From positions 1 through 64,000 of the forward strand of contig JAGBJQ010000101.1 in NCBI GenBank assembly GCA_017934385.1: a DNA stretch of 64,000 nucleotides, read 5' to 3'. Source of the DNA: Campylobacter sp. GTDB taxonomy: Bacteria; Campylobacterota; Campylobacteria; Campylobacterales; Campylobacteraceae. Within the stretch, counting starts at the first letter, position 1. The number at the start of each line of letters is the position of its first letter. Below are positions 1 to 64,000 of the stretch, in pieces. Position numbers and translations under genes: made by a program. Under the pieces are notes generated by a model. That model saw nothing but the letters and a program-made list of their open reading frames with translations, had not been told where the DNA came from and searched no databases.

Positions 1-39
1 TGCGTAAAAAATGCAAAAATTCGCTTTTTGAATTCTCAT
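1..39 (-). CDS. 5' end of an unidentified gene running off the window
   Basis: An ATG at 39-37 (minus strand) opens a frame of 13 codons (MRIQKANFCIFYA) that continues past base 1. It has an AAAGG ribosome binding site at 50-46, 6 nt upstream, and a TATAAT at 65-60 before that. Promoter, Shine-Dalgarno and start are properly spaced, so this is probably the start of a real gene divergent from ilvE. Too little is visible to assign any function; a Cys in a short hydrophobic stretch is the only hint of a possible signal sequence. Confidence 0.4.
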   Translation of the reverse strand, partial: MRIQKANFCIFYA

Positions 40-59
40 TTTTTACCTTTGCTATTTTT

Positions 60-65
60 ATTATA
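60..65 (-). promoter_or_regulatory. -10 box for the gene leaving the left edge
   Basis: Reads TATAAT on the minus strand. It would start transcription near 53, just ahead of the AAAGG site at 50-46 and the ATG at 39. No -35 box is visible, as is usual for Campylobacter sigma-70 promoters. Confidence 0.45.
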
Positions 66-140
66 AAATCCCAATACTACGCACTTTTATGATAAATTTT
101 TTAGTCATTTTATTTTTTACATTTTTCACAAGTTTTATCA

Positions 141-172
141 ATTGCTTTGAGCCTTTCGGCTCTCGCAATGAC
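141..172. repeat. ATTGC...GCAATGACA palindromic intergenic repeat, copy 1
   Basis: ATTGC (141-145) pairs with GCAAT (165-169), and inside it GAGCC (149-153) pairs with GGCTC (158-162) around a TTTC loop; the element ends in GCAATGACA. It is one of about six related elements in intergenic gaps of this window. The gap from 40 to 336 holds this copy, the next copy and the ilvE promoter; no gene is seen in it. Confidence 0.7.
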
Positions 173-200
173 ACGGAATTTGCATTTTGGTAATTTTCGC

Positions 201-240
201 TCGTAGATTGCTTCACTTTCTACGAAAGCTCGCAATGACA
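201..240. repeat. ATTGC...GCAATGACA palindromic intergenic repeat, copy 2
   Basis: Contains GTAGATTGCTTC and ends CTCGCAATGACA. TCGTAGA (201-207) pairs with TCTACGA (219-225), and ATTGC (207-211) can instead pair with GCAAT (232-236). The layout matches the copy near 22718-22754 most closely. Confidence 0.7.
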
Positions 241-299
241 GATTAAACAAATTTAAAAAAGCCCAAATTTCGAAAAGTCAAAATTTATAAAATTTTAGA

Positions 300-305
300 T
301 AAAAT
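300..305 (+). promoter_or_regulatory. -10 box for ilvE
   Basis: TAAAAT in the context TTAGATAAAATC, 31 nt upstream of the ilvE ATG, with an AAAGGA ribosome binding site at 325-330. It is the only good -10-like hexamer close to the gene. Confidence 0.45.
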
Positions 306-336
306 CACAGATTTAAATTTCAAAAAAGGATGTAAA

Positions 337-1263
337 ATGGCAAAGGTTCAACCGGCAAATTTAATTTGGAAAAACGGCTCGCTAATCCCATGGGCTGAGG
401 CTACAACGCATGTTTTAAGCCACTCGCTTCACTATGGCAACGCAGTATTTGAGGGCGTGAGAGCCTACAAGACAGATAAAGGTTATGCGATTTTTCGCCT
501 TGATGAGCACACAAAAAGACTTTTAGTTTCAGCCAAACTCTGCTTAATTAAAACCCCTTATAGCTTCGATGAGTTGCGTCAGGCGCAAATCGATGTCGTA
601 GCCAAAAACGACTTTGATCAAACCGTCTATATCCGCCCGCTAATCTACCTAGGATACGGCTCTATGGGCGTTTCGTTAAAAGATGTCCCAGTCGATACCG
701 TAGTAGCTGCATGGCAATGGGGCGCGTATATGGGCGAGGAAGCCCTAAGAGCGGGCATTAAGGTGAAAATTTCATCTTGGGCGAAACCTGCTCAACACTC
801 AATGATGGCAAAGGCAAAAGCGAGTGCAAATTATTTCAACTCACAAATGGCAAACTTCGAGGCTGTCGATGCTGGATACGATGAGGCACTACTACTTGAT
901 CCACAAGGATTCGTCGCAGAAGGTCCAGGCGAGTGCTTGTTTATCGTAAAAGACGGCGCACTAATCACTCCACCAAACGATACTAGCTTGGAGTCAATCA
1001 CTCAAAACTCAGTTATCCAAATCGCTGAGAGTTTGGGCATAAAAGTCCTTCGCCAACGCATTTCGCGTGATCAAGTCTATGCGGCTGATGAGGCGTTTTT
1101 CACAGGCACAGCTGCTGAGGTTACGCCGATTAGTAATATCGACGGACGCATTATCGGCAAGGGCGAAATGGGCGAGATCACAAGCAAATTGCAAAAAGCG
1201 TATTTCGCGGTCGTTACTGGCAAAGACCCTAAATTTGGGCACTGGCTCACATATATCAAATAA
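337..1263 (+). CDS. ilvE: Branched-chain amino acid aminotransferase
   Basis: PLP-dependent transaminase (fold type IV, 308 aa) catalysing the last step of Leu, Ile and Val synthesis: transfer of the amino group of glutamate to branched-chain 2-oxo acids, in the cytosol. The N-terminal HYGNAVFEGVRAY segment (about residues 32-44) is typical of IlvE. The Schiff-base lysine lies in KASANYFNSQ (K161). The phosphate-binding and substrate segment GFVAEGPGECLF follows, and FFTGTAAEVTPI is near the C-terminus. Length is normal for the family. The ATG has an AAAGGA site 6 nt upstream. The SPFH gene begins 8 nt after the stop, so the two are probably cotranscribed. Confidence 0.96.
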   Translation: MAKVQPANLIWKNGSLIPWAEATTHVLSHSLHYGNAVFEGVRAYKTDKGYAIFRLDEHTKRLLVSAKLCLIKTPYSFDELRQAQIDVVAKNDFDQTVYIRPLIYLGYGSMGVSLKDVPVDTVVAAWQWGAYMGEEALRAGIKVKISSWAKPAQHSMMAKAKASANYFNSQMANFEAVDAGYDEALLLDPQGFVAEGPGECLFIVKDGALITPPNDTSLESITQNSVIQIAESLGIKVLRQRISRDQVYAADEAFFTGTAAEVTPISNIDGRIIGKGEMGEITSKLQKAYFAVVTGKDPKFGHWLTYIK

Positions 1264-1271
1264 GGATAATT

Positions 1272-2354
1272 ATGCCGGCAGATTTAAATGATTATTTCAA
1301 CAAAAATAAAAAAAATGGTGGCAACGAAAATGGCGGATTTAGCTTTAAGGGGCCAAATTTGCAGAATTTTGGCGGCTTTAAATTCGGCGGTTTTTTCTAC
1401 TTTTTAATCGCTATTATCGCGCTTTTTATCATTGCAAAACCATTTGCCACTATCCAATCAGGCGAGGTTGGCATTAAGTCAAATTTGGGTAAATACGATC
1501 CCACACCGCTGGGCGCTGGAATCCACTTTTTCGTGCCGTTTATCCAAGATATTTTTGTGATTGATACGCGCGTGAGAATCATCAACTACACTAGCAACGA
1601 GGATATGGCTACAAGTAGGGCAAGTGGCGGAAGTATCGGCGGAATCATCCGCAAAAACTCTCTTTCAGTTTTAGATTCTCGTAACCTACCAGTTAGCGTG
1701 GATATCACCGTGCAGTATAAACTAAACGAGAGCACCGCGCCTGCGACGATTGCGGAGTGGGGGCTTTTATGGGAGGATAAAATCATCGATCCTCGCGTCA
1801 AAGATGTCGTGCGAAGTGTCATCGGAAACTACCCAGCTGAGGAGCTTCCTACAAAACGAGAAGAGATTGCAAAAGCGATAGATCAAGGAATTCGTTCGAA
1901 TATCGATGCGCTTTCAAATTCTCCTGTGGAGCTAAGAGCTGTGCAGCTTCGCGAGATAATCCTACCGCCAAAAATCAAAGAGCAAATCGAGCGCGTGCAA
2001 ATCGCTAAACAAGAGGCAGAGCGCACCAAATACGAGGTCGAGCGTGCTAACCAAGAGGCTCTTAAAAAAGCAGCCCTTGCCAAAGGTAACGCAGATGCTG
2101 TAAAAATCGAAGCCCAAGGTAAGGCGGACGCCGTGAAAATCGAGGCTGACGCGCAGGCGTATGCAAACACTGAAATCGCAAAAAGCCTAAATCAAAATTT
2201 GCTAAATTTAAAGCAAATCGAAACTCAGGCGAAATTCAACGAGGCTTTGCGTGAAAACAAAGACGCGCAGATTTTCCTAACCCCAGGCGGTGCGGTGCCA
2301 AATATCTGGGTTGATACTAAAAACAAACCGCAACAATCGGCGATTAGCGAATAA
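1272..2354 (+). CDS. SPFH/prohibitin-family membrane protein
   Basis: 360 aa. After a polar, Gly/Asn-rich N-terminus there is one membrane helix (about residues 37-56, FGGFFYFLIAIIALFIIA). A Band 7/SPFH domain follows (GVGIKSNLGKY... through VELRAVQLREIILPPKI), then a long Lys/Glu/Ala coiled coil (about 240-310) that carries the imperfect repeat KGNADAVKIEAQGKADAVKIEA. This is the layout of HflK/HflC-prohibitin proteins, which form large membrane-bound rings that control proteases or lipid domains. In C. jejuni a homologue also lies next to ilvE. The domain most likely faces the periplasm, as in HflK/C. There is no HflX/HflK pair here, so a role with FtsH is an inference. Confidence 0.9.
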   Translation: MPADLNDYFNKNKKNGGNENGGFSFKGPNLQNFGGFKFGGFFYFLIAIIALFIIAKPFATIQSGEVGIKSNLGKYDPTPLGAGIHFFVPFIQDIFVIDTRVRIINYTSNEDMATSRASGGSIGGIIRKNSLSVLDSRNLPVSVDITVQYKLNESTAPATIAEWGLLWEDKIIDPRVKDVVRSVIGNYPAEELPTKREEIAKAIDQGIRSNIDALSNSPVELRAVQLREIILPPKIKEQIERVQIAKQEAERTKYEVERANQEALKKAALAKGNADAVKIEAQGKADAVKIEADAQAYANTEIAKSLNQNLLNLKQIETQAKFNEALRENKDAQIFLTPGGAVPNIWVDTKNKPQQSAISE

Positions 2355-2417
2355 TAAATTTTGCAATCCTTCCTTAGGATTGCAAAATCGCGTAAATTTA
2401 TCAAAAACGGAGATTTT

Positions 2418-3218
2418 ATGATTAAGGTTGATTGGCAAAAGGTCGCTGGCTTGCTCCCAGTGGTGGTGCAAGATTACAGCGACGGGGCTGTTTTGATGCT
2501 TGGCTATATGAACGAAGAGGCACTTGCGCTTTCGCTAGAAACGGGGCTAGCACACTATTTTTCGCGCACGAAAAATCGTATTTGGAAAAAGGGCGAAGCA
2601 AGCGGCAACGAGCAAATCATAAAATCTGCGTTTTTAGACTGCGATAATGACACGCTATTGCTCAAAGTCGAGCAAAAGGGCGGCGTGGCGTGTCATACGG
2701 GAGAGAAGAGCTGTTTTTTTAATGAAGTAAAATTTGGCGAAAATTTGGTGAAAAATTTGCAAAATTTGGCGCAAAATTCGCAAAATTTGGGCGATGAAAA
2801 CACTGCGCCCAAAACTGCTCGCAAAATTTCGCCTTATGATATTTTAGATGAAATTTACCATGTTTGCTTGGATAGGAAATTTAACGCTGACCCCGCGAAA
2901 TCCTATGTCGCAAGCCTGTATAAAAAGGGCGAAAATAGCTATCTCAAAAAAATCGCCGAAGAGGCGTGTGAGTTCGCGCTTGCATGCAAGGATCTAACTC
3001 GTGCAAAATCTGTGCCAAGTAGCCAGCGGGCGCAATTTGGCGAGCATAGAGCGGGCGAGCCAGAATACGATGCGATTTACGAGGGCGCGGATATTATTTT
3101 TCACATGCTTGTGGCTTTGGCAGATCATGGAATCCACCCTGAGACGATTTTGCGCGAACTTGCACGCCGTGAGGGTATCAGCGGGATAGAGGAGAAAAAT
3201 TCAAGGCAGGAAAAATAA
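2418..3218 (+). CDS. hisI: Bifunctional phosphoribosyl-AMP cyclohydrolase / phosphoribosyl-ATP pyrophosphatase
   Basis: HisIE fusion (266 aa from the ATG at 2418, preceded by ACGGAG at 2407-2412; an in-frame codon further upstream lacks such a site). The N-terminal HisI part (about 1-105) has SDGAVLMLGYMNEEAL, SRTKNRIWKKGE and the metal ligands in DCDND and ACHTGEKSC; it opens the adenine ring of PR-AMP. The linker (about 106-135) is Asn/Lys-rich. The HisE part (from YDILDEIYHV) has the all-alpha MazG-like helices with KKIAEEACEFALACKD and EGADIIFHMLVALADHG, and removes pyrophosphate from PR-ATP. These are steps 2 and 3 of histidine synthesis. The remaining his genes are not in this window. 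Confidence 0.95.
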   Translation: MIKVDWQKVAGLLPVVVQDYSDGAVLMLGYMNEEALALSLETGLAHYFSRTKNRIWKKGEASGNEQIIKSAFLDCDNDTLLLKVEQKGGVACHTGEKSCFFNEVKFGENLVKNLQNLAQNSQNLGDENTAPKTARKISPYDILDEIYHVCLDRKFNADPAKSYVASLYKKGENSYLKKIAEEACEFALACKDLTRAKSVPSSQRAQFGEHRAGEPEYDAIYEGADIIFHMLVALADHGIHPETILRELARREGISGIEEKNSRQEK

Positions 3219-3325
3219 AATCATGCGAATTCGTTGTCATTATGGGCAAAGTGTTGTAATCTAAGGAAATTCGAATAAATTTTGAAAATTTTAAGCTATG
3301 GGCTTTTAAATTTCACACTCGTAAA

Positions 3326-3360
3326 TTGTCATTGCGAGCAAGGTGTGCCCGCAATGACAA
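3326..3360. repeat. ATTGC...GCAATGACA palindromic intergenic repeat, copy 3
   Basis: TTGTCATTGC (3326-3335) is a perfect 10-bp inverted repeat with GCAATGACAA (3351-3360) around a 15-nt loop. It lies between the convergent genes hisI and the LUD gene, so it may also help end transcription. A degenerate half copy (GTTGTCATTATGGGC) is seen near 3231-3245. Confidence 0.7.
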
Positions 3361-3375
3361 AACAGCGAAATTTGC

Positions 3376-3981
3376 TTAAAATCCTAAATTTTCGTTGATC
3401 AAAATCACTTCGTATTCACAGCCATACGGCGGATAGTAAAATATGCTAAACCCCCTGCACATGCGCTCTTTGCTCTTGCAGTCGTAGCATTTATCCCCGT
3501 TTGCGACACATGGGGTTTTTGATTTAAAACGATTTGTATTTTTCACGGCGGCTATGTTTCTAGCCCTGCTCATCGCGCTATCAAAATCTGGCGCGATTTT
3601 GTTTTTGCCTACGATGAAATAGACCTTTTTGTGTCCGTAGCAAATCGCTGCTATGCGGTTGCCAGTGCCGTCGATGTTGATGATTTCGCCGTCTTCTGAA
3701 ATTCCATTTACAGACGAGATATAAACATCGGTCGTAAGGGCTTTTTTGCGCGTTTCATCGACGCTAAGATTTTTGTCAAGTAGCCAGTGCCAGTAGGTTT
3801 CGTTGTGCTCTCTGAGGCTCTCATACAGCCCCATTTCCTTGACGCTCATCGAACCGCCAAAGCCCACGCTGACATCGTGAATATAGATATTTAGATACTC
3901 CACAGCCTTTTCTTTGCTCTCAAAAGCGCTGACCTTGTAACCTAATTTTTCCAAATTTTTGGTTATTTTGTCGAAATTCAC
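3376..3981 (-). CDS. LUD-domain protein (LutC/YkgG-like lactate utilisation family)
   Basis: 201 aa with the DUF162/LUD pattern: GFGGSMSVKEMGLYESL, ...YWHWLLD..., DVYISSVNGISEDGEIINIDGTGNRIAA and FIVGKNKIAPDFDSAMSRARNIAA. Near the C-terminus is a Cys-rich motif (C, GDKCYDC, then C six residues on) that could bind a metal or Fe-S centre. It starts with GTG, behind AAGGGG. Single-domain LUD proteins of this kind occur widely and lack a tested function; the true LutA/LutB lactate oxidase partners are not in the window, so lactate use is only a family-level guess. The 98-nt gap to the next upstream gene makes it uncertain whether it belongs to the cassette behind it. Confidence 0.85.
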   Translation of the reverse strand: MNFDKITKNLEKLGYKVSAFESKEKAVEYLNIYIHDVSVGFGGSMSVKEMGLYESLREHNETYWHWLLDKNLSVDETRKKALTTDVYISSVNGISEDGEIINIDGTGNRIAAICYGHKKVYFIVGKNKIAPDFDSAMSRARNIAAVKNTNRFKSKTPCVANGDKCYDCKSKERMCRGFSIFYYPPYGCEYEVILINENLGF

Positions 3982-4079
3982 ACTCGCCCCTTGAAATAAA
4001 ATTTTGGTATTTTATCAAAATTTGCAAAAATTTTGGCTGTTTTGGGTGCGATTTGATGAGATTTGCTAAAATTTAAAAA

Positions 4080-6560
4080 CTAATCCAAAATTTCCACAAT
4101 CCCATCTTTTCCATTTACGCGCACTTTTTGCCCATTTTGCAAAATTTGCATTACGCTTTTTACAGCCATGACAGCTGGGATTTTCATCTCTCTTGCGCTG
4201 ACTGCCCCATGCGATAAAACACCGCCGCTTTCTGTAATCAGCGCTTTTGCGCTATAAAAAAGTGGCGTCCAGGCTGGATTTGTCGTCCGCGCAACAAGGA
4301 TAGAGTTTGGAACAAAATTTGCAAAATCATCGCTACTTCGCACCACGCAAACACTTCCTTCTGCCACACCCATGCTAGCAGGAAGCCCTTTTAGGATTTT
4401 GGCATTTGGGTTAAACTCGCTCTTTTCATCGGCCGATAAATCCCATTTCGGAGTCAAATTTTTGTTTTTCAAATACGCGGTTTTATTCGATTGAATCTCG
4501 CTTGCCAAATTCTCATACTCACCAGATTTTACCGCGGTTTCTAGCGTTTGTAAATGTGCGAAAAATAGATCATACGGCTTGGCGATGATATGTTTTTGCG
4601 CCAATTTTTCGCCAAGTGCTTTGATGCCTTTTCTCATCATTGGCGTTAGTCTGGTGGTTTGGTAGTGTTCTTCATCATCGAGTATGGTGTAAATTTGGAC
4701 TAAATTCGCAAATTCAAGGGTAAATTCTTGCAAATTTTTTGGCACTGCGTTTAAAATTTCACTAAGGGCTTTATTTGTTTTGGCTGAAATTTCGCTGGAT
4801 TTGTTTTTGTGTTGCATAGCGGGATTGTTTAAGATATTTTTTATATTATCCAAAACTATGTGTGGCGCCTCAGCCCATGTAGGAATATACGAGTCAAACT
4901 CGACCTCTCTGTGTCCGTGCAAATCTATAAATTTTTCAAATTTGGCTTTAAAATCGCTAAATTTATCGAGTAAATTTTCGCTTAAAATTTGCCTTGAATT
5001 TCGTGAAATAAAAATATCTTTTAGCTCGCTATTTTGTGCGACCTGCGAAGCTAGACTTAAAATTTCATTATTTATCAGGCTGGTTTTAGTTTGCGCTGTG
5101 CATAGAGCATCAAACCACGAAGCAGCCCTGCTCTCATCAATCATTTGCAAAAATCGCATAAAAAATTTATAAATCATAAACTGCGTTATTGATATTGCGA
5201 TATTTGGCTTGAAATACTCTGTGCCGACATCGACTAAATTTTGGATAAATTCCCAAATTTCTTTTTCGTTTTTGTTGTCTAAATTTTGGGCTTTTAAACC
5301 GCCTATTTGCAAGAGATAATTCGATAAGTTTATATTCCAAGAATTAGGCAAAGCAAAAGCGTAGCTAAATTTTTGTTTCAAACTAGGCAAAATTTGGGCT
5401 AATTGCTCTAAATTTTTTACATTTAAAGGCGGGGTTTGCATATACAAATTTACCGCATTTTGGTTGCCATAAATGTAGTTGTCAAACATCGCAAACCATT
5501 TGCCGTTAAATGGTGGAAGCCCCATTAATCCAAACGAGTGTTTTAGCGAGATATGAAAGGCCAAATCCACATAATCCCAAGTCAGCGGAGTTATCACGCT
5601 TGGATAGCGTTCGGCTGATTCATCTCTGGTAAAATGCGGGATAATTGTTGTTATTGGGCGAGATTGCAAAAGATAGAGCTTATTATCCTTTATCGCCCAC
5701 TCTATGTCTTGGACGAAGCCGTAATGCGCGCTTGTTTTTATATTTAACTGCGCGATTTGTTTTAGCTCATCTTCGCTAAGACAAGCCAAATTTGCTAAAT
5801 TTGGCTGTATTTCGCTCTCATAAGTGCCATTTTCTCCCCATAAAATGGATTTTTGCTTGTTTGCGATAACGCTTGAAATCAAATTTAGAGAATTTTTGTC
5901 TATGTGGTATTCATCGACATCGTATTCCCCACACACCACAGACTCGCCAAGTCCGTAGTTTGCGTTGATTAAAATTTCGTCAAAATTTCCATTGACTGGA
6001 TTTATGGCAAAACTCACACCAGCTTTATCTGCAAAAATCATCTCTTGCACGACCACAGCCATATCGGCATTTTCTTGCGCAAAACCTTGTTTGTGGCGAT
6101 AGGCTATGGCGCGAGGAAGCCAGAGCGAAATGAAGCACTCTTTGATTTTTTGCGTAATTTCATCTATACCTTTTTGGTTTAAAAATGTATCGTGCGCCCC
6201 TGCAAAAGCTGAATTTGCAAGATCTTCTAGCGTAGAAGATGAGCGGACGCTGTAAGATTTGTTTGCGCCAAGTAGCGCTAAATTTTCTTTGATTTCATTT
6301 TTCAAATCATCTGGCAGAGGCAAATTTAATAGCTTTTTTCGTAAATTTTCGCTCTGTTTTTCTAAAATTTCTAAATTTTCATATTCGAAATTTAACTCTA
6401 AATTCGCATTTGCGATAAATTTTTTATACGCACTAGCTGTAACGATAAAGCCCTGTGGCACAGCAAAACCAGCTTGACTCATTTTGGCTAGGTTTGCACC
6501 TTTTCCGCCACAAAGCGCGATATTTACGGCTTTTGGGTCGTTAAATTTTAATATATTCAT
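4080..6560 (-). CDS. PEP-synthase-like / rifampicin-phosphotransferase-like dikinase of unknown substrate
   Basis: 826 aa in three parts. Residues about 1-305 form the ATP-grasp (PPDK/PEP-synthase N-terminal) domain, with GGKGANLAKMSQAGFAVPQGF near the start, the VRSSSTLEDLANSAFAG loop and the closing DIEWAIKDNKLYLLQSRPITT. Residues about 306-700 are a mostly helical domain I do not recognise, probably the acceptor-binding part. Residues about 720-826 are the swivelling phosphohistidine domain, with TESGGVLSHGAVSARE and the phospho-acceptor H784. The C-terminal PEP/pyruvate TIM barrel of true PpsA is absent. Such enzymes use ATP to make AMP and Pi and pass the beta phosphate to an acceptor via His; rifampicin phosphotransferase has the same plan. 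The start overlaps the PAP2 gene by 20 nt, so the acceptor is plausibly a lipid or polyprenol, not rifampicin (inference). Confidence 0.8.
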   Translation of the reverse strand: MNILKFNDPKAVNIALCGGKGANLAKMSQAGFAVPQGFIVTASAYKKFIANANLELNFEYENLEILEKQSENLRKKLLNLPLPDDLKNEIKENLALLGANKSYSVRSSSTLEDLANSAFAGAHDTFLNQKGIDEITQKIKECFISLWLPRAIAYRHKQGFAQENADMAVVVQEMIFADKAGVSFAINPVNGNFDEILINANYGLGESVVCGEYDVDEYHIDKNSLNLISSVIANKQKSILWGENGTYESEIQPNLANLACLSEDELKQIAQLNIKTSAHYGFVQDIEWAIKDNKLYLLQSRPITTIIPHFTRDESAERYPSVITPLTWDYVDLAFHISLKHSFGLMGLPPFNGKWFAMFDNYIYGNQNAVNLYMQTPPLNVKNLEQLAQILPSLKQKFSYAFALPNSWNINLSNYLLQIGGLKAQNLDNKNEKEIWEFIQNLVDVGTEYFKPNIAISITQFMIYKFFMRFLQMIDESRAASWFDALCTAQTKTSLINNEILSLASQVAQNSELKDIFISRNSRQILSENLLDKFSDFKAKFEKFIDLHGHREVEFDSYIPTWAEAPHIVLDNIKNILNNPAMQHKNKSSEISAKTNKALSEILNAVPKNLQEFTLEFANLVQIYTILDDEEHYQTTRLTPMMRKGIKALGEKLAQKHIIAKPYDLFFAHLQTLETAVKSGEYENLASEIQSNKTAYLKNKNLTPKWDLSADEKSEFNPNAKILKGLPASMGVAEGSVCVVRSSDDFANFVPNSILVARTTNPAWTPLFYSAKALITESGGVLSHGAVSAREMKIPAVMAVKSVMQILQNGQKVRVNGKDGIVEILD

Positions 6561-7371
6561 TTTTTCCCTTTACGCAATAAAAACAAATCGTAGCTAGCAT
6601 AATGCCTACAATGCAATCGATTAAATAATGATAGTGCAAATACACCGTAGAAACCCAAAGTAGCAGTGTTGGGATTAGCCAAATGCGAAATTGTTTTTTA
6701 TCAAATTTGAAATTAAAAAGCAAAATAAAGCACGAAACACCACAATGCAGACTTGGGAAAACATCGGTTAGATTGCTGCCTTTGGCGTAGTTTTCGTTTA
6801 ATAAATCAAAGAAAAAATATCCTTGCAAAGGGGAGTGAAATTTTTGAGCCAAAAACTCATACGGTCCGATTGCAGGGACAAAAATATAACCCAAAAACCC
6901 GGCAGCATAAAGACTCATAAGGCCGATATAAAATTTTGCGGTTAAATCTTTTTTAAAAAGATAATAGATAAAAAAGAAAAGCAGTTGTGGCAGAAATAAA
7001 AGATAAAAAAATGCAAAAATTTCAGTTAAAATTTCGCTGTGAAATTTTTGCAAATACAAACCCACAAAATCCCCAAATAGCGCACAATCAACGCTGTATA
7101 AAAATGCGTCTTTTTTACCACTAGGATTAATGAGGGGCGAAATGTATCTAAGCAAGACAAAGGTTAAATTCATCAAAACTACATAAAATCCAAAACGCAA
7201 AATTTGGCTTTTGCTAGAAATATTATAAACTATCGCACCTATGCAAACCGCGCAAAACACGCTAAATCCGTAGCCACCAAAAAACAAAAGCCTAATTAGC
7301 AAAATTCCGAAAAACGCAAGCCAGAGCATTTCATGCGGTAAGATATTTTTATAAATTTGTGCAAATTTCAT
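6541..7371 (-). CDS. PAP2-superfamily membrane phosphatase/phosphotransferase
   Basis: 276 aa, about six to eight membrane helices. The active-site motifs are those of the PAP2_3 (inositolphosphotransferase-like) branch: VPAIGPYEF (about 165-173), FPSLHCG with H209, and HYHYLIDCIVG with H248 and D252. In PAP2 enzymes the two His residues form and break a phospho-enzyme while hydrolysing or transferring lipid-linked phosphate groups. It overlaps the acyltransferase gene upstream by 23 nt and the dikinase gene downstream by 20 nt, so the three are translated as a unit. A natural reading is removal or exchange of a phosphate-bearing head group; the substrate is unknown. Confidence 0.87.
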   Translation of the reverse strand: MKFAQIYKNILPHEMLWLAFFGILLIRLLFFGGYGFSVFCAVCIGAIVYNISSKSQILRFGFYVVLMNLTFVLLRYISPLINPSGKKDAFLYSVDCALFGDFVGLYLQKFHSEILTEIFAFFYLLFLPQLLFFFIYYLFKKDLTAKFYIGLMSLYAAGFLGYIFVPAIGPYEFLAQKFHSPLQGYFFFDLLNENYAKGSNLTDVFPSLHCGVSCFILLFNFKFDKKQFRIWLIPTLLLWVSTVYLHYHYLIDCIVGIMLATICFYCVKGKNEYIKI

Positions 7372-8521
7372 TTTCTAATCTCAAAAAGTCTTTTCTTGCG
7401 TTTGGAAAAATTGCTAAATTTAAAATAGCAAAAAGGTGTTTTTTAAAAGCGCCGTATAATCTAAACCCAAATAGCGAAAAAATCAAGGCAAAAATCACAA
7501 CCAAAGCCCCAAATCCTCCACCAAAAACCACACCCAAAACAGCCAAAATAAAGTAAAAAACCGCCCCGATTCCATATCCTACAATAATTTTATATAGCGA
7601 TATAGTGTGGATTTCCTCTGATTTTTTGCCAGCGAAAAACGCACAGATTATGGGGATAAAATTTAGCGCAAATGTCGGCAAAACCACAACCGAAGTTATG
7701 AATAAAGTCCAAAAAGAAAGAGGGAGATTTTTTGGATAAATTGCGATTTTTTTGTAAAAAAGTAGATTTTTGCCTTTTATTTTTTCTTCGTAAATTTGTA
7801 AATTTTGTGTTAGATTTGTGAAATTTTGCTTTTGCAAATTTAATAAAATTTCGCCGTAATTTTTGCTCTCATCAAACAGCGTGGCTAAAATAGCGATTTT
7901 ATGCGCATTTTGCATATCTTTTTCGCTTTTGTAACTGGTTAAAATTTTTTCAAAATTTTGGGTTAAATTTGCGTGAATAGTATTTGGATTTGCAGAATTT
8001 ACGATAATTTCCTCGCCCGAATTTACAAAAACCTTTCCGCCCATACAGGTCGGATCATCGTAAAATATCGCAAACGGCGTGATTGCAAGGGATTTTTTAT
8101 TTTGTTTTACAAAGGTAGCACTAAGCGTAGAAATTCCCTTTTCGAAAGGCAAATGCGATAATCCAAGCGAACTTGTGCCCTCTGGAAATATACAAAGTGG
8201 AGCGCGATTTAGGGTGTTTAGCATATTTTTAAAGGCTTGTATATTTTTTTGTTTGTAGGTTTTTGGTTCGTCTTTTTCGCGAAAAATCGCAATTCCTGGA
8301 AATAAAATTTTTAAAAAGAAATTTCTTTGAAGGGACTTTGCAAGGGTAAAAACTGCATTTTTAAAGATGTATGAATAAACCCAGCCATCAACTGCCCCGT
8401 TTCTGTGTGAAAGAGCGAAAATTTTGGCGCACTTGGTGCGATTTGTGGCAAAATTGTCAAATTTGGTAATTTTTCGAAAATATGAATTTGCTATAATCCA
8501 AACTAAAATTTTAGAAATCAC
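7349..8521 (-). CDS. PlsC-like 1-acylglycerol-3-phosphate acyltransferase with membrane C-terminus
   Basis: 390 aa. The N-terminal half is an LPLAT/PlsC-type acyltransferase: motif I LSHRNGAVDGW (H39, D45) and motif III FPEGTSSLG (about 113-121). Motif I has five residues between His and Asp instead of the usual four. The C-terminal half (about 255-370) carries several hydrophobic helices, with long stretches rich in Gly, Val, Ile and Phe, so the protein is anchored in the membrane. The start is GTG with only a weak AG-rich site, so the exact N-terminus is uncertain. It is the first gene of a minus-strand cassette with the PAP2 and dikinase genes and presumably acylates the same lipid. It is separate from the main PlsC, which I would expect to be encoded elsewhere. 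Confidence 0.83.
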   Translation of the reverse strand: MISKILVWIIANSYFRKITKFDNFATNRTKCAKIFALSHRNGAVDGWVYSYIFKNAVFTLAKSLQRNFFLKILFPGIAIFREKDEPKTYKQKNIQAFKNMLNTLNRAPLCIFPEGTSSLGLSHLPFEKGISTLSATFVKQNKKSLAITPFAIFYDDPTCMGGKVFVNSGEEIIVNSANPNTIHANLTQNFEKILTSYKSEKDMQNAHKIAILATLFDESKNYGEILLNLQKQNFTNLTQNLQIYEEKIKGKNLLFYKKIAIYPKNLPLSFWTLFITSVVVLPTFALNFIPIICAFFAGKKSEEIHTISLYKIIVGYGIGAVFYFILAVLGVVFGGGFGALVVIFALIFSLFGFRLYGAFKKHLFAILNLAIFPNARKDFLRLENEICTNL

Positions 8522-8629
8522 TTCTGCTCTTTGAAAATAAAATAAGCAGGCATTTTACAATAAATTTTATAAAATTTCTACGCCCAATAAGTAAATTTAA
8601 AGCTAAATTTGGATAAATTTGCCATTTTT

Positions 8630-8733
8630 TGCAACTAACTGCGTGAAGAAGTGTTTTCAAAATCACCGCTATTTTGAAAACAGTTGGTTTGATACTTTCG
8701 CCTGAAATTCGTTAAACCTAAGTGCAAGTTGCA
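8630..8733 (+). promoter_or_regulatory. Structured leader of the rpmJ-rplQ ribosomal operon
   Basis: An untranslated region upstream of rpmJ contains a perfect 12-bp hairpin (8652-8663 with 8671-8682, 7-nt loop CACCGCT). An outer helix can form between TGCAACT (8630-8636) and AGTTGCA (8727-8733). The alternative AACTAACT (8633-8640) with AGTTGGTT (8682-8689) would exclude it. No T tract follows the hairpin, so it is not a simple terminator. In E. coli S4 represses its own operon through a leader fold; this leader could serve the same end, but its sequence is not one I recognise. Confidence 0.45.
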
Positions 8734-8763
8734 TTAAGCGGAATAAAATTTTAGGAGTGTAGG

Positions 8764-8877
8764 ATGAAAGTTCGTCCTTCTGTTAAGAAGATGTGCGACA
8801 AATGTAAAGTCGTCAAACGCAAAGGTGTTGTCCATGTAATTTGTGACAATCCAAAACATAAACAAAGACAAGGATAA
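8764..8877 (+). CDS. rpmJ: 50S ribosomal protein L36
   Basis: 37 aa, starting [20 protein letters not shown], with the L36 zinc ribbon ligands C11, C14, C27 and H32. TTAGGAG lies just upstream of the ATG. It is the first gene of the rpmJ-rpsM-rpsK-rpsD-rpoA-rplQ operon, with rpsM starting 3 nt after its stop. infA, which often precedes rpmJ in bacteria, is not present upstream; the upstream neighbour is the divergent acyltransferase gene. Confidence 0.97.
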
Positions 8878-8880
8878 GTT

Positions 8881-9249
8881 ATGGCTCGTATCGCAGGTGT
8901 TGATTTACCAAAGAAAAAAAGAATTGAGTATGGCCTAACTTATATCTATGGTATAGGTCTTTTCGCTTCAAGAAAAATTCTTGATGCCACTGGCATTTCT
9001 TACGACAAAAGAGTTGCTGATTTAAGCGAAGATGAGGCTGCTACAATCCGCAAAGAGATCCAAGAACACTATATAGTTGAAGGTGATCTTAGAAAAGAAG
9101 TTGCGATGAATATCAAAGCTTTGATGGATTTGGGTGGTTATAGAGGTTTAAGACACAGAAAAGGTCTTCCTGTTCGCGGTCAAAAAACTAAGACAAATGC
9201 TAGAACCCGCAAGGGCAAACGCAAAACTGTCGGCGCTGCAAGCAAATAA
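8881..9249 (+). CDS. rpsM: 30S ribosomal protein S13
   Basis: 122 aa, full length. It begins [20 protein letters not shown], has the helix-two-turn-helix domain with the [14 protein letters not shown] segment, and ends in the basic tail ([21 protein letters not shown]) that contacts the P-site tRNA. S13 sits in the head of the 30S subunit and helps form the bridges to the 50S subunit. It lies between rpmJ (3 nt) and rpsK (9 nt) in the operon. Confidence 0.98.
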
Positions 9250-9258
9250 GGATAAGAA

Positions 9259-9651
9259 ATGGCAAAAAGAAAAGTAGTTAAGAAAAAAGCTGTTAGAAAA
9301 AATATAGCAAAAGGTATCGTTTATATCTCTGCTACATTTAATAACACAATGATTACAGTTACAGACGAAATGGGAAATGCTATCGCATGGAGCAGTGCTG
9401 GCGGACTAGGATTTAAAGGCAGCAAAAAATCAACTCCATACGCAGCTCAACAAGCAGTAGAAGATGCGCTTGGCAAAGCAAAAGAGCATGGCATTAAAGA
9501 AGTTGGTATCAAAGTTCAAGGTCCAGGTAGCGGTAGAGAAACTGCTGTAAAGAGCGTGGGTGCTATTGAGGGTATTAAAGTTACATATTTCAAAGACATT
9601 ACTCCTTTGGCTCACAATGGTTGCAGACCACCAAAACGCCGCCGCGTATAA
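9259..9651 (+). CDS. rpsK: 30S ribosomal protein S11
   Basis: 130 aa. It contains the S11 signatures [11 protein letters not shown]-like (here [16 protein letters not shown]), [35 protein letters not shown]-like [12 protein letters not shown], and the C-terminal [13 protein letters not shown]-type tail (here [13 protein letters not shown]). It forms part of the 30S platform with S6 and S18 and shapes the mRNA exit cleft. It lies 18 nt before rpsD. Confidence 0.98.
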
Positions 9652-9669
9652 TAAATTTAGGAGAATATA

Positions 9670-10296
9670 ATGGCTAGATATACAGGACCAGTTGAAAAAT
9701 TAGAAAGAAGACTAGGCGTTGATTTATTTATGAAAGGCGAAAGAAGACTAGCTGGAAAAAGCGCTCTTCTAAAAAGACCTTATGCGCCAGGCCAACACGG
9801 ACAAAGACGCGCTAAACTTAGCGAATACGGCTCACAATTAAGAGAAAAACAAAAAGCTAAATTTATGTATGGCGTTAGCGAGAAACAATTCCGCAAACTA
9901 TTCGCAGAAGCTGCTCGTCGCGATGGAAACACAGGTGCGATTTTAATCCAACTATTAGAGCAAAGACTTGATAATGTAGTTTATAGAATGGGTTTTGCTA
10001 CAACTCGCCGTTTTGCAAGACAACTTGTAACTCACGGACATATTTTAGTTGATGGAAAAAGACTAGATATCCCATCATACAATGTAAAAGCTGGACAAAA
10101 AATCGAAGTTATCGAAAAAAGCAAAAACAATCCTCAAATTTCAAGAGCTATTGATTTGACAGCTCAAACAGGTATCGTTGCTTGGGTTGATGTAGAAAAA
10201 GAGAAAAGATATGGAATTTTCTCACGCGTTCCAGAAAGAGATGAAATAGTTATTCCTGTCGAGGAAAGATTTATCGTAGAGCTTTACTCTAAATAG
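9670..10296 (+). CDS. rpsD: 30S ribosomal protein S4
   Basis: 208 aa, full length. It starts [20 protein letters not shown] and has the family segment [10 protein letters not shown], then the S4 RNA-binding domain (about 98-160: [32 protein letters not shown]). The N-terminus lacks the zinc-binding Cys cluster found in some S4 proteins. S4 nucleates assembly of the 30S body and in other bacteria acts as the translational repressor of its operon, which makes the structured leader at 8630-8733 relevant. Confidence 0.98.
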
Positions 10297-10306
10297 TAGG
10301 TGAAAC

Positions 10307-11326
10307 ATGAGAAAAATTACAACATCAGCTCATATGCCAACTGAATTAAAGGTTGAAAATGTCAGCGAAAATGTTGCTAAAATCGTAGCATATCCTTTTG
10401 AGACAGGATACGGCGTCACTCTGGCTCACCCTTTAAGAAGATTGCTATATACTAGCACCGTCGGCTTTGCTCCGACTGCTGTCAAAATCGAGGGTGTAAC
10501 CCATGAATTTGATAGTATGCGTGGTATGCTCGAAGATGTTGCTGCATTTATCATAAATTTGAAAAGCCTAAGATTTAAAATCAAAGGCGATTCAAAAAGA
10601 GAGGTTGTAGAATACAGCTTCAAAGGACCAAAAGAGATTTGCGGAAGCGATCTAAATAACGATTTGGTCGATGTAGTAAATCCTAGCGCATATTTGGCTA
10701 CTATTAACGAAGATGCCGATTTGAAATTTACTCTAATCGTAGAAAAGGGCATTGGTTATGTTCCAAGCGAAGAGATAAGAGGCACTCTTGATAGCGATTA
10801 TATCGCGCTTGACGCTTTCTTTACGCCTGTTACAAAAGCAGTGTATGATATCGAAAATGTCCTAGTCGAGGATAACCCAGACTTCGAAAGAGTAGTATTT
10901 ACGATCACAACTGACGGACAAGTAAGCGCAATCGACGCATTTAAAAATGCGTTAGAGGCTATGTATCAACAACTAAGCGTTTTCAAAGGCATAGTAAATA
11001 TCAATATTTCTGATACTTTGGGAAAACAAATCCCTACAAATTCAGAATTTGCTAAATTATTTGAAAGCATTAATAGTTTGAATTTAAGCGCAAGAAGCTT
11101 TAACTGCTTAGAAAAAGCCGATATTAAATTTGTCGGTGAAATCGCTATTATGAGCGAATCAGAGCTAAAAGACCTTAAAAATTTAGGCAAAAAATCTCTT
11201 GAAGAGATTAAAGGCATTATGGAAGAAATCGGTTATCCATTGGGTAATGATAAACCAGAATTTTTAAGCAAAAAAGATAGCCTTAAACAAAAGCTTGAAG
11301 AGCTTAAAGCACAATCAAAAAATTAA
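10307..11326 (+). CDS. rpoA: DNA-directed RNA polymerase subunit alpha
   Basis: 339 aa. The N-terminal assembly domain (about 1-235) includes [20 protein letters not shown] and [16 protein letters not shown] linker leads to the helix-hairpin-helix C-terminal domain (about 255-320: [21 protein letters not shown]... [16 protein letters not shown]) that binds UP elements and activators. Alpha dimerises to nucleate RNA polymerase assembly. It lies 10 nt after rpsD and 9 nt before rplQ. Confidence 0.98.
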
Positions 11327-11335
11327 GGATAATAA

Positions 11336-11692
11336 ATGAGACACAATTACGGATATAGAAAGCTAGGTCGCACTTCGTCTCATCGTGCTGCACTGCTAAA
11401 AAATTTAACTATCGCACTAGTAAATAGCGGCAAAATCGAGACAACGCTTCCTAAGGCAAAAGAGCTTAGAAGTTATGCTGAAAAACTAATCACAAGAGCT
11501 AGAAAAGGCGATAGCGAAGCTCATAGATTTGTTTTCGCTGCATTACAAGACAAAGGCGCAACAAATAAACTAGTTACCGAAATCGCTCCAAAATACGAGG
11601 GCGTAAATGGTGGCTATACTCGTATCATCAAAACTCGCGTTCGCCGTGGCGACGCAGCTGAGATGGCATACATCGAGCTAATTAGCAAATAA
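11336..11692 (+). CDS. rplQ: 50S ribosomal protein L17
   Basis: 118 aa. It starts [20 protein letters not shown], followed by [25 protein letters not shown] and a C-terminal [23 protein letters not shown], all typical of L17. It is the last gene of the operon, ending 2 nt before a strong intrinsic terminator. Confidence 0.98.
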
Positions 11693-11694
11693 TC

Positions 11695-11720
11695 AAAATT
11701 CGGGAGAAATCCCGAATTTT
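11695..11720 (+). terminator. Intrinsic terminator of the rpmJ-rplQ operon
   Basis: Perfect 11-bp stem (11695-11705 with 11710-11720) closed by a GAAA tetraloop, the 3' arm ending in TTTT and followed by AAATTTT. It sits right behind the rplQ stop codon. Confidence 0.85.
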
Positions 11721-11847
11721 AAATTTTAAAATTCTTCAAATTTCCCTTTAAATTTCAACCTTTAAATTTAGATTTTAATCCCAAATTTACGCAAAATATT
11801 GTAATATTTCGACTTTTAAAAGCCTTAAAAATAAAAAAAGGAAAAAG

Positions 11848-13652
11848 TTGCAAATCCAAAATGATTTTTTAAAAAAACTAATTGATTTAAGGCACAAAAT
11901 CGCCTTTGGCCTTATCCTTATAATCGCTTGTGCGCTAATGGCGTATTCAAAAAGCTTTATGACAATCGCCTTTGGAATTTGCATTTTTATCTTTGCGATA
12001 AATTTGCTAAATCAAGCCCTAAGCGGTCTAAGCATAATCGAAAATTTCTTACACAGCGTAACTTCTAGCAAATTTAAAAGCTTTCTTTTTGGGTTTATCA
12101 CGACCTTTATCATGTAATCAAGTGGCCTAGTTAGCGTGCTTGCGATATCGTTTTTAAGCGCAGGGCTAATCGGGCTTAGCGCTGGGCTAGCTATCATTTG
12201 TGGGGCAAATTTGGGCACGGTTTCTGGCGGTTGGCTCTTTGCCCTTGGGCTAAAAACCCAAATCGCATACTACGCAATGCCTCTGATAATCCTAGGCTCG
12301 CTGTTTTTATTCACCAAAAACCAAAATTCCAAAAGTTTTGGCTATTTTTTATTTAGTTTAGGGCTTTTATTTTTAGGAATCCACTATATGAAGGGCGGAT
12401 TTGAGGAGATTAAAGACACGGTCGATCTAGCAAAATACGCTATGAGCGGGTTTGGCGGGCTTTTGATTTACACATTTGTGGGTATTGTCATTACGATACT
12501 GACCCAGAGCTCGCACGCCACGCTCGCCCTTGTCATCGCAGCTCTTGGCGCGTCGCAGATAAGCTACGAAAACGCAATCGCAATCGCCATTGGCTCAAAT
12601 ATCGGAAGCACAATCGTGGCAGTAATTGGCTCGCTTTCGGCGAATTTCGACGGAAAAAGGCTAATGCTTGGCCATGTGATTTTCAATGTCGCCACGGCTA
12701 TTTTGGTAATCGCGCTGATAAAATACTTCGTGCTAGCTACGGATTTGCTAAGCGCGTATGTGGGGATAAAAAGCGATGATTACGCGCTCAAACTCGCTGT
12801 TTTTCACACGATTTTTAATGTTTTTGGTTGCGCGCTTTACTATCCGCTGACCTCAAAACTTGAAATTTTACTAAACAAAATCATCACCGGTAAGGTCAAA
12901 CGCGCCAAAATTATCAAGGCAAATTTCTCGACGAAAACGCGCAAAAGGTGCCAAATACCGCATTTATCCTGCTTATCAAAGAAATGGGCAGGCTGTATTC
13001 TAACACCGTCTCAATCGTGGCAAAATCAATCGGCATTAGCAAAAATGACCTTAGCTCGGAGCTTGGCTCGGCTGAGATTATCGCCAAACGCTCGAAGCCA
13101 AAGGAGATAAATTTCGACGAGCTTTACGAAAACCGCTTCAAAGAGCTCTACTCGCAAATCACAGACTACCTCATCGGCGCTAGCGCAAACGCCAAAGACA
13201 GCGATTTGACGCGCTTTATGAATATCCGCAGGGCAAGCCTGCTTTTAGCCGAAACGCTAAAAGATGTCAAACTAATCCAGCCAAATATCTTTAAATTTAT
13301 GAGCTCATCGAACGAGCATATCCGCGCCGAATACGACAAATTGAGCGCAAAAATCGTAAAAATGCTCCGCATTATGGAGAATTTGCGCGATTTCGAAATT
13401 GATAGCAAAGAGGGGATGAAGGAGCTTAGGGCGCTTTTTGAAGAATACCGCAAAAGCGCGCTTGCACCCGATAAACTTCTAGCCGAAAAGCTCATTTCAA
13501 ACAAAATGGCGACCTCGCTGATGAACGATATGGAAATCGTCAATGAAATCACTTCGAGGCTTTTAAAAATCGTGGAAATTACATTTAATTACGGCAAAGA
13601 AAACGATGATTTTGAAATCATCCGCGATAATCTGCGCCCAAAAGAGGCGTGA
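11848..13652 (+). pseudogene. Na/Pi cotransporter family protein (NptA-like), broken by a stop codon and a frameshift
   Basis: Three reading-frame pieces together make one PNaS-family transporter with a C-terminal PhoU-like domain. Piece 1 (11848-12117; TTG start behind AAGGAAAAA) ends ...FITTFIM at a TAA (12115-12117). The same frame goes on SSGLVSVLAISFLSAGLIGL, so the stop replaces the Gln of the family's QSS motif (CAA to TAA). Piece 2 (to about 12910) holds the second repeat with ILTQSSHATLALV. At a run of four As (12907-12910) the frame is lost. Piece 3 (from 12912: YQGKFLDENAQKVPNTAF...) supplies the helical PhoU-like domain (about 13110-13640). One added A would restore the frame. The intact protein would import phosphate with sodium. 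Two independent lesions favour a true pseudogene, though sequence error is possible. Confidence 0.85.
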
Positions 13653-13699
13653 AATTTCGCTTTTGTGTCAAATTTAAGTAGTAAATTCGCGCCAAATTT

Positions 13700-13724
13700 A
13701 GCCCCTTTTGGTAAAGGGGCTTTT
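13700..13724. terminator. Intrinsic terminator between convergent genes
   Basis: AGCCCCTTT (13700-13708) pairs with AAAGGGGCT (13713-13721) around TGGT; TTT follows on the plus strand. It serves the transporter pseudogene and, read on the minus strand, lies just 4 nt past the stop of the lipoprotein gene. Confidence 0.75.
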
Positions 13725-13727
13725 GGA

Positions 13728-14345
13728 TTAATCTGCCAAATTTATCGTATCGATAATCTCTCTGGCATGGATTGCATAGTCGTTAGCAAGGGCTTTTTGG
13801 AAAATTTCTGCTAGTTGCTCATATGAGCCATCGCCTCCGCCGAAAAACTCGCTGTCGCCGAAATTTCTCTCGTTTGTAGAGATTGTTTTATTATAAATCG
13901 GCTTGCCGTTTTTTAGAATTTTAAGCTTCAAATCGTAGCTGATAAATGGTTTGGCTGTCACATCAAAGCCGTCTGCGCTATAAAAGCCAAATTTAAAATC
14001 GCTGATTTGTGGGACGATTAAAAGCGCTGTCTGGCTTATGAGTTTTTCATCATTTACGAGATTTGCGCGGAGCAAATACGAGCCGATAAATCGCTTCGTT
14101 TCGCCCCCGACAAACTCGCCAAGGCTAAGGGTTAGATCCTTTTTTTTGCCAAGGCTAGTTGAAGAGACGAAAGTTTGCTCGCTCATAATATCAGCCGGGA
14201 TATAAATTTGAGTTTCCCTCATGGCGTTTGCGACTAGGATATTTTCATCATACGGGGCGACATCTGCGCCATTTTTGAACTCGGCCTTGTGCGCGCAACC
14301 AGTAAAAAGCGCGCAAACAAGGGCAAAAGAAAAAAGCTTTTTCAC
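13728..14345 (-). CDS. Lipoprotein of unknown function
   Basis: 205 aa. It starts MKKLFSFALVCALFTGCAHK, a lipoprotein signal with lipobox LFTGC, so Cys17 would be acylated and the protein anchored to a membrane facing the periplasm. The mature part has no motif I recognise; it contains VANAMRETQIYIPADIMSEQTF and a Gly/Asp loop SEFFGGGDGSYEQLAEIFQKAL near the C-terminus that resembles lipoproteins binding other envelope partners, but this is weak. It lies 10 nt downstream of the nitroreductase gene and shares its orientation. Confidence 0.85.
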   Translation of the reverse strand: MKKLFSFALVCALFTGCAHKAEFKNGADVAPYDENILVANAMRETQIYIPADIMSEQTFVSSTSLGKKKDLTLSLGEFVGGETKRFIGSYLLRANLVNDEKLISQTALLIVPQISDFKFGFYSADGFDVTAKPFISYDLKLKILKNGKPIYNKTISTNERNFGDSEFFGGGDGSYEQLAEIFQKALANDYAIHAREIIDTINLAD

Positions 14346-14355
14346 GAAATTTCCT

Positions 14356-14988
14356 TTATTTTATCACTTTTACGACATCGTCAAATGCGCGGCGTAGTTT
14401 TTTAGGCTGTGGATTTACGCGGTATCCAAACGGAAGCACGAGTGCCACGCGGCGGTCGTTTGGCTCGTATCCTAGCACTCTTGTTAATTCAAGTCTATCA
14501 TCAATCCCCTCGATTGCACAGCTATCAATCCCACGGCTTGCAGCCTCGTTCATCATAGTCATCGCTGCAAACATACATTGAGCGTGCGACCAGCCAAATA
14601 GCAATTCATCGTCATTTTTGAAATTTGCATTTAAAAATTCATCGTAGAATTTCACTCTCGCCTCGCGCTCTTCTGCGCTTTTGTCCTCACGGCGAGAAAT
14701 CATTTTGGCGATGTATTCGCTGCCGTTTTTGAGCTCAGAAATTTTCGCCATGATTACGACAAGGCGCGCTGAGGTGGTGATTTGAGGCTGTTTCCAGCAA
14801 AGATTGCAAATTTTTTGCTTCATTTCATCATTTTGTATAACCAAAAAATCCCATTGTTCAAGCCCAGTCGAGCTTGGAGCTAAAATTCCAGCTTCTAGGA
14901 TTGCTCTGAAATCCTCGTCTGATATTTTTTTGTTTTCGTCAAAAATTTTGCATGCGTGGCGAAAATTTAAAATTTCTGTATGTGTCAT
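14356..14988 (-). CDS. Nitroreductase-family NAD(P)H oxidoreductase (RdxA/NfsB-like)
   Basis: 210 aa, FMN-binding nitroreductase fold. The N-terminus EILNFRHACKIFDENKKISDEDFRAILEAGILAPSSTGLEQWDF matches the FMN phosphate-binding RH-C-KxFD segment of RdxA-like enzymes and the APSSTGLEQW loop. The C-terminal part has GIDSCAIEGID and VALVLPFGYRVNPQPKKLRRAFDDVV. It would reduce quinones or nitro compounds with NAD(P)H in the cytosol; RdxA homologues activate metronidazole in Helicobacter and Campylobacter. Whether this is the functional RdxA equivalent or a paralogue cannot be told from the sequence. Confidence 0.9.
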   Translation of the reverse strand: MTHTEILNFRHACKIFDENKKISDEDFRAILEAGILAPSSTGLEQWDFLVIQNDEMKQKICNLCWKQPQITTSARLVVIMAKISELKNGSEYIAKMISRREDKSAEEREARVKFYDEFLNANFKNDDELLFGWSHAQCMFAAMTMMNEAASRGIDSCAIEGIDDRLELTRVLGYEPNDRRVALVLPFGYRVNPQPKKLRRAFDDVVKVIK

Positions 14989-14997
14989 ACTCTCTCC

Positions 14998-15732
14998 TTA
15001 TTTTAGTTTGATTATGTAGCCATTGGCGAAATTCTCAAAGCTAGCGTTTGATTCGCCGCTGATTTCGAGGGTGTAAAAGCCCTCATCTCTGGTGATATTA
15101 ATGTCATAAAACCCGCCCACATTTACCATAAATCCAACCTGACTAAGCTTCATTTCATCCCTAAAAAGCTCGATTTTTGCAAATTTGCTTTTGTTTGTGT
15201 CGAGGGATTTGATCTCATCTTTTGTGATGATTTCAAGGTTATGATTTTTGATAACAAACTGCAATTTATCATCAAATTTAATCGTCTCTAACGGCAAATC
15301 AAGGCGTGGCGTAAAATATGGCTTAGGCATAGAAATACCGCCGTTTTGCTCCAAATTTGGGTCATTTGAAGTGACAGAAACATCTAAAATTTTAGAAAGC
15401 GCAGGTTTAGCTCGTGCGCTTAGCATAAAATCATCTCGCCAATCCACAGAGCGATTTATGTCGATGATTTTTTCCTGTGTTGCGCCATTTTCGTCGCTGT
15501 AACGCACTATGATTTGCTCGATTACTTTGGCGTTTGAGGGGAGCGAAAACAGCTGCGAGGTAAAGTCATCTGGCAGGATTATGGGCTTTATGGCCTGAAA
15601 TTTAGGCGCGCTTAAATTTTGTTCTGCGCTTGAATTTTTGTCTTTATTTGTGGAATTGGCGTCTAAATTCACGCTAGAATTTGTATCAGCCAGCAGTAAA
15701 ACTGCGCATAAAAAGGGTAGTAAAATTTTCAT
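14998..15732 (-). CDS. cgpA: CgpA-like periplasmic protein with eight N-glycosylation sequons
   Basis: 244 aa with a short signal peptide (MKILLPFLCAVLLLA, cleavage after A15 likely). The mature protein is rich in beta-type segments and ends in YIIKLK. It holds eight D/E-X-N-X-S/T sites, the acceptor for the oligosaccharyltransferase PglB: residues 16-20, 24-28, 31-35, 37-41, 91-95, 178-182, 210-214 and 227-231. Four of them fall within the first 26 residues of the mature chain. The neighbourhood recA-eno-FtsB-like-this gene is the one I recall for C. jejuni cgpA (Cj1670c), a known glycoprotein, and I base the name mainly on that. Its start overlaps the FtsB-like gene stop in an ATGA. Molecular function is unknown. 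Confidence 0.8.
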   Translation of the reverse strand: MKILLPFLCAVLLLADTNSSVNLDANSTNKDKNSSAEQNLSAPKFQAIKPIILPDDFTSQLFSLPSNAKVIEQIIVRYSDENGATQEKIIDINRSVDWRDDFMLSARAKPALSKILDVSVTSNDPNLEQNGGISMPKPYFTPRLDLPLETIKFDDKLQFVIKNHNLEIITKDEIKSLDTNKSKFAKIELFRDEMKLSQVGFMVNVGGFYDINITRDEGFYTLEISGESNASFENFANGYIIKLK

Positions 15733-16270
15733 TCAACCAAATCCGGATCTAGCAATCTGCGCTCCAAATATGTCTTTTGAAGCTCGGCATTTTCGCTTTT
15801 TAGCCTTTCGATATCCGAAAACAAAAACGCCTTTTGCTTTTGCAAATCGCGCAAAACCTCCAACGAACGCTTGCCAAAAAGCACATCGTATAAGAAAGAT
15901 CCAGCATAAGCGATAGCCACTAACCCGCAAAGCGCAATGGCGATCTTTTTAAATGGCGATTCGATTTTTCTGAAATTTCTAGGTTTGCTAAATTTTGGCG
16001 AATTTTGAGAATTTTGAGAATTTTGCGAATTTTGTTTTGGCGCAGTATTCGCTGTGCGGGCAGAATTTGCGCCCGAATTTGGCTTTTGCGCCAAATTTGC
16101 GCCAAATTCTTGCTCGTAGAAATCCCGGGCTAAATTTTCGCTTTTGCCCTCTTGCTCATCGTAAAATTTAGCCCCGATTTGGCTTAAAATTTCGCTATCA
16201 TCGCCAAATTGTGCGCGCTGGGCGTAAGAGCCAAGCTCGCGCGCACCACTACCCTTTTTTTTAAAAAGCA

Positions 16271-16271
<1 letters not shown>
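15729..16271 (-). CDS. FtsB/DivIC-like membrane protein
   Basis: 180 aa from the ATG at 16271-16269, which overlaps the eno stop as TAATG; an in-frame codon 12 residues upstream would lie inside eno and is less likely. The cytoplasmic N-terminal part is low complexity, with repeated Asn-Ser and Gln-Asn stretches (about 75-100). One membrane helix (about 112-132, IAIALCGLVAIAYAGSFLYDV) is followed by a coiled coil LEVLRDLQKQKAFLFSDIERLKSENAELQKTYLERR ending DPDLVE. Short coiled coil after a single helix is the plan of the divisome proteins FtsB, FtsL and DivIC. In C. jejuni the equivalent gene sits at the same place. A division role is an inference from topology. Confidence 0.8.
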
Positions 16272-18558
<2,287 letters not shown>

Positions 18559-18586
18559 ACTATTCCTTAAAAAAAATTTACCGCTG

Positions 18587-18592
18587 ATTTTA
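18587..18592 (-). promoter_or_regulatory. -10 box for recA
   Basis: Reads TAAAAT on the minus strand in TTTTGCTAAAATC, an extended -10 with TGC directly before it. It lies about 28 nt upstream of the recA ATG. No LexA-type operator is evident next to it. Confidence 0.5.
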
Positions 18593-18658
18593 GCAAAATA
18601 ACTTTAATAATAGGTTGTGTGATATGGCGAAATTTAACCCTTTTTTGTTATGATTGCA

Positions 18659-18664
18659 TAAAAT
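18659..18664 (+). promoter_or_regulatory. -10 box for mqnD
   Basis: TAAAAT in GATTGCATAAAATC, 18 nt before the mqnD ATG, followed by TTAAGGTAAG as ribosome binding site. Confidence 0.45.
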
Positions 18665-18682
18665 CAAATTTAAGGTAAGATT

Positions 18683-19546
18683 ATGAAAAACATTAGCGTT
18701 GCTCACTCGCCCGATGCGGACGATATTTTTATGTATATGGCGATTAAATTTGGCTGGGTAAATTCTTCGTGGCTGAGATTTTCTAATAAAGCAGACGATA
18801 TTCAAACGCTAAATTTAGCCTCTTTGGCTGGGACTTACGATGTTTGCGCGATAAGTTTTGCATTGTATCCAAAAATTTATGAAAATTACGCACTTTTGCG
18901 AACTGCTGTTAGTTTTGGAGAGGGTTACGGTCCAAAACTGATAAAGAAAAAAGGTGTGAAGCTAAAACCGAATTTCAAAGTCGCCCTAAGTGGCGAACAC
19001 ACGACAAATGCGATGATTTTTCGCATTGCTTACCCAAGCGCCAGGATTGTGTATAAAAATTTCTTAGAGATCGAAAACGCAGTGCTTAGCGGAGAAGTCG
19101 ATGCTGGGGTGCTGATACACGAAAGCATTTTGGATTTTTCTAGTGATTTGTGCGTGGAACGCGAAATTTGGGATATTTGGAGCGAGTTAAACGGCGAAAA
19201 TTTACCACTTCCGCTTGGTGGTATGGCGCTTCGCAGATCCCTGCCACTCACAGACGCGATTGAGTGCGAAAGGGTGCTAACTGACGCCGTGCGGGTCGCT
19301 CACGCAAATAAATCTTTGCTATCAAAAATGCTAATTGAGCGAAATTTAGTGCGAGTTGATGATAAAAAACTAGAAAAGTATCTAGGGCTGTATGCAAACG
19401 AAAATTCGATTTCAATGAACGAAACGCAACTAAACGCAGTGCAAAAGCTCTTTGATTTGGGCTTTAAGCACGGATTTTACTCAGAGCAAATTTGCGTGAG
19501 TGATATGCTGATACCGACGGAATATAGCGAGATTAGAAATTCGTAG
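18683..19546 (+). CDS. mqnD: 1,4-dihydroxy-6-naphthoate synthase
   Basis: 287 aa. MqnD acts in the futalosine route to menaquinone, which replaces the Men pathway in epsilonproteobacteria: it turns cyclic dehypoxanthine futalosine into 1,4-dihydroxy-6-naphthoate. The N-terminus SVAHSPDADDIFMYMAIKFGW is characteristic of the family, as are the periplasmic-binding-protein-like segments LASLAGTYDVCAISFALYPKI and SGEVDAGVLIHES. The gene stands alone; mqnA is elsewhere in this window (59081-59758), so the pathway genes are dispersed as usual in Campylobacter. An intrinsic terminator lies at 19659. Confidence 0.95.
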   Translation: MKNISVAHSPDADDIFMYMAIKFGWVNSSWLRFSNKADDIQTLNLASLAGTYDVCAISFALYPKIYENYALLRTAVSFGEGYGPKLIKKKGVKLKPNFKVALSGEHTTNAMIFRIAYPSARIVYKNFLEIENAVLSGEVDAGVLIHESILDFSSDLCVEREIWDIWSELNGENLPLPLGGMALRRSLPLTDAIECERVLTDAVRVAHANKSLLSKMLIERNLVRVDDKKLEKYLGLYANENSISMNETQLNAVQKLFDLGFKHGFYSEQICVSDMLIPTEYSEIRNS

Positions 19547-19592
19547 AATTTTAAATTTTGCAAAAATACTGCCCCGAAATTTTAAATTCGTG

Positions 19593-19655
19593 GCAATGAC
19601 AAATTGAGTTTCAATTTTGCCTAATTTGTCATTGCGAGCGTAGCGAAGCAATCCA
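19593..19655. repeat. ATTGC...GCAATGACA palindromic intergenic repeat, copy 4
   Basis: GCAATGACAAATT (19593-19605) is a perfect 13-bp inverted repeat with AATTTGTCATTGC (19623-19635), followed by GAGCGTAGCGAAGCAATCC. This is the best-preserved copy, and its right part is the reverse complement of the copy at 22718. Confidence 0.75.
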
Positions 19656-19658
19656 GCC

Positions 19659-19676
19659 ACGCCGTTAGGCGTTTTT
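19659..19676 (+). terminator. Intrinsic terminator downstream of mqnD
   Basis: ACGCC (19659-19663) pairs with GGCGT (19668-19672) around GTTA, followed by TTTT and an A/T stretch. The short stem makes it moderate in strength. It separates mqnD from the next gene, starting at 19700. Confidence 0.6.
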
Positions 19677-19699
19677 AATTAAATTTAAAGTGAGAAAAT

Positions 19700-20743
19700 T
19701 TGACTATAAGAGAAATAGAAGTTTTAAGAAAATTAGCATTAAATAAAATTAACGGACTAAAAATTCCGTTTTTTCTTTCAACTCTCGCAATCCCAATTGC
19801 GGTCGGATTTTTGTTATATAAATTTGGCGATATAGAATTTGCTTTGCCTTTGGCTATTGTAATTTTTGGTATGTCAGCGATGAAATATATAATGATAGAT
19901 TTTATTGACGCAGACCAGCCTATGACCATAAAAAGAGAAATAATGCCATTTTTGCCACTGTTAATTTTAATGTATTTTGGTGATGATATAACCAAATTTA
20001 TACCAAATTTCGGCTATGTATTGCTTACGATATTTACAATACTTGCCATGATTATGTCATTTTTATTGCTTGTGAAATTCGCAAAAATGGACGAGATAAA
20101 AAAATACAAAGATTTATTCAAAAATAGATATTTAAAGGACTATCTTGCAAAATTTGGCTATGAATACCAAGAAAAAGGCTCATTAGACCAAATAATCTTA
20201 AAACATAGTAAATTATTTAACCCGTCCGAAATTTCAAATATAAACGATAAAATTTGTGGGAAAATCGACAAGGTAGAATTTGTTTTTTGCGATTTAATCA
20301 TCAAAAAAGAGCTAAAAGACGCGCTGTATTTTGGCGTGTTTTTTTATGCCGAATTTAACAAAAATATCAAATCAAAAACTTTCATAAAATCAAAAGACAG
20401 CAAAATACAAAACACGGAAAATTTGAAAAAAATTGTTATGGACGACACGAAATTTAACCGCACTTTCGAAGTTTATAGCACAGATGCTATAAATGCTATG
20501 TATATATTAAGCCCTGCATTGATGAAGAGAATTTTAAGCTTAAAATGGCATTTAAATTTTCCGATTAGCATTAGTTTTGTGGGAAGCAAAATTTACATTT
20601 TTATCGATACAGGCAAGGATAATTTCGAGCCAAATATCGATATAAGTGCGATAAAATCGGATAGAATTATCAAAACAGAGCTCTCACACTTTTTATCAAT
20701 CGTTAAAACTTTAAATTTAAATACAAGAATTTGGAAAGTGTGA
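19700..20743 (+). CDS. DUF3137 membrane protein
   Basis: 347 aa, TTG start with AAAGTGAG upstream. The N-terminal part has two to four membrane helices (about 22-60, IPFFLSTLAIPIAVGFLLY and ALPLAIVIFGMSAMKYIMI, and again about 75-115). The soluble C-terminal part matches the DUF3137 pattern: GKIDKVEFVFCDLIIKKE, YFGVFFYAEFNKNIKSKTF, KFNRTFEVYSTDAINAMYILSPALMKRIL and ISISFVGSKIYIFIDTG. Function of the family is unknown. Codons are rich in A and T (many ata and aaa) compared with neighbours, so it may have been acquired or simply be poorly expressed. It is flanked by a terminator on the left and the murB promoter on the right, so it stands alone. Confidence 0.8.
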   Translation: MTIREIEVLRKLALNKINGLKIPFFLSTLAIPIAVGFLLYKFGDIEFALPLAIVIFGMSAMKYIMIDFIDADQPMTIKREIMPFLPLLILMYFGDDITKFIPNFGYVLLTIFTILAMIMSFLLLVKFAKMDEIKKYKDLFKNRYLKDYLAKFGYEYQEKGSLDQIILKHSKLFNPSEISNINDKICGKIDKVEFVFCDLIIKKELKDALYFGVFFYAEFNKNIKSKTFIKSKDSKIQNTENLKKIVMDDTKFNRTFEVYSTDAINAMYILSPALMKRILSLKWHLNFPISISFVGSKIYIFIDTGKDNFEPNIDISAIKSDRIIKTELSHFLSIVKTLNLNTRIWKV

Positions 20744-20750
20744 AATATTG

Positions 20751-20756
20751 TATAAT
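20751..20756 (+). promoter_or_regulatory. -10 box for murB
   Basis: TATAAT in ATTGTATAATAACG, 25 nt before the ATG at 20781. It supports that start, because an in-frame codon at 20748 would lie upstream of the transcript. Confidence 0.6.
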
Positions 20757-20780
20757 AACGCAAAAATTCAAGGCGTAGTT

Positions 20781-21557
20781 ATGGCGAAAATTTATAAGAA
20801 AATTGACTTTTCGAAATATAGTTCGGTGAAAATCGGAGGCGTGGAAAAAGTTGAAGTTTTAGACGAAAATAGCGAATTTAACGGCTTTGTCGTGGGTGGC
20901 GCAAATAATCTTTTAATCTCGCCAAATCCGCCACAAATCGGCATTTTGCACGATAAATTTGATTTTATTTCACTTGACGGCGACATTTTAAAAATCGGCG
21001 CAAAAACAAAAAGCGCTAAAATTTACAACTTCGCAAAACAGCAAAATCTCGCAAATTTCGAGTTTTTAAAAAATATCCCCGGCACACTTGGCGGACTTCT
21101 TACGATGAACGCAGGTTTAGCAAATTTTGAAATCTCGCAAAATCTAATCTCCGTTCGCACAAGTCTTGGCGAATTTGGCAAAGACGAGTTAAATTTCGCC
21201 TATCGCCACAGCGAAATTCCCGGAATTATTTTAGAAGCCAAATTTAGAGTTTCGCGCGGTTTTGATGCAATCCTTAGCGAAGCAATCGCGCAAAAAAGGG
21301 CAAATCAGCCGCGTGGTGCTAGTTTTGGAAGCTGTTTTAAAAATCCAAATGGCGATAGTGCAGGTAGGCTCATCGAAGCAGTGGGTTTAAAGGGCTTTCG
21401 TGTCGGCGGGTGCGGATTTAGCGAAAGGCACGCAAATTTTCTCATAAACTACGGCGGGGCGACATATTTTGAGGCAATCACCCTCATAAATTTAGCCAAA
21501 ATGCGCGTAAAAGCCGAATTTGGCGTGGATTTACACGAAGAAGTGGTGATTTTATAG
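20781..21557 (+). CDS. murB: UDP-N-acetylenolpyruvoylglucosamine reductase
   Basis: 258 aa. MurB reduces UDP-GlcNAc-enolpyruvate to UDP-MurNAc with NADPH and bound FAD, the second committed step of peptidoglycan synthesis. Motifs: SSVKIGG, VVGGANNLL (FAD phosphate loop), NIPGTLGGLLTMNAG, FAYRHSEIPG, and the catalytic GASFGSCFKNP with the Ser/Cys-bearing loop, then SAGRLIEAVGLKGFRVGG and ERHANFLINYGGAT. It is the short type that lacks the Tyr-containing extra loop of E. coli MurB (type II). The ATG at 20781 has AAGGCG before it and a -10 box at the right distance. Confidence 0.96.
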   Translation: MAKIYKKIDFSKYSSVKIGGVEKVEVLDENSEFNGFVVGGANNLLISPNPPQIGILHDKFDFISLDGDILKIGAKTKSAKIYNFAKQQNLANFEFLKNIPGTLGGLLTMNAGLANFEISQNLISVRTSLGEFGKDELNFAYRHSEIPGIILEAKFRVSRGFDAILSEAIAQKRANQPRGASFGSCFKNPNGDSAGRLIEAVGLKGFRVGGCGFSERHANFLINYGGATYFEAITLINLAKMRVKAEFGVDLHEEVVIL

Positions 21558-21643
21558 CGCCAAGTTTCCTTGCGCGCTTGCTGATAAATAAATTTTAAGC
21601 GAATTTGCGATATAGGCTAGCCAAATTAATCACGGAGTTTTTC

Positions 21644-22615
21644 ATGACTTGCAAGCACGATTTTTATAGCCATAAACCTATTATCCCAAGCCAAGCGTCG
21701 CACTCGCACAGCCACGAGCATTTTCGCGACCACGATCATGGCCACTCGCATGAGCACAATCACAGCCACGCAGTGGGGCCGAACACAAACAAAAAAATGC
21801 TTAAAATTTGTATCGCAATTACGATTTTTGCGATGATTTTTCAATTCGTTTATTCTATCATTACAAATTCTCTCGCGCTTTTAAGCGATACTTTGCACAT
21901 GTTTAGCCACGCTTTTGCCCTAACTCTAAGCTATTTCGCGGTGAAAATTTCAGAATTTAGCGGTGGAAATGAACGGACATTTGGATTTTTTAGAGCTGAG
22001 ATTTTAGTCGCTTTTGTAAATTCTATTATGAGTTTTGCATTTGCCCTTTTTATCGTGTATGAGGCTGTGTGCAAACTGATAAACCCTGAAAGCATAGACG
22101 CAAAAACCCTTTTGGTGGCTGCTTTTATCGGGCTTGTAGCAAATGCAATAAGCGGACTTTTGCTAATCAAAGCCGATATGCAAAACATAAATATAAAATC
22201 CAGTTTCATACACATGATGAGCGATTTGCTAAGCTCGGTTGGCGTTATTTTGGGTGCTGTGATTGTGTATTTTACGGGTGCGTTTTGGGTGGATTGCGTT
22301 TTGGCTATGATGATTGCCTTTGTGATTGGAAAATGGTCATATTCTTTGGCGAAAGATAGCGTAAATGTGCTTTTAGAGACTTCGCCGATACCTATACAAA
22401 GCATAAAAAATGAAATTTTATCGCATGAGTTTGTGCTGGATACGCACGATATTCACCTCAGCGAAATTACGCATAATTTTTATGTTTTGACGGCTCATAT
22501 CGTCATAGAGAGGGAAAATTTAGATAAATTTTCGCAAATCATCGGTGAATTATCGCAAAATTTAATGCAAAATTTACATATCGCACACTGCACTTTTCAG
22601 CCTGAGTGGAGTTGA
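21644..22615 (+). CDS. CDF-family divalent metal exporter (CzcD/ZitB-like)
   Basis: 323 aa from the ATG at 21644 (CGGAG 6 nt before it). The cytoplasmic N-terminus is rich in His (HSHSHEHFRDHDHGHSHEHNHSH, within residues 20-45), a metal buffer seen in zinc exporters. Six membrane helices follow. The metal site residues are in helix II (ALLSDTLHMFSHAFAL: D and H) and helix V (SSFIHMMSDLLSSVGV: H and D). A cytoplasmic C-terminal domain follows (SIKNEILSHEFVLDTHDIHLSEI) that dimerises. The protein exchanges Zn2+ or similar ions for protons and confers metal tolerance. The metal cannot be fixed from sequence; zinc is the best guess from the HxxxD/HxxxD set. Confidence 0.92.
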   Translation: MTCKHDFYSHKPIIPSQASHSHSHEHFRDHDHGHSHEHNHSHAVGPNTNKKMLKICIAITIFAMIFQFVYSIITNSLALLSDTLHMFSHAFALTLSYFAVKISEFSGGNERTFGFFRAEILVAFVNSIMSFAFALFIVYEAVCKLINPESIDAKTLLVAAFIGLVANAISGLLLIKADMQNINIKSSFIHMMSDLLSSVGVILGAVIVYFTGAFWVDCVLAMMIAFVIGKWSYSLAKDSVNVLLETSPIPIQSIKNEILSHEFVLDTHDIHLSEITHNFYVLTAHIVIERENLDKFSQIIGELSQNLMQNLHIAHCTFQPEWS

Positions 22616-22717
22616 AATTTGTGTTAAATTCGCGCGAAATTTAACATTGAACGATTTCTTAAATTTTAGGCAAAATTTTGAAATTTTGCAAAAACACTAA
22701 CCTTGAATTTTAAATTC

Positions 22718-22754
22718 GTAGATTGCTTCGTCGCTATCGCTTCTCGCAATGACA
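22718..22754. repeat. ATTGC...GCAATGACA palindromic intergenic repeat, copy 5
   Basis: Runs from GTAGATTGCTTCG to CTTCTCGCAATGACA, the same layout as the copy at 201-240. It lies between the convergent CDF and DUF362 genes. Confidence 0.7.
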
Positions 22755-22756
22755 GA

Positions 22757-22786
22757 TTGGGCATAAAATTTTAAATTTATGCCCAA
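22757..22786. terminator. Hairpin between convergent genes, likely terminator
   Basis: Perfect 11-bp stem TTGGGCATAAA (22757-22767) with TTTATGCCCAA (22776-22786), loop of 8 nt. The plus side is followed by TGAATTTT; no long T tract is seen, so termination is probable but not certain. Confidence 0.5.
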
Positions 22787-22808
22787 TGAATTTTACTGAT
22801 AGTTTTAT

Positions 22809-23924
22809 TTACTGACCGTCATTTACCCATTTTCCGCTGATACCCTTTACGGCGTCTGCTACTTTGATTTCCACATCGCCGTTATCTATATCTATCAGGT
22901 GATAGCGGTCGTTGCCCATATCCATTTCCTTCATATACGAAAGCTGTCTAAGACCATGGCGAGTTTCTATGCGCTCGACGAGATCGTGCTTTGATGACTC
23001 TGGCAAGGCATAGACGAGATCAACTGATGCCTGATCTGCTGCTAGGATATCAAGCGAGGCGACAATGCCGATATCAGGAGTCACGACAGGATCTGCGCCA
23101 GTTCCTTCGCAATCGCAAGAAACACTCATATTGCGCAATACATTTATAAAGGCGATTTTGTGAGCGAAATATGTCGTTATCGCCTTAGTGGATTCGCTCA
23201 TGCGCTCCATAAACTCTTCTTCGCTGATACTCCACTGACCTTTACCCTCTGCGGAGTGGATCCATTTTTTGCCTATTCGTCCATCAGCGCAACCGATACC
23301 GATATTTTTATTCGAGCCACCAAATCCGCCCATAGTGTGTCCCTTGAAGTGAGTAAGGGCAAGAAACGAATCATAATCAAGGATATTTTTTCCCATAGAC
23401 ATTTCGCTAAACCATTTACCATGTGGCACCGGTAGCAACGCTGTCCCAGCTTCGTCTATTATATCTACCTTAGAAAAGGTCCAGCCATTTGTTTCGAGAG
23501 TTTTGCGGTGATCTTCTGTGTTATACCTTGCGCCTGCGTAATATGTGTTTGTCTCTACAATAGAGGCATTAGAAAGACGAGAGCTCATAAGCTCCTTTAC
23601 CCATGGGCGTGGAATAATATTTGGTCCATGAGGCTCTCCGGTGTGGAGTTTGACCGCAACTTTGCCGACCAATACGCTTTTGATTTTATCAAATATTTTG
23701 ACTAGTCCTGCGGGAGAGAGATTCCTTGTAAAATATACATAAGACTCAGGTCCTTTGCGCTGCTCATACGGGATATAGCGCTCTCCGCCGACACCAGGGA
23801 CTGGGGTTTTAGACGCGCTTGTTTCGTCTTTTTTCTCCGCTGCGCTAGCATAGTTTGAGAGAGCACCAAGTGCCACTGCGGCTCCTGCCATTTTCACAAA
23901 CTTGCGCCTTACAATATCTTGCAT
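22809..23924 (-). CDS. Tat-exported DUF362 protein
   Basis: 371 aa. The N-terminus MQDIVRRKFVKMAGAAVALG carries a twin-arginine motif (VRRKFVK) and a hydrophobic stretch ending in ASAAE, so the protein is exported folded, as is usual for cofactor-bearing redox proteins. The body fits DUF362: GKVAVKLHTGEPHGPNI, SIVETNTYYAGARYNTEDHRKTLETNGW, THFKGHTMGGFGGSNKNIGIGC and CDCEGTGADPVVTPDIGIVASLDILAADQASVDLV. The family often carries ferredoxin domains; none is seen here, only the CDC pair and scattered Cys. The function is not known. It stands 55 nt downstream of the PP-loop gene. Confidence 0.85.
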   Translation of the reverse strand: MQDIVRRKFVKMAGAAVALGALSNYASAAEKKDETSASKTPVPGVGGERYIPYEQRKGPESYVYFTRNLSPAGLVKIFDKIKSVLVGKVAVKLHTGEPHGPNIIPRPWVKELMSSRLSNASIVETNTYYAGARYNTEDHRKTLETNGWTFSKVDIIDEAGTALLPVPHGKWFSEMSMGKNILDYDSFLALTHFKGHTMGGFGGSNKNIGIGCADGRIGKKWIHSAEGKGQWSISEEEFMERMSESTKAITTYFAHKIAFINVLRNMSVSCDCEGTGADPVVTPDIGIVASLDILAADQASVDLVYALPESSKHDLVERIETRHGLRQLSYMKEMDMGNDRYHLIDIDNGDVEIKVADAVKGISGKWVNDGQ

Positions 23925-23979
23925 AGCCTATACCTCTCTTTCATAAATATTATATAGTTCTTTACCATTATAAAATAAT

Positions 23980-24966
23980 TCAGTTAATAAAATATTTTTG
24001 CGCTTCGGCCTTATCCTCAAACGGCGTGGCTATAAATTTTTCATTTTCAATGATGACTTCATAGCTTTTGCCTGGTTGAAATTTCGTATAAGTTAGCGCA
24101 AATTTCGCCGCTAATGCCATGTCATCGCCACTAGCACCACGCGAAATGAGCGAGTATGCACCTACGAGTGGCTCGGTAAATTTAATGCGAGTAAATTTAG
24201 GATTTTGGATATTTCTTAGGCGCGCATTATCATCTTCGTTGCGTCCGATTATCATTTTTGCGCCACCACTTAGGCGCAAATGACGGCCAAATTTTAAAAT
24301 TTCAGCGTCCTGCGTGGTCTGTAATTTTTCAAATTTCATCATATCTTTGATTTTATCAGCGTAGCTTTGGATTGTAAGCAAACACCCGCCAGCCGGCGTT
24401 TCATAATCATCAAAGCCAAATTCCCCCGCTAACTCCATTTGGCGCGTTCGCCCCCTGCCACTGATATCTAGCAGTTTTTCGCGATCGACCCAGCCGTTGA
24501 TTTCAGGCGCGCTTGGTGCCATTAGTTTCGCGCTTAGCGGGCGCAAGATTAGGTTGTTTTCATCGCTACTTAGTTTGCGCACCTGCGCCATTGCAGCGGC
24601 TCTTTGGCTCATTGGGCGTTGTCCTAGCACCTCGCCAGAAATCACAAAACTAGCTCCAAGTGCTTCTAGCATAGAAAGCGCGGTTTTAAACATATATCCA
24701 TGGCAGTCTATGCAGGGGTTAAACTGCTTGCCATAGCCGTATTTTGGGCTAAAAAGCACATTTTGCAAATACTCATCTCTGATATCCACGCGCAAAAACT
24801 CAGCCCCAGCCATGCGCGCTCGCTCGCTCATAATCTCGCTTTTATCATCTTTACCACCAAAGCCAATATCCATATAAAGTGCCGTAACGCCGATATTTTG
24901 CATAGTTATTAATTTTATGGCTAGCATAGAGTCTAGCCCACCGCTAAAAAGTGCGAGTGCCTTCAT
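23980..24966 (-). CDS. PP-loop ATPase, tRNA thiolation-like (MnmA/ThiI-type)
   Basis: 328 aa. The N-terminal PP-loop SGGLDS (residues 8-13) binds ATP and adenylates a substrate. A CxxC pair (C85, C88 in FNPCIDCHGYMF) lies in a place where MnmA-like thiolases keep a catalytic Cys. VISGEVLGQRPMSQRA and PAGGCLLTIQSYADKIKDMM follow. The C-terminal domain has no motif I recognise. Similar proteins are annotated as ThiI-like or argininosuccinate synthase-like, but no assay is known to me. The start overlaps the dnaG stop as ATGA, so it is translated with dnaG. A role in tRNA sulfur modification is an inference. Confidence 0.8.
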   Translation of the reverse strand: MKALALFSGGLDSMLAIKLITMQNIGVTALYMDIGFGGKDDKSEIMSERARMAGAEFLRVDIRDEYLQNVLFSPKYGYGKQFNPCIDCHGYMFKTALSMLEALGASFVISGEVLGQRPMSQRAAAMAQVRKLSSDENNLILRPLSAKLMAPSAPEINGWVDREKLLDISGRGRTRQMELAGEFGFDDYETPAGGCLLTIQSYADKIKDMMKFEKLQTTQDAEILKFGRHLRLSGGAKMIIGRNEDDNARLRNIQNPKFTRIKFTEPLVGAYSLISRGASGDDMALAAKFALTYTKFQPGKSYEVIIENEKFIATPFEDKAEAQKYFIN

Positions 24967-26636
24967 TTTTTTCCTTTTAATTCGTTTATTTTTTTTTGAT
25001 ATTCGAGGATTTTATCGAGCCTATCAGGGTCGTTTGAAACAAGCAATTTTTGCATTTGCTCCTCTAAAACCCTGCGACGAAGAAGCATGCAGGCTTTGAT
25101 AAAATTCGTCTCATTTGTAATGGCTAAAATTTTATTATCCAAGGCAAGCGCGCGCAGACTTTGCTCGTCATCTTCGCTTTTTTGCGCTGATATTAGGGCT
25201 TCATACACCCTGCCATGCATACGGAAATCCTGCACGCTAAGGCAGTTTAGGCCGTTTGCCATGAAATTTTCGTTTAAAAGCATGGATTTTATGACTTGAA
25301 GCTCGGTTATGTCTTTTAAATTTGAGCCCTCTGGTTTTGGCGCGTTTTCTTGCGGTTTTAAATTTTGCTTTGGCGCGAAATTTGCGCTCGCACCCGAATT
25401 CGAACTTAGCGAAAACACATTAGGCGAAACATCTAAAATTTGCGCTACCAAACTCGTATATGACTGCGCCACCACTGGATTTAGCGCGTTAGTAAATTCT
25501 TTGATTTCATTTAGAGCCTGCTCTTTTTGCACGGGGCGAGTTAGGTCGTATTTTTTGGCGATTTCACGGATCAAAAATTCTCCGCCCTCCATGCCATTAG
25601 CGTAAATTTGGGCTAGTTCGCGCACTTTGCCAGCTTGTACCATATCGGCTGGATCTGCGCCACCGCCTATGATAACCACGCTATTATCAATGCCGTTTGC
25701 GCATAAGAGTCTAGCGCTTTTTATCGCAGCGTTGATTCCTGCGCTATCTCCGTCGAAGCTTAAAATCACGCGCAAATCCCCGCGTTTAATCAGTGGCAAA
25801 TGTAGTGGCGTCAAAGCTGTGCCAAGCACGGCTACTGCGTTGTCGATACCTGCTTGATGAAGCATTATGACATCCATATAGCCCTCTGTGATGATGAGGG
25901 TTTTTTTATCATACGCGCTTTTTTTGGCTAGATTGTAAGCGTAAAAAATCCGCGATTTATCAAAAACCGCGCACTGGGGCGAATTGACATATTTGGCAGG
26001 ATTGCCACTAATCGTGCGCCCGCCAAAGCCCACGATTTTGCCCGTGTGGTTGTGAATCGGAAATGTAATGCGCTCGATAAAGCTAGCGTAGCTTCCGCGC
26101 TCGTTTTGCTTAATCGCGCCCACATTAAAGGCGTTGCGCGCTTCGATTTGCTCGTTTTGCAAAACACGGATTGTCTGCGCGCTAGACCCAGCCCAGCCAA
26201 GGCCAAATTTCTGTATCGTCTCATCGCTAAGACCGCGCGAGTGCAGATACTCTACTGCACTAGGATTGTTATAAAGCTGGCTTTGATAAAAAGCGTTTAG
26301 AATTTCTAAAATTTTTTTATCCTCACGCTGAAAATCGCGCTCATTTGTGTATTCGAGCTCGAAACCATACATCGAGGCTAGCTTTTCTACGGCTTCTTTG
26401 AAATTTAGCTTTTCGTAGTCTTGGACGAATTTTATGGCATTTCCGCCAGCCTTGCACGAAAAGCAGTGAAAAATCCCAAGCCGCGAGCTCACGCTCATAC
26501 TAGGGTGCGAATCATCGTGAAATGGGCAAATTCCGACGAAATTTGAGCCAGAGCGTTTGAGTGGGACATATCTTTCTACGACATCTACGATATCAGCGAC
26601 GGCTAAAAGCCTTTCAATACTTTCATTTTTAATCAT
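24963..26636 (-). CDS. dnaG: DNA primase
   Basis: 557 aa from the ATG at 26636-26634. DnaG makes RNA primers at the replication fork. The N-terminal zinc domain has CPFHDDSHPS and FHCFSCKAGGNAIKFVQDYE. The catalytic core has VGFGGRTISGNPAKYVNSPQ and the Toprim residues in IITEGYMDVIMLHQAG and LSFDGDSAGINAA. The C-terminal helical domain (about 435-557) would bind the helicase DnaB; an acidic/Asn-rich linker precedes it. The -10 box TATAAT is separated from the ATG by only 6 nt, so the mRNA probably starts at the A of ATG, a leaderless transcript. Confidence 0.96.
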   Translation of the reverse strand: MIKNESIERLLAVADIVDVVERYVPLKRSGSNFVGICPFHDDSHPSMSVSSRLGIFHCFSCKAGGNAIKFVQDYEKLNFKEAVEKLASMYGFELEYTNERDFQREDKKILEILNAFYQSQLYNNPSAVEYLHSRGLSDETIQKFGLGWAGSSAQTIRVLQNEQIEARNAFNVGAIKQNERGSYASFIERITFPIHNHTGKIVGFGGRTISGNPAKYVNSPQCAVFDKSRIFYAYNLAKKSAYDKKTLIITEGYMDVIMLHQAGIDNAVAVLGTALTPLHLPLIKRGDLRVILSFDGDSAGINAAIKSARLLCANGIDNSVVIIGGGADPADMVQAGKVRELAQIYANGMEGGEFLIREIAKKYDLTRPVQKEQALNEIKEFTNALNPVVAQSYTSLVAQILDVSPNVFSLSSNSGASANFAPKQNLKPQENAPKPEGSNLKDITELQVIKSMLLNENFMANGLNCLSVQDFRMHGRVYEALISAQKSEDDEQSLRALALDNKILAITNETNFIKACMLLRRRVLEEQMQKLLVSNDPDRLDKILEYQKKINELKGKK

Positions 26637-26642
26637 TTGCAA

Positions 26643-26648
26643 ATTATA
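26643..26648 (-). promoter_or_regulatory. -10 box for dnaG (leaderless start)
   Basis: Reads TATAAT, then TTGCAA, then ATG on the minus strand. The usual start of transcription, about 7 nt after the hexamer, is the A of the dnaG start codon. It lies 12 bp from the divergent -10 box of the TPR gene. Confidence 0.6.
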
Positions 26649-26660
26649 CCCACACTTTGC

Positions 26661-26666
26661 TATAAT
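26661..26666 (+). promoter_or_regulatory. -10 box for the TPR protein gene
   Basis: TATAAT preceded by TGC (extended -10). Transcription would start near 26673, upstream of the CGAGG site (26686-26690) and TTG start at 26697. A start at 26637 would lie upstream of this promoter and is rejected. Confidence 0.6.
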
Positions 26667-26696
26667 CGCCCTTTATTTTATACCACGAGGCGAAAT

Positions 26697-27722
26697 TTGG
26701 ACAATTTTTTTCTTGATGATCGCGATCCTATTTTTGGGCTAATTGTTTTAATCAGCATTATTTTGTTAGTTAGCGTTCTAAGCTATGTTTGGGGGATTTT
26801 TCACAAAAAAAACGAAAGGACAAATTTAGAGAATTTTATCAAAAAATTTGACACCCTAGACGCGCTTAGCGACGCTCACCGCGAGCTTTTATCAAGCCCG
26901 CAAATCGATCAGCCTACCCTTGGGGTGTTAGCGAATTCTTTTGTCAAAAGCGGGGATTATGAGCGGGCGATTGAAATTTATCTAATCGCGCTAAATAAAA
27001 CCACAAACGGCGCACAAAGGGAGTTTGTGCTGACAAATTTAGGCATTGTATATTTTAAAGCCGGATTTATGGGCAGGGCTGAGGAGGTGTTTTTGGAGGC
27101 TTTGCGCCTGCGCCCACGCAATCAAACCGCGCTAAATCACCTAACCGTGATTTATGAGAGGCTTCGCAGGTTTGACGAGGCGTTGCAGGTCTTAGACGCG
27201 CTGCAAGAACAAGGCGTAGATGTCTGGCAAAACGCGCGCTATATCAGGGCTCAAATCATAGCAAATGACGCAAACACGCCATTTAGCGAGAAAATAAGGC
27301 AAATTTTAGCCCTAAATTTCAAGGGTGCAAAGAGATTTTGCATAGAGCTTTTTATCAAAAACAAAGAGCCCTTTGGCGAATTTAGCGAATTTCCAAATTT
27401 GAGCGAGGTGATTGATTTAATCTATCCGCTAAAAACAGCTGTAAATTTGGGCGATAGCGACTATAATGCGCTTTTTTACGCGCTGGGTAGAAGCGAGAAA
27501 AAGCCAGAAAAACCTAGCCAAATTTTCGAAATAAACGCCCTTGTAGCGATGAAGGAAGCGGGATTTGCGGGGGCTAGTTTAGCGTTTTCGTATTCGTGCG
27601 CGAAATGCAAAAGCCAGGTGGGGATATTTTCTCATCGTTGCCCTGTGTGCTACGAAATGGCTAGCGTGGGTGTTGGCGCGAAAATCTCGGAAGCAAACAA
27701 TGAAATCGGTCAGACTTTTTAG
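26697..27722 (+). CDS. LapB/YciM-like TPR membrane protein
   Basis: 341 aa, starting at TTG 26697 behind CGAGG. The N-terminal membrane helix (about 14-34, IFGLIVLISIILLVSVLSYVW) is followed by TPR units (VLANSFVKSGDYERAIEIYLIAL, LTNLGIVYFKAGFMGRAEEVFLEALRL, ALNHLTVIYERLRRFDEALQVLD). The C-terminus carries a rubredoxin-like zinc knuckle SCAKCKSQVGIFSHRCPVC (two CxxC). This layout is that of LapB, which in E. coli controls LpxC and links LPS synthesis to transport. In C. jejuni the gene sits next to dnaG and rnhA in the same order. The function in this species is inferred. Confidence 0.83.
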   Translation: MDNFFLDDRDPIFGLIVLISIILLVSVLSYVWGIFHKKNERTNLENFIKKFDTLDALSDAHRELLSSPQIDQPTLGVLANSFVKSGDYERAIEIYLIALNKTTNGAQREFVLTNLGIVYFKAGFMGRAEEVFLEALRLRPRNQTALNHLTVIYERLRRFDEALQVLDALQEQGVDVWQNARYIRAQIIANDANTPFSEKIRQILALNFKGAKRFCIELFIKNKEPFGEFSEFPNLSEVIDLIYPLKTAVNLGDSDYNALFYALGRSEKKPEKPSQIFEINALVAMKEAGFAGASLAFSYSCAKCKSQVGIFSHRCPVCYEMASVGVGAKISEANNEIGQTF

Positions 27723-28125
27723 CGACGGTAGTAGTCTTGGAAACCCAGGAGCTGGGGGCTGGGCGTATATTTTAGAATACAAAGGGGCTAAAAAATGCGA
27801 GTGTGGCGGCAGTGCGTGCGCTACAAACAACCAAATGGAGCTAACCGCGACGATTATGGGCTTAAAAGCGCTTAAAGAGCCATGCGAAGTGGAGCTTATC
27901 ACAGATAGTCAGTATGTGGTAAATGCGATAAATTCGTGGCTAGATAAGTGGATAAAAACGGATTTTAAAAACAAAAAAAACGAGGATTTGTGGAGGGAGT
28001 ATATCAGAGTGGCAAACGGCCATAAAATCACGGCCGTATGGGTAAAAGGGCATGCTGGACACCCGCAAAATGAGGCTTGCGACAGCCTAGCTAGGGGCGA
28101 GGCGCAAAAATATAAAAAGGCTTAA
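27700..28125 (+). CDS. rnhA: Ribonuclease HI
   Basis: 141 aa from the ATG at 27700, which overlaps the end of the TPR gene by 23 nt. It degrades RNA in RNA-DNA hybrids (R-loops, primers). All catalytic residues are present: D9 in LFSDGSSLGNPG, E47 in NNQMELTA, D69 in ITDSQYV, and D128 in NEACDSLA, with His118 in KGHAGH. The basic handle region (KWIKTDFKNKKNEDLW) is also present. The next gene, rnc, starts 58 nt downstream. Confidence 0.97.
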   Translation: MKSVRLFSDGSSLGNPGAGGWAYILEYKGAKKCECGGSACATNNQMELTATIMGLKALKEPCEVELITDSQYVVNAINSWLDKWIKTDFKNKKNEDLWREYIRVANGHKITAVWVKGHAGHPQNEACDSLARGEAQKYKKA

Positions 28126-28183
28126 ATTTTGCAATGAGCGTTGCTAAATTTAAGAATTTTTGCAAATTTAATAAAGGAAAAAA

Positions 28184-28855
28184 ATGCAAAATTTATCAAA
28201 TTTAGAAGAAAAACTTGGTTATAAATTTAAGGATAAAGCAAGGCTTGCGGTCGCGCTAACGCATAGAAGCGCCAAAAATGGCGCAAACAACGAGAGATTG
28301 GAGTTTTTGGGCGACGCGGTTATGGATTTGATAGTGGGGGAGTATTTGTTTGTGAAATTTAACTCAAATGAGGGCGATCTCAGCAAACTGCGCGCGGCAC
28401 TTGTCAATGAGACGAGTTTTTCGAAATTTGCTAGGTTTTTGGGGATTGGGGCGTGTCTGAATATGTCAGCTTCCGAGGAAAAAAACGGCGGCAGGGAGAA
28501 AAACTCGCTACTTTCAGATGCTTTTGAGGCGACGATTGGCGCGCTGTATTTGGAGGTGGGGCTAGAAAAAACGGCCAAAATTGTAGTTGCCCTGCTAGAA
28601 AAAATTTATCCAAAGATCGAATTTAATGAGCTTGTGAAGGATTATAAAACCTCGCTTCAAGAAATCACACAGGCAAAATTCGGCGTTACGCCCGAGTATC
28701 GCTTGCTAGGCTCATCTGGACCTGATCATAAAAAAAGTTTTGAAATGGCGGTTTTCGTGGGTGGCAAGGAGTTTGCGAGGGACATCGGAAACAGCAAAAA
28801 AGAGGCCGAACAAAAAGCGGCAAAGATTGCGATTGAGATTTTAGAAAATAGATAA
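28184..28855 (+). CDS. rnc: Ribonuclease III
   Basis: 223 aa. It cuts double-stranded RNA, including rRNA precursors. The catalytic domain has the signature [21 protein letters not shown] (metal-binding Glu and Asp) and [16 protein letters not shown] (second acidic pair). The double-stranded RNA-binding domain (about 150-220) has [22 protein letters not shown] and [16 protein letters not shown]. In C. jejuni aroC follows directly; here the two rlo genes are inserted between them. Confidence 0.97.
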
Positions 28856-28967
28856 ATTTTTATTTAAAATTGAAATTTTTTTATTTTTAAGTTAATTTTT
28901 TACGATTTTTCGTTAAAATTGCCGTTAAAAATCATTTTTAATAAATTTATTTTGTAAGGATAAAAAA

Positions 28968-30200
28968 ATGTTAGTTGAATTTAGAGTAAAAAATTTTTTA
29001 TCTATTCAAGACGAGCAGGTTTTAAGCCTAGTAGCTAGTAATGACAACGAACATTTAAATTCTACCTTTGAAACTCCAAATAAGAAATTTAGATTGTTAA
29101 AAAGCGTTGCTATTTATGGTGCAAATGCTTCTGGAAAGTCAAATATCATAAAAGCAATAGACACAATGTCTAAAATCATAAAAGCTAGTGTAAATACCCA
29201 AATAGGAATAAAATTACCAGTTGTACCATTTTTGCTTGGAGATAATGATAACGAACCAAGCGAATTCGAAATTACATTTTTTATAGGCGAAGTGCGTTAT
29301 CAGTATGGTTTTTCGGCAACACAAAAAAGAATTTGCGATGAGTGGCTTTTGGTTTATGAAACACATATTGCACAAACTTGGTTTGAACGACATTATGATG
29401 GTAATAATAGAAAATATAATTGGAAATTTAGTGCAAAATTGAAAGGTAAAAAAGAGCTATGGAAAGATAGCACAAGAGAAAATGCTCTATTTTTATCAAC
29501 AGCAGTTCAACTAAATAGCGAACAATTAAAGCCTATTTTTAATTATTTTAGTAGCAGTTCTGATAATTTAACAACGGAAAAATTATACAAGGATAATAAA
29601 TATAGAAATGAAATAGTAAATTCGCTAAAAGCAATTGATTTAGATATTGAAAATATCGAAGTAGAAGAAAAAGATTTTTTTATTGACATTGATAAATTAC
29701 CAAATGATTTTCCAATTGAGTTAAAGAGTTTTTTTACTAAAAATGCTCCAAAAAAAATGTTAAACACATTAACACAGCATCTAAATCAAAATGGTAAGAT
29801 TGTAAAATTTGATTTAGATGTGGAGTCGGGCGGAACAAAACATTTTTTTAAGATTATAGGTCCATTATTAAATTTCTTAGAAAGTGATGATTTTACCATT
29901 GTTGATGAACTAGAACTTGGTTTTCACCCATATTTAACCAAATTTGTAATCGATTTGTTTAATAATCCAAAAACAAACAAAAACAACGCTCAACTCATCT
30001 TTACTACGCATGAAACAAGCGTTTTAAACAAAGATGTGTTTAGAAAAGACCAAATTTATTTTTGCGAGAAGAAAAATAAAGCTACACAGCTTTATTCGTT
30101 GCTTGAATTTAAACCAAGAAAAGACGCTCAAAACTGGGAAAAATCATATCTTGGTGGTCGTTTTGGAGCTGTTCCGTTTTTTAGCGAATTTGAGCTATAA
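28968..30200 (+). CDS. rloA: RloA-like AAA ATPase (AbiLi-type)
   Basis: 410 aa. SMC/ABC-type ATPase of the AAA15 family: MLVEFRVKNFLSIQDEQVLSL, Walker A GANASGKSN (51-59), signature-like VESGGTKHFF, Walker B FTIVDELELGFHP (D313, E314), H-switch FTTHE (H348) and the family ending EKSYLGGRFGAVPFF. Together with the RloB gene 11 nt downstream it forms the RloA-RloB pair first noted inside Campylobacter type I restriction loci, equivalent to AbiL abortive infection. No restriction genes are near. AT content is visibly above the flanks, with many ata and aat codons, which points to transfer. The pair has moved in between rnc and aroC. Confidence 0.88.
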   Translation: MLVEFRVKNFLSIQDEQVLSLVASNDNEHLNSTFETPNKKFRLLKSVAIYGANASGKSNIIKAIDTMSKIIKASVNTQIGIKLPVVPFLLGDNDNEPSEFEITFFIGEVRYQYGFSATQKRICDEWLLVYETHIAQTWFERHYDGNNRKYNWKFSAKLKGKKELWKDSTRENALFLSTAVQLNSEQLKPIFNYFSSSSDNLTTEKLYKDNKYRNEIVNSLKAIDLDIENIEVEEKDFFIDIDKLPNDFPIELKSFFTKNAPKKMLNTLTQHLNQNGKIVKFDLDVESGGTKHFFKIIGPLLNFLESDDFTIVDELELGFHPYLTKFVIDLFNNPKTNKNNAQLIFTTHETSVLNKDVFRKDQIYFCEKKNKATQLYSLLEFKPRKDAQNWEKSYLGGRFGAVPFFSEFEL

Positions 30201-30211
30201 AAGGGCTAAAA

Positions 30212-30889
30212 ATGCGAACAGGCAATAAAAATTTAAAGAGAAAACAAAATACACGCGATATTAAAGAAAATATTTTGATAGTTTGTGAAGGTAAAAAAAC
30301 CGAACCAAACTATTTTAATGCTTTAAAAAGAAAATTTAGGTCTCAAACAGCTACAATAGATATAGATGAAAACTCAAACTCAGCACCTATAAGTGTCGTA
30401 GAATACGCTATAAAAAAAGCCGAAGAAGCTCAAAAAGACAAACAAAAAGAAACTTACGATATTATTTACTGTGTATTTGACAAAGATACTCATACAAGTT
30501 TAGCACAAGCATTAGATAAATTACCAAAAGATAAAAAATACGGAGCCGAATTTTATGCTATTTTATCTGTGCCGTGCTTTGAATTTTGGATTTTGCTTCA
30601 TTTTGATACCATTCTTCCAAATTTTTACAAAGATAAACACCCGTGTAAAAATTTAATAAAAAATTATCTTAAAAAATATATAAAAAATTATGAAAAAGGC
30701 TATAACGATTTTTCGCAAATCATTACCGATGAAAATTTGGACAAAGCAACAAAATTTGCTATACAAATTTGCGAACAATTAGGCATAGAAGAACCGGACA
30801 ACAAAGAAGCATTAAGAAAATTTTATAGTGATGAAAGCTCTTTTACAAATGCTTTTTTAGTGGTAGAAAAATTTAAAGAAATCTCATAA
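30212..30889 (+). CDS. rloB: RloB-family protein (AbiLii-like, Toprim-type effector)
   Basis: 225 aa. It has the RloB pattern: [19 protein letters not shown] (E26 and E31) and [13 protein letters not shown] with a DxD pair (D90, D92), the acidic layout of Toprim nucleases. [13 protein letters not shown] follows. In the AbiL and Rlo pairs the ATPase senses or regulates, and RloB is the presumed nuclease effector that halts growth of infected cells. It is 11 nt after rloA and 11 nt before aroC, so all are probably on one mRNA. The nuclease activity is inferred from the motifs only. Confidence 0.86.
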
Positions 30890-30900
30890 CGGAGAAATTT

Positions 30901-31971
30901 ATGAATACTTTTGGCATAAAACTACGACTTACGACTTTTGGGGAGAGCCACGGCGTGGCGATTGGTGGCGTTTTGGACGGCTTTCCGGCGGGTGTAAAAA
31001 TCGATACTAAATTTTTACAAGCCGAACTAGATAAACGCAAACCGGGCGGTAAATTTGCCACTTCTCGCAAAGAAAGCGATGAGGTGCAGATTTTAAGCGG
31101 CGTGTTTGACGGGCTCAGCACGGGTGCGCCGATAGGATTTGTGATTTACAACGCAAATCAGCACTCAAAGGACTATGAAAATTTAAAAGAGCTTTTTCGC
31201 CCAGGACACGCTGATTTTGGCTATTTTGCTAAATACGGAGTGCGAGATCACAGAGGAGGTGGGCGAAGCTCGGCAAGAGAAACGGCGATAAGGGTCGCAG
31301 GTGGGGCATTTGCGCAGATGCTTTTAAATGAATTTGGCGTGAGCGTGAAAAGCGGAGTTTTAAGCGTAGGCGAGATTTGCGGGGAAAATTTAGACTTCGA
31401 AAATGCCGATAATAGCGAGATTTTCGCACTTGATAAGGGTGTGGAGAATTCGCAAAAAGAGCTTATCGCAAATTTAAAGAAAAAAGGCGAAAGCATGGGA
31501 GCAAGTGTGCTGACAATCGCAAATGGCGTGCCAAAGGGGCTTGGAGAGCCACTTTATGCTAAGACTGACGCGTTAATCGGTGGCGCTTACATGGGGCTAA
31601 ACGGCGTAAAAGCCGTAGAGATCGGCGACGGCGTGGAAGTTTCGCATAAATTTGGAAGCGAAAATAATGATTTTATGGATAAAAATGGCTTTAAATCAAA
31701 CCACGCAGGGGGAATTCTAGGCGGTATCACAACAGGGGAGCAAATCATCATAAAAACGTATTTTAAGCCAACGCCTAGCATTTTTGCCGATCAGCCGACG
31801 ATTGATAAAAACGGCGATGAAACGATTTGTTCGCTTCGTGGTCGCCACGACCCTTGTATCGGAGTGCGTGGCAGTGTCGTCTGCACGGCACTTTTACGGC
31901 TAATCTTAGCCGATTTACTTTTGCTAAACGCAAGTGCAAATTTGGGGAATTTAAAGAAAATTTATGGGTAA
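30901..31971 (+). CDS. aroC: Chorismate synthase
   Basis: 356 aa. AroC converts EPSP to chorismate with reduced FMN, the last step of the shikimate pathway. Motifs: [50 protein letters not shown], and [25 protein letters not shown]-terminal [15 protein letters not shown] is also typical. The gene is flanked on both sides, at 11 and 14 nt, by defence-like genes that its C. jejuni counterpart lacks. Its own codon use (gcg, atc, gaa) matches the native genes. A CGGAG site precedes the ATG. Confidence 0.97.
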
Positions 31972-31985
31972 ATTTAGGAGCTAAA

Positions 31986-33521
31986 ATGATAAAAATAAAA
32001 TCAATTAAATTTAAAGACCACGATATTTTAGGAGATTTAGAACTAGATTTTTGCGATAAAGACGGCAATCCTGCCGATACAATCATCATCGCAGGAGAAA
32101 ACGGCACAGGTAAAACGACTATTTTGGAAGAGATTGAAAAAATTTTAACATATAATTTTGATAAAAATGTCTCGTATGAAATAGTGAATAATGGTAATAT
32201 ATTTAAATATGAAAATGGACAATTTTGGAATAATAACAATTCGGTGAATTATTCACCTAGTGTATATATTGGGGGAGTTTCGGCAAGTAATTTTTCAAAT
32301 AAAAGCGATTCTGACCGATTTATAGAATCATCAAATTTTAAAAAACCATTATTTGCAACAGTAAATATAAATTTTTCACAAAACAAAAAAATTAGAAATT
32401 TTGGTAGCAACAATATAGATATAGACGATGATGAAAGAAAAAAATTTACTGATAAAACAGCTGAAAACATAAAGCAATTATTTGCAGATATGATAAATTA
32501 TGATTATAAAATAAGAGCAGAAAAGTATGACGAAATATTCAAAAATGCAGATATTATAAATTCTGATGATAAAGTAAAAGTAGAAAAAATAACCAAAAAG
32601 ATACAAGATGAAATGAATACAAATTTGACACTTAAAATGGATAGATTTAAGAAAGTTTTTAATAAAGATTTGTTTAAAGAGTTGAAATTCAAAGGAATAG
32701 ATAATATTGATAATAATATAGAAATCTTATTTGAAAAAAACGGCAAAGAAATTTCTATCGATGATTTAAGTTCGGGCGAAAAGCAAATTGTATTTCGTGG
32801 AGCATTTTTGTTGCGAGATAAAGAAGCTTTAAATGGTGCGGTTGTTTTGATTGATGAGCCTGAAATCAGTATGCACCCAAAATGGCAAGAAAAAATTTTA
32901 GGTTATTACCAAAAATTATTTGTCGATGGTGATAAACAAACTTCTCAAATAATTGTATCGACGCACTCAAATTTTGTCATAGAAAAAGCGTTAGAACTAG
33001 ATAATTCCATTATTATTGCCCTACAAGAAAATAATGATAAACCTAAAAAAATAATGAAAAATGACGTAACATTTATTTTACCAAGTGTTACTGCGGCAGA
33101 AGTTAATTATCATATTTTTGATATTGCAAGCATAGATTTTCATATACAATTATTTGGTTATTTTCAAAGCATAACAGGAATAATTCAAATAAAAGATGTA
33201 GATAATAAAATAAAAAATAATCAAAAATTATTACCTAAAGTAGATAATAAAATAAAAAATAATCAAGAATTATTACCTGAAAATGTTTTAAAAGATAGTC
33301 AAGGGAATTCTTATAAATGGGAATATACTGATAAAAAAGGAAATAAAACTGAGTATGATACAATCTGTTGCTTTATCAGAAATGCCATAGACCACCCTGA
33401 AAATTTACCAAATCAAAAGCAAAACGGTCTTAAAGCAAAATATACAGACGATGAATTAAGATATTCTATTGAAATTTTGATAGAATTGGTAAATTTAGCA
33501 AAACAAAATAACTTAAATTAA
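31986..33521 (+). CDS. AAA ATPase with C-terminal HEPN-like RxxxxH motif
   Basis: 511 aa from the ATG at 31986, with TTAGGAG upstream. It is an ABC/SMC-like ATPase: Walker A GENGTGKT (37-44), signature LSSGEK (261-266), Walker B VVLIDEPE (about 286-292), H-switch VSTHSNF (H327). Residues 50-255 form a long, Asn/Lys-rich insert between the two halves of the ATPase. Residues 405-432 are a 14-residue tandem repeat (VDNKIKNNQ...). The C-terminal part has FIRNAIDHPEN (R465, H470) and YTDDELRYSIEILIELV, which looks like the RX4-6H motif of HEPN ribonucleases. A partner gene is not seen. A defence or toxin role is an inference. AT-rich and placed between aroC and an acetyltransferase. Confidence 0.75.
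   Translation: MIKIKSIKFKDHDILGDLELDFCDKDGNPADTIIIAGENGTGKTTILEEIEKILTYNFDKNVSYEIVNNGNIFKYENGQFWNNNNSVNYSPSVYIGGVSASNFSNKSDSDRFIESSNFKKPLFATVNINFSQNKKIRNFGSNNIDIDDDERKKFTDKTAENIKQLFADMINYDYKIRAEKYDEIFKNADIINSDDKVKVEKITKKIQDEMNTNLTLKMDRFKKVFNKDLFKELKFKGIDNIDNNIEILFEKNGKEISIDDLSSGEKQIVFRGAFLLRDKEALNGAVVLIDEPEISMHPKWQEKILGYYQKLFVDGDKQTSQIIVSTHSNFVIEKALELDNSIIIALQENNDKPKKIMKNDVTFILPSVTAAEVNYHIFDIASIDFHIQLFGYFQSITGIIQIKDVDNKIKNNQKLLPKVDNKIKNNQELLPENVLKDSQGNSYKWEYTDKKGNKTEYDTICCFIRNAIDHPENLPNQKQNGLKAKYTDDELRYSIEILIELVNLAKQNNLN
33198..33281 (+). repeat. 42-bp tandem duplication inside the AAA ATPase gene
   Basis: Two adjacent 42-bp units (33198-33239 and 33240-33281) differ at only two bases, giving the peptides VDNKIKNNQKLLPK and VDNKIKNNQELLPE. 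The unit is a multiple of three, so copy number can change without a frameshift. Confidence 0.85.
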
Positions 33522-33529
33522 GGATTTTT

Positions 33530-34171
33530 ATGTTGCCAAATCCAAACGAAATTTTCCCCTTAAAATCTGGGTTAGAAAGCGTAACTTACATTAAGCCGGC
33601 CATTAAAAATAAAAATATAATCGTGGGCGAATTTAGCTACTATGCTGGGCAGGATTTTGAGAGGCAGGTTACGCACCATTATGATTTTATCGGCGATAGG
33701 CTGATTATCGGCAAATTTTGTCAAATCGGGCTTGGGGTGGAGTTTATGATGAACGGCGCAAACCACGCTATGGGCGGTGTTAGCACATTTCCGTTTTATA
33801 TTTTTAAGGGTTTTTCGCAAGACGCTCCGAGCCTTGATAAACTGCCGATTAAAGGCGACACTGTGGTAGGAAACGATGTGTGGATAGGGCAAAATTCGCT
33901 CATCTTGCCGGGAGCTAAAATCGGCGATGGCGTGATAATCGGTGCTAGTAGCATAGTGGGTGGCGAAATACCACCGTATAGCATAGTCGCTGGAAACCCA
34001 GCACGGCTAATTCGCAAACGCTTTGATGATGAGATGATAAATTTGCTCTTAGAGCTTAAATGGTGGGATAAAAGCGTGGGTGAAATCGAAAATTTAAGCG
34101 AAATTCTTTCAAGCGATGATTTGCAAAGCGTGAAAGAAAAAATCAAAGAAATGCTTGGAAAAACCGAATAA
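33530..34171 (+). CDS. Vat/CatB-family xenobiotic O-acetyltransferase
   Basis: 213 aa, left-handed beta-helix acyltransferase. It resembles streptogramin A acetyltransferases (Vat) over its length: PNPNEIFPLKSGLESVTYIKP at the start, VGEFSYYAGQDFERQVTHHYDFIGDRLIIGKFCQIG, MNGANHAMGG with the catalytic His, LPIKGDTVVGNDVWIGQNSLILPGAKIGDGVIIGASSIVGG, PYSIVAGNPARLIRKRFD and WWDKSV. The family transfers acetyl from acetyl-CoA to hydroxyl groups of antibiotics or sugars. Whether it gives resistance here is unknown. It starts 8 nt after the AAA gene. Confidence 0.88.
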   Translation: MLPNPNEIFPLKSGLESVTYIKPAIKNKNIIVGEFSYYAGQDFERQVTHHYDFIGDRLIIGKFCQIGLGVEFMMNGANHAMGGVSTFPFYIFKGFSQDAPSLDKLPIKGDTVVGNDVWIGQNSLILPGAKIGDGVIIGASSIVGGEIPPYSIVAGNPARLIRKRFDDEMINLLLELKWWDKSVGEIENLSEILSSDDLQSVKEKIKEMLGKTE

Positions 34172-34182
34172 ATTTAATGAAA

Positions 34183-34218
34183 TTTGATTGAAATTTAGCG
34201 GTGCAAATTTCAATCAAA
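34183..34218. terminator. Bidirectional terminator between the acetyltransferase and purN
   Basis: Perfect 14-bp stem TTTGATTGAAATTT (34183-34196) with AAATTTCAATCAAA (34205-34218), 8-nt loop, at the meeting point of convergent genes. The plus side is followed by ACCAAATTTT and the minus side by TCATTAAATTT. Confidence 0.7.
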
Positions 34219-34226
34219 ACCAAATT

Positions 34227-34805
34227 TTAAATCTCATCTTTTAAAATTTTAACTATTGTGCGAGGCAGTATTTCATGCTCGATTTCGTGGATTTTGGCTT
34301 CCCACTCATCGCGCGTTTTGCCCTCTCTGGCAAACGCTTCTTGGGCTATGATTTTGCCTCCGTCTAGCTCCGCGCTGACTAGGTGCACGCTCACACCGCC
34401 TACTTGCATATCGCTTGCAAAGCTCTCATCGATTGCGTGCGCGCCCTTGAAAAGTGGCAAAAGCGACGGGTGCAGGTTGATCGCCCTGATTTGCTCGCAA
34501 AATACCGGCGTAAGCACTCTCATAAAGCCCGCTAGCACAGTTAGCTCGGCGCCACTTTTTTTGATAACTTCTACTACTTTTGCGTCAAATTCCTCTCTAC
34601 TAACAAACGCTTTGTGATCAATAACAACGCTTGTTAGTCCGTATTTTTCGGCTTTGGCGATACCGCCTGCGTTAGCTTTGTTAGTTAGTGTTAGCACAAC
34701 CTCGATTTTAATATCGCCAAAAATTTTGCCATGAAGCTTTTCTAAAATCGCCTCTAAATTACTTCCGCTGCCGCTAAAAAGCACGGCTATTTTTTTCGTA
34801 ACCAT
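34227..34805 (-). CDS. purN: Phosphoribosylglycinamide formyltransferase
   Basis: 192 aa. PurN transfers a formyl group from 10-formyltetrahydrofolate to GAR in purine synthesis. N-terminal AVLFSGSGSNLEAI binds phosphate. Catalytic loop AGFMRVLTPVFCEQIRAINLHPSLLPLFKGAHAI carries the Asn and His of the active site, and VHLVSAELDGGKIIAQEAF holds the Asp. Its start overlaps the nnr gene by 19 nt, the last member of the tig operon. Confidence 0.96.
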   Translation of the reverse strand: MVTKKIAVLFSGSGSNLEAILEKLHGKIFGDIKIEVVLTLTNKANAGGIAKAEKYGLTSVVIDHKAFVSREEFDAKVVEVIKKSGAELTVLAGFMRVLTPVFCEQIRAINLHPSLLPLFKGAHAIDESFASDMQVGGVSVHLVSAELDGGKIIAQEAFAREGKTRDEWEAKIHEIEHEILPRTIVKILKDEI

Positions 34806-36178
34806 TTTATCTCCTCGATGATGTCAAATGGGTTTAGTGAATATGAGTTTTTCCTAAAATTTCGCCCAGCTAAGGCATGGGCCAAAACGCCATTTATCGC
34901 GGCTTCGCGCGAGCTATAACCTTGGGCTAAAAGCCCTGTGATTAGCCCTGAGAACACATCGCCACTGCCTGCCTTAGCTAGCGCGCTAACTCCCCTCTCG
35001 CACACAAAAAGCTCGCCACGGTGCGCTATAATGGTGTTTGCGCCTTTTAGCACGAGCACGGATTTGGTAGCAAGCGAAAATTTGCGCGCTAAGGCAAAGC
35101 GATCTTTTTGCACTTCGCTAACGCTTAAATTTGCGATTTTTGCCAAGCTTAGCAAGGCGGCGAATTCCTTCGGGTGTGGCGTGATAACGGCATTTTCGTT
35201 GGTTTGCAAAATTTCAATAATTGCTTCATTGTAGCACAAATCCGCGTCGATGACGCAAGGCGTGCTAGATAGGATTTGCGTGTCAAATTTCGCCCCTCCT
35301 AGCCCCATACCAGCTCCGATTGCGCTAGCGCCCAAAAACTCGTCTTTGCGCATTAAAATCGGATTTAGATTTTTTATCTTGCCTACGACGCTGACTAACC
35401 CTGCGCCAATTGCGTGCGCGCTAAGGGCGGCGATTTGGGCTGCGCCACTCATTTCGCCAGAGGCGATAAAGGCGTGGCCAAATTCGCCTTTGTTTGTGTT
35501 TTTTTTCTTTCGAAATGGCAAGCGTAAATCGGATTTTTCTAGCAAAAACGCATCAGGCGAAGTGGCAAATTTATCCTCACAAATGCCTAAATTTGCCAGT
35601 TTTATCTTGCCGGTAAAATCTTTTGCCAAATCGCTAAAAAGCGAGATTTTCAGCGCCCCCATGCACACTGTATAATCCGCCTCGAACGCCATAGGTCTTG
35701 GCACACCAGCCAAATCAATTCCGCTTGGGATATCAATGGCGATTTTTAGGGCTTTGGAATGGTTTGCTCGCCCTAGTATCTCGCATACTTTCTCGTCCAT
35801 ATCGCGCGATAAACCGCTTCCAAAAACGCCGTCGATTATGCAGTCAAATTTGAAATTTTCCAAATTTTGGCTAAATTTCACGCCGACTTTTTTGGCGATT
35901 TCGCTTTGGAGTTTAAACGCTTCGTTTTTTGGCTCGCCAAAAATTAAAAACGCTTCGCACAAATAATCCCCGCTTAGCCTGCGAAGCACGCAAATAGCGT
36001 CGTTTGCGTTATTCCCTGCCCCGCATAGGGCCAAAATTTTTGCCCCCTTTTTCAGCTTTTTGCGGATTAGAATTTCTACGCCACTAGCGGCGTTTTCCAT
36101 TAAAATTTTCTCATCAATGCCTAAATTTTGGCTTGCGTTTTTGTCAAATTCGGCTGTGCTAAAATACAAATTTTTCAT
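34787..36178 (-). CDS. nnr: Bifunctional NAD(P)H-hydrate epimerase / ADP-dependent dehydratase
   Basis: 463 aa. It repairs NADH and NADPH damaged by hydration. The N-terminal YjeF (NnrE) part has MENAASGVEILI and ILALCGAGNNANDAICVLRRL, and SGIDLAGVPRPMAFEADYTVCMG. The C-terminal carbohydrate-kinase-like NnrD part has NKGEFGHAFIASGEMSGAAQIAALSAHAIGAGLV, VITPHPKEFAALL and KAGSGDVFSGLITGLLAQG. A gene of the overlapping tig operon: its start shares ATGA with comM. Confidence 0.95.
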   Translation of the reverse strand: MKNLYFSTAEFDKNASQNLGIDEKILMENAASGVEILIRKKLKKGAKILALCGAGNNANDAICVLRRLSGDYLCEAFLIFGEPKNEAFKLQSEIAKKVGVKFSQNLENFKFDCIIDGVFGSGLSRDMDEKVCEILGRANHSKALKIAIDIPSGIDLAGVPRPMAFEADYTVCMGALKISLFSDLAKDFTGKIKLANLGICEDKFATSPDAFLLEKSDLRLPFRKKKNTNKGEFGHAFIASGEMSGAAQIAALSAHAIGAGLVSVVGKIKNLNPILMRKDEFLGASAIGAGMGLGGAKFDTQILSSTPCVIDADLCYNEAIIEILQTNENAVITPHPKEFAALLSLAKIANLSVSEVQKDRFALARKFSLATKSVLVLKGANTIIAHRGELFVCERGVSALAKAGSGDVFSGLITGLLAQGYSSREAAINGVLAHALAGRNFRKNSYSLNPFDIIEEIKWLRKK

Positions 36179-37692
36179 ATCTCGCTCCTAGTTCGAAAGC
36201 TCAGAGCTTCGAGTAAATGGGCTTTTGCGATGACTTCGCTCTCACTTAGATCGGCGATACTGCGCGCTACTTTTTTGGTTTTTATAATCCCTCTTTGGCT
36301 TAGATTATACCTGCTAATCGCGCTTTCTAGGATATTTTGCGCGCTTGATTCCAAAATACAAAATTTCTGCACATCCTTATCGCTTAATTTCGCGTTTAGC
36401 TCGCTTTGCCCTCTTAGTTTTTGCGCGCGAAAGGCGCACACCACTCTCTCATACATCTCCTCGCTAGATATGCTAGATCTATCGTCCTTGCTGACCTCGT
36501 CCATAGCCACATATAGATCAATCCTATCAAGCAGTGGCCCAGAAATCACGCTTTTGTATTTTTTGATTTCGTTTGTCGAGCACGAGCACGAGGTCGATTG
36601 CGAAAACAAATGTCCGCACGGGCAGGGGTTTTGCGCTGCGACAAAGATAAATTTCGTCTCATACTCGGTTTTGGAATTTACCCGTGAGATTAAAATTTTA
36701 TTATCTTCGAGCGGTTCTCGCAGGCTTTCTAAAATTTGCTTTCCAAAGTGCGGAAGCTCGTCGAAAAACAGCTCGCCGCCGTTTGCCAAAGCCACCTCGC
36801 CGATACGCGCACCAAGCGAACCACCGCCGAAAATCGAGCTTCTAGTGCTTGTGTGATGAGGCGAGCGAAAGGCTCTGAGTGCGCTAAAATCGACATTTTT
36901 GTTGTTTAATGACTCGTAAGCGCACGAAAGCAAAATCTCACTCACGCTTTGAGGTGGCAAAATTTGGGCTATGCGTTTAGCGCACATTGATTTGCCACAC
37001 CCTGGGCTTCCCTCAAAGAGTATATTATGCATACCGCTAGCGGCGATTAGGCTCGCTCTTTTGGCTCTTTCTTGACCTTTTATGTCTTTGAAATTTAGGG
37101 TGAAATTTCGGTTTGGGACATAAATTTCATCGCCGATTTTAATGACATCTTTAAAAATCGGGTGAGTTTCGCTCATAAGGCAGGTTGCGGCAAATTTATC
37201 ATCGCTAAAAAATCTAATCGCTTCTGCTAAATTTTCGACCGCATAAACCTCGTAATTCGGGATTGTCGAGGCTCTAAGCGCGATTTCTTTTGGCACTAAA
37301 ATTTTAGCATTTTTCACATGCGCGCTTAAAAACAGCAGTGTCGAAAACAAAGAGGCCGTGGATTTGAGCGCCCCGTCAAGTCCAAGCTCGCCAAATACGA
37401 AAAAATCGTCCCCAAAGCTCTCTTTTTGCAAAGCGATTAAAAGTGCGATTGCAAGGTCGAAGTGCGAGCCGTTTTTTGGCACATCAGAGGGGGAGAGATT
37501 TATAATGATTTTAGAGGCTGGGAATTTGAAATTTAGGCTCATCAAAGCCGCTTTCACCCTGCTTTCGCTCTCTTTAATCGTAGCCCCTGCAAGTCCAACG
37601 ATATTAAAGCCAGGAAGACCTCTTACAAATGTGCTTTCTACACTGACACTGATTAAAGTATCGGTAAAAACAGCGCATTTTAGAGATTTCAT
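36175..37692 (-). CDS. comM: YifB/ComM family Mg-chelatase-like AAA ATPase
   Basis: 505 aa. The N-terminal Lon-like domain (FNIVGLAGATIKESESRVKAAL, GSHFDLAIALLIAL) is followed by the AAA part with Walker A EGSPGCGKSM, Walker B GGELFFDELPHF and arginine residues after PLLDRIDLYVAM. C-terminal NLSQRGIIKTKKVARSIADL closes it. ComM promotes branch migration during natural transformation in other bacteria; Campylobacter is naturally competent, so the role fits. Start and stop overlap def and nnr by 4 nt each. Confidence 0.93.
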   Translation of the reverse strand: MKSLKCAVFTDTLISVSVESTFVRGLPGFNIVGLAGATIKESESRVKAALMSLNFKFPASKIIINLSPSDVPKNGSHFDLAIALLIALQKESFGDDFFVFGELGLDGALKSTASLFSTLLFLSAHVKNAKILVPKEIALRASTIPNYEVYAVENLAEAIRFFSDDKFAATCLMSETHPIFKDVIKIGDEIYVPNRNFTLNFKDIKGQERAKRASLIAASGMHNILFEGSPGCGKSMCAKRIAQILPPQSVSEILLSCAYESLNNKNVDFSALRAFRSPHHTSTRSSIFGGGSLGARIGEVALANGGELFFDELPHFGKQILESLREPLEDNKILISRVNSKTEYETKFIFVAAQNPCPCGHLFSQSTSCSCSTNEIKKYKSVISGPLLDRIDLYVAMDEVSKDDRSSISSEEMYERVVCAFRAQKLRGQSELNAKLSDKDVQKFCILESSAQNILESAISRYNLSQRGIIKTKKVARSIADLSESEVIAKAHLLEALSFRTRSEI

Positions 37693-38207
37693 TTTGATTT
37701 TTCTTTTTTGTTTTTGCGGTATTCTTTGTCAAATTTTTTGCGGTTATTGTAGCCTATACGCTCGATAAAAAGGTGCCCGTCTAGGTGGTCTAGCTCGTGT
37801 TGGATACACACGGCTAAAAGCTCTGAGGCTTCCAATTCGTGTCTTTCTCCATTTCTATCTTGGTAAGAAAGTTTAATTTTGGCAGCTCGTTTTACATCTT
37901 CGTAATATCCAGGCACACTAAGGCAACCTTCTTGGTAGATGATTTCATCTTCTTTTTGTGTGATTACGGGATTTATGAGTTCGAGCAAATCGGCCTTATC
38001 TTGCACGCCCTCTTCGTTGGCTAAATTTATCACAACGGCTCTGATTGGATTAGCCACCTGGATAGCAGCTAGTCCAATGCCGTTTTTACTTATCATGGTT
38101 TCATACATATCGTCTAAAAATTTCGCCAGTTCATCGTCAAATTTGACGACCTCTTTGGAGCGAACATGGAGTTTTTTGTTCGGATATGTAAGAATTTCTA
38201 AAACCAT
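37689..38207 (-). CDS. def: Peptide deformylase
   Basis: 172 aa. It removes formyl from the N-terminal Met of new proteins. All three metal motifs are visible: GIGLAAIQV, EGCLSVPG and QHELDHLDG, where Cys and two His bind Fe2+ and Glu is catalytic. The C-terminal tail is basic (YNNRKKFDKEYRKNKKEKSK). It lies between clpP (1-nt overlap) and comM (4-nt overlap), as in C. jejuni for clpP-def. Confidence 0.98.
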   Translation of the reverse strand: MVLEILTYPNKKLHVRSKEVVKFDDELAKFLDDMYETMISKNGIGLAAIQVANPIRAVVINLANEEGVQDKADLLELINPVITQKEDEIIYQEGCLSVPGYYEDVKRAAKIKLSYQDRNGERHELEASELLAVCIQHELDHLDGHLFIERIGYNNRKKFDKEYRKNKKEKSK

Positions 38208-38791
38208 TATTTAAAGCTCTTTTCCAATACCTTGTCGATTAGTCCATACTCGCTGGCCTCTTTCGCGCTCATGAAAAAATCTCTCTCGCAGTCTTTTTCG
38301 ATATCGCTTAAATTTTTGCCTGTGTTTTGGGCTAAAATTTGATTTAGTTGCGATTTCATACGCAAAATTTCTTTTGCTTGGATTTCGATATCAGTGGCTT
38401 GGCCTTGCGCTCCGCCAAGTGGTTGATGAATCATAATGCGCGCATTTGGCAAAGCATATCGTTTGCCCTTGGTGCCACAACTAAGCAAAAATGCGCCCAT
38501 TGAAGCAGCCTGACCTATGCAGATCGTGCTGACATCTGGTTTGATGTAATTCATAGTATCATAAATGCTAAAACCGCTCGTAACCACGCCACCAGGGCTA
38601 TTGATATACATATAGATATCTTTGTCTGGATCTTCTGCTTCCAAAAATAAAAGTTGAGCTACGATTGCGCTGGCTACATCGTCGTTAATCTCGCCGCTTA
38701 GCATTACAATGCGATCTTTAAGCAAGCGAGAGTAGATATCATAACTCCTCTCGCCTCTGCTTGTTTGCTCGATTACATAAGGTAAAAACAT
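38207..38791 (-). CDS. clpP: ATP-dependent Clp protease proteolytic subunit
   Basis: 194 aa. The tetradecameric serine protease works with ClpX and ClpA. Active-site residues: Ser in [16 protein letters not shown], His in [25 protein letters not shown], and an Asp in [22 protein letters not shown]-terminal [21 protein letters not shown] is typical. The gene is between tig and def, with 1-nt overlaps on both sides. Confidence 0.98.
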
Positions 38792-40101
38792 TATTCGCCT
38801 TCTTTGTCGTCTTTGTTTTTGCTAAAAATATTGTTGAAAAGTTTTTCCTCGATTAGCGCCATTTTAACAGCTGGCAAAACGCCTCTTTTGCGATATTCTT
38901 CAAGGTGAGCTTTCGGATCTAGGCCGTTTGAGTAGGCTTCGAAGTAAATAGCTTGGATTAGCTCTTGATCGCTTACATCAATACCGCGTTTTTTAGCCAA
39001 AGCGTCGATCAAAAATGTGATTTTTACGCTTTTTTCTGCGCCGGCTCTAAATTCTTCGCGTTTTTTCTCGATTGCTTTTTGATCTTTTTTAAATTCTTCG
39101 ATTGTAGCCTCGTCAAATGAACGCCAAGCGTTGTTGAATTGTAAATTTATCTCTTGCTCAACGATTGATTTTGGCAAATCAAAGTTAAATTTCTCAGCCA
39201 AAGCATCAGCCATTTTTGGTTTTAACTCTTCTTCGATTTTTTTGCGAAGTTTGTCGTTTTTAAGTTGTTCTTTAATCGTGCTTTCTACCTTTTCTTTTGT
39301 AGGTTTTTCCTCGCCTGGAAGTATGCGTTTTAGCATATCCTCATCAAGCTCAGTAGCTGGTTTTTTGCACTGAATTTCATGTAGTTTTACTTTAAAAATT
39401 GCGTCTTTTCCCGCAAGGTGTTTCGCGCCGTATTCAGCTGGGAATTTCACGCTTACATCGCGCTCCTCGCCGACTTTTAGACCAATCATACCATCCTCGA
39501 AACCTGGGATAAATTGATTTGAGCCGATTTCAAGCACATAATCTTTCGCCTCGCCACCCTCGAAAGCCTCATTATCAACGAAACCTTTGAAGTCAAATTT
39601 GGCAAAATCGCCCTTTTCAAGCTCTGTTTTATCTGATTTTTCTAGTGGAGCGACCATTAATAAAATTTTATTTATCTCGTCCTCGATCTCTTTTTTGGTT
39701 ACGCGAGGTGTCGAAAACTCAGGGATTAGCTCCTCGTATCCGTCGATATTGACATCTGGGCGGAAAGAAATTTCCATCTCTACATCGATATTTCCGTCTT
39801 TTTCATCGTATTTAGAAAAAATTGGCTCGCCGATTACTTCATCGGCTTTTTTATTTACGCTTTTGATTGATTCGTCGATGATATTTTTAAAAATCTCTTG
39901 TTTTGCGTCTTGTTCTAACTGCGCGCCGTATCGTTTCATCACGACTGCTACTGGGACTTTGCCCTTTCTGAAACCGTCGATTTTAAGGTTTTTGGCGGCT
40001 TTTTTAGCAAGATCATCTACTTTTTTAGCGATAGTGTCTGCATCGATTTTTGTGCTTGCTACTGCGTTAGCAGAGTTTGTTAGCTTTGCATTGATTTCCA
40101 T
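38791..40101 (-). CDS. tig: Trigger factor
   Basis: 436 aa from the ATG at 40101 (MEINAKLTN), with AAAAGGAAATTT upstream; longer versions would extend into untranslated leader. Ribosome-associated chaperone and peptidyl-prolyl isomerase. The N-terminal domain has the ribosome-docking loop [12 protein letters not shown]. The FKBP domain (about 155-240) has [20 protein letters not shown] and [25 protein letters not shown]. The long helical C-terminal domain has [21 protein letters not shown] and ends in KNKDDKEGE. It is the first gene of tig-clpP-def-comM-nnr-purN, all overlapping. Confidence 0.96.
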
Positions 40102-40272
40102 AAATTTCCTTTTAAAAAATTTTAAAATTAAAGCGCAAAATATACCAAAATTTTGCTTAATAATTTTAAAATTTGGCAAATTTTATTGTTTGGGGCTAAA
40201 TTTTGCTTTTAAATTTTAGCGTTATAAAAGGGGAGTTTAAGTAATATGCGCGAAAAATTTTAAAGGAAAAAT

Positions 40273-40857
40273 ATGGACGAAAAAAGCAGGGAAGAATTCG
40301 CTTCTTGTGTCGCTAAAATGCTAACTTTGCTCGGTGAAGACCCTAAGCGCGAAGGGTTAATAAAAACGCCAATGCGTGTGGCAAAAGCGTATGAATTTCT
40401 TACTAGCGGATACGAACAAGACCCCAAAGATGTGCTAAATGACGCGCTTTTTGAGAGCTCAAATAACGAAATGGTGCTTATTAAGGATATTGAATTTTAC
40501 AGCCTTTGCGAACACCACCTTTTGCCTATTATTGGGCGGGCGCATGTGGCGTATATACCTAATAAAAAGGTCGTTGGGCTATCCAAAATTCCGCGTATGG
40601 TAAATATTTTCGCACGAAGATTGCAAATCCAAGAACAACTCACCGAACAAATCGCAAATGCGCTCCAAGAGGTCATCAAGCCCCTTGGCGTGGGCGTCGT
40701 AATCCAAGCCCGCCACATGTGTATGGAAATGCGTGGCGTGCAAAAAATCAACTCCACCACGACAACTTCGGCTTTGCGTGGGCTATTTATCAGCCGAAAT
40801 GACACCAGAAAAGAGTTTTTTGATTTGATAAATTCGCCAAAAACATTTGGATTTTAG
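40273..40857 (+). CDS. folE: GTP cyclohydrolase I
   Basis: 194 aa. FolE converts GTP to dihydroneopterin triphosphate, the first step of folate synthesis. Zinc ligands are in [20 protein letters not shown] and [57 protein letters not shown] and [13 protein letters not shown] are family signatures. ATG preceded by TTTAAAGGAAAAAT. It is divergent from tig, as in C. jejuni. Confidence 0.97.
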
Positions 40858-40885
40858 CGTCGGTAAGTTAAGGTGAAATTTAGTC

Positions 40886-40902
40886 TAATGATTATATTAT
40901 CA
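40886..40902 (+). promoter_or_regulatory. Dyad upstream of nifS, possible iron-responsive operator
   Basis: Contains TGATTATATTATCA (40889-40902), which is 6 of 7 palindromic base pairs. It resembles a Fur-box core with one base missing (TAATGATTAT-ATTATC). It lies about 60 nt before the nifS ATG. No clean -10 box is seen between it and the gene. The regulator is a guess. Confidence 0.25.
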
Positions 40903-40948
40903 AACTAGCTTTCAAAAGATTAAATATATCTCATTAATAAAAATTTAA

Positions 40949-42151
<1,203 letters not shown>

Positions 42152-42160
42152 GGATTTAAA

Positions 42161-43162
42161 ATGGCAAAAAACGATTTAATAAATGGTTCGATTTGGGAGC
42201 AATACTCAAACAAGGTTCAAGATCGCATGAACAACCCTAAATTTATGGGCGAAATCACAGAAGAAGAAGCCGCTGCGCGCGGTGCGAAGCTAATCGTAGC
42301 TGATTTTGGCGCAGAGAGCTGTGGGGACGCTGTGAGATTATACTGGCTCATCGACCCTGCCACTGACATTATCATCGACGCTAAATTTAAAAGCTTTGGC
42401 TGTGGCACGGCAATCGCTAGTAGCGACACTATGGCAGCTCTTTGTATTGGCAAAACCGTCGATCAAGCTGTAAAGATTACAAATTTAGATGTCGAGCGCG
42501 ATATGCGCGATACCCCTGACGAGCCGGCTGTCCCACCACAAAAAATGCACTGTTCGGTTATGGCGTATGATGTCATCAAAGCAGCTGCGGCAAAATACAA
42601 AGGCATAGATCCTGAGCATTTCGAAGATGAGATTATCGTGTGCGAGTGCGCTAGGGTAAGTCTTGGCACAATAAAAGAGGTGATTAAGCTAAATGATTTA
42701 AAAACCGTCGAGCAAATCACACAATACACAAAGGCTGGCGCGTTTTGTAAATCTTGCATTAAGCCCGGCGGACACGAGGCTAGGGAGTATTATTTAGAGG
42801 ATATTTTAGCTCAAACAAGAGAGGAAATGGAGCTAGAAAAACTCCAAGCCCAAGCTGGTGCGTGTGCTAGCTCTGGTGCGGCGCCAGAGGCGAAACTAAG
42901 CTTTGAAGAGCTAAATTTAATCGGCAAATTTAAAGCGGTCGAGGCGATACTTGATAGTGATATTCGCCCAATGCTTCAAATGGACGGCGGAAATCTCGAT
43001 GTCATCGACATCAAGCCAAGCGATGATGGCAAAACTGACATTTATATTCGCTATTTGGGTGCGTGCTCAGGGTGCGCTAGTGGCGCAGGCGCGACGCTAT
43101 ATGCGATCGAGGCGGTTTTGAAGGATAATTTAAGCGAAAATATCCGTGTAATGCCGATTTGA
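42161..43162 (+). CDS. nifU: Fe-S cluster scaffold NifU (three-domain)
   Basis: 333 aa. Domain order: IscU-like scaffold (about 1-130) with cluster Cys in GAESCGDAVRL, KFKSFGCGTAIASSDTM and PPQKMHCSVMA; BFD-like [2Fe-2S] domain (about 140-195) with VCECARVSLG and GAFCKSCIKPGGHEA; Nfu domain (about 255-333) with MLQMDGGNLDVIDI and YLGACSGCASGAGATLYAIE. Residues about 215-245 form a Gln/Ala-rich linker. It accepts sulfur from NifS and builds clusters for target proteins. All expected Cys are present. Confidence 0.97.
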   Translation: MAKNDLINGSIWEQYSNKVQDRMNNPKFMGEITEEEAAARGAKLIVADFGAESCGDAVRLYWLIDPATDIIIDAKFKSFGCGTAIASSDTMAALCIGKTVDQAVKITNLDVERDMRDTPDEPAVPPQKMHCSVMAYDVIKAAAAKYKGIDPEHFEDEIIVCECARVSLGTIKEVIKLNDLKTVEQITQYTKAGAFCKSCIKPGGHEAREYYLEDILAQTREEMELEKLQAQAGACASSGAAPEAKLSFEELNLIGKFKAVEAILDSDIRPMLQMDGGNLDVIDIKPSDDGKTDIYIRYLGACSGCASGAGATLYAIEAVLKDNLSENIRVMPI

Positions 43163-43171
43163 TGATACACA

Positions 43172-43204
43172 GGCTAAATTTGAGCTTTTGCTTCAAATTT
43201 AGCC
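43172..43204 (+). terminator. Intrinsic terminator after nifU
   Basis: GGCTAAATTTGA (43172-43183) is a perfect 12-bp match with TCAAATTTAGCC (43193-43204), 9-nt loop. GAATTTT follows. It lies 10 nt past the nifU stop. Confidence 0.65.
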
Positions 43205-43264
43205 GAATTTTAAATTTCATAAATTTTAAATTTTCTAAAACATACGCTTTGAATTTTAAATTCA

Positions 43265-43299
43265 CAGATTGTTTTGGCGATAAATCGCCTTGCAATGAA
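43265..43299. repeat. ATTGC...GCAATGA palindromic intergenic repeat, degenerate copy 6
   Basis: CAGATTGTTTTGGCGATAAATCGCCTTGCAATGAA has the same plan as the other copies, with an inner stem GGCGAT (43276-43281) / ATCGCC (43284-43289). Changes are visible in the flanks. Confidence 0.55.
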
Positions 43300-43367
43300 T
43301 TTAAAATTTAAACGCTAAATTCGCAAATTTCGCGCCATAATAAATTTTATTCTAATCTTAAATTTAG

Positions 43368-43373
43368 TATAAT
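43368..43373 (+). promoter_or_regulatory. -10 box for the SapC-family gene
   Basis: TATAAT in TTTAGTATAATCGC, 31 nt before the ATG at 43404, which has TTTAAGGAC before it. Confidence 0.6.
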
Positions 43374-43403
43374 CGCGGGATATTTTTTATTTAAGGACAA
43401 ATC

Positions 43404-44075
43404 ATGAGACCAGTTATACTCGATAGCGTAAAACACGCAGACCTAAAATACCACGCAGACGCGATTCCAAACGAGCCGTTTGTGCCTGTAATCGCGCCTG
43501 AGGTTCCAGCGTGTTCTGATAAATTAGTCATCGTTTTTACAAACGAGCCTGAGCCAAAAATGGTAGCACTTCTAGGCCGTTCAAAAAACCTTTTAATCGA
43601 CAAAAGCTACAAAGGCATGGTGCCATCAGCTATCCAAAACTACCCATTTTTCCTAGCTAAAATCGAAGATCGCATGGTGATTTGCTTCGATGAGGACGCC
43701 AAACAAATCAAAGGCGAGGGCGAGGCACTGTTTGAAGAGGGCAAACCAACGCAGTTTTTGGAAAATTTGAAAAGCGTAATGAAAAACTACTGGGAGCTAA
43801 ACGCCATTACTAGCGAGGCTGCAAAAGAGCTAAAAGAGGCTGGCGTTTTGGAGGCAAAAGAGCTAAATATCCAAAAAGACGGCGAGACGATTACGCTATT
43901 AAACGGCTTTTTGATACTAAACCGCGAGAAACTTTTGAGCCTAGATGATAAAAAACTAGCCGAATTTGCGCGCAAAGGCTATTTGGAACTAGCGTTTTTC
44001 CACCTAAAAAGCCTAAGCAATCTACAAACCCTAGGCGATAAAATCATGGCAAAAGACGCGCCAAAAAGCAATTAA
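43404..44075 (+). CDS. SapC-family protein
   Basis: 223 aa. The pattern follows the SapC family (named from C. fetus S-layer work): VILDSVKHADLKYHADAIP, PFVPVIAPEVPACSDKLVIVFTNEPEP, MVALLGRSKNLLIDKSYKGMVPSAIQNYPF, and a regular helical C-terminal half with AITSEAAKELKEAGVLEAKEL. No signal peptide or membrane helix is present, so the protein is probably cytosolic. No S-layer gene (sapA) or type I secretion genes are near; the role is unknown. It is downstream of the NifS-NifU operon but has its own promoter, and is followed 23 nt later by the nfu gene. Confidence 0.8.
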   Translation: MRPVILDSVKHADLKYHADAIPNEPFVPVIAPEVPACSDKLVIVFTNEPEPKMVALLGRSKNLLIDKSYKGMVPSAIQNYPFFLAKIEDRMVICFDEDAKQIKGEGEALFEEGKPTQFLENLKSVMKNYWELNAITSEAAKELKEAGVLEAKELNIQKDGETITLLNGFLILNREKLLSLDDKKLAEFARKGYLELAFFHLKSLSNLQTLGDKIMAKDAPKSN

Positions 44076-44098
44076 AGAGCAAATTTAAAGGAAATTTA

Positions 44099-44365
44099 AT
44101 GATACCATTTAGCGATGAAGAGCTTTTAAATCCTGTCAAGGCTAGCCTCGATACTATCCGCCCAATGCTACAAAACGACGGCGGTGATATGGAGCTTCGT
44201 GGCATTAAAAACGGCGTTGTGTATGTTACGCTCACAGGACATTGTCATGGTTGCGCTGCTAGCGGACAGACGCTGAAATTTGGCGTAGAAAGACAGCTTC
44301 GTATGGATATCCACCCAGAACTTAGCGTCGTAAATATCCCACAAGGCGAGAATTTTGAGCTATAA
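44099..44365 (+). CDS. NifU C-terminal (Nfu) domain protein
   Basis: 88 aa, a single Nfu domain: SLDTIRPMLQNDGGDMELRG, TLTGHCHGCAASGQTLKFGVERQL. The CxxC (C47HGC50 region) binds a shared 4Fe-4S cluster in an Nfu dimer and passes it to apo-proteins. It resembles the Nfu part of the NifU upstream in the same window. In C. jejuni the counterpart (Cj1639) sits next to the same partner genes, followed by murE. Confidence 0.93.
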   Translation: MIPFSDEELLNPVKASLDTIRPMLQNDGGDMELRGIKNGVVYVTLTGHCHGCAASGQTLKFGVERQLRMDIHPELSVVNIPQGENFEL

Positions 44366-44910
44366 ATCAAAAGGGTTAAACGCCCTAAAATCTGGCAAAT
44401 TTGAGTTTGCTAAAACATTTTTTGCCCTAGCGCAAGAGCAAAAAACCAAGCGATGAGCTTTTGTTTTTAATCGAGCTTTGCGATTTGGGGCTTAGCGAGC
44501 CAGAGGAGGCCTTGATGCTGTATGAATTTTATACCCTAAAACCCAAGCCAAAACCTAGCGTTTTGTTTCGAATTTTAAACTCAATTAACGAAAAAATCGC
44601 TAAGAAAAATGCTGAAATTTCAAAGAAATTTTCAGATGAGGCTGAGGGGATAGACGCGATTTTATACAAAGATTTCATGCGCGCTGTAAAGGAGAGTGGA
44701 AGCTTCAAAAATGTCTTTGAGAGCGTGATTTTTTCATCAAAAATCGCAGTTGAGAACAAAGACGAGATGATTGAGTTTTTGCAAAATTTGCTTGCAAATG
44801 GATTTGATGAAATTTGCATTAATTATATCGAGGCGAGTTCGGAGCATTTCGCTGGGGATTTGCGCTTTGATGAGATTATAAAAAAGATAAAAAATGAAAA
44901 TAGGGATTAA
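44355..44910 (+). pseudogene. Cj1640-like gene with a +1 frameshift
   Basis: The TTG at 44355 (AAGGCGAG upstream, overlapping the nfu stop by 11 nt) opens MSYKSKGLNALKSGKFEF AKTFFALAQEQK then runs to a TGA at 44454-44456. Beyond a run of six As (44440-44445) the reading goes on in the next frame as PSDELLFLIELCDLGLSEPEEALMLYEFYT and ends at 44910, overlapping murE by 17 nt. One A fewer would make a single 184-aa protein. It is similar in place to C. jejuni Cj1640, unknown function; the first 30 residues look like a TPR-type helix pair. The run may be a real mutation, a slippery site or a sequencing error. Confidence 0.75.
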
Positions 44911-46183
44911 AAATAGTTTTATCACCGATAATTCTGGCGAGTGCGAGAGTGGGTGCTATTTTGTGCAAACTAGCGCAAATGCCAAATTTAGCGCACAAGC
45001 CGAGCAAAACGGCGCGCAAATCATTTCTATTAGCGAAGCAAAGGCGCTTTTAGGGATTGATGAGAGTATCAAAATCGTAGGCATTACCGGCACCAACGGT
45101 AAGACTACGACCGCCGCACTGATTTATTCTATGCTTTTGGATTTGGGGTATTCTGTGGGGCTGTGTGGCACCAGGGGGGCTTTCATAAACGATAAAAGAA
45201 TCGACGAAAAGGGGCTTACGACAAGCTCTGTTTTTAAAACGATGAGTTATTTGCTAGAAGCGACTAAGCAAAAATGCGAATTTTTCGTTATGGAGGTTAG
45301 CTCGCACGCAATCGCGCAAAACCGCATTGAAGGGCTAAATTTCGCGCTTAAAATTTTTACAAATTTAAGCCAAGACCATTTGGATTATCACAAAACTATG
45401 AGCGAATACGCCGCGGTAAAAAGCTCGTTTTTCGCCGATGAGAGCGCAAAGCTTATCAACAAAGACGACGGCCATATCGAATTTAACCTAAAAAATGCCC
45501 TAACTTATGGTGTGAAAAATCCAGCCACTTTTAGCGTGTTAGCTTATAGCGTAAAAGGCGCAATCGACGCTATGATAAAAACTCCAAATGGCGAGTTTGA
45601 AATTTCTAGCGAATTAATCGGCGAATTTAACCTTTACAACGCCCTAGCAGCCTTTGGCGCAGTTAAAATGCTAACTAATAAAAACGAAAAAGATATAGCA
45701 AAAGCAATGTCGAATTTCGCAGGAGTTGAGGGTAGAGTGCAAGTAGTGACTAAAAATCCTCTTGTAATTGTGGATTTCGCACACACGCCAGATGGGATCG
45801 AAAAGGTGCTAAATGCGCTCAAAGATAACGAACTAATCGTGGTTTTTGGCGCAGGTGGCGACAGAGATCCTCTAAAACGCCCATTAATGGGGGCTATGGT
45901 GGAGCATTTCGCTAAATTTGCAATTATTACAAGCGATAATCCGCGAAGCGAAGACCCCGAAAAAATCATCGCCCAAATCGAAGAGGGTATGCGACAAAAA
46001 GAAAAAATCATAAAAATTGCAGATCGAAAAGAGGCGATTAAAAAGGCGATAAATTTGGCGCAAAATGGCGAAGTGGTCGTGATTTTGGGCAAAGGCGATG
46101 AAACATATCAAGAGATAAAGGGTGTAAAATATCCATTTAGCGATAAAGATGTCGTTTTAGAGATTTTAAAGGAGCAAAAATGA
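44894..46183 (+). CDS. murE: UDP-N-acetylmuramoyl-tripeptide synthetase
   Basis: 429 aa. MurE adds meso-diaminopimelate to UDP-MurNAc-Ala-Glu. ATP-binding [19 protein letters not shown] (P-loop), then [70 protein letters not shown], and [16 protein letters not shown], the DNPR motif that selects DAP over Lys. The length is shorter than E. coli MurE (495) because the N-terminal part is reduced, as is usual in epsilonproteobacteria. Start overlaps the gene before; the stop overlaps panD by 4 nt. Confidence 0.96.
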
Positions 46184-46527
46184 AAATAACCATGCTTCAA
46201 AGCAAAATTCACAGAGCCCGTGTAACGGACGCAAATTTAAATTATGTCGGCTCGATTACGATTGATAAAGAGCTTTTAAAAGCTAGCGGTATGATTGAGT
46301 TTCAAAAGGTCGAAATTCTAAATATCAACAACGGCGAGAGATTTAGCACATATATCATCAAAGGCGAAAAAAAAGTTGAAATTTGCCTAAATGGTGCAGC
46401 TGCACGCAAGGTTTGTGTGGGTGATGTGGTAATCATCGTAAGTTATGCTGATATGAAACCTGAGGAAGCGCAAAAATTCAGGCCAAAAATCGTGCATGTA
46501 AATGAAAAAAACGAGATTGTGGAGTAA
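46180..46527 (+). CDS. panD: Aspartate 1-decarboxylase
   Basis: 115 aa. PanD makes beta-alanine for pantothenate and CoA. It cleaves itself at Gly24-Ser25 (NYVGSITID), giving a pyruvoyl group. [43 protein letters not shown] and [21 protein letters not shown] are family blocks. It is between murE (4-nt overlap) and ebfC (3 nt gap). Confidence 0.97.
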
Positions 46528-46530
46528 GAG

Positions 46531-46854
46531 ATGTTTGAGGGAATGGATTTTTCTAAAATGGGCGAAATGATCGAGCAAATGCAAGAAAAGGCAAAGCAGA
46601 TTCAAGAAGAAAACGCCAAAAAAGAATTTAGCGTCAAAGTCGGTGCTGGTATGGTCGCTATCAAGATCAACGGCGCTGGCGAGGTTTTGGATGTGGAGAT
46701 TGACGATAGCCTTTTGGAAGATAAAGACAGCTTGCAAATTTTACTAATCTCAGCGATAAATGACGCCGTAAAACTCATAGAAAACGAAAAGAAAAACGCC
46801 GCAACTGCCATGCTAGGCGGTCTTGGCGGATTAGGCGGATTAGGCGCGAATTAG
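46531..46854 (+). CDS. ebfC: YbaB/EbfC nucleoid-associated protein
   Basis: 107 aa. A small dimeric DNA-binding protein: MFEGMDFSKMGEMIEQMQEKAKQIQEE, KEFSVKVGAGMVAIKINGAGEVLDVEIDDSLL, LISAINDAVKLIENEK. The C-terminus ends in the Gly-Leu repeat LGGLGGLGGLGAN. Such proteins bind DNA nonspecifically and often sit near recR and dnaX; here the neighbour genes are panD and ispA. Confidence 0.94.
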   Translation: MFEGMDFSKMGEMIEQMQEKAKQIQEENAKKEFSVKVGAGMVAIKINGAGEVLDVEIDDSLLEDKDSLQILLISAINDAVKLIENEKKNAATAMLGGLGGLGGLGAN

Positions 46855-46862
46855 GAATAAAA

Positions 46863-47714
46863 ATGGAAATTTTAAAGGAATTTAAAGAGTATTTGCGCGA
46901 AAACCCGCTTCACGCACCTAGCTTTCACCCATATTTCGAAGAGGCGTTAAATTATATGTTGGATGCTGGTGGGAAGCATTTTCGCGCTCAACTGCTTCTT
47001 GGCGTGGTCGCTGCTGCAAATAAAAAAAAATTTGCAGACGCCCTGCCTGTCGCAAAAGCCCTAGAAATGGTGCATACATACTCGCTAATCCACGATGATT
47101 TACCCGCTATGGACAATGCTGATTTTAGGCGCGCTCATCAAACCATACACAAAAAATACGATGAGGTTACAGCGATACTCGTGGGCGACGCGTTAAATAC
47201 TGACGCGTTTTTGGTGATTTCTAAGTCAAATTTAAGCGCAGAGATTAAGGTAAAATGCGTTGAAATTTTAGCCAAAAATGCAGGTTCAGCGGGCATGGTT
47301 TTGGGTCAAGCGATTGATTGTTATTTTGAGAAAAAACACCTAGAAATATCAGATTTAAAATTTTTGCACCTTCACAAAACAGGCGCCCTAATAGCCGCTT
47401 CGTTTGAACTAGGCGCTGTTATAGCGGGTTTGGGCGATGAAAAGGCGAGGAAATTTTATGGCGTCGGGCTAAATTTGGGTTTAGCTTTTCAGATACAAGA
47501 TGACATCATAGACGCTACGCAAAGCTCCCAAACCGCAGGAAAGCCTACTATGCACGATGGGGATAAAAATTCTTTTACGAATTTACTCGGCGTCGAACGC
47601 GCCAAAGAGTATAAAAACTCACTCATTTCGCAAATCGAAGAAAGTATGAGCGATGAGAGTGAAAATTTGCAAAATTTAGTATTAAATTTGATAAACAAAT
47701 ATCTGAAAGGATAA
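46863..47714 (+). CDS. ispA: Polyprenyl synthetase, (2E,6E)-farnesyl diphosphate synthase
   Basis: 283 aa. It condenses IPP with DMAPP and GPP to make the C15 precursor for quinone tails and undecaprenyl carriers. First Asp-rich motif LIHDDLPAMDNADFRR, second DDIIDATQSSQTAGK. GGKHFRAQLLLG near the N-terminus binds IPP. Short-chain type, with two residues between the Asp pairs of the first motif. The gene lies between ebfC (8 nt) and tkt (2 nt). Confidence 0.95.
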   Translation: MEILKEFKEYLRENPLHAPSFHPYFEEALNYMLDAGGKHFRAQLLLGVVAAANKKKFADALPVAKALEMVHTYSLIHDDLPAMDNADFRRAHQTIHKKYDEVTAILVGDALNTDAFLVISKSNLSAEIKVKCVEILAKNAGSAGMVLGQAIDCYFEKKHLEISDLKFLHLHKTGALIAASFELGAVIAGLGDEKARKFYGVGLNLGLAFQIQDDIIDATQSSQTAGKPTMHDGDKNSFTNLLGVERAKEYKNSLISQIEESMSDESENLQNLVLNLINKYLKG

Positions 47715-47716
47715 AG

Positions 47717-49627
47717 ATGAGAAGTAAAATTTCAAACACTATTAAATTTTTGAGTGCTGATATGATCCAAAAGGCAAATTCTGGCCACCCAGGCACTCCT
47801 ATGGGGCTAAGCGATGTGATGAGTGTGCTTATGGAAAAGCTAGTGCATAATCCAAAAAACCCAAACTGGCTAAACCGCGATCGTCTCGTATTTTCCGGCG
47901 GTCATGCAAGCGCGCTTGTTTATAGCTATTTATACCTTAGTGGATACGATATAAGCTTAGATGATTTGAAAAATTTCCGTCAGCTCCACTCCAAAACCCC
48001 AGGTCACCCAGAAATCACAACACCAGGCGTAGAAATCGCCACAGGTCCGTTAGGTCAAGGCGTAGCAAACGCTGTGGGCTTTGCAATGGCGGCAAAATAC
48101 GCTGCAAATTTGCTAAACGACGAAAACACAAAGGTAATCGATCATAAAATTTATTGCCTTTGCGGGGACGGCGATTTAGAGGAAGGTATCAGCTACGAAG
48201 CATGCGCGCTGGCAGGTTGCCACAGCCTAGATAATCTCGTCATTATCTACGATAGCAACAAAATCACGATAGATGGCTCAACTTCGATTGCCTGGGACGA
48301 GGATATCAAGGTTCGCTTCGAAGCCCAAGGCTTTGAGGTGGCTCGCATAGACGGACACAATTTCGATCAAATCGAATTTGCCCTAGACGAGGCCAAAAAC
48401 AAAACCAAACCATACCTAATCATCGCAAATACCGCTATCGGCAAGGGCGCATTAGAGTTAGAAGGCAGCCACAAAACTCACGGCGCACCTTTGGGCGAGG
48501 ATCTCATAAAAAGAGCCAAAGAGGCACTGGGCTTTAACCCTGATGAGAGTTTTAGCGTGAGCGAAGATGTGCTTTTCGCCACTCGTGCAGCCGTAGAAAA
48601 GGGCGATTTGGCTGAGAAACTATGGAACGAAAAAATCGCAAATTTAAGCGCAGAGAAGAAAAATTTATTAAACTCGCTTCAAAATCCAAATTTTGACGCT
48701 ATACAATTCCCTGATTTTAGCGGTCAAAAGGTCGCTACGCGCGATAGCAATGGCAAAATTTTAAACGCAATTGCGGCCGCGCTTCCTAGCTTCATAGGCG
48801 GAAGCGCAGACCTAGCAGCGTCGAATAAAACAGAGCTTAAAGGCTTTGGTGACTTTCCGTATGGCAAAAATTTCCACTTCGGAATTCGCGAACACTCAAT
48901 GGCTGCGATAAACAACGCAGTGGCTAGATACGGGCTGTTTATCCCATTTTCTGCGACATTTTTTATTTTTAGCGACTATCTCAAAAATAGCGCTAGAATG
49001 GCGGCGCTTATGAGTCTAAGGCACTATTTTGTTTTCACTCACGATAGTATCGGCGTAGGCGAGGACGGCCCGACTCACGAGCCAATCGAGCAACTCTCAA
49101 CCTTCCGCGCAATGCCGAATTTCTACACTTTCCGTCCGGCTGACGGCAACGAAAATGTAGAGTGCTGGCGCGCAGCACTGGCTACAAACGCCCCTGCTGC
49201 CTTTGTTTGCTCGCGCCAAGGCTTGGAGGCTTTGCCAAAGGCTGTATTTGGCGAGGCAAAAAACGGTGCGTATTTGATCAAAGAGTGCGAAAACGCCGAT
49301 ATCACGCTAGTAGCTAGCGGTAGCGAAGTAGGAATCTGCCTAAAAGCCGCAGCCTTGCTTCAAAGCGAAAATATCAGAGCAAATGTCGTCAGTGCGCCTT
49401 GTTTCGAGCTTTTGTGCGAACAAAATGAAGAATATAGGGCTAGAATTTTCAAAGGCAAAGTCCTAGCCGTCGAGGCTGCAAGCGCGCTAGAATGGTATAA
49501 ATTCGCTGATGAAATTTTAGGTATGAAGAGCTTTGGCGAGAGCGCACCAGCTGGCGAGCTATTCAAACTTTTCGGTTTTAGCGATCTAAATGTCGCAAAC
49601 GAAGCGAAAAAACTACTAAATAGATAA
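47717..49627 (+). CDS. tkt: Transketolase
   Basis: 636 aa. TPP enzyme of the pentose phosphate cycle that moves two-carbon units between sugars. SGHPGTPMGLSDVM near the N-terminus, GPLGQGVANAVGFAMA, the TPP motif GDGDLEEGISYEACALAG ... YDSNKITIDG, SHKTHGAPLG, GIREHSMAAINNAVARYG, THDSIGVGEDGPTHEPIEQL. Full length. It ends the murE-panD-ebfC-ispA-tkt operon, with a strong terminator 6 nt after the stop. In C. jejuni ispA-tkt are likewise adjacent. Confidence 0.98.
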   Translation: MRSKISNTIKFLSADMIQKANSGHPGTPMGLSDVMSVLMEKLVHNPKNPNWLNRDRLVFSGGHASALVYSYLYLSGYDISLDDLKNFRQLHSKTPGHPEITTPGVEIATGPLGQGVANAVGFAMAAKYAANLLNDENTKVIDHKIYCLCGDGDLEEGISYEACALAGCHSLDNLVIIYDSNKITIDGSTSIAWDEDIKVRFEAQGFEVARIDGHNFDQIEFALDEAKNKTKPYLIIANTAIGKGALELEGSHKTHGAPLGEDLIKRAKEALGFNPDESFSVSEDVLFATRAAVEKGDLAEKLWNEKIANLSAEKKNLLNSLQNPNFDAIQFPDFSGQKVATRDSNGKILNAIAAALPSFIGGSADLAASNKTELKGFGDFPYGKNFHFGIREHSMAAINNAVARYGLFIPFSATFFIFSDYLKNSARMAALMSLRHYFVFTHDSIGVGEDGPTHEPIEQLSTFRAMPNFYTFRPADGNENVECWRAALATNAPAAFVCSRQGLEALPKAVFGEAKNGAYLIKECENADITLVASGSEVGICLKAAALLQSENIRANVVSAPCFELLCEQNEEYRARIFKGKVLAVEAASALEWYKFADEILGMKSFGESAPAGELFKLFGFSDLNVANEAKKLLNR

Positions 49628-49632
49628 TCCAA

Positions 49633-49664
49633 AATTTAGCCAAATTTCAAAATTTGGCTAAATT
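49633..49664. terminator. Bidirectional terminator between tkt and the lipoprotein gene
   Basis: Perfect 14-bp stem AATTTAGCCAAATT (49633-49646) with AATTTGGCTAAATT (49651-49664), TCAA loop; CCTTTTAAATTT follows on the plus strand. Confidence 0.75.
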
Positions 49665-49695
49665 CCTTTTAAATTTCACCAAATTTCACTAAATT

Positions 49696-50505
49696 TTACT
49701 TGCAATCGCTTGGCGAAATTACGATAGAAGCTAAGTTGGCATCAATCCCGGGCAGGGTGTAGCGCCACTCCATGGCGATTTCGTTATCTCTGTATTCGGC
49801 TAGCTCCTCGGCTTTGCAGTAAAGTTCCAAAAGCTCGCCACTTTTCAAAACCAAATTCGAGCGCAATTTATCCTCGATTTGGCTGATTTTTTCCATTGCT
49901 TCTGGTGGAAGGTCGAATTCATAGTAGTGCGTTAAAAGATTGTTTTGGCAACTTATGTCGTTATAAATCACAACTCCATTTTTGTATGGCAAATCCTTTT
50001 TGCTAGCCTTGATTAGCGCGATAGTTTCGGCGTTTTGGCATTTATCGGCGTTTTCTTGTGTGCTTTTATTTTGATTTGGAATTGATAAAATTATCGTTTG
50101 CGTGTAAGTGGCTGGCTGGGAGGAAACGGCTGTCGCCTCTGCCATCTCGGGCTCACTTGGCGCGAGATTTTTTGTATTTGGCTCGTTTGAAACACTCGGC
50201 GCGCTTTTTTCTTGCGCGAAATTCGGCGCTTCTAGCGTCTTTGGCGCGCTTACAATTTCACCCAAGCCATCTTTGCTTGCATCAAAAACAGCTGGCGTAT
50301 CAGGCATGGCTAGCGTGGTAGAATTTATAGGTTTTGTCGGTGTTGCGGAGTTTGCGGCGGCGATTTTGTCAAATTCGCGCGAAATTTCTAGCTCTATGGA
50401 ATCATTTTTTTTCGTGTTTGCTAAGCGCTGTTTTCCTCTTTTTTTCTCCTCTCCGCACCCCGCTAAAAGCACCAAAAGACTAGCCAAAACTAGAAATTTT
50501 CTCAT
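49696..50505 (-). CDS. Lipoprotein of unknown function
   Basis: 269 aa. Signal MRKFLVLASLLVLLAGCGEE with lipobox LLAGC (Cys17). The next 120 residues are low complexity (Ser, Thr, Pro, Ala, Asn), probably an unfolded tether. The C-terminal part (about 130-269) has CQNAETIALIKASKKDLPYKNGVVIYNDISCQNNLLTHYYEFDLPPEAMEKISQI and SGELLELYCKAEELAEYRDNEIAMEWRYTLPG with four Cys that could form disulfides. I recognise no family. A -10 box lies at 50534-50539. The C-terminal domain is the likely active part. Confidence 0.85.
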   Translation of the reverse strand: MRKFLVLASLLVLLAGCGEEKKRGKQRLANTKKNDSIELEISREFDKIAAANSATPTKPINSTTLAMPDTPAVFDASKDGLGEIVSAPKTLEAPNFAQEKSAPSVSNEPNTKNLAPSEPEMAEATAVSSQPATYTQTIILSIPNQNKSTQENADKCQNAETIALIKASKKDLPYKNGVVIYNDISCQNNLLTHYYEFDLPPEAMEKISQIEDKLRSNLVLKSGELLELYCKAEELAEYRDNEIAMEWRYTLPGIDANLASIVISPSDCK

Positions 50506-50533
50506 AAATTTCCTTTTTTTAAATTTTGCAAGA

Positions 50534-50539
50534 ATTATA
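50534..50539 (-). promoter_or_regulatory. -10 box for the lipoprotein gene at 49696-50505
   Basis: TATAAT on the minus strand in GTTATAATTCTTGC, about 28 nt before the ATG, which has AAAAGGAAATTT upstream. Confidence 0.55.
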
Positions 50540-50644
50540 ACGATTTAGGCTTAAATTTTGAGCGATTAAATTTTAAAAATTTAAGGTAAATAAATTTAAA
50601 CAAAATATTAATATTAACTAAAAAAAATCAATTAAATTTAAGCT

Positions 50645-50660
50645 GGGGGGGGGGTATAAT
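50645..50660 (+). promoter_or_regulatory. G10 tract abutting a TATAAT -10 box, candidate phase-variable promoter
   Basis: Ten consecutive Gs (50645-50654) are followed without a gap by TATAAT (50655-50660). Transcription would start near 50667, 28 nt before the ATG of the lipoprotein gene. This is the longest homopolymeric G run in the window. Campylobacter lacks most mismatch repair and such tracts change length often; here the change would alter spacing between the -10 box and any upstream contact. Confidence 0.65.
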
Positions 50661-50694
50661 CACAAAATCTCATTTATTTTCAAAGGAATTTTTT

Positions 50695-51204
50695 ATGAAA
50701 AAAATTATTAGTTTGAGCATAGTTGCTATGCTTGCATTGACAGGTTGCGTTGATACAAATACGCTTGGTTCTGATGTTTATGATGTAAATGACCTAAACA
50801 CTCAACAAGACGCTAAAACTGTGCAAATTCTATCAATTATGCCAGCAAAAGTCGCTGTGGATAATACAGAAGCAAAACGCACAGCGCAAGGCATCGGCGC
50901 GATTTTGGGCGCAGTTGGTGGCGCGATTTTGGGTAACAAAATGGGTGGCAATCGCCACGAAACAGGTGGCACGGTAGCTGGTGGCACCGTGGGCGCAGCT
51001 GGCGGATACGCTGCTGGTTCAATGGTAAAAGACAAAGTTGTCGTCGAGGGTGTTACGATTGCTTACAAACAAGGCACAAAACTAAAAACTTCAACACAAG
51101 CTGGTCGTATGTGCCAGTTTAAGGAAGGAACTGCTCTGTTGATTTCAACTCGCACAAAAGAGACTAGAATTCAACCAAATGCTGTTTGTCCAAAGGAAAA
51201 ATAA
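50695..51204 (+). CDS. Glycine-zipper outer-membrane lipoprotein (SlyB/Pcp-like)
   Basis: 169 aa. The signal peptide MKKIISLSIVAMLALTGCVD has lipobox LTGC. The middle part (about 64-112) is a glycine zipper: GIGAILGAVGGAILGNKMGG and GGTVAGGTVGAAGGYAAG, two hydrophobic passes found in 17-kDa antigen/SlyB-like lipoproteins. The C-terminal domain KVVVEGVTIAYKQGTKL... RIQPNAVC is repeated in a degraded paralogue (51814-52065). It stands behind the G10/TATAAT promoter with AAAGGA as ribosome binding site. It shares one base with the next gene (TAATG). Confidence 0.87.
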   Translation: MKKIISLSIVAMLALTGCVDTNTLGSDVYDVNDLNTQQDAKTVQILSIMPAKVAVDNTEAKRTAQGIGAILGAVGGAILGNKMGGNRHETGGTVAGGTVGAAGGYAAGSMVKDKVVVEGVTIAYKQGTKLKTSTQAGRMCQFKEGTALLISTRTKETRIQPNAVCPKEK

Positions 51205-51698
51205 TGAAAAAATTTACTTTACTTTTCGCAGCTTTGCTTTGCACTGGTGCGTGGGCTGATTTGGAGGCGTTGCGCCAAGCCGAAATGGAGGGTCAAAGAC
51301 AAGAAAGAGCCGCAGCTGCAAAAGCGCAAGCAAGAGCTGCTGCGAAAGAAAAAGCTAGACTTGAAGCCATTAGAGCAAAAGAGGCGAAAAAAGAGGCCAA
51401 AGAGGAGCGAATTTATCAAGAATATATGAAAGATAAAAAGCGCGACCAAGAATACGAGGATCTCAAACGCGAAATCGAAATCGAGAATATGCGTGCAGAA
51501 CTCGAAGAGAAAAAAGCAATGCGCAAAGCGCGCGCCGCTAAGGCTGATGACTTTGCCAAAGCAGAGTTAAGCCACATGGAGGCTCAAACAGACAACATTA
51601 GAGCTGATAGCGAGGCTACAAGAGATATGGCGAAAGGTCAGTTTAACTATCTAAGCAAATCTGGCGACGCTGCGATTAAACACGAAGAGAAAAAATAA
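51204..51698 (+). CDS. Exported coiled-coil protein of unknown function
   Basis: 164 aa from the ATG at 51204, coupled to the lipoprotein gene by TAATG. Signal peptide MKKFTLLFAALLCTGAWA, cleavage before DLEAL. The mature protein is nearly all Lys, Glu, Ala and Arg (LRQAEMEGQRQERAAAAKAQ...), predicted as one long helical coiled coil to about residue 130, with a less charged end NIRADSEATRDMAKGQFNYLSKSGDAAIKHEEKK. It resembles the DUF5384-type exported helical proteins, but I am not sure. Encoded with the glycine-zipper lipoprotein, so it probably acts with it in the periplasm and would follow the same on/off switch. Confidence 0.82.
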   Translation: MKKFTLLFAALLCTGAWADLEALRQAEMEGQRQERAAAAKAQARAAAKEKARLEAIRAKEAKKEAKEERIYQEYMKDKKRDQEYEDLKREIEIENMRAELEEKKAMRKARAAKADDFAKAELSHMEAQTDNIRADSEATRDMAKGQFNYLSKSGDAAIKHEEKK

Positions 51699-51709
51699 CA
51701 AAATTTTAC

Positions 51710-51735
51710 AATTAGCACCATTTTTGGTGCTAATT
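51710..51735 (+). terminator. Intrinsic terminator after the coiled-coil gene
   Basis: Perfect 11-bp stem (51710-51720 with 51725-51735; core TTAGCACCA / TGGTGCTAA), TTTT loop, followed by TTCTTT. It ends the lipoprotein/coiled-coil operon. Confidence 0.8.
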
Positions 51736-51776
51736 TTCTTTAAACTTCATCAAAATCAAATTTAAAATTCCAAACA

Positions 51777-51782
51777 TATAAT
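51777..51782 (+). promoter_or_regulatory. -10 box for the degraded lipoprotein paralogue
   Basis: TATAAT in AAACATATAATGAG, 31 nt before the ATG at 51814, with AAAGGA in between. The promoter and ribosome binding site look intact although the gene is not. Confidence 0.5.
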
Positions 51783-51813
51783 GAGATTTTTATTTTTGCA
51801 TAAAGGAAATGTT

Positions 51814-52065
51814 ATGAAAAATCTCTAATCGGTTTTAATTTTGTTGCTATGTTGGGATTTGCAGGTTGTGCCGATAAATTTAGCACCTATGCTAAGCGAT
51901 ACCAAGGTAATCGACGCCGTAACAATCACATATAAAGATGGCAAATCGCTTAAAAGCTCGACACAAGCAGGTCGCGTGTGCCAGTATGCTAATGGCGAAG
52001 CACTGATGATTTCATCATACTCTGGCGAGACGAGAATCCAGCCAAACGCGGTGTGCGCTGACTAA
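51814..52065 (+). pseudogene. Decayed paralogue of the glycine-zipper lipoprotein
   Basis: The ATG at 51814 opens MKNL and then a TAA. In the next frame the signal peptide goes on as LIGFNFVAMLGFAGCADKF (lipobox GFAGC). A further frame (from about 51893) encodes KVIDAVTITYKDGKSLKSSTQAGRVCQY... TRIQPNAVCAD, an evident match to the C-terminal domain of the intact lipoprotein (KVVVEGVTIAYKQGTKLKTSTQAGRMCQF... TRIQPNAVC). The glycine-zipper part is gone. So the copy has at least two frame changes and a deletion of about 200 bp. Confidence 0.82.
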
Positions 52066-52175
52066 ATTTAGCCGAATTTACCCGTGAAATTTACGGGTAA
52101 ATTCCACTTTGCAAAAATCTAAAATTTACAAATTTTTATTAAAATATAGAACAAATTTCAAAATTTAGGATTACA

Positions 52176-53183
52176 ATGAAACTTCAAATGTCCCTAATCT
52201 CGGCTGCTTGCGTGGTGATAATCATAGCAGGACTTAAAGCTGCTGGCTCGATTATCGTGCCGTTTTTGTTAGCGATTTTTATCACGGTTTTGATTTCGCC
52301 ACTAATGCTATCTATCCAAAAACTGCGCGTTGGGCGATTGTTTAGCTTTTTGATTGTGGTTTTGGGATTTCTTGGCGTTATGGGATTTATGGGCGATATC
52401 GTATTTAAGGCGGTAAGAGAGTTTTCGGCGCAGTTACCAGAGCTGGGGGCGAAATTTAACCAGGTCCTAGGTGGCGCGCAAGAGCGGCTGAATAATTACG
52501 GCATTGATTTTAATCTAGCCAGCCTCGGTGCTGAGCCCTCTGAAATGGTATCTCGCGCGACAGCTGTGGCGAAAAAAACAGGCGGAATTGTCAGCACCGG
52601 GTTTTTCGTCTTTATTTTGGTCTCTTTCATGGTCTTTGAAAGCTCTGTAATCGATGCGAAAATCAAATATTTTTCCGCGCGCAACCGCGGTATGCATAAA
52701 TTTATGAAAAAATTTGCCCCAAGCCTAAAAAAATACCTGCTCATAAAAACAATCGCAAGTGCAGCAACTGGGCTTTTAATCGGGCTTTGTCTGTGGCTAC
52801 TTGGCGTGCCGTATGCAGCACTTTGGGGGATAGTAGCCTTTATGCTAAATTATATCCCTACAATCGGCTCTATAATCGCCGTTTTTCCGACACTTTTTGT
52901 AACCTTGGCGACAATGGATTTAAGCGTGAGTGTGTGGGTCGTGGTGATTTACCTAATCATAAATGTCGTCATCGGAAATATCATCGAACCACGCTTCATG
53001 GGCGAAGGGCTTGGTCTTTCGACACTAAGCGTGCTTGGAGGATTGTTGTTATGGGGATTTGTCTTTGGTGTGGGAGGTATGTTTTTGGCTGTGCCTCTTA
53101 CTATGAGCATACAAATCGCGCTAAATTCGAACGAACGCACGAAATCTATCGCTACGCTTTTAAGCAATAAAATTGAGCATTAA
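52176..53183 (+). CDS. AI-2E family transporter (PerM/TqsA-like)
   Basis: 335 aa with about seven to eight membrane helices. N-terminal VVIIIAGLKAAGSIIVPFLLAIFITVLISPLM, a periplasmic-facing or cytosolic mid part (VREFSAQLPELGAKFNQVLGG), and the family block LLGVPYAALWGIVAFMLNYIPTIGSIIAVFPTLFV, NVVIGNIIEPRFMGEGLGLSTLSVLGGLLLWGFVFGVGGMFLAVPLTM. Family members export autoinducer-2 (TqsA) or act as Na+/H+ antiporters; the substrate here is unknown. Its stop overlaps the bioC stop by 4 nt from the other strand. Confidence 0.9.
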   Translation: MKLQMSLISAACVVIIIAGLKAAGSIIVPFLLAIFITVLISPLMLSIQKLRVGRLFSFLIVVLGFLGVMGFMGDIVFKAVREFSAQLPELGAKFNQVLGGAQERLNNYGIDFNLASLGAEPSEMVSRATAVAKKTGGIVSTGFFVFILVSFMVFESSVIDAKIKYFSARNRGMHKFMKKFAPSLKKYLLIKTIASAATGLLIGLCLWLLGVPYAALWGIVAFMLNYIPTIGSIIAVFPTLFVTLATMDLSVSVWVVVIYLIINVVIGNIIEPRFMGEGLGLSTLSVLGGLLLWGFVFGVGGMFLAVPLTMSIQIALNSNERTKSIATLLSNKIEH

Positions 53184-53905
53184 ATTTGGCTTTTTTGTAC
53201 TAAATTTGCTTTTTTGCAGATTAAAATCGTAAATTTATAGCTTAGTCTAAATTCGCCGTAAGTATTCAAAAAGTGTGAATTTAAGGCATTTAAGCTTGAT
53301 TTTGTAAGCTTGAAATTTCCTTTTATGTTATTAACTCCTGTTTGTTTAAGGCTATTTAAAAGCTCTTTTAAATTTGCAAATTTATCGATAAATTCGCCAT
53401 TTTTTGAAGATAAAATTTTAAAATTTTTGCCAAAAATTTCGCAAATTTGCTCATTTGTTTTATAATCCAAACTTTGATTTGTAAATTCGCTAAGCTCATT
53501 TAAAGTGCCATGCATAAAAGTCGCAAAGGCACAAATTCCGCCATTTCTAAGCGAAGCGTGAATTTTTTGGCAAAGCAAATCCAAATCATCAATCCACTGA
53601 AAAACCGACGATGAAATCACTAAATTTAAGTTCAGTGGCATTTCTAAGCTCATAATATCGCCAATTTGAACTATTTCGCCACTTTGCGTTTTAATAATGG
53701 GGCTTTCATAAATATCATTTAGAATTAAATTTTGATAATTTAGATTTGATTTTATTAAATTTGTCAAAAGCCCAGACCCACAACCAATTTCATAAATTTG
53801 GTTAAAATCTTTTTTGTAAATTAAAAGTTCATTTATTAAAATTTCGGCACAAAATTTCTGTGCATTTGCGAATTTATCGTAATTTATGGCGTTTTTAAAT
53901 TTCAA
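53180..53905 (-). CDS. bioC: Malonyl-ACP O-methyltransferase
   Basis: 241 aa from a TTG at 53905-53903, which overlaps the bioG stop and has GGAG 6-10 nt before it; a longer frame begins 12 residues earlier but lies inside bioG. SAM methyltransferase: QIYEIGCGSGLLTNLI (motif I), LILNDIYESPI, NLVISSSVFQWIDDLDLLCQKI. In biotin synthesis, BioC methylates malonyl-ACP so that the fatty acid enzymes can build pimeloyl. The C-terminal helix lacks clear features. It is the last gene of the bio operon. Confidence 0.88.
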   Translation of the reverse strand: MKFKNAINYDKFANAQKFCAEILINELLIYKKDFNQIYEIGCGSGLLTNLIKSNLNYQNLILNDIYESPIIKTQSGEIVQIGDIMSLEMPLNLNLVISSSVFQWIDDLDLLCQKIHASLRNGGICAFATFMHGTLNELSEFTNQSLDYKTNEQICEIFGKNFKILSSKNGEFIDKFANLKELLNSLKQTGVNNIKGNFKLTKSSLNALNSHFLNTYGEFRLSYKFTILICKKANLVQKSQI

Positions 53906-54521
53906 AAAATTCTCCAAAATCGCTAAATTTAAAAAATACAAAATGCGGTGCGTTTAGATAAATTTTTTCGCATTCAAACCACTCACACGCTTTTGGCGGA
54001 AAGATAAAATCTTTTTTTGAAATATAAACCTTGTCCCAAGAAATTTTGTTTTCGCAAATCCTAGAATTTGCCCTAAAAATAGCTTCAAGTTCAGCTTTTG
54101 GATTTTCACTAAAACTAAAATTTACACTTTTTAAATCGCTCAAAAAACAGAGTTTTTTAAAATTTTCAAAATCAAATTTAAGAATTTCGTTCTCAAAAAC
54201 ACTGCGCGTGATACCAAATTTTTCATCTATCCCAAACGGGGTGCCATTTATCGCAACGCACTTTTTAAATTCAAACTCGCCAAGCGTTAAATTCGCCGCC
54301 CAAACGCCCATACTCCATGCTAAAAGATAAATTTCTCGCCCTTTTAGACTATCTTTAAATTCGCCTCCAATTTCTAAATCAGTATAGTCATAAACCACGC
54401 ATAAATCGCATTTTTGTGGGATTTTTAGATGTTTTAAACAATCAGGCGTAAATGAATATCCTAAAAAAACTAAAATCAAAGGCGAACTCTCGTCTATTTG
54501 CTTTAAAAACTCAAATTTCAT
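53895..54521 (-). CDS. bioG: Pimeloyl-ACP methyl ester esterase BioG
   Basis: 208 aa, alpha/beta hydrolase of the BioG (DUF452) type. The nucleophile is the Ser in LLAWSMGVWAA, then CVAINGTPFGIDEKFGI. An N-terminal LVFLGYSFTPDCLKHL carries an oxyanion-type loop; a His near the end, NAPHFVFFKF, would complete the triad. BioG frees pimeloyl-ACP from its methyl ester at the end of the BioC route. The start overlaps bioF by 11 nt and its end overlaps bioC by 11 nt. Confidence 0.9.
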   Translation of the reverse strand: MKFEFLKQIDESSPLILVFLGYSFTPDCLKHLKIPQKCDLCVVYDYTDLEIGGEFKDSLKGREIYLLAWSMGVWAANLTLGEFEFKKCVAINGTPFGIDEKFGITRSVFENEILKFDFENFKKLCFLSDLKSVNFSFSENPKAELEAIFRANSRICENKISWDKVYISKKDFIFPPKACEWFECEKIYLNAPHFVFFKFSDFGEFFEI

Positions 54522-55608
54522 TTAAAATCGCCTTTAAATTCGCTAAATCCGAAATATCTAAATCTCCACGCAAACTTATACGAAGTCTAGCACTATTTTG
54601 CGGGACACTCGGCGGACGAATTGCAGGGATAAAGTATCCAAATTTAGCTAATTTTTCGCTTGTTTCAAGCGTCTTTTGGCTATCACCGATTACAAAAGGG
54701 CAAATTTGCGTTTTTGAAAGTCCCATAAATTCGCAGTTTTTACGTAAATTTTCACGCAAAAGCGAAAAATCTTTACTCAAAACAAAATTTGTCCAAGCGA
54801 TATTTACAGGTGCGATAGCGGTAGAATAAATAAGACTTCGTGCCGAATTTACGATGATTTGATGAGTTTTTTCATCGCACAACATAACTCCACCTTCACC
54901 GCCCAATGCTTTACCGAGCGTGATTAAAATAAAATCAATTTTAGTGTCTAAATTTGCAGTTTTTGCATTTCCAAATTCATTTAATGCAAAAAACGAATGC
55001 GCTTCGTCAAGGTAAATTTTAACCTTTTCAAAACGATTTTTTAGCTCACATAAGCGTGAAATATCGCTCTCATCGCCGTCCATACTAAAAATAGCTTCGC
55101 TCAAAATGATAATATTATCAAATTTATCATAATTTTTTTTGATTAAATTTTCTAAATTTTCATAATCAAGATGTGCATATCGCTTGAAATTCGCGCCACC
55201 TAATTTAAAAGCGTCAATCATACTAGCATGAATTAACTTATCGGCTAAAAATAGCGTTTTCTCATCGCACAAAGCCGAAATTACGCCCAAATTTGCCGCA
55301 TATCCGCTATTAAAAATGATTGCCTTTTTGCCACTAAATTTGCCCTCAAAATAGCTTTCAAGCTCGTCAAATTCGCTACTTGCAGTATATACTAAGCGAC
55401 TTGCACCTGTACCAAAAAAAAGATTTTTTTCTTTTATGATTTGCAAAAATTCATCGCGTAAATTAGTATTTGTAGCAATTCCAAGATAATCATTACTAGC
55501 TAAATTTAAAAGTTTTTGTCCGTTTATTTTGATAAATTTGCCGTTGGTTTGGCTTTTTTTTAAGCTTCGCAAATTTCCGGCACTTCTAGCCTTTTCAATA
55601 TCAAACAA
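54511..55608 (-). CDS. bioF: 8-amino-7-oxononanoate synthase
   Basis: 365 aa. PLP enzyme that joins pimeloyl-ACP with alanine. NLASNDYLGIATN, FGTGASRLVYTASSEFDELE, IFNSGYAANLGVISAL, YLDEAHSFF, and an alpha-oxoamine synthase core with FILITLGKALGGEGGVML around the PLP Lys. IPAIRPPSVPQNSARLRISLRGD is the C-terminal motif. It starts with TTG and overlaps the bioDA stop by 8 nt. The operon order is bioDA-bioF-bioG-bioC. Confidence 0.96.
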   Translation of the reverse strand: MFDIEKARSAGNLRSLKKSQTNGKFIKINGQKLLNLASNDYLGIATNTNLRDEFLQIIKEKNLFFGTGASRLVYTASSEFDELESYFEGKFSGKKAIIFNSGYAANLGVISALCDEKTLFLADKLIHASMIDAFKLGGANFKRYAHLDYENLENLIKKNYDKFDNIIILSEAIFSMDGDESDISRLCELKNRFEKVKIYLDEAHSFFALNEFGNAKTANLDTKIDFILITLGKALGGEGGVMLCDEKTHQIIVNSARSLIYSTAIAPVNIAWTNFVLSKDFSLLRENLRKNCEFMGLSKTQICPFVIGDSQKTLETSEKLAKFGYFIPAIRPPSVPQNSARLRISLRGDLDISDLANLKAILNEI

Positions 55609-57556
55609 AATGTTTTCCTTTTATTGCTTCATAAACCGCATCGCAAAGCACCTTTAAATCATCATCGGGCGTGATAAACGGCGGCATTAAATATATATTT
55701 TTGCCAAACGGACGGATAAAAACGCCTTTACTTACAAAAAATTTCTGCACTTTTTCAACATTTACTTCGCTTTTAAGCTCCACTACGCCGATCCCGCCAA
55801 GCACTCTAATATCGCTAACTTCATCAAATTTAGCACATTTTGATAAATTCTGCTTCATTGAATTTTCTAAATTCAAAACCTTTTCTTGCCAGTTGATTGA
55901 AGTAAGAGTTTGCAGATTTTTAAGTGCAACCACGCACGCCAAAGGATTTGCCATAAATGTCGGTCCGTGCATAAAAACGCCGCCGTTTTCGCTGATACCA
56001 CGAGCTACCTTTTCGTTCGCCAAAGTCGCTGCAAAGCTCATAAAACCGCCTGTTAGTGCCTTGCCGATAGTGATAATATCAGGAGCTATTTTTGTGTGAT
56101 TATAGGCAAACATTTTACCCGTCCTACCAAAACCTGTCGCAACTTCGTCAAAAATCAGCAAAGCACCGAATTTATCGCAAAGCTCACGCACTTTTTCAAG
56201 GTAGCGTGGGTGATAAAACCACATTCCACCAGCTCCTTGAACGATAGGTTCGATGATGACGGCTGCGATTTTTTCGTTATTTTGCATAAAAATTTTCTCA
56301 AATTCATCAAACGAGCTTTCATCAAAAGGCTCATCAAACCTGCAACTAGGGCGAGGAGCGAAAATTTGCTCTGCTAAAATGCCGTTAAAAAGGAAGTGCA
56401 TACCGTTAATCGGGTCGCAAACACTCATGGCTCCTATCGTATCGCCGTGATAGCCACCAAGCACGGTTAGGATTTTTGTTTTTTGCGGATTTTTGTTTTG
56501 TTGGTATTGAAGTGCCATTTTAAGGGCGACTTCTACGCTAACTGAGCCACTATCGCAGTAAAAAATATGGCTAAACTCGCTCATCATTTCAAGCAGTTTT
56601 TTTCCTAAATTCACAGCAGGTGCGTGAGTTAGCCCACCAAACATAATGTGCGAAAATCTGCTTATTTGCGTATTTGCAGCCGCATTTAGCTCGGAGCGAT
56701 TATATCCCAGAGTAGCACACCACCACGAACTCATACCGTCAATCAAAACGCCATTATCAGTGTAAATTTTATTTCCTTTTACAAATTTTACGCCATAAGC
56801 CCCAAGCGGGTGCAAAGCCGAAGTATATGGGTGCCAAAGGTGATTTTTATCAAATTCTAAATCAATAATTTCATCTGAATTTAGCAAATTTTTAGAGCAA
56901 TTTTGGACAAAATTTGCAAAAAATTCGGACGCTTTTTCGTAATTTTCATTTTCAAATTTTGGCAAAACTGCGATTTCGCCGTCAAATTTAGACCTTAAAT
57001 ACTCCAAATTTGATTTTGCGATTTTATTATTTTCATCGTGAAAATTTACAACCAAAAGTGCGATTTTTATCCCATTTTGGCGTAAAATTTCAATGTTTAA
57101 AAGTGTGTGATTTATGCTACCTAAGACATTTTTACAAACCAAAACCACAGGAATTTGCAAAATTTTAATAAAATCCAAAAAAATCTCATCTTCATTTAAC
57201 GGCACAAAAAGCCCACCGGCACCCTCTACAAGCGTAATTTCGGCGTTTTTTGCATATTTATTAACATAAATTTCAAGCTCACCCATATTTATGCGTTCAT
57301 TTTCTAAATTTGCACTAAAATGTGGCGAAGCTGGGAATTTAAAAGCATATCTTGGCGGGAAATCATTTTTAGGATTTACTTTTTGGTATTCGTTTAAATC
57401 GGGTGCGTTTATTTTTCCGTCAATCATTTCGCAACCTGTTTGAACAGGCTTTAATGCGATAGCGTTAAAATTTGCATCTAAAAATGCTTTTAAAAGCGAA
57501 GTTGTAACAAAGGTTTTACCGATGTCAGTATCGGTTGCGGTTATAAAAAATTTCAA
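55601..57556 (-). CDS. bioDA: Fused dethiobiotin synthetase / DAPA aminotransferase (BioD-BioA)
   Basis: 651 aa. Residues 1 to about 218 are BioD: P-loop TATDTDIGKTFVTTSLLKAF, LKPVQTGCE, TLVEGAGGLFVPLNEDE; it closes the ureido ring with ATP and CO2. Residues about 230-651 are BioA: DKNHLWHPYTSALHP, GMSSWWCATLGYNRSELN, LTVLGGYHGDTIGAMSVC, LIFDEVATGFGRTGKMF, TIGKALTGGFMSFAATL with the PLP Lys, and FMHGPTFMANPLACVVAL; it uses SAM as amino donor to make DAPA. The two steps are consecutive (KAPA to DAPA to dethiobiotin). The same order of fusion is known from plants (BIO3-BIO1). TTG start behind AAGGATAAAT. Confidence 0.95.
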   Translation of the reverse strand: MKFFITATDTDIGKTFVTTSLLKAFLDANFNAIALKPVQTGCEMIDGKINAPDLNEYQKVNPKNDFPPRYAFKFPASPHFSANLENERINMGELEIYVNKYAKNAEITLVEGAGGLFVPLNEDEIFLDFIKILQIPVVLVCKNVLGSINHTLLNIEILRQNGIKIALLVVNFHDENNKIAKSNLEYLRSKFDGEIAVLPKFENENYEKASEFFANFVQNCSKNLLNSDEIIDLEFDKNHLWHPYTSALHPLGAYGVKFVKGNKIYTDNGVLIDGMSSWWCATLGYNRSELNAAANTQISRFSHIMFGGLTHAPAVNLGKKLLEMMSEFSHIFYCDSGSVSVEVALKMALQYQQNKNPQKTKILTVLGGYHGDTIGAMSVCDPINGMHFLFNGILAEQIFAPRPSCRFDEPFDESSFDEFEKIFMQNNEKIAAVIIEPIVQGAGGMWFYHPRYLEKVRELCDKFGALLIFDEVATGFGRTGKMFAYNHTKIAPDIITIGKALTGGFMSFAATLANEKVARGISENGGVFMHGPTFMANPLACVVALKNLQTLTSINWQEKVLNLENSMKQNLSKCAKFDEVSDIRVLGGIGVVELKSEVNVEKVQKFFVSKGVFIRPFGKNIYLMPPFITPDDDLKVLCDAVYEAIKGKHFV

Positions 57557-57581
57557 AATTTATCCTTAAAAAAATTCCCAA

Positions 57582-57587
57582 ATTATA
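57582..57587 (-). promoter_or_regulatory. -10 box for the bio operon
   Basis: TATAAT on the minus strand in TTTGGTATAATTTGGG, with a short untranslated leader of about 20 nt to the TTG start of bioDA. No BirA-type operator is recognised by eye. Confidence 0.55.
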
Positions 57588-57676
57588 CCAAATTTAAGTG
57601 TAATGGTAAAAACAATATTTTTAGCAAAAATGATGTATCAAATCAAAATATAGCTGTAAATTTGGAAGAATTTAAT

Positions 57677-57707
57677 AAATTTCGCTAGGGAAATCCTAGC
57701 GAAATTT
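57677..57707 (-). terminator. Intrinsic terminator after gdhA
   Basis: Perfect 13-bp stem AAATTTCGCTAGG (57677-57689) with CCTAGCGAAATTT (57695-57707), loop of 5 nt, just past the gdhA stop. Confidence 0.75.
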
Positions 57708-57712
57708 AGCTA

Positions 57713-59071
57713 TTAAACATAGCCTTGATCTATCATCGCATCGGCTACTTTGCGGAAACCTGCGATATTTGAGCCAAGCACAAGGTTGCCCTCATCGCCG
57801 AATTCTTTCGAGGTTTCATAGCTAGTGCGGAAGATATGCCTCATAATCTCGTGGAGGCGTCCATCGACCTCCTCGAAGCTCCATGATTCAAGTTGAGCGT
57901 TTTGCATCATTTCTAAGCCACTTGTCGCCACGCCACCAGCATTTGCTGCCTTTGCTGGGCCAAATAAAAAGTCTTTTTGAGCTAACATAAAATCAATCGC
58001 AGCTAGCGTGCTAGGCATGTTTGCCCCCTCGCATACAAGGCGACATCCGTTTGCGTATAGGGTTTTGGCGTCCTCTAAGCTTAGCTCGTTTTGTGTAGCG
58101 CTTGGGAAGGCTGCGTCGCATTTGACGCTCCATACGCCGTTTCTGCCCTCTGGATACTCGCTAACTGGGGTAAATTTAGCGTTTTTGCGCTCTTTGACAT
58201 ACTCTGCAAGACCTACTCTAAGCTCCTCTTTTAGCTTTTTAAGTAGAGCTAAATCAATGCCGTCTGGATCGTAGATAAAGCCAGTAGAATCGCTAACGGT
58301 AACTGGTTTGGCTTCTAGTTGATATAGTTTTTCGACTGTGTAGATTGCGACATTTCCTGCGCCTGAGATTGCGCAGACTTTGCCACGAAGTGCTTCGCCT
58401 TTTTTAGCTAGCATTTCTTGTGCGAAATATACTGAGCCGTATCCTGTGGCTTGCGTGCGAGCTAGGCTTCCGCCCCATGCTAGACCTTTGCCAGTAAGTG
58501 CGCCATCAAATCTGCGAGTGATTTTTTTGTATGCGCCATACATATAGCCAATCTCTCTACCACCCACGCCGATATCGCCGGCTGGGACATCTGTATTTTC
58601 GCTGATAAGCCTGTGAAGCTCTAACATAAATGCTTGGCAAAATCTCATAATCTCGCCGTCGCTTTTGCCTTTTGGATCGAAATTTGCGCCACCTTTGCCA
58701 CCGCCGATATTAACGCCTGTGAGTGAATTTTTGAAAATTTGCTCGAAACCTAAAAATTTCAAAACACCCATATTTACGCTAGGGTGAAATCTAAGACCGC
58801 CTTTGTATGGGCCAAGCGCTGAGTTAAACTCGACGCGGTATCCTGTATGCACGCAAGGCTCGCCACGATCGTTTGTATAGACTACGCGAAAGCTCAGGCT
58901 TCTCTCTGGCACGGTGATTCGCTCTAAAATTCTGTGTTTTGTGTATTTTTCTTCGCGCTCGATTAGGGGAGCAAGAGAGTTAAAAATTTCAGTCGCTGCT
59001 TGTATAAAAACTTCTTCGCCCGGATTTTGCTCTTTTAGGTTGTTTAACAACCCTGCCACATAACTGTTCAT
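57713..59071 (-). CDS. gdhA: NADP-type glutamate dehydrogenase
   Basis: 452 aa. Forms glutamate from 2-oxoglutarate and ammonia. SFRVVYTNDRGEPCVHTGYRVEFNSALGPYKGGLRFHPSVN, GGGKGGANFDPKGKSD with the catalytic Lys, DVPAGDIGVGGREIGYMYGAYKK, and the NAD(P)-binding ISGAGNVAIYTVEKLYQ. C-terminal NAGGVATSGLEMMQNAQ. The hexameric class is indicated by length. A strong SD AAGGAGGAG precedes ATG. It starts 9 nt after mqnA, so both may share a transcript. Confidence 0.97.
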   Translation of the reverse strand: MNSYVAGLLNNLKEQNPGEEVFIQAATEIFNSLAPLIEREEKYTKHRILERITVPERSLSFRVVYTNDRGEPCVHTGYRVEFNSALGPYKGGLRFHPSVNMGVLKFLGFEQIFKNSLTGVNIGGGKGGANFDPKGKSDGEIMRFCQAFMLELHRLISENTDVPAGDIGVGGREIGYMYGAYKKITRRFDGALTGKGLAWGGSLARTQATGYGSVYFAQEMLAKKGEALRGKVCAISGAGNVAIYTVEKLYQLEAKPVTVSDSTGFIYDPDGIDLALLKKLKEELRVGLAEYVKERKNAKFTPVSEYPEGRNGVWSVKCDAAFPSATQNELSLEDAKTLYANGCRLVCEGANMPSTLAAIDFMLAQKDFLFGPAKAANAGGVATSGLEMMQNAQLESWSFEEVDGRLHEIMRHIFRTSYETSKEFGDEGNLVLGSNIAGFRKVADAMIDQGYV

Positions 59072-59080
59072 ATCTCCTCC

Positions 59081-59758
59081 TTAATTTGGTTTATAATTAA
59101 ATTTGCTTGCTTTTTTTAGGAAAATTTTAAGTGCGCGCCTCTCGCGCGCGCCGACTTTGTAGCTTATGAGTTGGAGGTATTCTAAGATGTCTTTTTCGGC
59201 AATTCCTCTGCTTCTAGCGTATTTGATGAGGATATATTGTGGGATTTTGACCTTAGTGCGTAAAAACGCCTCGGTAAGTTTGGCGTAAATTTCGTGATTT
59301 TTAACCGAGCATAAAATTCCAAAAACAAATGGCAAATTTGTATTTTTGTGCCAAATTTCGCCCAAATCGTAAAATTTCTCCTCCCCTTGCGATAAAATCG
59401 CGCGCAGAGCGTTATCGCCGATGATGACCTCGCCACTAATGCCTAAAATTCGCGAGAGCATATTTGAGCTCATCGAGGCTGGATCTAGGTGTGGTGTGGT
59501 GTTTTTGCGCACGAGCACGCTTTTTACCTTTTTTTGGGCGACTATGCCAAGAGGGTGGGTGGAGTATTTTTTGTGGCGGGATTCTATGCTAGAAATCACG
59601 GCCGCATCGACACGCATTGCGCGCAAATCGCGACAGAGCTTGCTAGGCACGCCTTTTTTGAGTTCTATGAATTTTTTGGTATGCGCTGGCAAAGGTAGAG
59701 ATTTTAAATACACATGAAAAGGGAGTAAATTTAAATAATCTATCTTGCCAAATCGCAT
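59081..59758 (-). CDS. mqnA: Chorismate dehydratase
   Basis: 225 aa. MqnA starts the futalosine route to menaquinone by forming 3-enolpyruvylbenzoate from chorismate. MRFGKIDYLNLLPFHVYLK and PSKLCRDLRAMRVDAAVISSIESRHK give the substrate pocket; GIVAQKKVKSVLV and EVIIGDNALRAIL follow. The length is slightly below that of many homologues (about 230-280). The partner gene mqnD is at 18683-19546. Confidence 0.93.
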   Translation of the reverse strand: MRFGKIDYLNLLPFHVYLKSLPLPAHTKKFIELKKGVPSKLCRDLRAMRVDAAVISSIESRHKKYSTHPLGIVAQKKVKSVLVRKNTTPHLDPASMSSNMLSRILGISGEVIIGDNALRAILSQGEEKFYDLGEIWHKNTNLPFVFGILCSVKNHEIYAKLTEAFLRTKVKIPQYILIKYARSRGIAEKDILEYLQLISYKVGARERRALKIFLKKASKFNYKPN

Positions 59759-59840
59759 CCATATTCCTATTTTAAAATTCGTAAATTATATTACTATTTT
59801 TGTAAGAAAAAGTTAAAATTTTAAAATTAATAAAACTAAT

Positions 59841-59871
59841 AAATTTTGCCACCAAAGAAGTGGCAAAATTT
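59841..59871. terminator. Terminator after the MliC-like lipoprotein gene
   Basis: Perfect 12-bp stem AAATTTTGCCAC (59841-59852) with GTGGCAAAATTT (59860-59871), 7-nt loop, ending 4 nt past the lipoprotein stop on the minus strand. Confidence 0.7.
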
Positions 59872-59874
59872 GGA

Positions 59875-60240
59875 TTAATTGACTTGTGAGATTGAGAGTG
59901 AGTTGTATTTGCTAAACTCGACTATGCCCTCGCCACCCTCTTTGAAGTGGATACTCACACCTTTGTCGTTTTCCATGTAAATTCCGCTAGCTGAGCGTTG
60001 GCGAGTTAGGTTGTGAGTTTTGCCCTCGCTGTCAGTTAAAACCGCTGTGTCAAACAAATCGTTTGAAGCTAGGCTTAGTTTTTTGCCATTTTCGGTTTTG
60101 AAATTTAGCACTTCCATTTTGGCAGTCGCTGCGGTGTGGTTTTGCTCGTTAATCGCGTCCTCTGGGGATTGGCGAAGTTGTTGTGAAGCGCAACCTGCCA
60201 AAAGTAAAAGCGCAGCCGCGCATGAGAGAATTTTGCTCAT
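59875..60240 (-). CDS. MliC-like lipoprotein (C-type lysozyme inhibitor family)
   Basis: 121 aa. Signal MSKILSCAAALLLLAGCASQ with lipobox LLAGC (Cys17). The mature domain matches MliC: KTENGKKLSLASNDLFDTAVLTDSEGKTHNLTRQRSASGIYMENDKGVSIHFKEGGEGIVEF, with the SASGxxY loop that enters the lysozyme active site. It would protect peptidoglycan from host lysozyme. It has one sequon, EQNHT at residues 32-36, near the tether. Confidence 0.83.
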   Translation of the reverse strand: MSKILSCAAALLLLAGCASQQLRQSPEDAINEQNHTAATAKMEVLNFKTENGKKLSLASNDLFDTAVLTDSEGKTHNLTRQRSASGIYMENDKGVSIHFKEGGEGIVEFSKYNSLSISQVN

Positions 60241-60340
60241 TTTCTATCCTTTTAAAATGAAATTTTACGCAAGAAATCTTGCAAACGCGCTATTATAGTC
60301 AAAATTTTTATTTTAAAAGTAAATAAAAATTTACTATTTT

Positions 60341-61801
60341 CTACGATTTGCCTAAATTTGCATTGATTTCATCAATCAGTGATTTTCGCGTCTCCCAAAG
60401 CTTTTGCGATAAATCTACTTTGTAGGTTTGTGGGTGGATATTTCGCAGATATTCGCACCAAAATTTCGCCTTAGCCTTGCGTGAAAATTCGGCGATTTGC
60501 ATGACGGATTTTTTCTCGCCGACAAATTTACCATTTACAAACACAGGCTTTAACATAGCCTTTGCGCTGAAATTTTCGAGTTTTTTGCGCTTGTAAGTGT
60601 AGAGTGGGTGGAAAATTTCAAGCGGTGCGCCTTCATCGATACTTTCATTTTCAAGCGTGATTAAATCCGCTAGCGCCATGCCACTATCTTTGTCATAGAG
60701 CCTGAAAAACTGCTTGTAGCCGGGGTTATTTATCTTGCGTGGGTCGTTTGAAATTTTAATCTTTGGCAAAATTTCGCCCTCTTTTTCGATACCGCTTAGC
60801 TTATAAACGCCGCCAAGGCTTGAACTATCGCCACCTGTGATTAATCTCGTGCCAATGCCCCAGCTATCGATTTTAGCGTCAAAAAGTTTGAGTTGATCGA
60901 TCGCGTATTCGTCCAAATCGTTGCTGGCTGTGATTTTGGCGTCCTTAAATCCAGCGTTATCAAGCATTTTGCGAGATTGTTTGGTCAGATACTCCAAATC
61001 GCCAGAATCAATGCGGATTCCAAGCGGTTTGTGGCCTTGCTCGCGAAGTTCTTCAAAAACCTTAATCGCATTTGGCACGCCAGAATTTAGCGTATCGTAG
61101 GTATCGACGAGCAAAAGCGCGGAGTCTGGGTAAATTTTGGCGTAAGCGCGAAAGGCCTCGATTTCGCTAGGAAAGCTTCCGATCCACGCATGAGAGTGTG
61201 TGCCGATAGCTGGTATGTCAAAAATTTTGGCAGCCAAAACATTTGAAGTAGCCACGCAACCGCCGATTATAGCGGCCTTTGCGCCAAAAATCGCAGCACT
61301 TTTATCCTGCGCTCTGCGAAGCCCAAACTCCATTACGCTACCCTCTCCTGCGCTGAAATTTATGCGCGAGCTTTTGGTGGCGATTAGGGTTTGGAAATTT
61401 ATGGTGTTTAAAATCGCAGTTTCGATTAACTGCGCCTCGATGATATTTGCTTTAACTCGGATTAGTGGCTCGTGTGGAAATACGACCTCGCCCTCATCGA
61501 CAGCGTAAATTTCGCCACTAAATTTGAAATTTTCAAGGTAGGCTAAAAATTCCTCCTTAAAACTCCCAAGCGAGCGCAAATACGCTATATCATCACTGCT
61601 AAAATGCAAATTCTCTATATAATCCACCACTTCGCTCATACCGCAAAATATCGCGTAACCGCCACCGCATGGGTTTTTGCGGTAATACATATCAAAAACT
61701 GCGACTTCGTGCGGTTTTAAGAAAAAATATCCTTGCATCATTGTGAGTTGATAAAAGTCAGTAAGCAGGGCTAAATTTGATGAATTTTCGAAATTTTGCA
61801 T
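60341..61801 (-). CDS. pncB: Nicotinate phosphoribosyltransferase
   Basis: 486 aa. Joins nicotinate with PRPP using ATP, in NAD salvage. N-terminal LLTDFYQLTMMQGYF, VFDMYYRKNPCGGGYAIFCG, RINFSAGEGSVMEFGLRRAQ, VATSNVLAAKIFDIPAIGTHSHAWIGSF carrying the catalytic His, LLVDTYDTLNSGVPNAI, GIRIDSGDLEYLTKQSR, and WGIGTRLITGGDSSSLGGVYKL, with a C-terminal block typical of the long PncB type. It follows maeB with a terminator-like hairpin between them. Confidence 0.96.
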   Translation of the reverse strand: MQNFENSSNLALLTDFYQLTMMQGYFFLKPHEVAVFDMYYRKNPCGGGYAIFCGMSEVVDYIENLHFSSDDIAYLRSLGSFKEEFLAYLENFKFSGEIYAVDEGEVVFPHEPLIRVKANIIEAQLIETAILNTINFQTLIATKSSRINFSAGEGSVMEFGLRRAQDKSAAIFGAKAAIIGGCVATSNVLAAKIFDIPAIGTHSHAWIGSFPSEIEAFRAYAKIYPDSALLLVDTYDTLNSGVPNAIKVFEELREQGHKPLGIRIDSGDLEYLTKQSRKMLDNAGFKDAKITASNDLDEYAIDQLKLFDAKIDSWGIGTRLITGGDSSSLGGVYKLSGIEKEGEILPKIKISNDPRKINNPGYKQFFRLYDKDSGMALADLITLENESIDEGAPLEIFHPLYTYKRKKLENFSAKAMLKPVFVNGKFVGEKKSVMQIAEFSRKAKAKFWCEYLRNIHPQTYKVDLSQKLWETRKSLIDEINANLGKS

Positions 61802-61822
61802 TTTTTAAATACCTTAAATTTT

Positions 61823-61848
61823 GAAATTTCCCGAAAACGGGAAATTTC
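61823..61848 (-). terminator. Terminator after maeB
   Basis: Perfect 11-bp stem GAAATTTCCCG (61823-61833) with CGGGAAATTTC (61838-61848), AAAA loop, located 2 nt past the maeB stop. On the minus strand it is followed by AAAATTTAAGG, the last part being the pncB ribosome binding site; partial read-through into pncB is possible. Confidence 0.7.
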
Positions 61849-61850
61849 GA

Positions 61851-63104
61851 TTATTTTGATTGTAAAGATTTTTTGTAAGCCTCGAAATCGAAATTGCTTA
61901 CTCTTGCTACGCCATCATCTACGGCAGCCTTTGCAACAGCAGCTGAAATGATAGCAAATACGCGCGGATCAAATGGATTTGGGATAATATAATCTCGTCC
62001 AAATTTTAAATCCTCTTTGCCTAGCATTTTTAGCACATCTGGGTGGATTGGCTCACGGGCTAGCTCTGCCATAGCGCGAGAAGCGGCTAGTTTCATATTT
62101 TCGGTGATTTTTTTAGCTCTTACATCTAGCGCACCACGGAAAATGTAAGGGAAGCCCAAGACATTGTTGATTTGGTTAGCAAAGTCGCTTCTGCCAGTGC
62201 CTACGATCGCATCGTCCCTCACGGCATGCACCTCATCTGGGTAAATTTCAGGCACAGGGTTAGCCAGAGCGAAGATTATCGGCGTTGGCGCCATTGATTT
62301 TACCATTTCGGCTGTTACGACGCCTGGTTTGCTAAGGCCAAGAAACATATCCGCGCCCTTCATTGCATCTGCTAGGCTTCTATCGTTTGTGTCGATAGCA
62401 AATTCCATTTTTTGCGGGTTCAAATCGCTTCTGCCAGTATGAATTACGCCCTTTGAATCGAGCATAATTACATTTTTTGTGCCAAGACTTTTATAGAGTT
62501 TCGCGCACGCAATACCTGCTGCGCCAGCGCCAGATACTACGATTTTCATATCTTCGATTTTTTTGCCACTGATGTAGGCTGCGTTAATTAATCCAGCACC
62601 TGTAATCATCGCTGTGCCGTGCTGATCGTCGTGCATGACAGGGATATCGACGGCATTTTGTAGCTCTTTTTCGATTTCAAAGCACTCAGGAGCTTTGATA
62701 TCTTCTAAATTTATTCCGCCAAATGTCGGCGAGATAGCCTTGCAAATTTCGACTATTTTTTTAGGATCTGTTTCGTTGATCTCGATATCAAAGGCATCTA
62801 CGCCAGCAAATTTTTTAAACAAAACTGCTTTTCCCTCCATTACTGGCTTTCCTGCGATTGCACCTATATCTCCTAGCCCTAAAACGGCTGTTCCGTTTGT
62901 GATAACTGCGACAAGATTTGATTTGTTGGTGTATTTGTATGCTAGCTCATTATCGGCCTCAATCACCTTGCAAGGCTCGGCCACACCCGGTGTGTATGCT
63001 AGGGTCAAATCCTCTGGTTTAGCGCATGGGGTTTTGACATTTATGCCGATTTTTCCACCGATATGATACTCTAATGCCCTTTCTTTCAAATCATTTTGTG
63101 CCAT
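61851..63104 (-). CDS. maeB: Malic enzyme (malate oxidoreductase, decarboxylating)
   Basis: 417 aa. Converts malate to pyruvate and CO2 with NAD(P). [103 protein letters not shown], the NAD site [16 protein letters not shown], and [26 protein letters not shown]. It lacks the C-terminal phosphotransacetylase-like domain of E. coli MaeB, as in other short malic enzymes. Begins directly after the gltX stop (TAA then ATG). Confidence 0.97.
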
Positions 63105-64000
63105 TTAAATTCCTTTCTGTAATAAGCTAGAAATTCTAGCTTTAACCTCGTCGCTACCTAAAATTTCAATCATCTCAAATATCGACGGACTTACGCTTGT
63201 TCCTGTTATGGCGACTCGCAAAGGTTGGGCTAAATCTTTTAGCTTCACTTCGTTTGCCTCCAAAAATTCCATTGTCTTCGCCTCGATTTCGCTTGCAACG
63301 AAATTTGAGGTTAAAATTTCTTGGAATTTTGCGAGTAAGGCTATCGAATTTTCGTTGATAAACTTTTTATACGCTTTTTCATCATAAATTTTTAAAGGAT
63401 TGATTAAGGTTGCGATTCCGTTCGCCATTTCGGCTAGGGTTTTTGCCCTCTCTTTGTATTGATTAACGATAAGTTCTTTTTTAGGGTGATTTACTATATC
63501 TACGCCAAATTCTAGCAGGTGGGCGCAGGCTTCGGTGGTGTTTAAATTTTTAATGTAATGCGCATTTAGCCAATCAAGTTTGGTTTGGTTAAATGTGCTT
63601 GCACTTTTGCCGATATTATTAGGATTAAAGAGTTTTTTCATATCGTCCATGCTAAAAATTTCATCGTCCCCATGAGACCAGCCAAGGCGGACTAAGAAAT
63701 TTAGCAGAGCTTGTGGCAAATAGCCCATTTTTTTGTATTCCATGACATCTGTCGCGCCGTGGCGTTTAGAGAGTTTTGAGCCGTCAGAGCCATTTATCAT
63801 AGCGACATGGTAAAATTTCGGAACCTTAAATCCAAGTGCGTTATAAAGCACGATTTGTTTTGGGGTGTTTGATAGGTGATCGTCGCCTCTGATGATGTCT
63901 GTAACGCCCATTAGTGCGTCATCTATAACGACTGTGAAATTATAAGTCGGCGTGCCGTCGCTTCTAGCGATGATAAAATCGTCTAAAATGTCTTTGGCTT
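63105..64000 (-). CDS. gltX: Glutamate-tRNA ligase, 3' part
   Basis: Class I synthetase, C-terminal 298 codons in the window; the N-terminal part with the HIGH motif lies beyond base 64000. Visible: ILDDFIIARSDGTPTYNFTVVIDDALMGVTDIIRGDDHLSNTPKQIVLYNALG, the KMSKS equivalent SKLSKRHGATDV, and a helical anticodon-binding domain to the end. The pair with maeB is the order recalled for gltX2 of C. jejuni. Epsilonproteobacteria carry two GluRS copies, one of which may charge tRNA-Gln; which one this is cannot be told from the fragment. Confidence 0.95.
   Translation of the reverse strand, partial: AKDILDDFIIARSDGTPTYNFTVVIDDALMGVTDIIRGDDHLSNTPKQIVLYNALGFKVPKFYHVAMINGSDGSKLSKRHGATDVMEYKKMGYLPQALLNFLVRLGWSHGDDEIFSMDDMKKLFNPNNIGKSASTFNQTKLDWLNAHYIKNLNTTEACAHLLEFGVDIVNHPKKELIVNQYKERAKTLAEMANGIATLINPLKIYDEKAYKKFINENSIALLAKFQEILTSNFVASEIEAKTMEFLEANEVKLKDLAQPLRVAITGTSVSPSIFEMIEILGSDEVKARISSLLQKGI

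Follow-up and report, generated by a model that had tools for sequence, protein, structure and literature searches.

Three genes of a Campylobacter sp. contig, encoding an acyltransferase, a PAP2 membrane protein and a dikinase, overlap on one strand; the question that this locus raises is whether the three form a unit and, if so, which chemistry they serve together. The window is the whole stretch of DNA that was analysed (64,000 nucleotides), and positions refer to it. The trio refers to the three genes in any genome. RPH, rifampicin phosphotransferase. The features are as follows, the parts of the dikinase being given after the genes.

7349..8521, minus strand: LPLAT-type acyltransferase gene (390 aa, GTG start; Pfam Acyltransferase PF01553).
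6541..7371, minus strand: AUR1-like PAP2_3 membrane protein gene (276 aa; Pfam PAP2_3 PF14378).
4080..6560, minus strand: single-chain dikinase gene (826 aa, soluble; Pfam PF01326 and PF00391).
5643..6515, minus strand: ATP-grasp domain of the dikinase (residues 16-306, PF01326; conserved R106, E287, Q299, R301).
4401..5642, minus strand: helical acceptor domain of the dikinase (residues 307-720), counterpart of the rifampicin-binding domain of RPH.
4665..4679, minus strand: D628-D629-x-E631-H632 of the dikinase, in place of R666-E667-x-x-K670 of RPH-Lm.
4101..4310, minus strand: swivelling phosphohistidine domain of the dikinase (residues 751-820, PF00391).
4209..4211, minus strand: codon of the catalytic His784 of the dikinase, aligned with His825 of RPH-Lm.

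The open reading frames were found again at the coordinates given by the first-pass annotation, with the overlaps that it had described: 23 nt between the 3′ end of the acyltransferase gene and the PAP2 gene, and 20 nt between the 3′ end of the PAP2 gene and the dikinase gene. The G+C content of the trio (0.363; window, 0.402) proves nothing by itself, since 14% of equal-sized stretches are equally low. None of the three genes matches a PADLOC defence model. Elsewhere in the window, in a region of low GC content, a pair of genes immediately upstream of an aroC-like (chorismate synthase) gene matches the AbiLi (6.5e-97) and AbiLii (6.9e-26) defence models (28968-30889). The aroC-like gene is followed by an AAA ATPase gene (31827-33521) that resembles the PtuA and AriA families; no obvious nuclease partner adjoining it was seen in the window. 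A Na/Pi cotransporter-like gene is broken into three ORFs (11848-13652), whereas it is a single ORF of 601 aa in a genome of the same species (L075:14742-16547, G070); the split corresponds either to indels in the assembly of the window or to a recent pseudogene.

Co-occurrence of the three families beyond close relatives had been set as a test of the link between them. The trio recurs in seven phyla with the same gene order, usually with overlapping genes and with unrelated flanking genes, and is therefore more than a chance association. Fifteen loci were recovered when genomes were scanned with the dikinase, most at 45-65% identity; their titles name Neisseriaceae, Cardiobacteriaceae, Alphaproteobacteria, Helicobacter, Elusimicrobium, Synergistaceae, Desulfobulbaceae, Acidobacteria and Verrucomicrobia. 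The acyltransferase and PAP2 genes are found upstream of the dikinase gene in conserved order, except at the Helicobacter loci and at two loci of Verrucomicrobia (L029, L034), the latter two being cut or rearranged within their assemblies. Flanking genes vary from lineage to lineage, and no other lipid gene accompanies the cassette at the loci read. The unit is rare across the whole-genome searches (counts include the starting genomes): the dikinase is encoded by 8 of 397 Campylobacterota genomes, and the trio-type PAP2 protein by 3/349 genomes of the phylum of Neisseriaceae, 3/241 of Verrucomicrobia, 1/247 of the phylum of Desulfobulbaceae, 5/150 of Elusimicrobia, 1/149 of Acidobacteria and 1/121 of the phylum of Synergistaceae. 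Every remaining carrier of a trio-type PAP2 gene whose region was read also has the acyltransferase and dikinase genes, and the acyltransferase is present in all genomes reached through the dikinase (18/18; the Helicobacter copy is at an unlinked locus). No substitute kinase gene was found beside an acyltransferase-PAP2 pair; the outgroup PAP2 genes read are in other contexts. Carriers outside Campylobacterota are mostly MAGs, and the dikinase genes of L021, L033 and G954 contain stops or frameshifts. The trio is not an assembly artefact, since it is present in cultured Helicobacter isolates and in the single-contig genomes G070 and G400.

The Helicobacteraceae provide a case of joint decay. 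The acyltransferase is encoded by four of 121 genomes of this family, three of which have an intact dikinase; the fourth is that of H. labetoulli. The acyltransferase gene of H. magdeburgensis and H. cinaedi is located at a separate chromosomal site, beside a pseudouridine synthase gene, and their PAP2 and dikinase genes remain adjacent. In H. labetoulli, the PAP2 and dikinase genes are reduced to fragments, and the unlinked acyltransferase gene (L071:7299-8777) shows FLEGT instead of FPEGT and a C-terminal frameshift. The frameshift could be explained by a sequencing error, the substitution less easily. All three genes having decayed at two loci of one genome, this joint loss amounts to a natural experiment that strongly supports their working together. 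The three genes are one unit, inherited and lost together.

Distances in the three gene trees are correlated (Mantel r 0.94, 0.92 and 0.86; 0/2000 permutations). This agreement is partly due to shared species history, which adds to the correlation, so that incongruence with taxonomy is more telling. The copy of the window clusters with those of Neisseriaceae and Cardiobacteriaceae, whereas those of G114, G243 and G400, three further genomes of the window's family, cluster with that of a Helicobacteraceae genome (G048). The agreement of the trees and the placement of the window copy thus argue for transfer as a unit, and the pattern fits repeated transfers of the whole trio. At loci L072, L073 and L074, from three genomes of the same family as the window, the trio immediately follows secY within the ribosomal operon; the window copy is placed head to head with the rpsM-rplQ portion of the same ribosomal region. 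This neighbourhood is common to the four loci, though the tree does not make the window copy a sister of the others.

The dikinase carries PPDK_N (PF01326, 1e-87) and PEP-utilizers (PF00391, 4e-21) domains; no Pfam domain corresponding to a PEP/pyruvate barrel was found in it. The first-pass annotation was thus right to describe an ATP-grasp plus phosphohistidine enzyme devoid of this barrel. PEP synthase and PPDK were considered and ruled out: the C-terminal PEP/pyruvate-binding barrel is missing and the score is under the PEP_synth cut-off. The SGGxLSHGA motif, which includes His784, is intact. The layout of rifampicin phosphotransferases, also proposed at that stage, is borne out by the order of three domains (ATP-grasp, RIF-binding, swivel with a C-terminal catalytic His) and by the fold. 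RPH is the best full-length solved match of the dikinase; its structure (5hv1) matches the model end to end (E 1.8e-38, 898 columns) with a low TM-score, which is probably due to domains arranged differently and to the pTM of the model (0.58). At the sequence level, most of RPH-Lm is covered, residues 3-317 and 425-826 of the dikinase aligning with it at about 26% identity, and Thr493 and Phe450 correspond to Thr523 and Phe479. The score reached with the NCBIfam RPH equivalog (NF041857) is 376.8 bits for a cut-off of 999, and a plasmid search with the dikinase gave only distant RPH-like matches. Characterised relatives release AMP as they phosphorylate their substrates, which are alcohols of antibiotic or aromatic nature: rifampicin, phenols and hydroxyacetophenones (PMC4844700, PMC12167813).

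Comparison of the middle domain with that of RPH had been suggested as a check. The alignment does run end to end in the fold, but the acceptor residues of RPH are replaced. Alanine substitutions of R666 or E667 abolish the activity of RPH-Lm, and K670 is the third acceptor-site residue compared (PMC4844700); the dikinase has D628, D629 and H632 at these positions. The motif YTxLDDxEHYxT[TA]R is found in all 22 trio sequences that cover the site (two Elusimicrobia sequences end before it), D-D-x-E-H being invariant. The R-E-x-x-K residues are kept, as L-R-E-M-A-K, in a non-trio RPH-like dikinase of the same order (L003), so that the change to D-D-x-E-H appears to mark the trio clade (one comparison, L003, plus RPH-Lm). 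Since R-E-x-x-K is replaced by this invariant motif, the enzyme is, judging from its sequence, an RPH-type small-molecule dikinase of a distinct subfamily and not an RPH. Since none of the trio members covering the site retains any of these three RPH residues, phosphorylation of rifampicin is unlikely.

The PAP2 protein (PAP2_3 PF14378, E 7e-19) has about seven predicted membrane segments. Both catalytic motifs of AUR1-type PAP2_3 proteins, FPSLH and YLHYHYLID, are intact, which includes the His residues reported initially. It had been called a lipid phosphatase: the PAP2_3 family stands, but the protein seems to resemble a head-group transferase more than a plain phosphatase, the best solved-structure match of its profile being the inositol-phosphorylceramide synthase AUR1 (9vj3, 2e-8). 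Its score with the PhinosDhcerSyn model is 24.3 bits (cut-off, 480). The nearest PAP2_3 relatives outside the trio, from Desulfobacterota and Acidobacteria, often have serine palmitoyltransferase-like, SDR and GNAT genes as neighbours, as would be expected in gene clusters for ceramide-type lipids. The Desulfobacterota loci L135-L140 show these neighbours; their PAP2_3 proteins are candidate phospho-head-group enzymes for bacterial ceramide-type lipids. Likeness to AUR1 and outgroup gene context point to head-group chemistry on a lipid. They do not single out ceramide as the acceptor of the trio, since a close serine palmitoyltransferase is missing from several trio genomes. Genes of this type are found in trio genomes of Elusimicrobia and in G418; no close one was found in those of Campylobacterota, Neisseriaceae and Desulfobulbaceae. 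A sphingoid-base requirement is unsupported, trio genomes being found both with and without such genes. The NF047600 cut-off was reached by no genome searched, including those with the outgroup clusters.

The match of the acyltransferase to its family is weak (PF01553, E 1.5e-7, 31.8 bits for a cut-off of 23). The membrane C-terminus noticed in the first-pass annotation corresponds to two strong hydrophobic segments (residues 278-296 and 325-343). The assignment to LPLATs of PlsC type agrees with the Pfam match and with FPEGT (in FPEGTSSL); it does not hold for the His motif, HRNGAVDG (H39, D45), which is HX5D and not the HX4D of PlsC. PlsC of T. maritima (5kym) is the best solved match both by sequence and by fold, both being weak, and the fold search with the model gave nothing beyond it.

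We give about an even chance to the reading that the three enzymes form a cassette, acquired by horizontal transfer, whose function is to make or remodel a membrane lipid. The lipid part of this reading would follow from two family assignments, one of which is the weak acyltransferase match, and the lack of a membrane segment in the dikinase counts against it. The acyltransferase would add a fatty acyl chain to a (lyso)lipid or a glycerol-type alcohol. The AUR1-like protein would transfer or remove a phosphate-bearing head group by means of its His/Asp residues. His784 of the dikinase would accept the beta-phosphate from ATP, with AMP and Pi as by-products; this phosphate may then be swung to the helical domain and passed to a hydroxyl of a lipid intermediate or of a head group. 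The more specific claim, held tentatively and with somewhat less than even confidence, is that this enzyme is the first dikinase of a lipid pathway: an AMP-forming enzyme of RPH fold with a D-D-x-E-H site, which would act with an AUR1-like transferase and an acyltransferase in making an undescribed phospholipid, as a three-gene unit spreading across phyla. As had been presumed, the literature searched gave no description of a pathway with this trio. If the lipid reading is right, RPH-type dikinases, so far known for antibiotics and phenols, would gain a new kind of substrate, and an undescribed membrane lipid would be made by sporadic gut, rumen and environmental bacteria, among them Helicobacter cinaedi and H. 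magdeburgensis, which are in culture. With its three genes, the cassette is both compact and self-contained.

The lipid-pathway role is favoured overall, and its main rival is a version in which the head group is activated: the dikinase would phosphorylate a small, soluble compound, an alcohol or a polyol such as might be acquired from the gut or rumen, and the PAP2 protein and the acyltransferase would install it on a lipid, giving one of phosphatidyl-X type. Small molecules are the substrates of those relatives of the dikinase that have been characterised (PMC4844700, PMC12167813). The enzyme itself is soluble, with no predicted membrane segment, its invariant D-D-x-E-H could bind a polar polyol, and several carriers were sampled from the rumen or gut. 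However, the phospho-head-group donor of AUR1-type enzymes is a phospholipid and not a free phosphate ester, and no uptake or head-group gene is found near the trio at the loci read, which makes this version unlikely, though it deserves some weight. A cycle of recycling is improbable: the PAP2 protein would free diacylglycerol or polyprenol and the dikinase would rephosphorylate it, acting as a substitute for DgkA or for a polyprenol kinase. AUR1-type transfer yields diacylglycerol, which an adjacent kinase would return to phosphatidic acid, and no DgkA match was obtained in some carriers, such as Elusimicrobia. DgkA is nevertheless kept by most of the trio genomes searched, that of the window and all Campylobacterota carriers included, so that simple replacement of DAG kinase, or DAG rescue, is unlikely and unsupported; the acyltransferase would also be left unexplained. 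Slightly less probable still is a ligase or condensing enzyme comparable to PigC and RedH, which would activate a carbonyl and join two lipid building blocks with no stable phosphate ester: the loss of the usual acceptor-phosphate Arg agrees with it and the NCBIfam models of both enzymes match the same domains, but their scores (348 and 296 bits) are far under the cut-offs (1300 and 1350) and lower than that of the RPH model (377 bits). That the dikinase is a rifampicin resistance gene merely adjoining two lipid genes is very improbable, its best solved match being outweighed by the equivalog score, by the Asp residues at the acceptor site and by the consistent linkage to both lipid genes.

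The preferred reading, a lipid cassette, can be placed among known systems as follows. The dikinase shares with RPH-Lm (PDB 5hv1, 5fbs) the domain order, the catalytic His and a near-full-length structural match; it differs in its acceptor site (D628, D629, H632 for R666, E667, K670) and in being constantly associated with an acyltransferase and a PAP2 gene. It shares with the two-component enzymes HpeHI, CreHI and PpsAB an ATP-grasp domain, a swivel His, an RPH-like substrate domain and AMP formation (PMC12167813), and the structure of HpeI (9goj) matches its model in the fold search; unlike them, it is a single chain, with lipid enzymes as partners and no aromatic catabolism genes nearby. 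The PAP2 protein has the PAP2_3 fold and the PSLH and HYxxD motifs of AUR1 and of the PAP2_3 proteins of bacterial sphingolipid-type clusters; it differs from them by a score under the PhinosDhcerSyn cut-off and by a cassette devoid of serine palmitoyltransferase. The acyltransferase has the FPEGT motif of PlsC (T. maritima, 5kym) and other LPLATs, from which it is distinguished by HX5D in place of HX4D and by an additional C-terminal helical membrane part.
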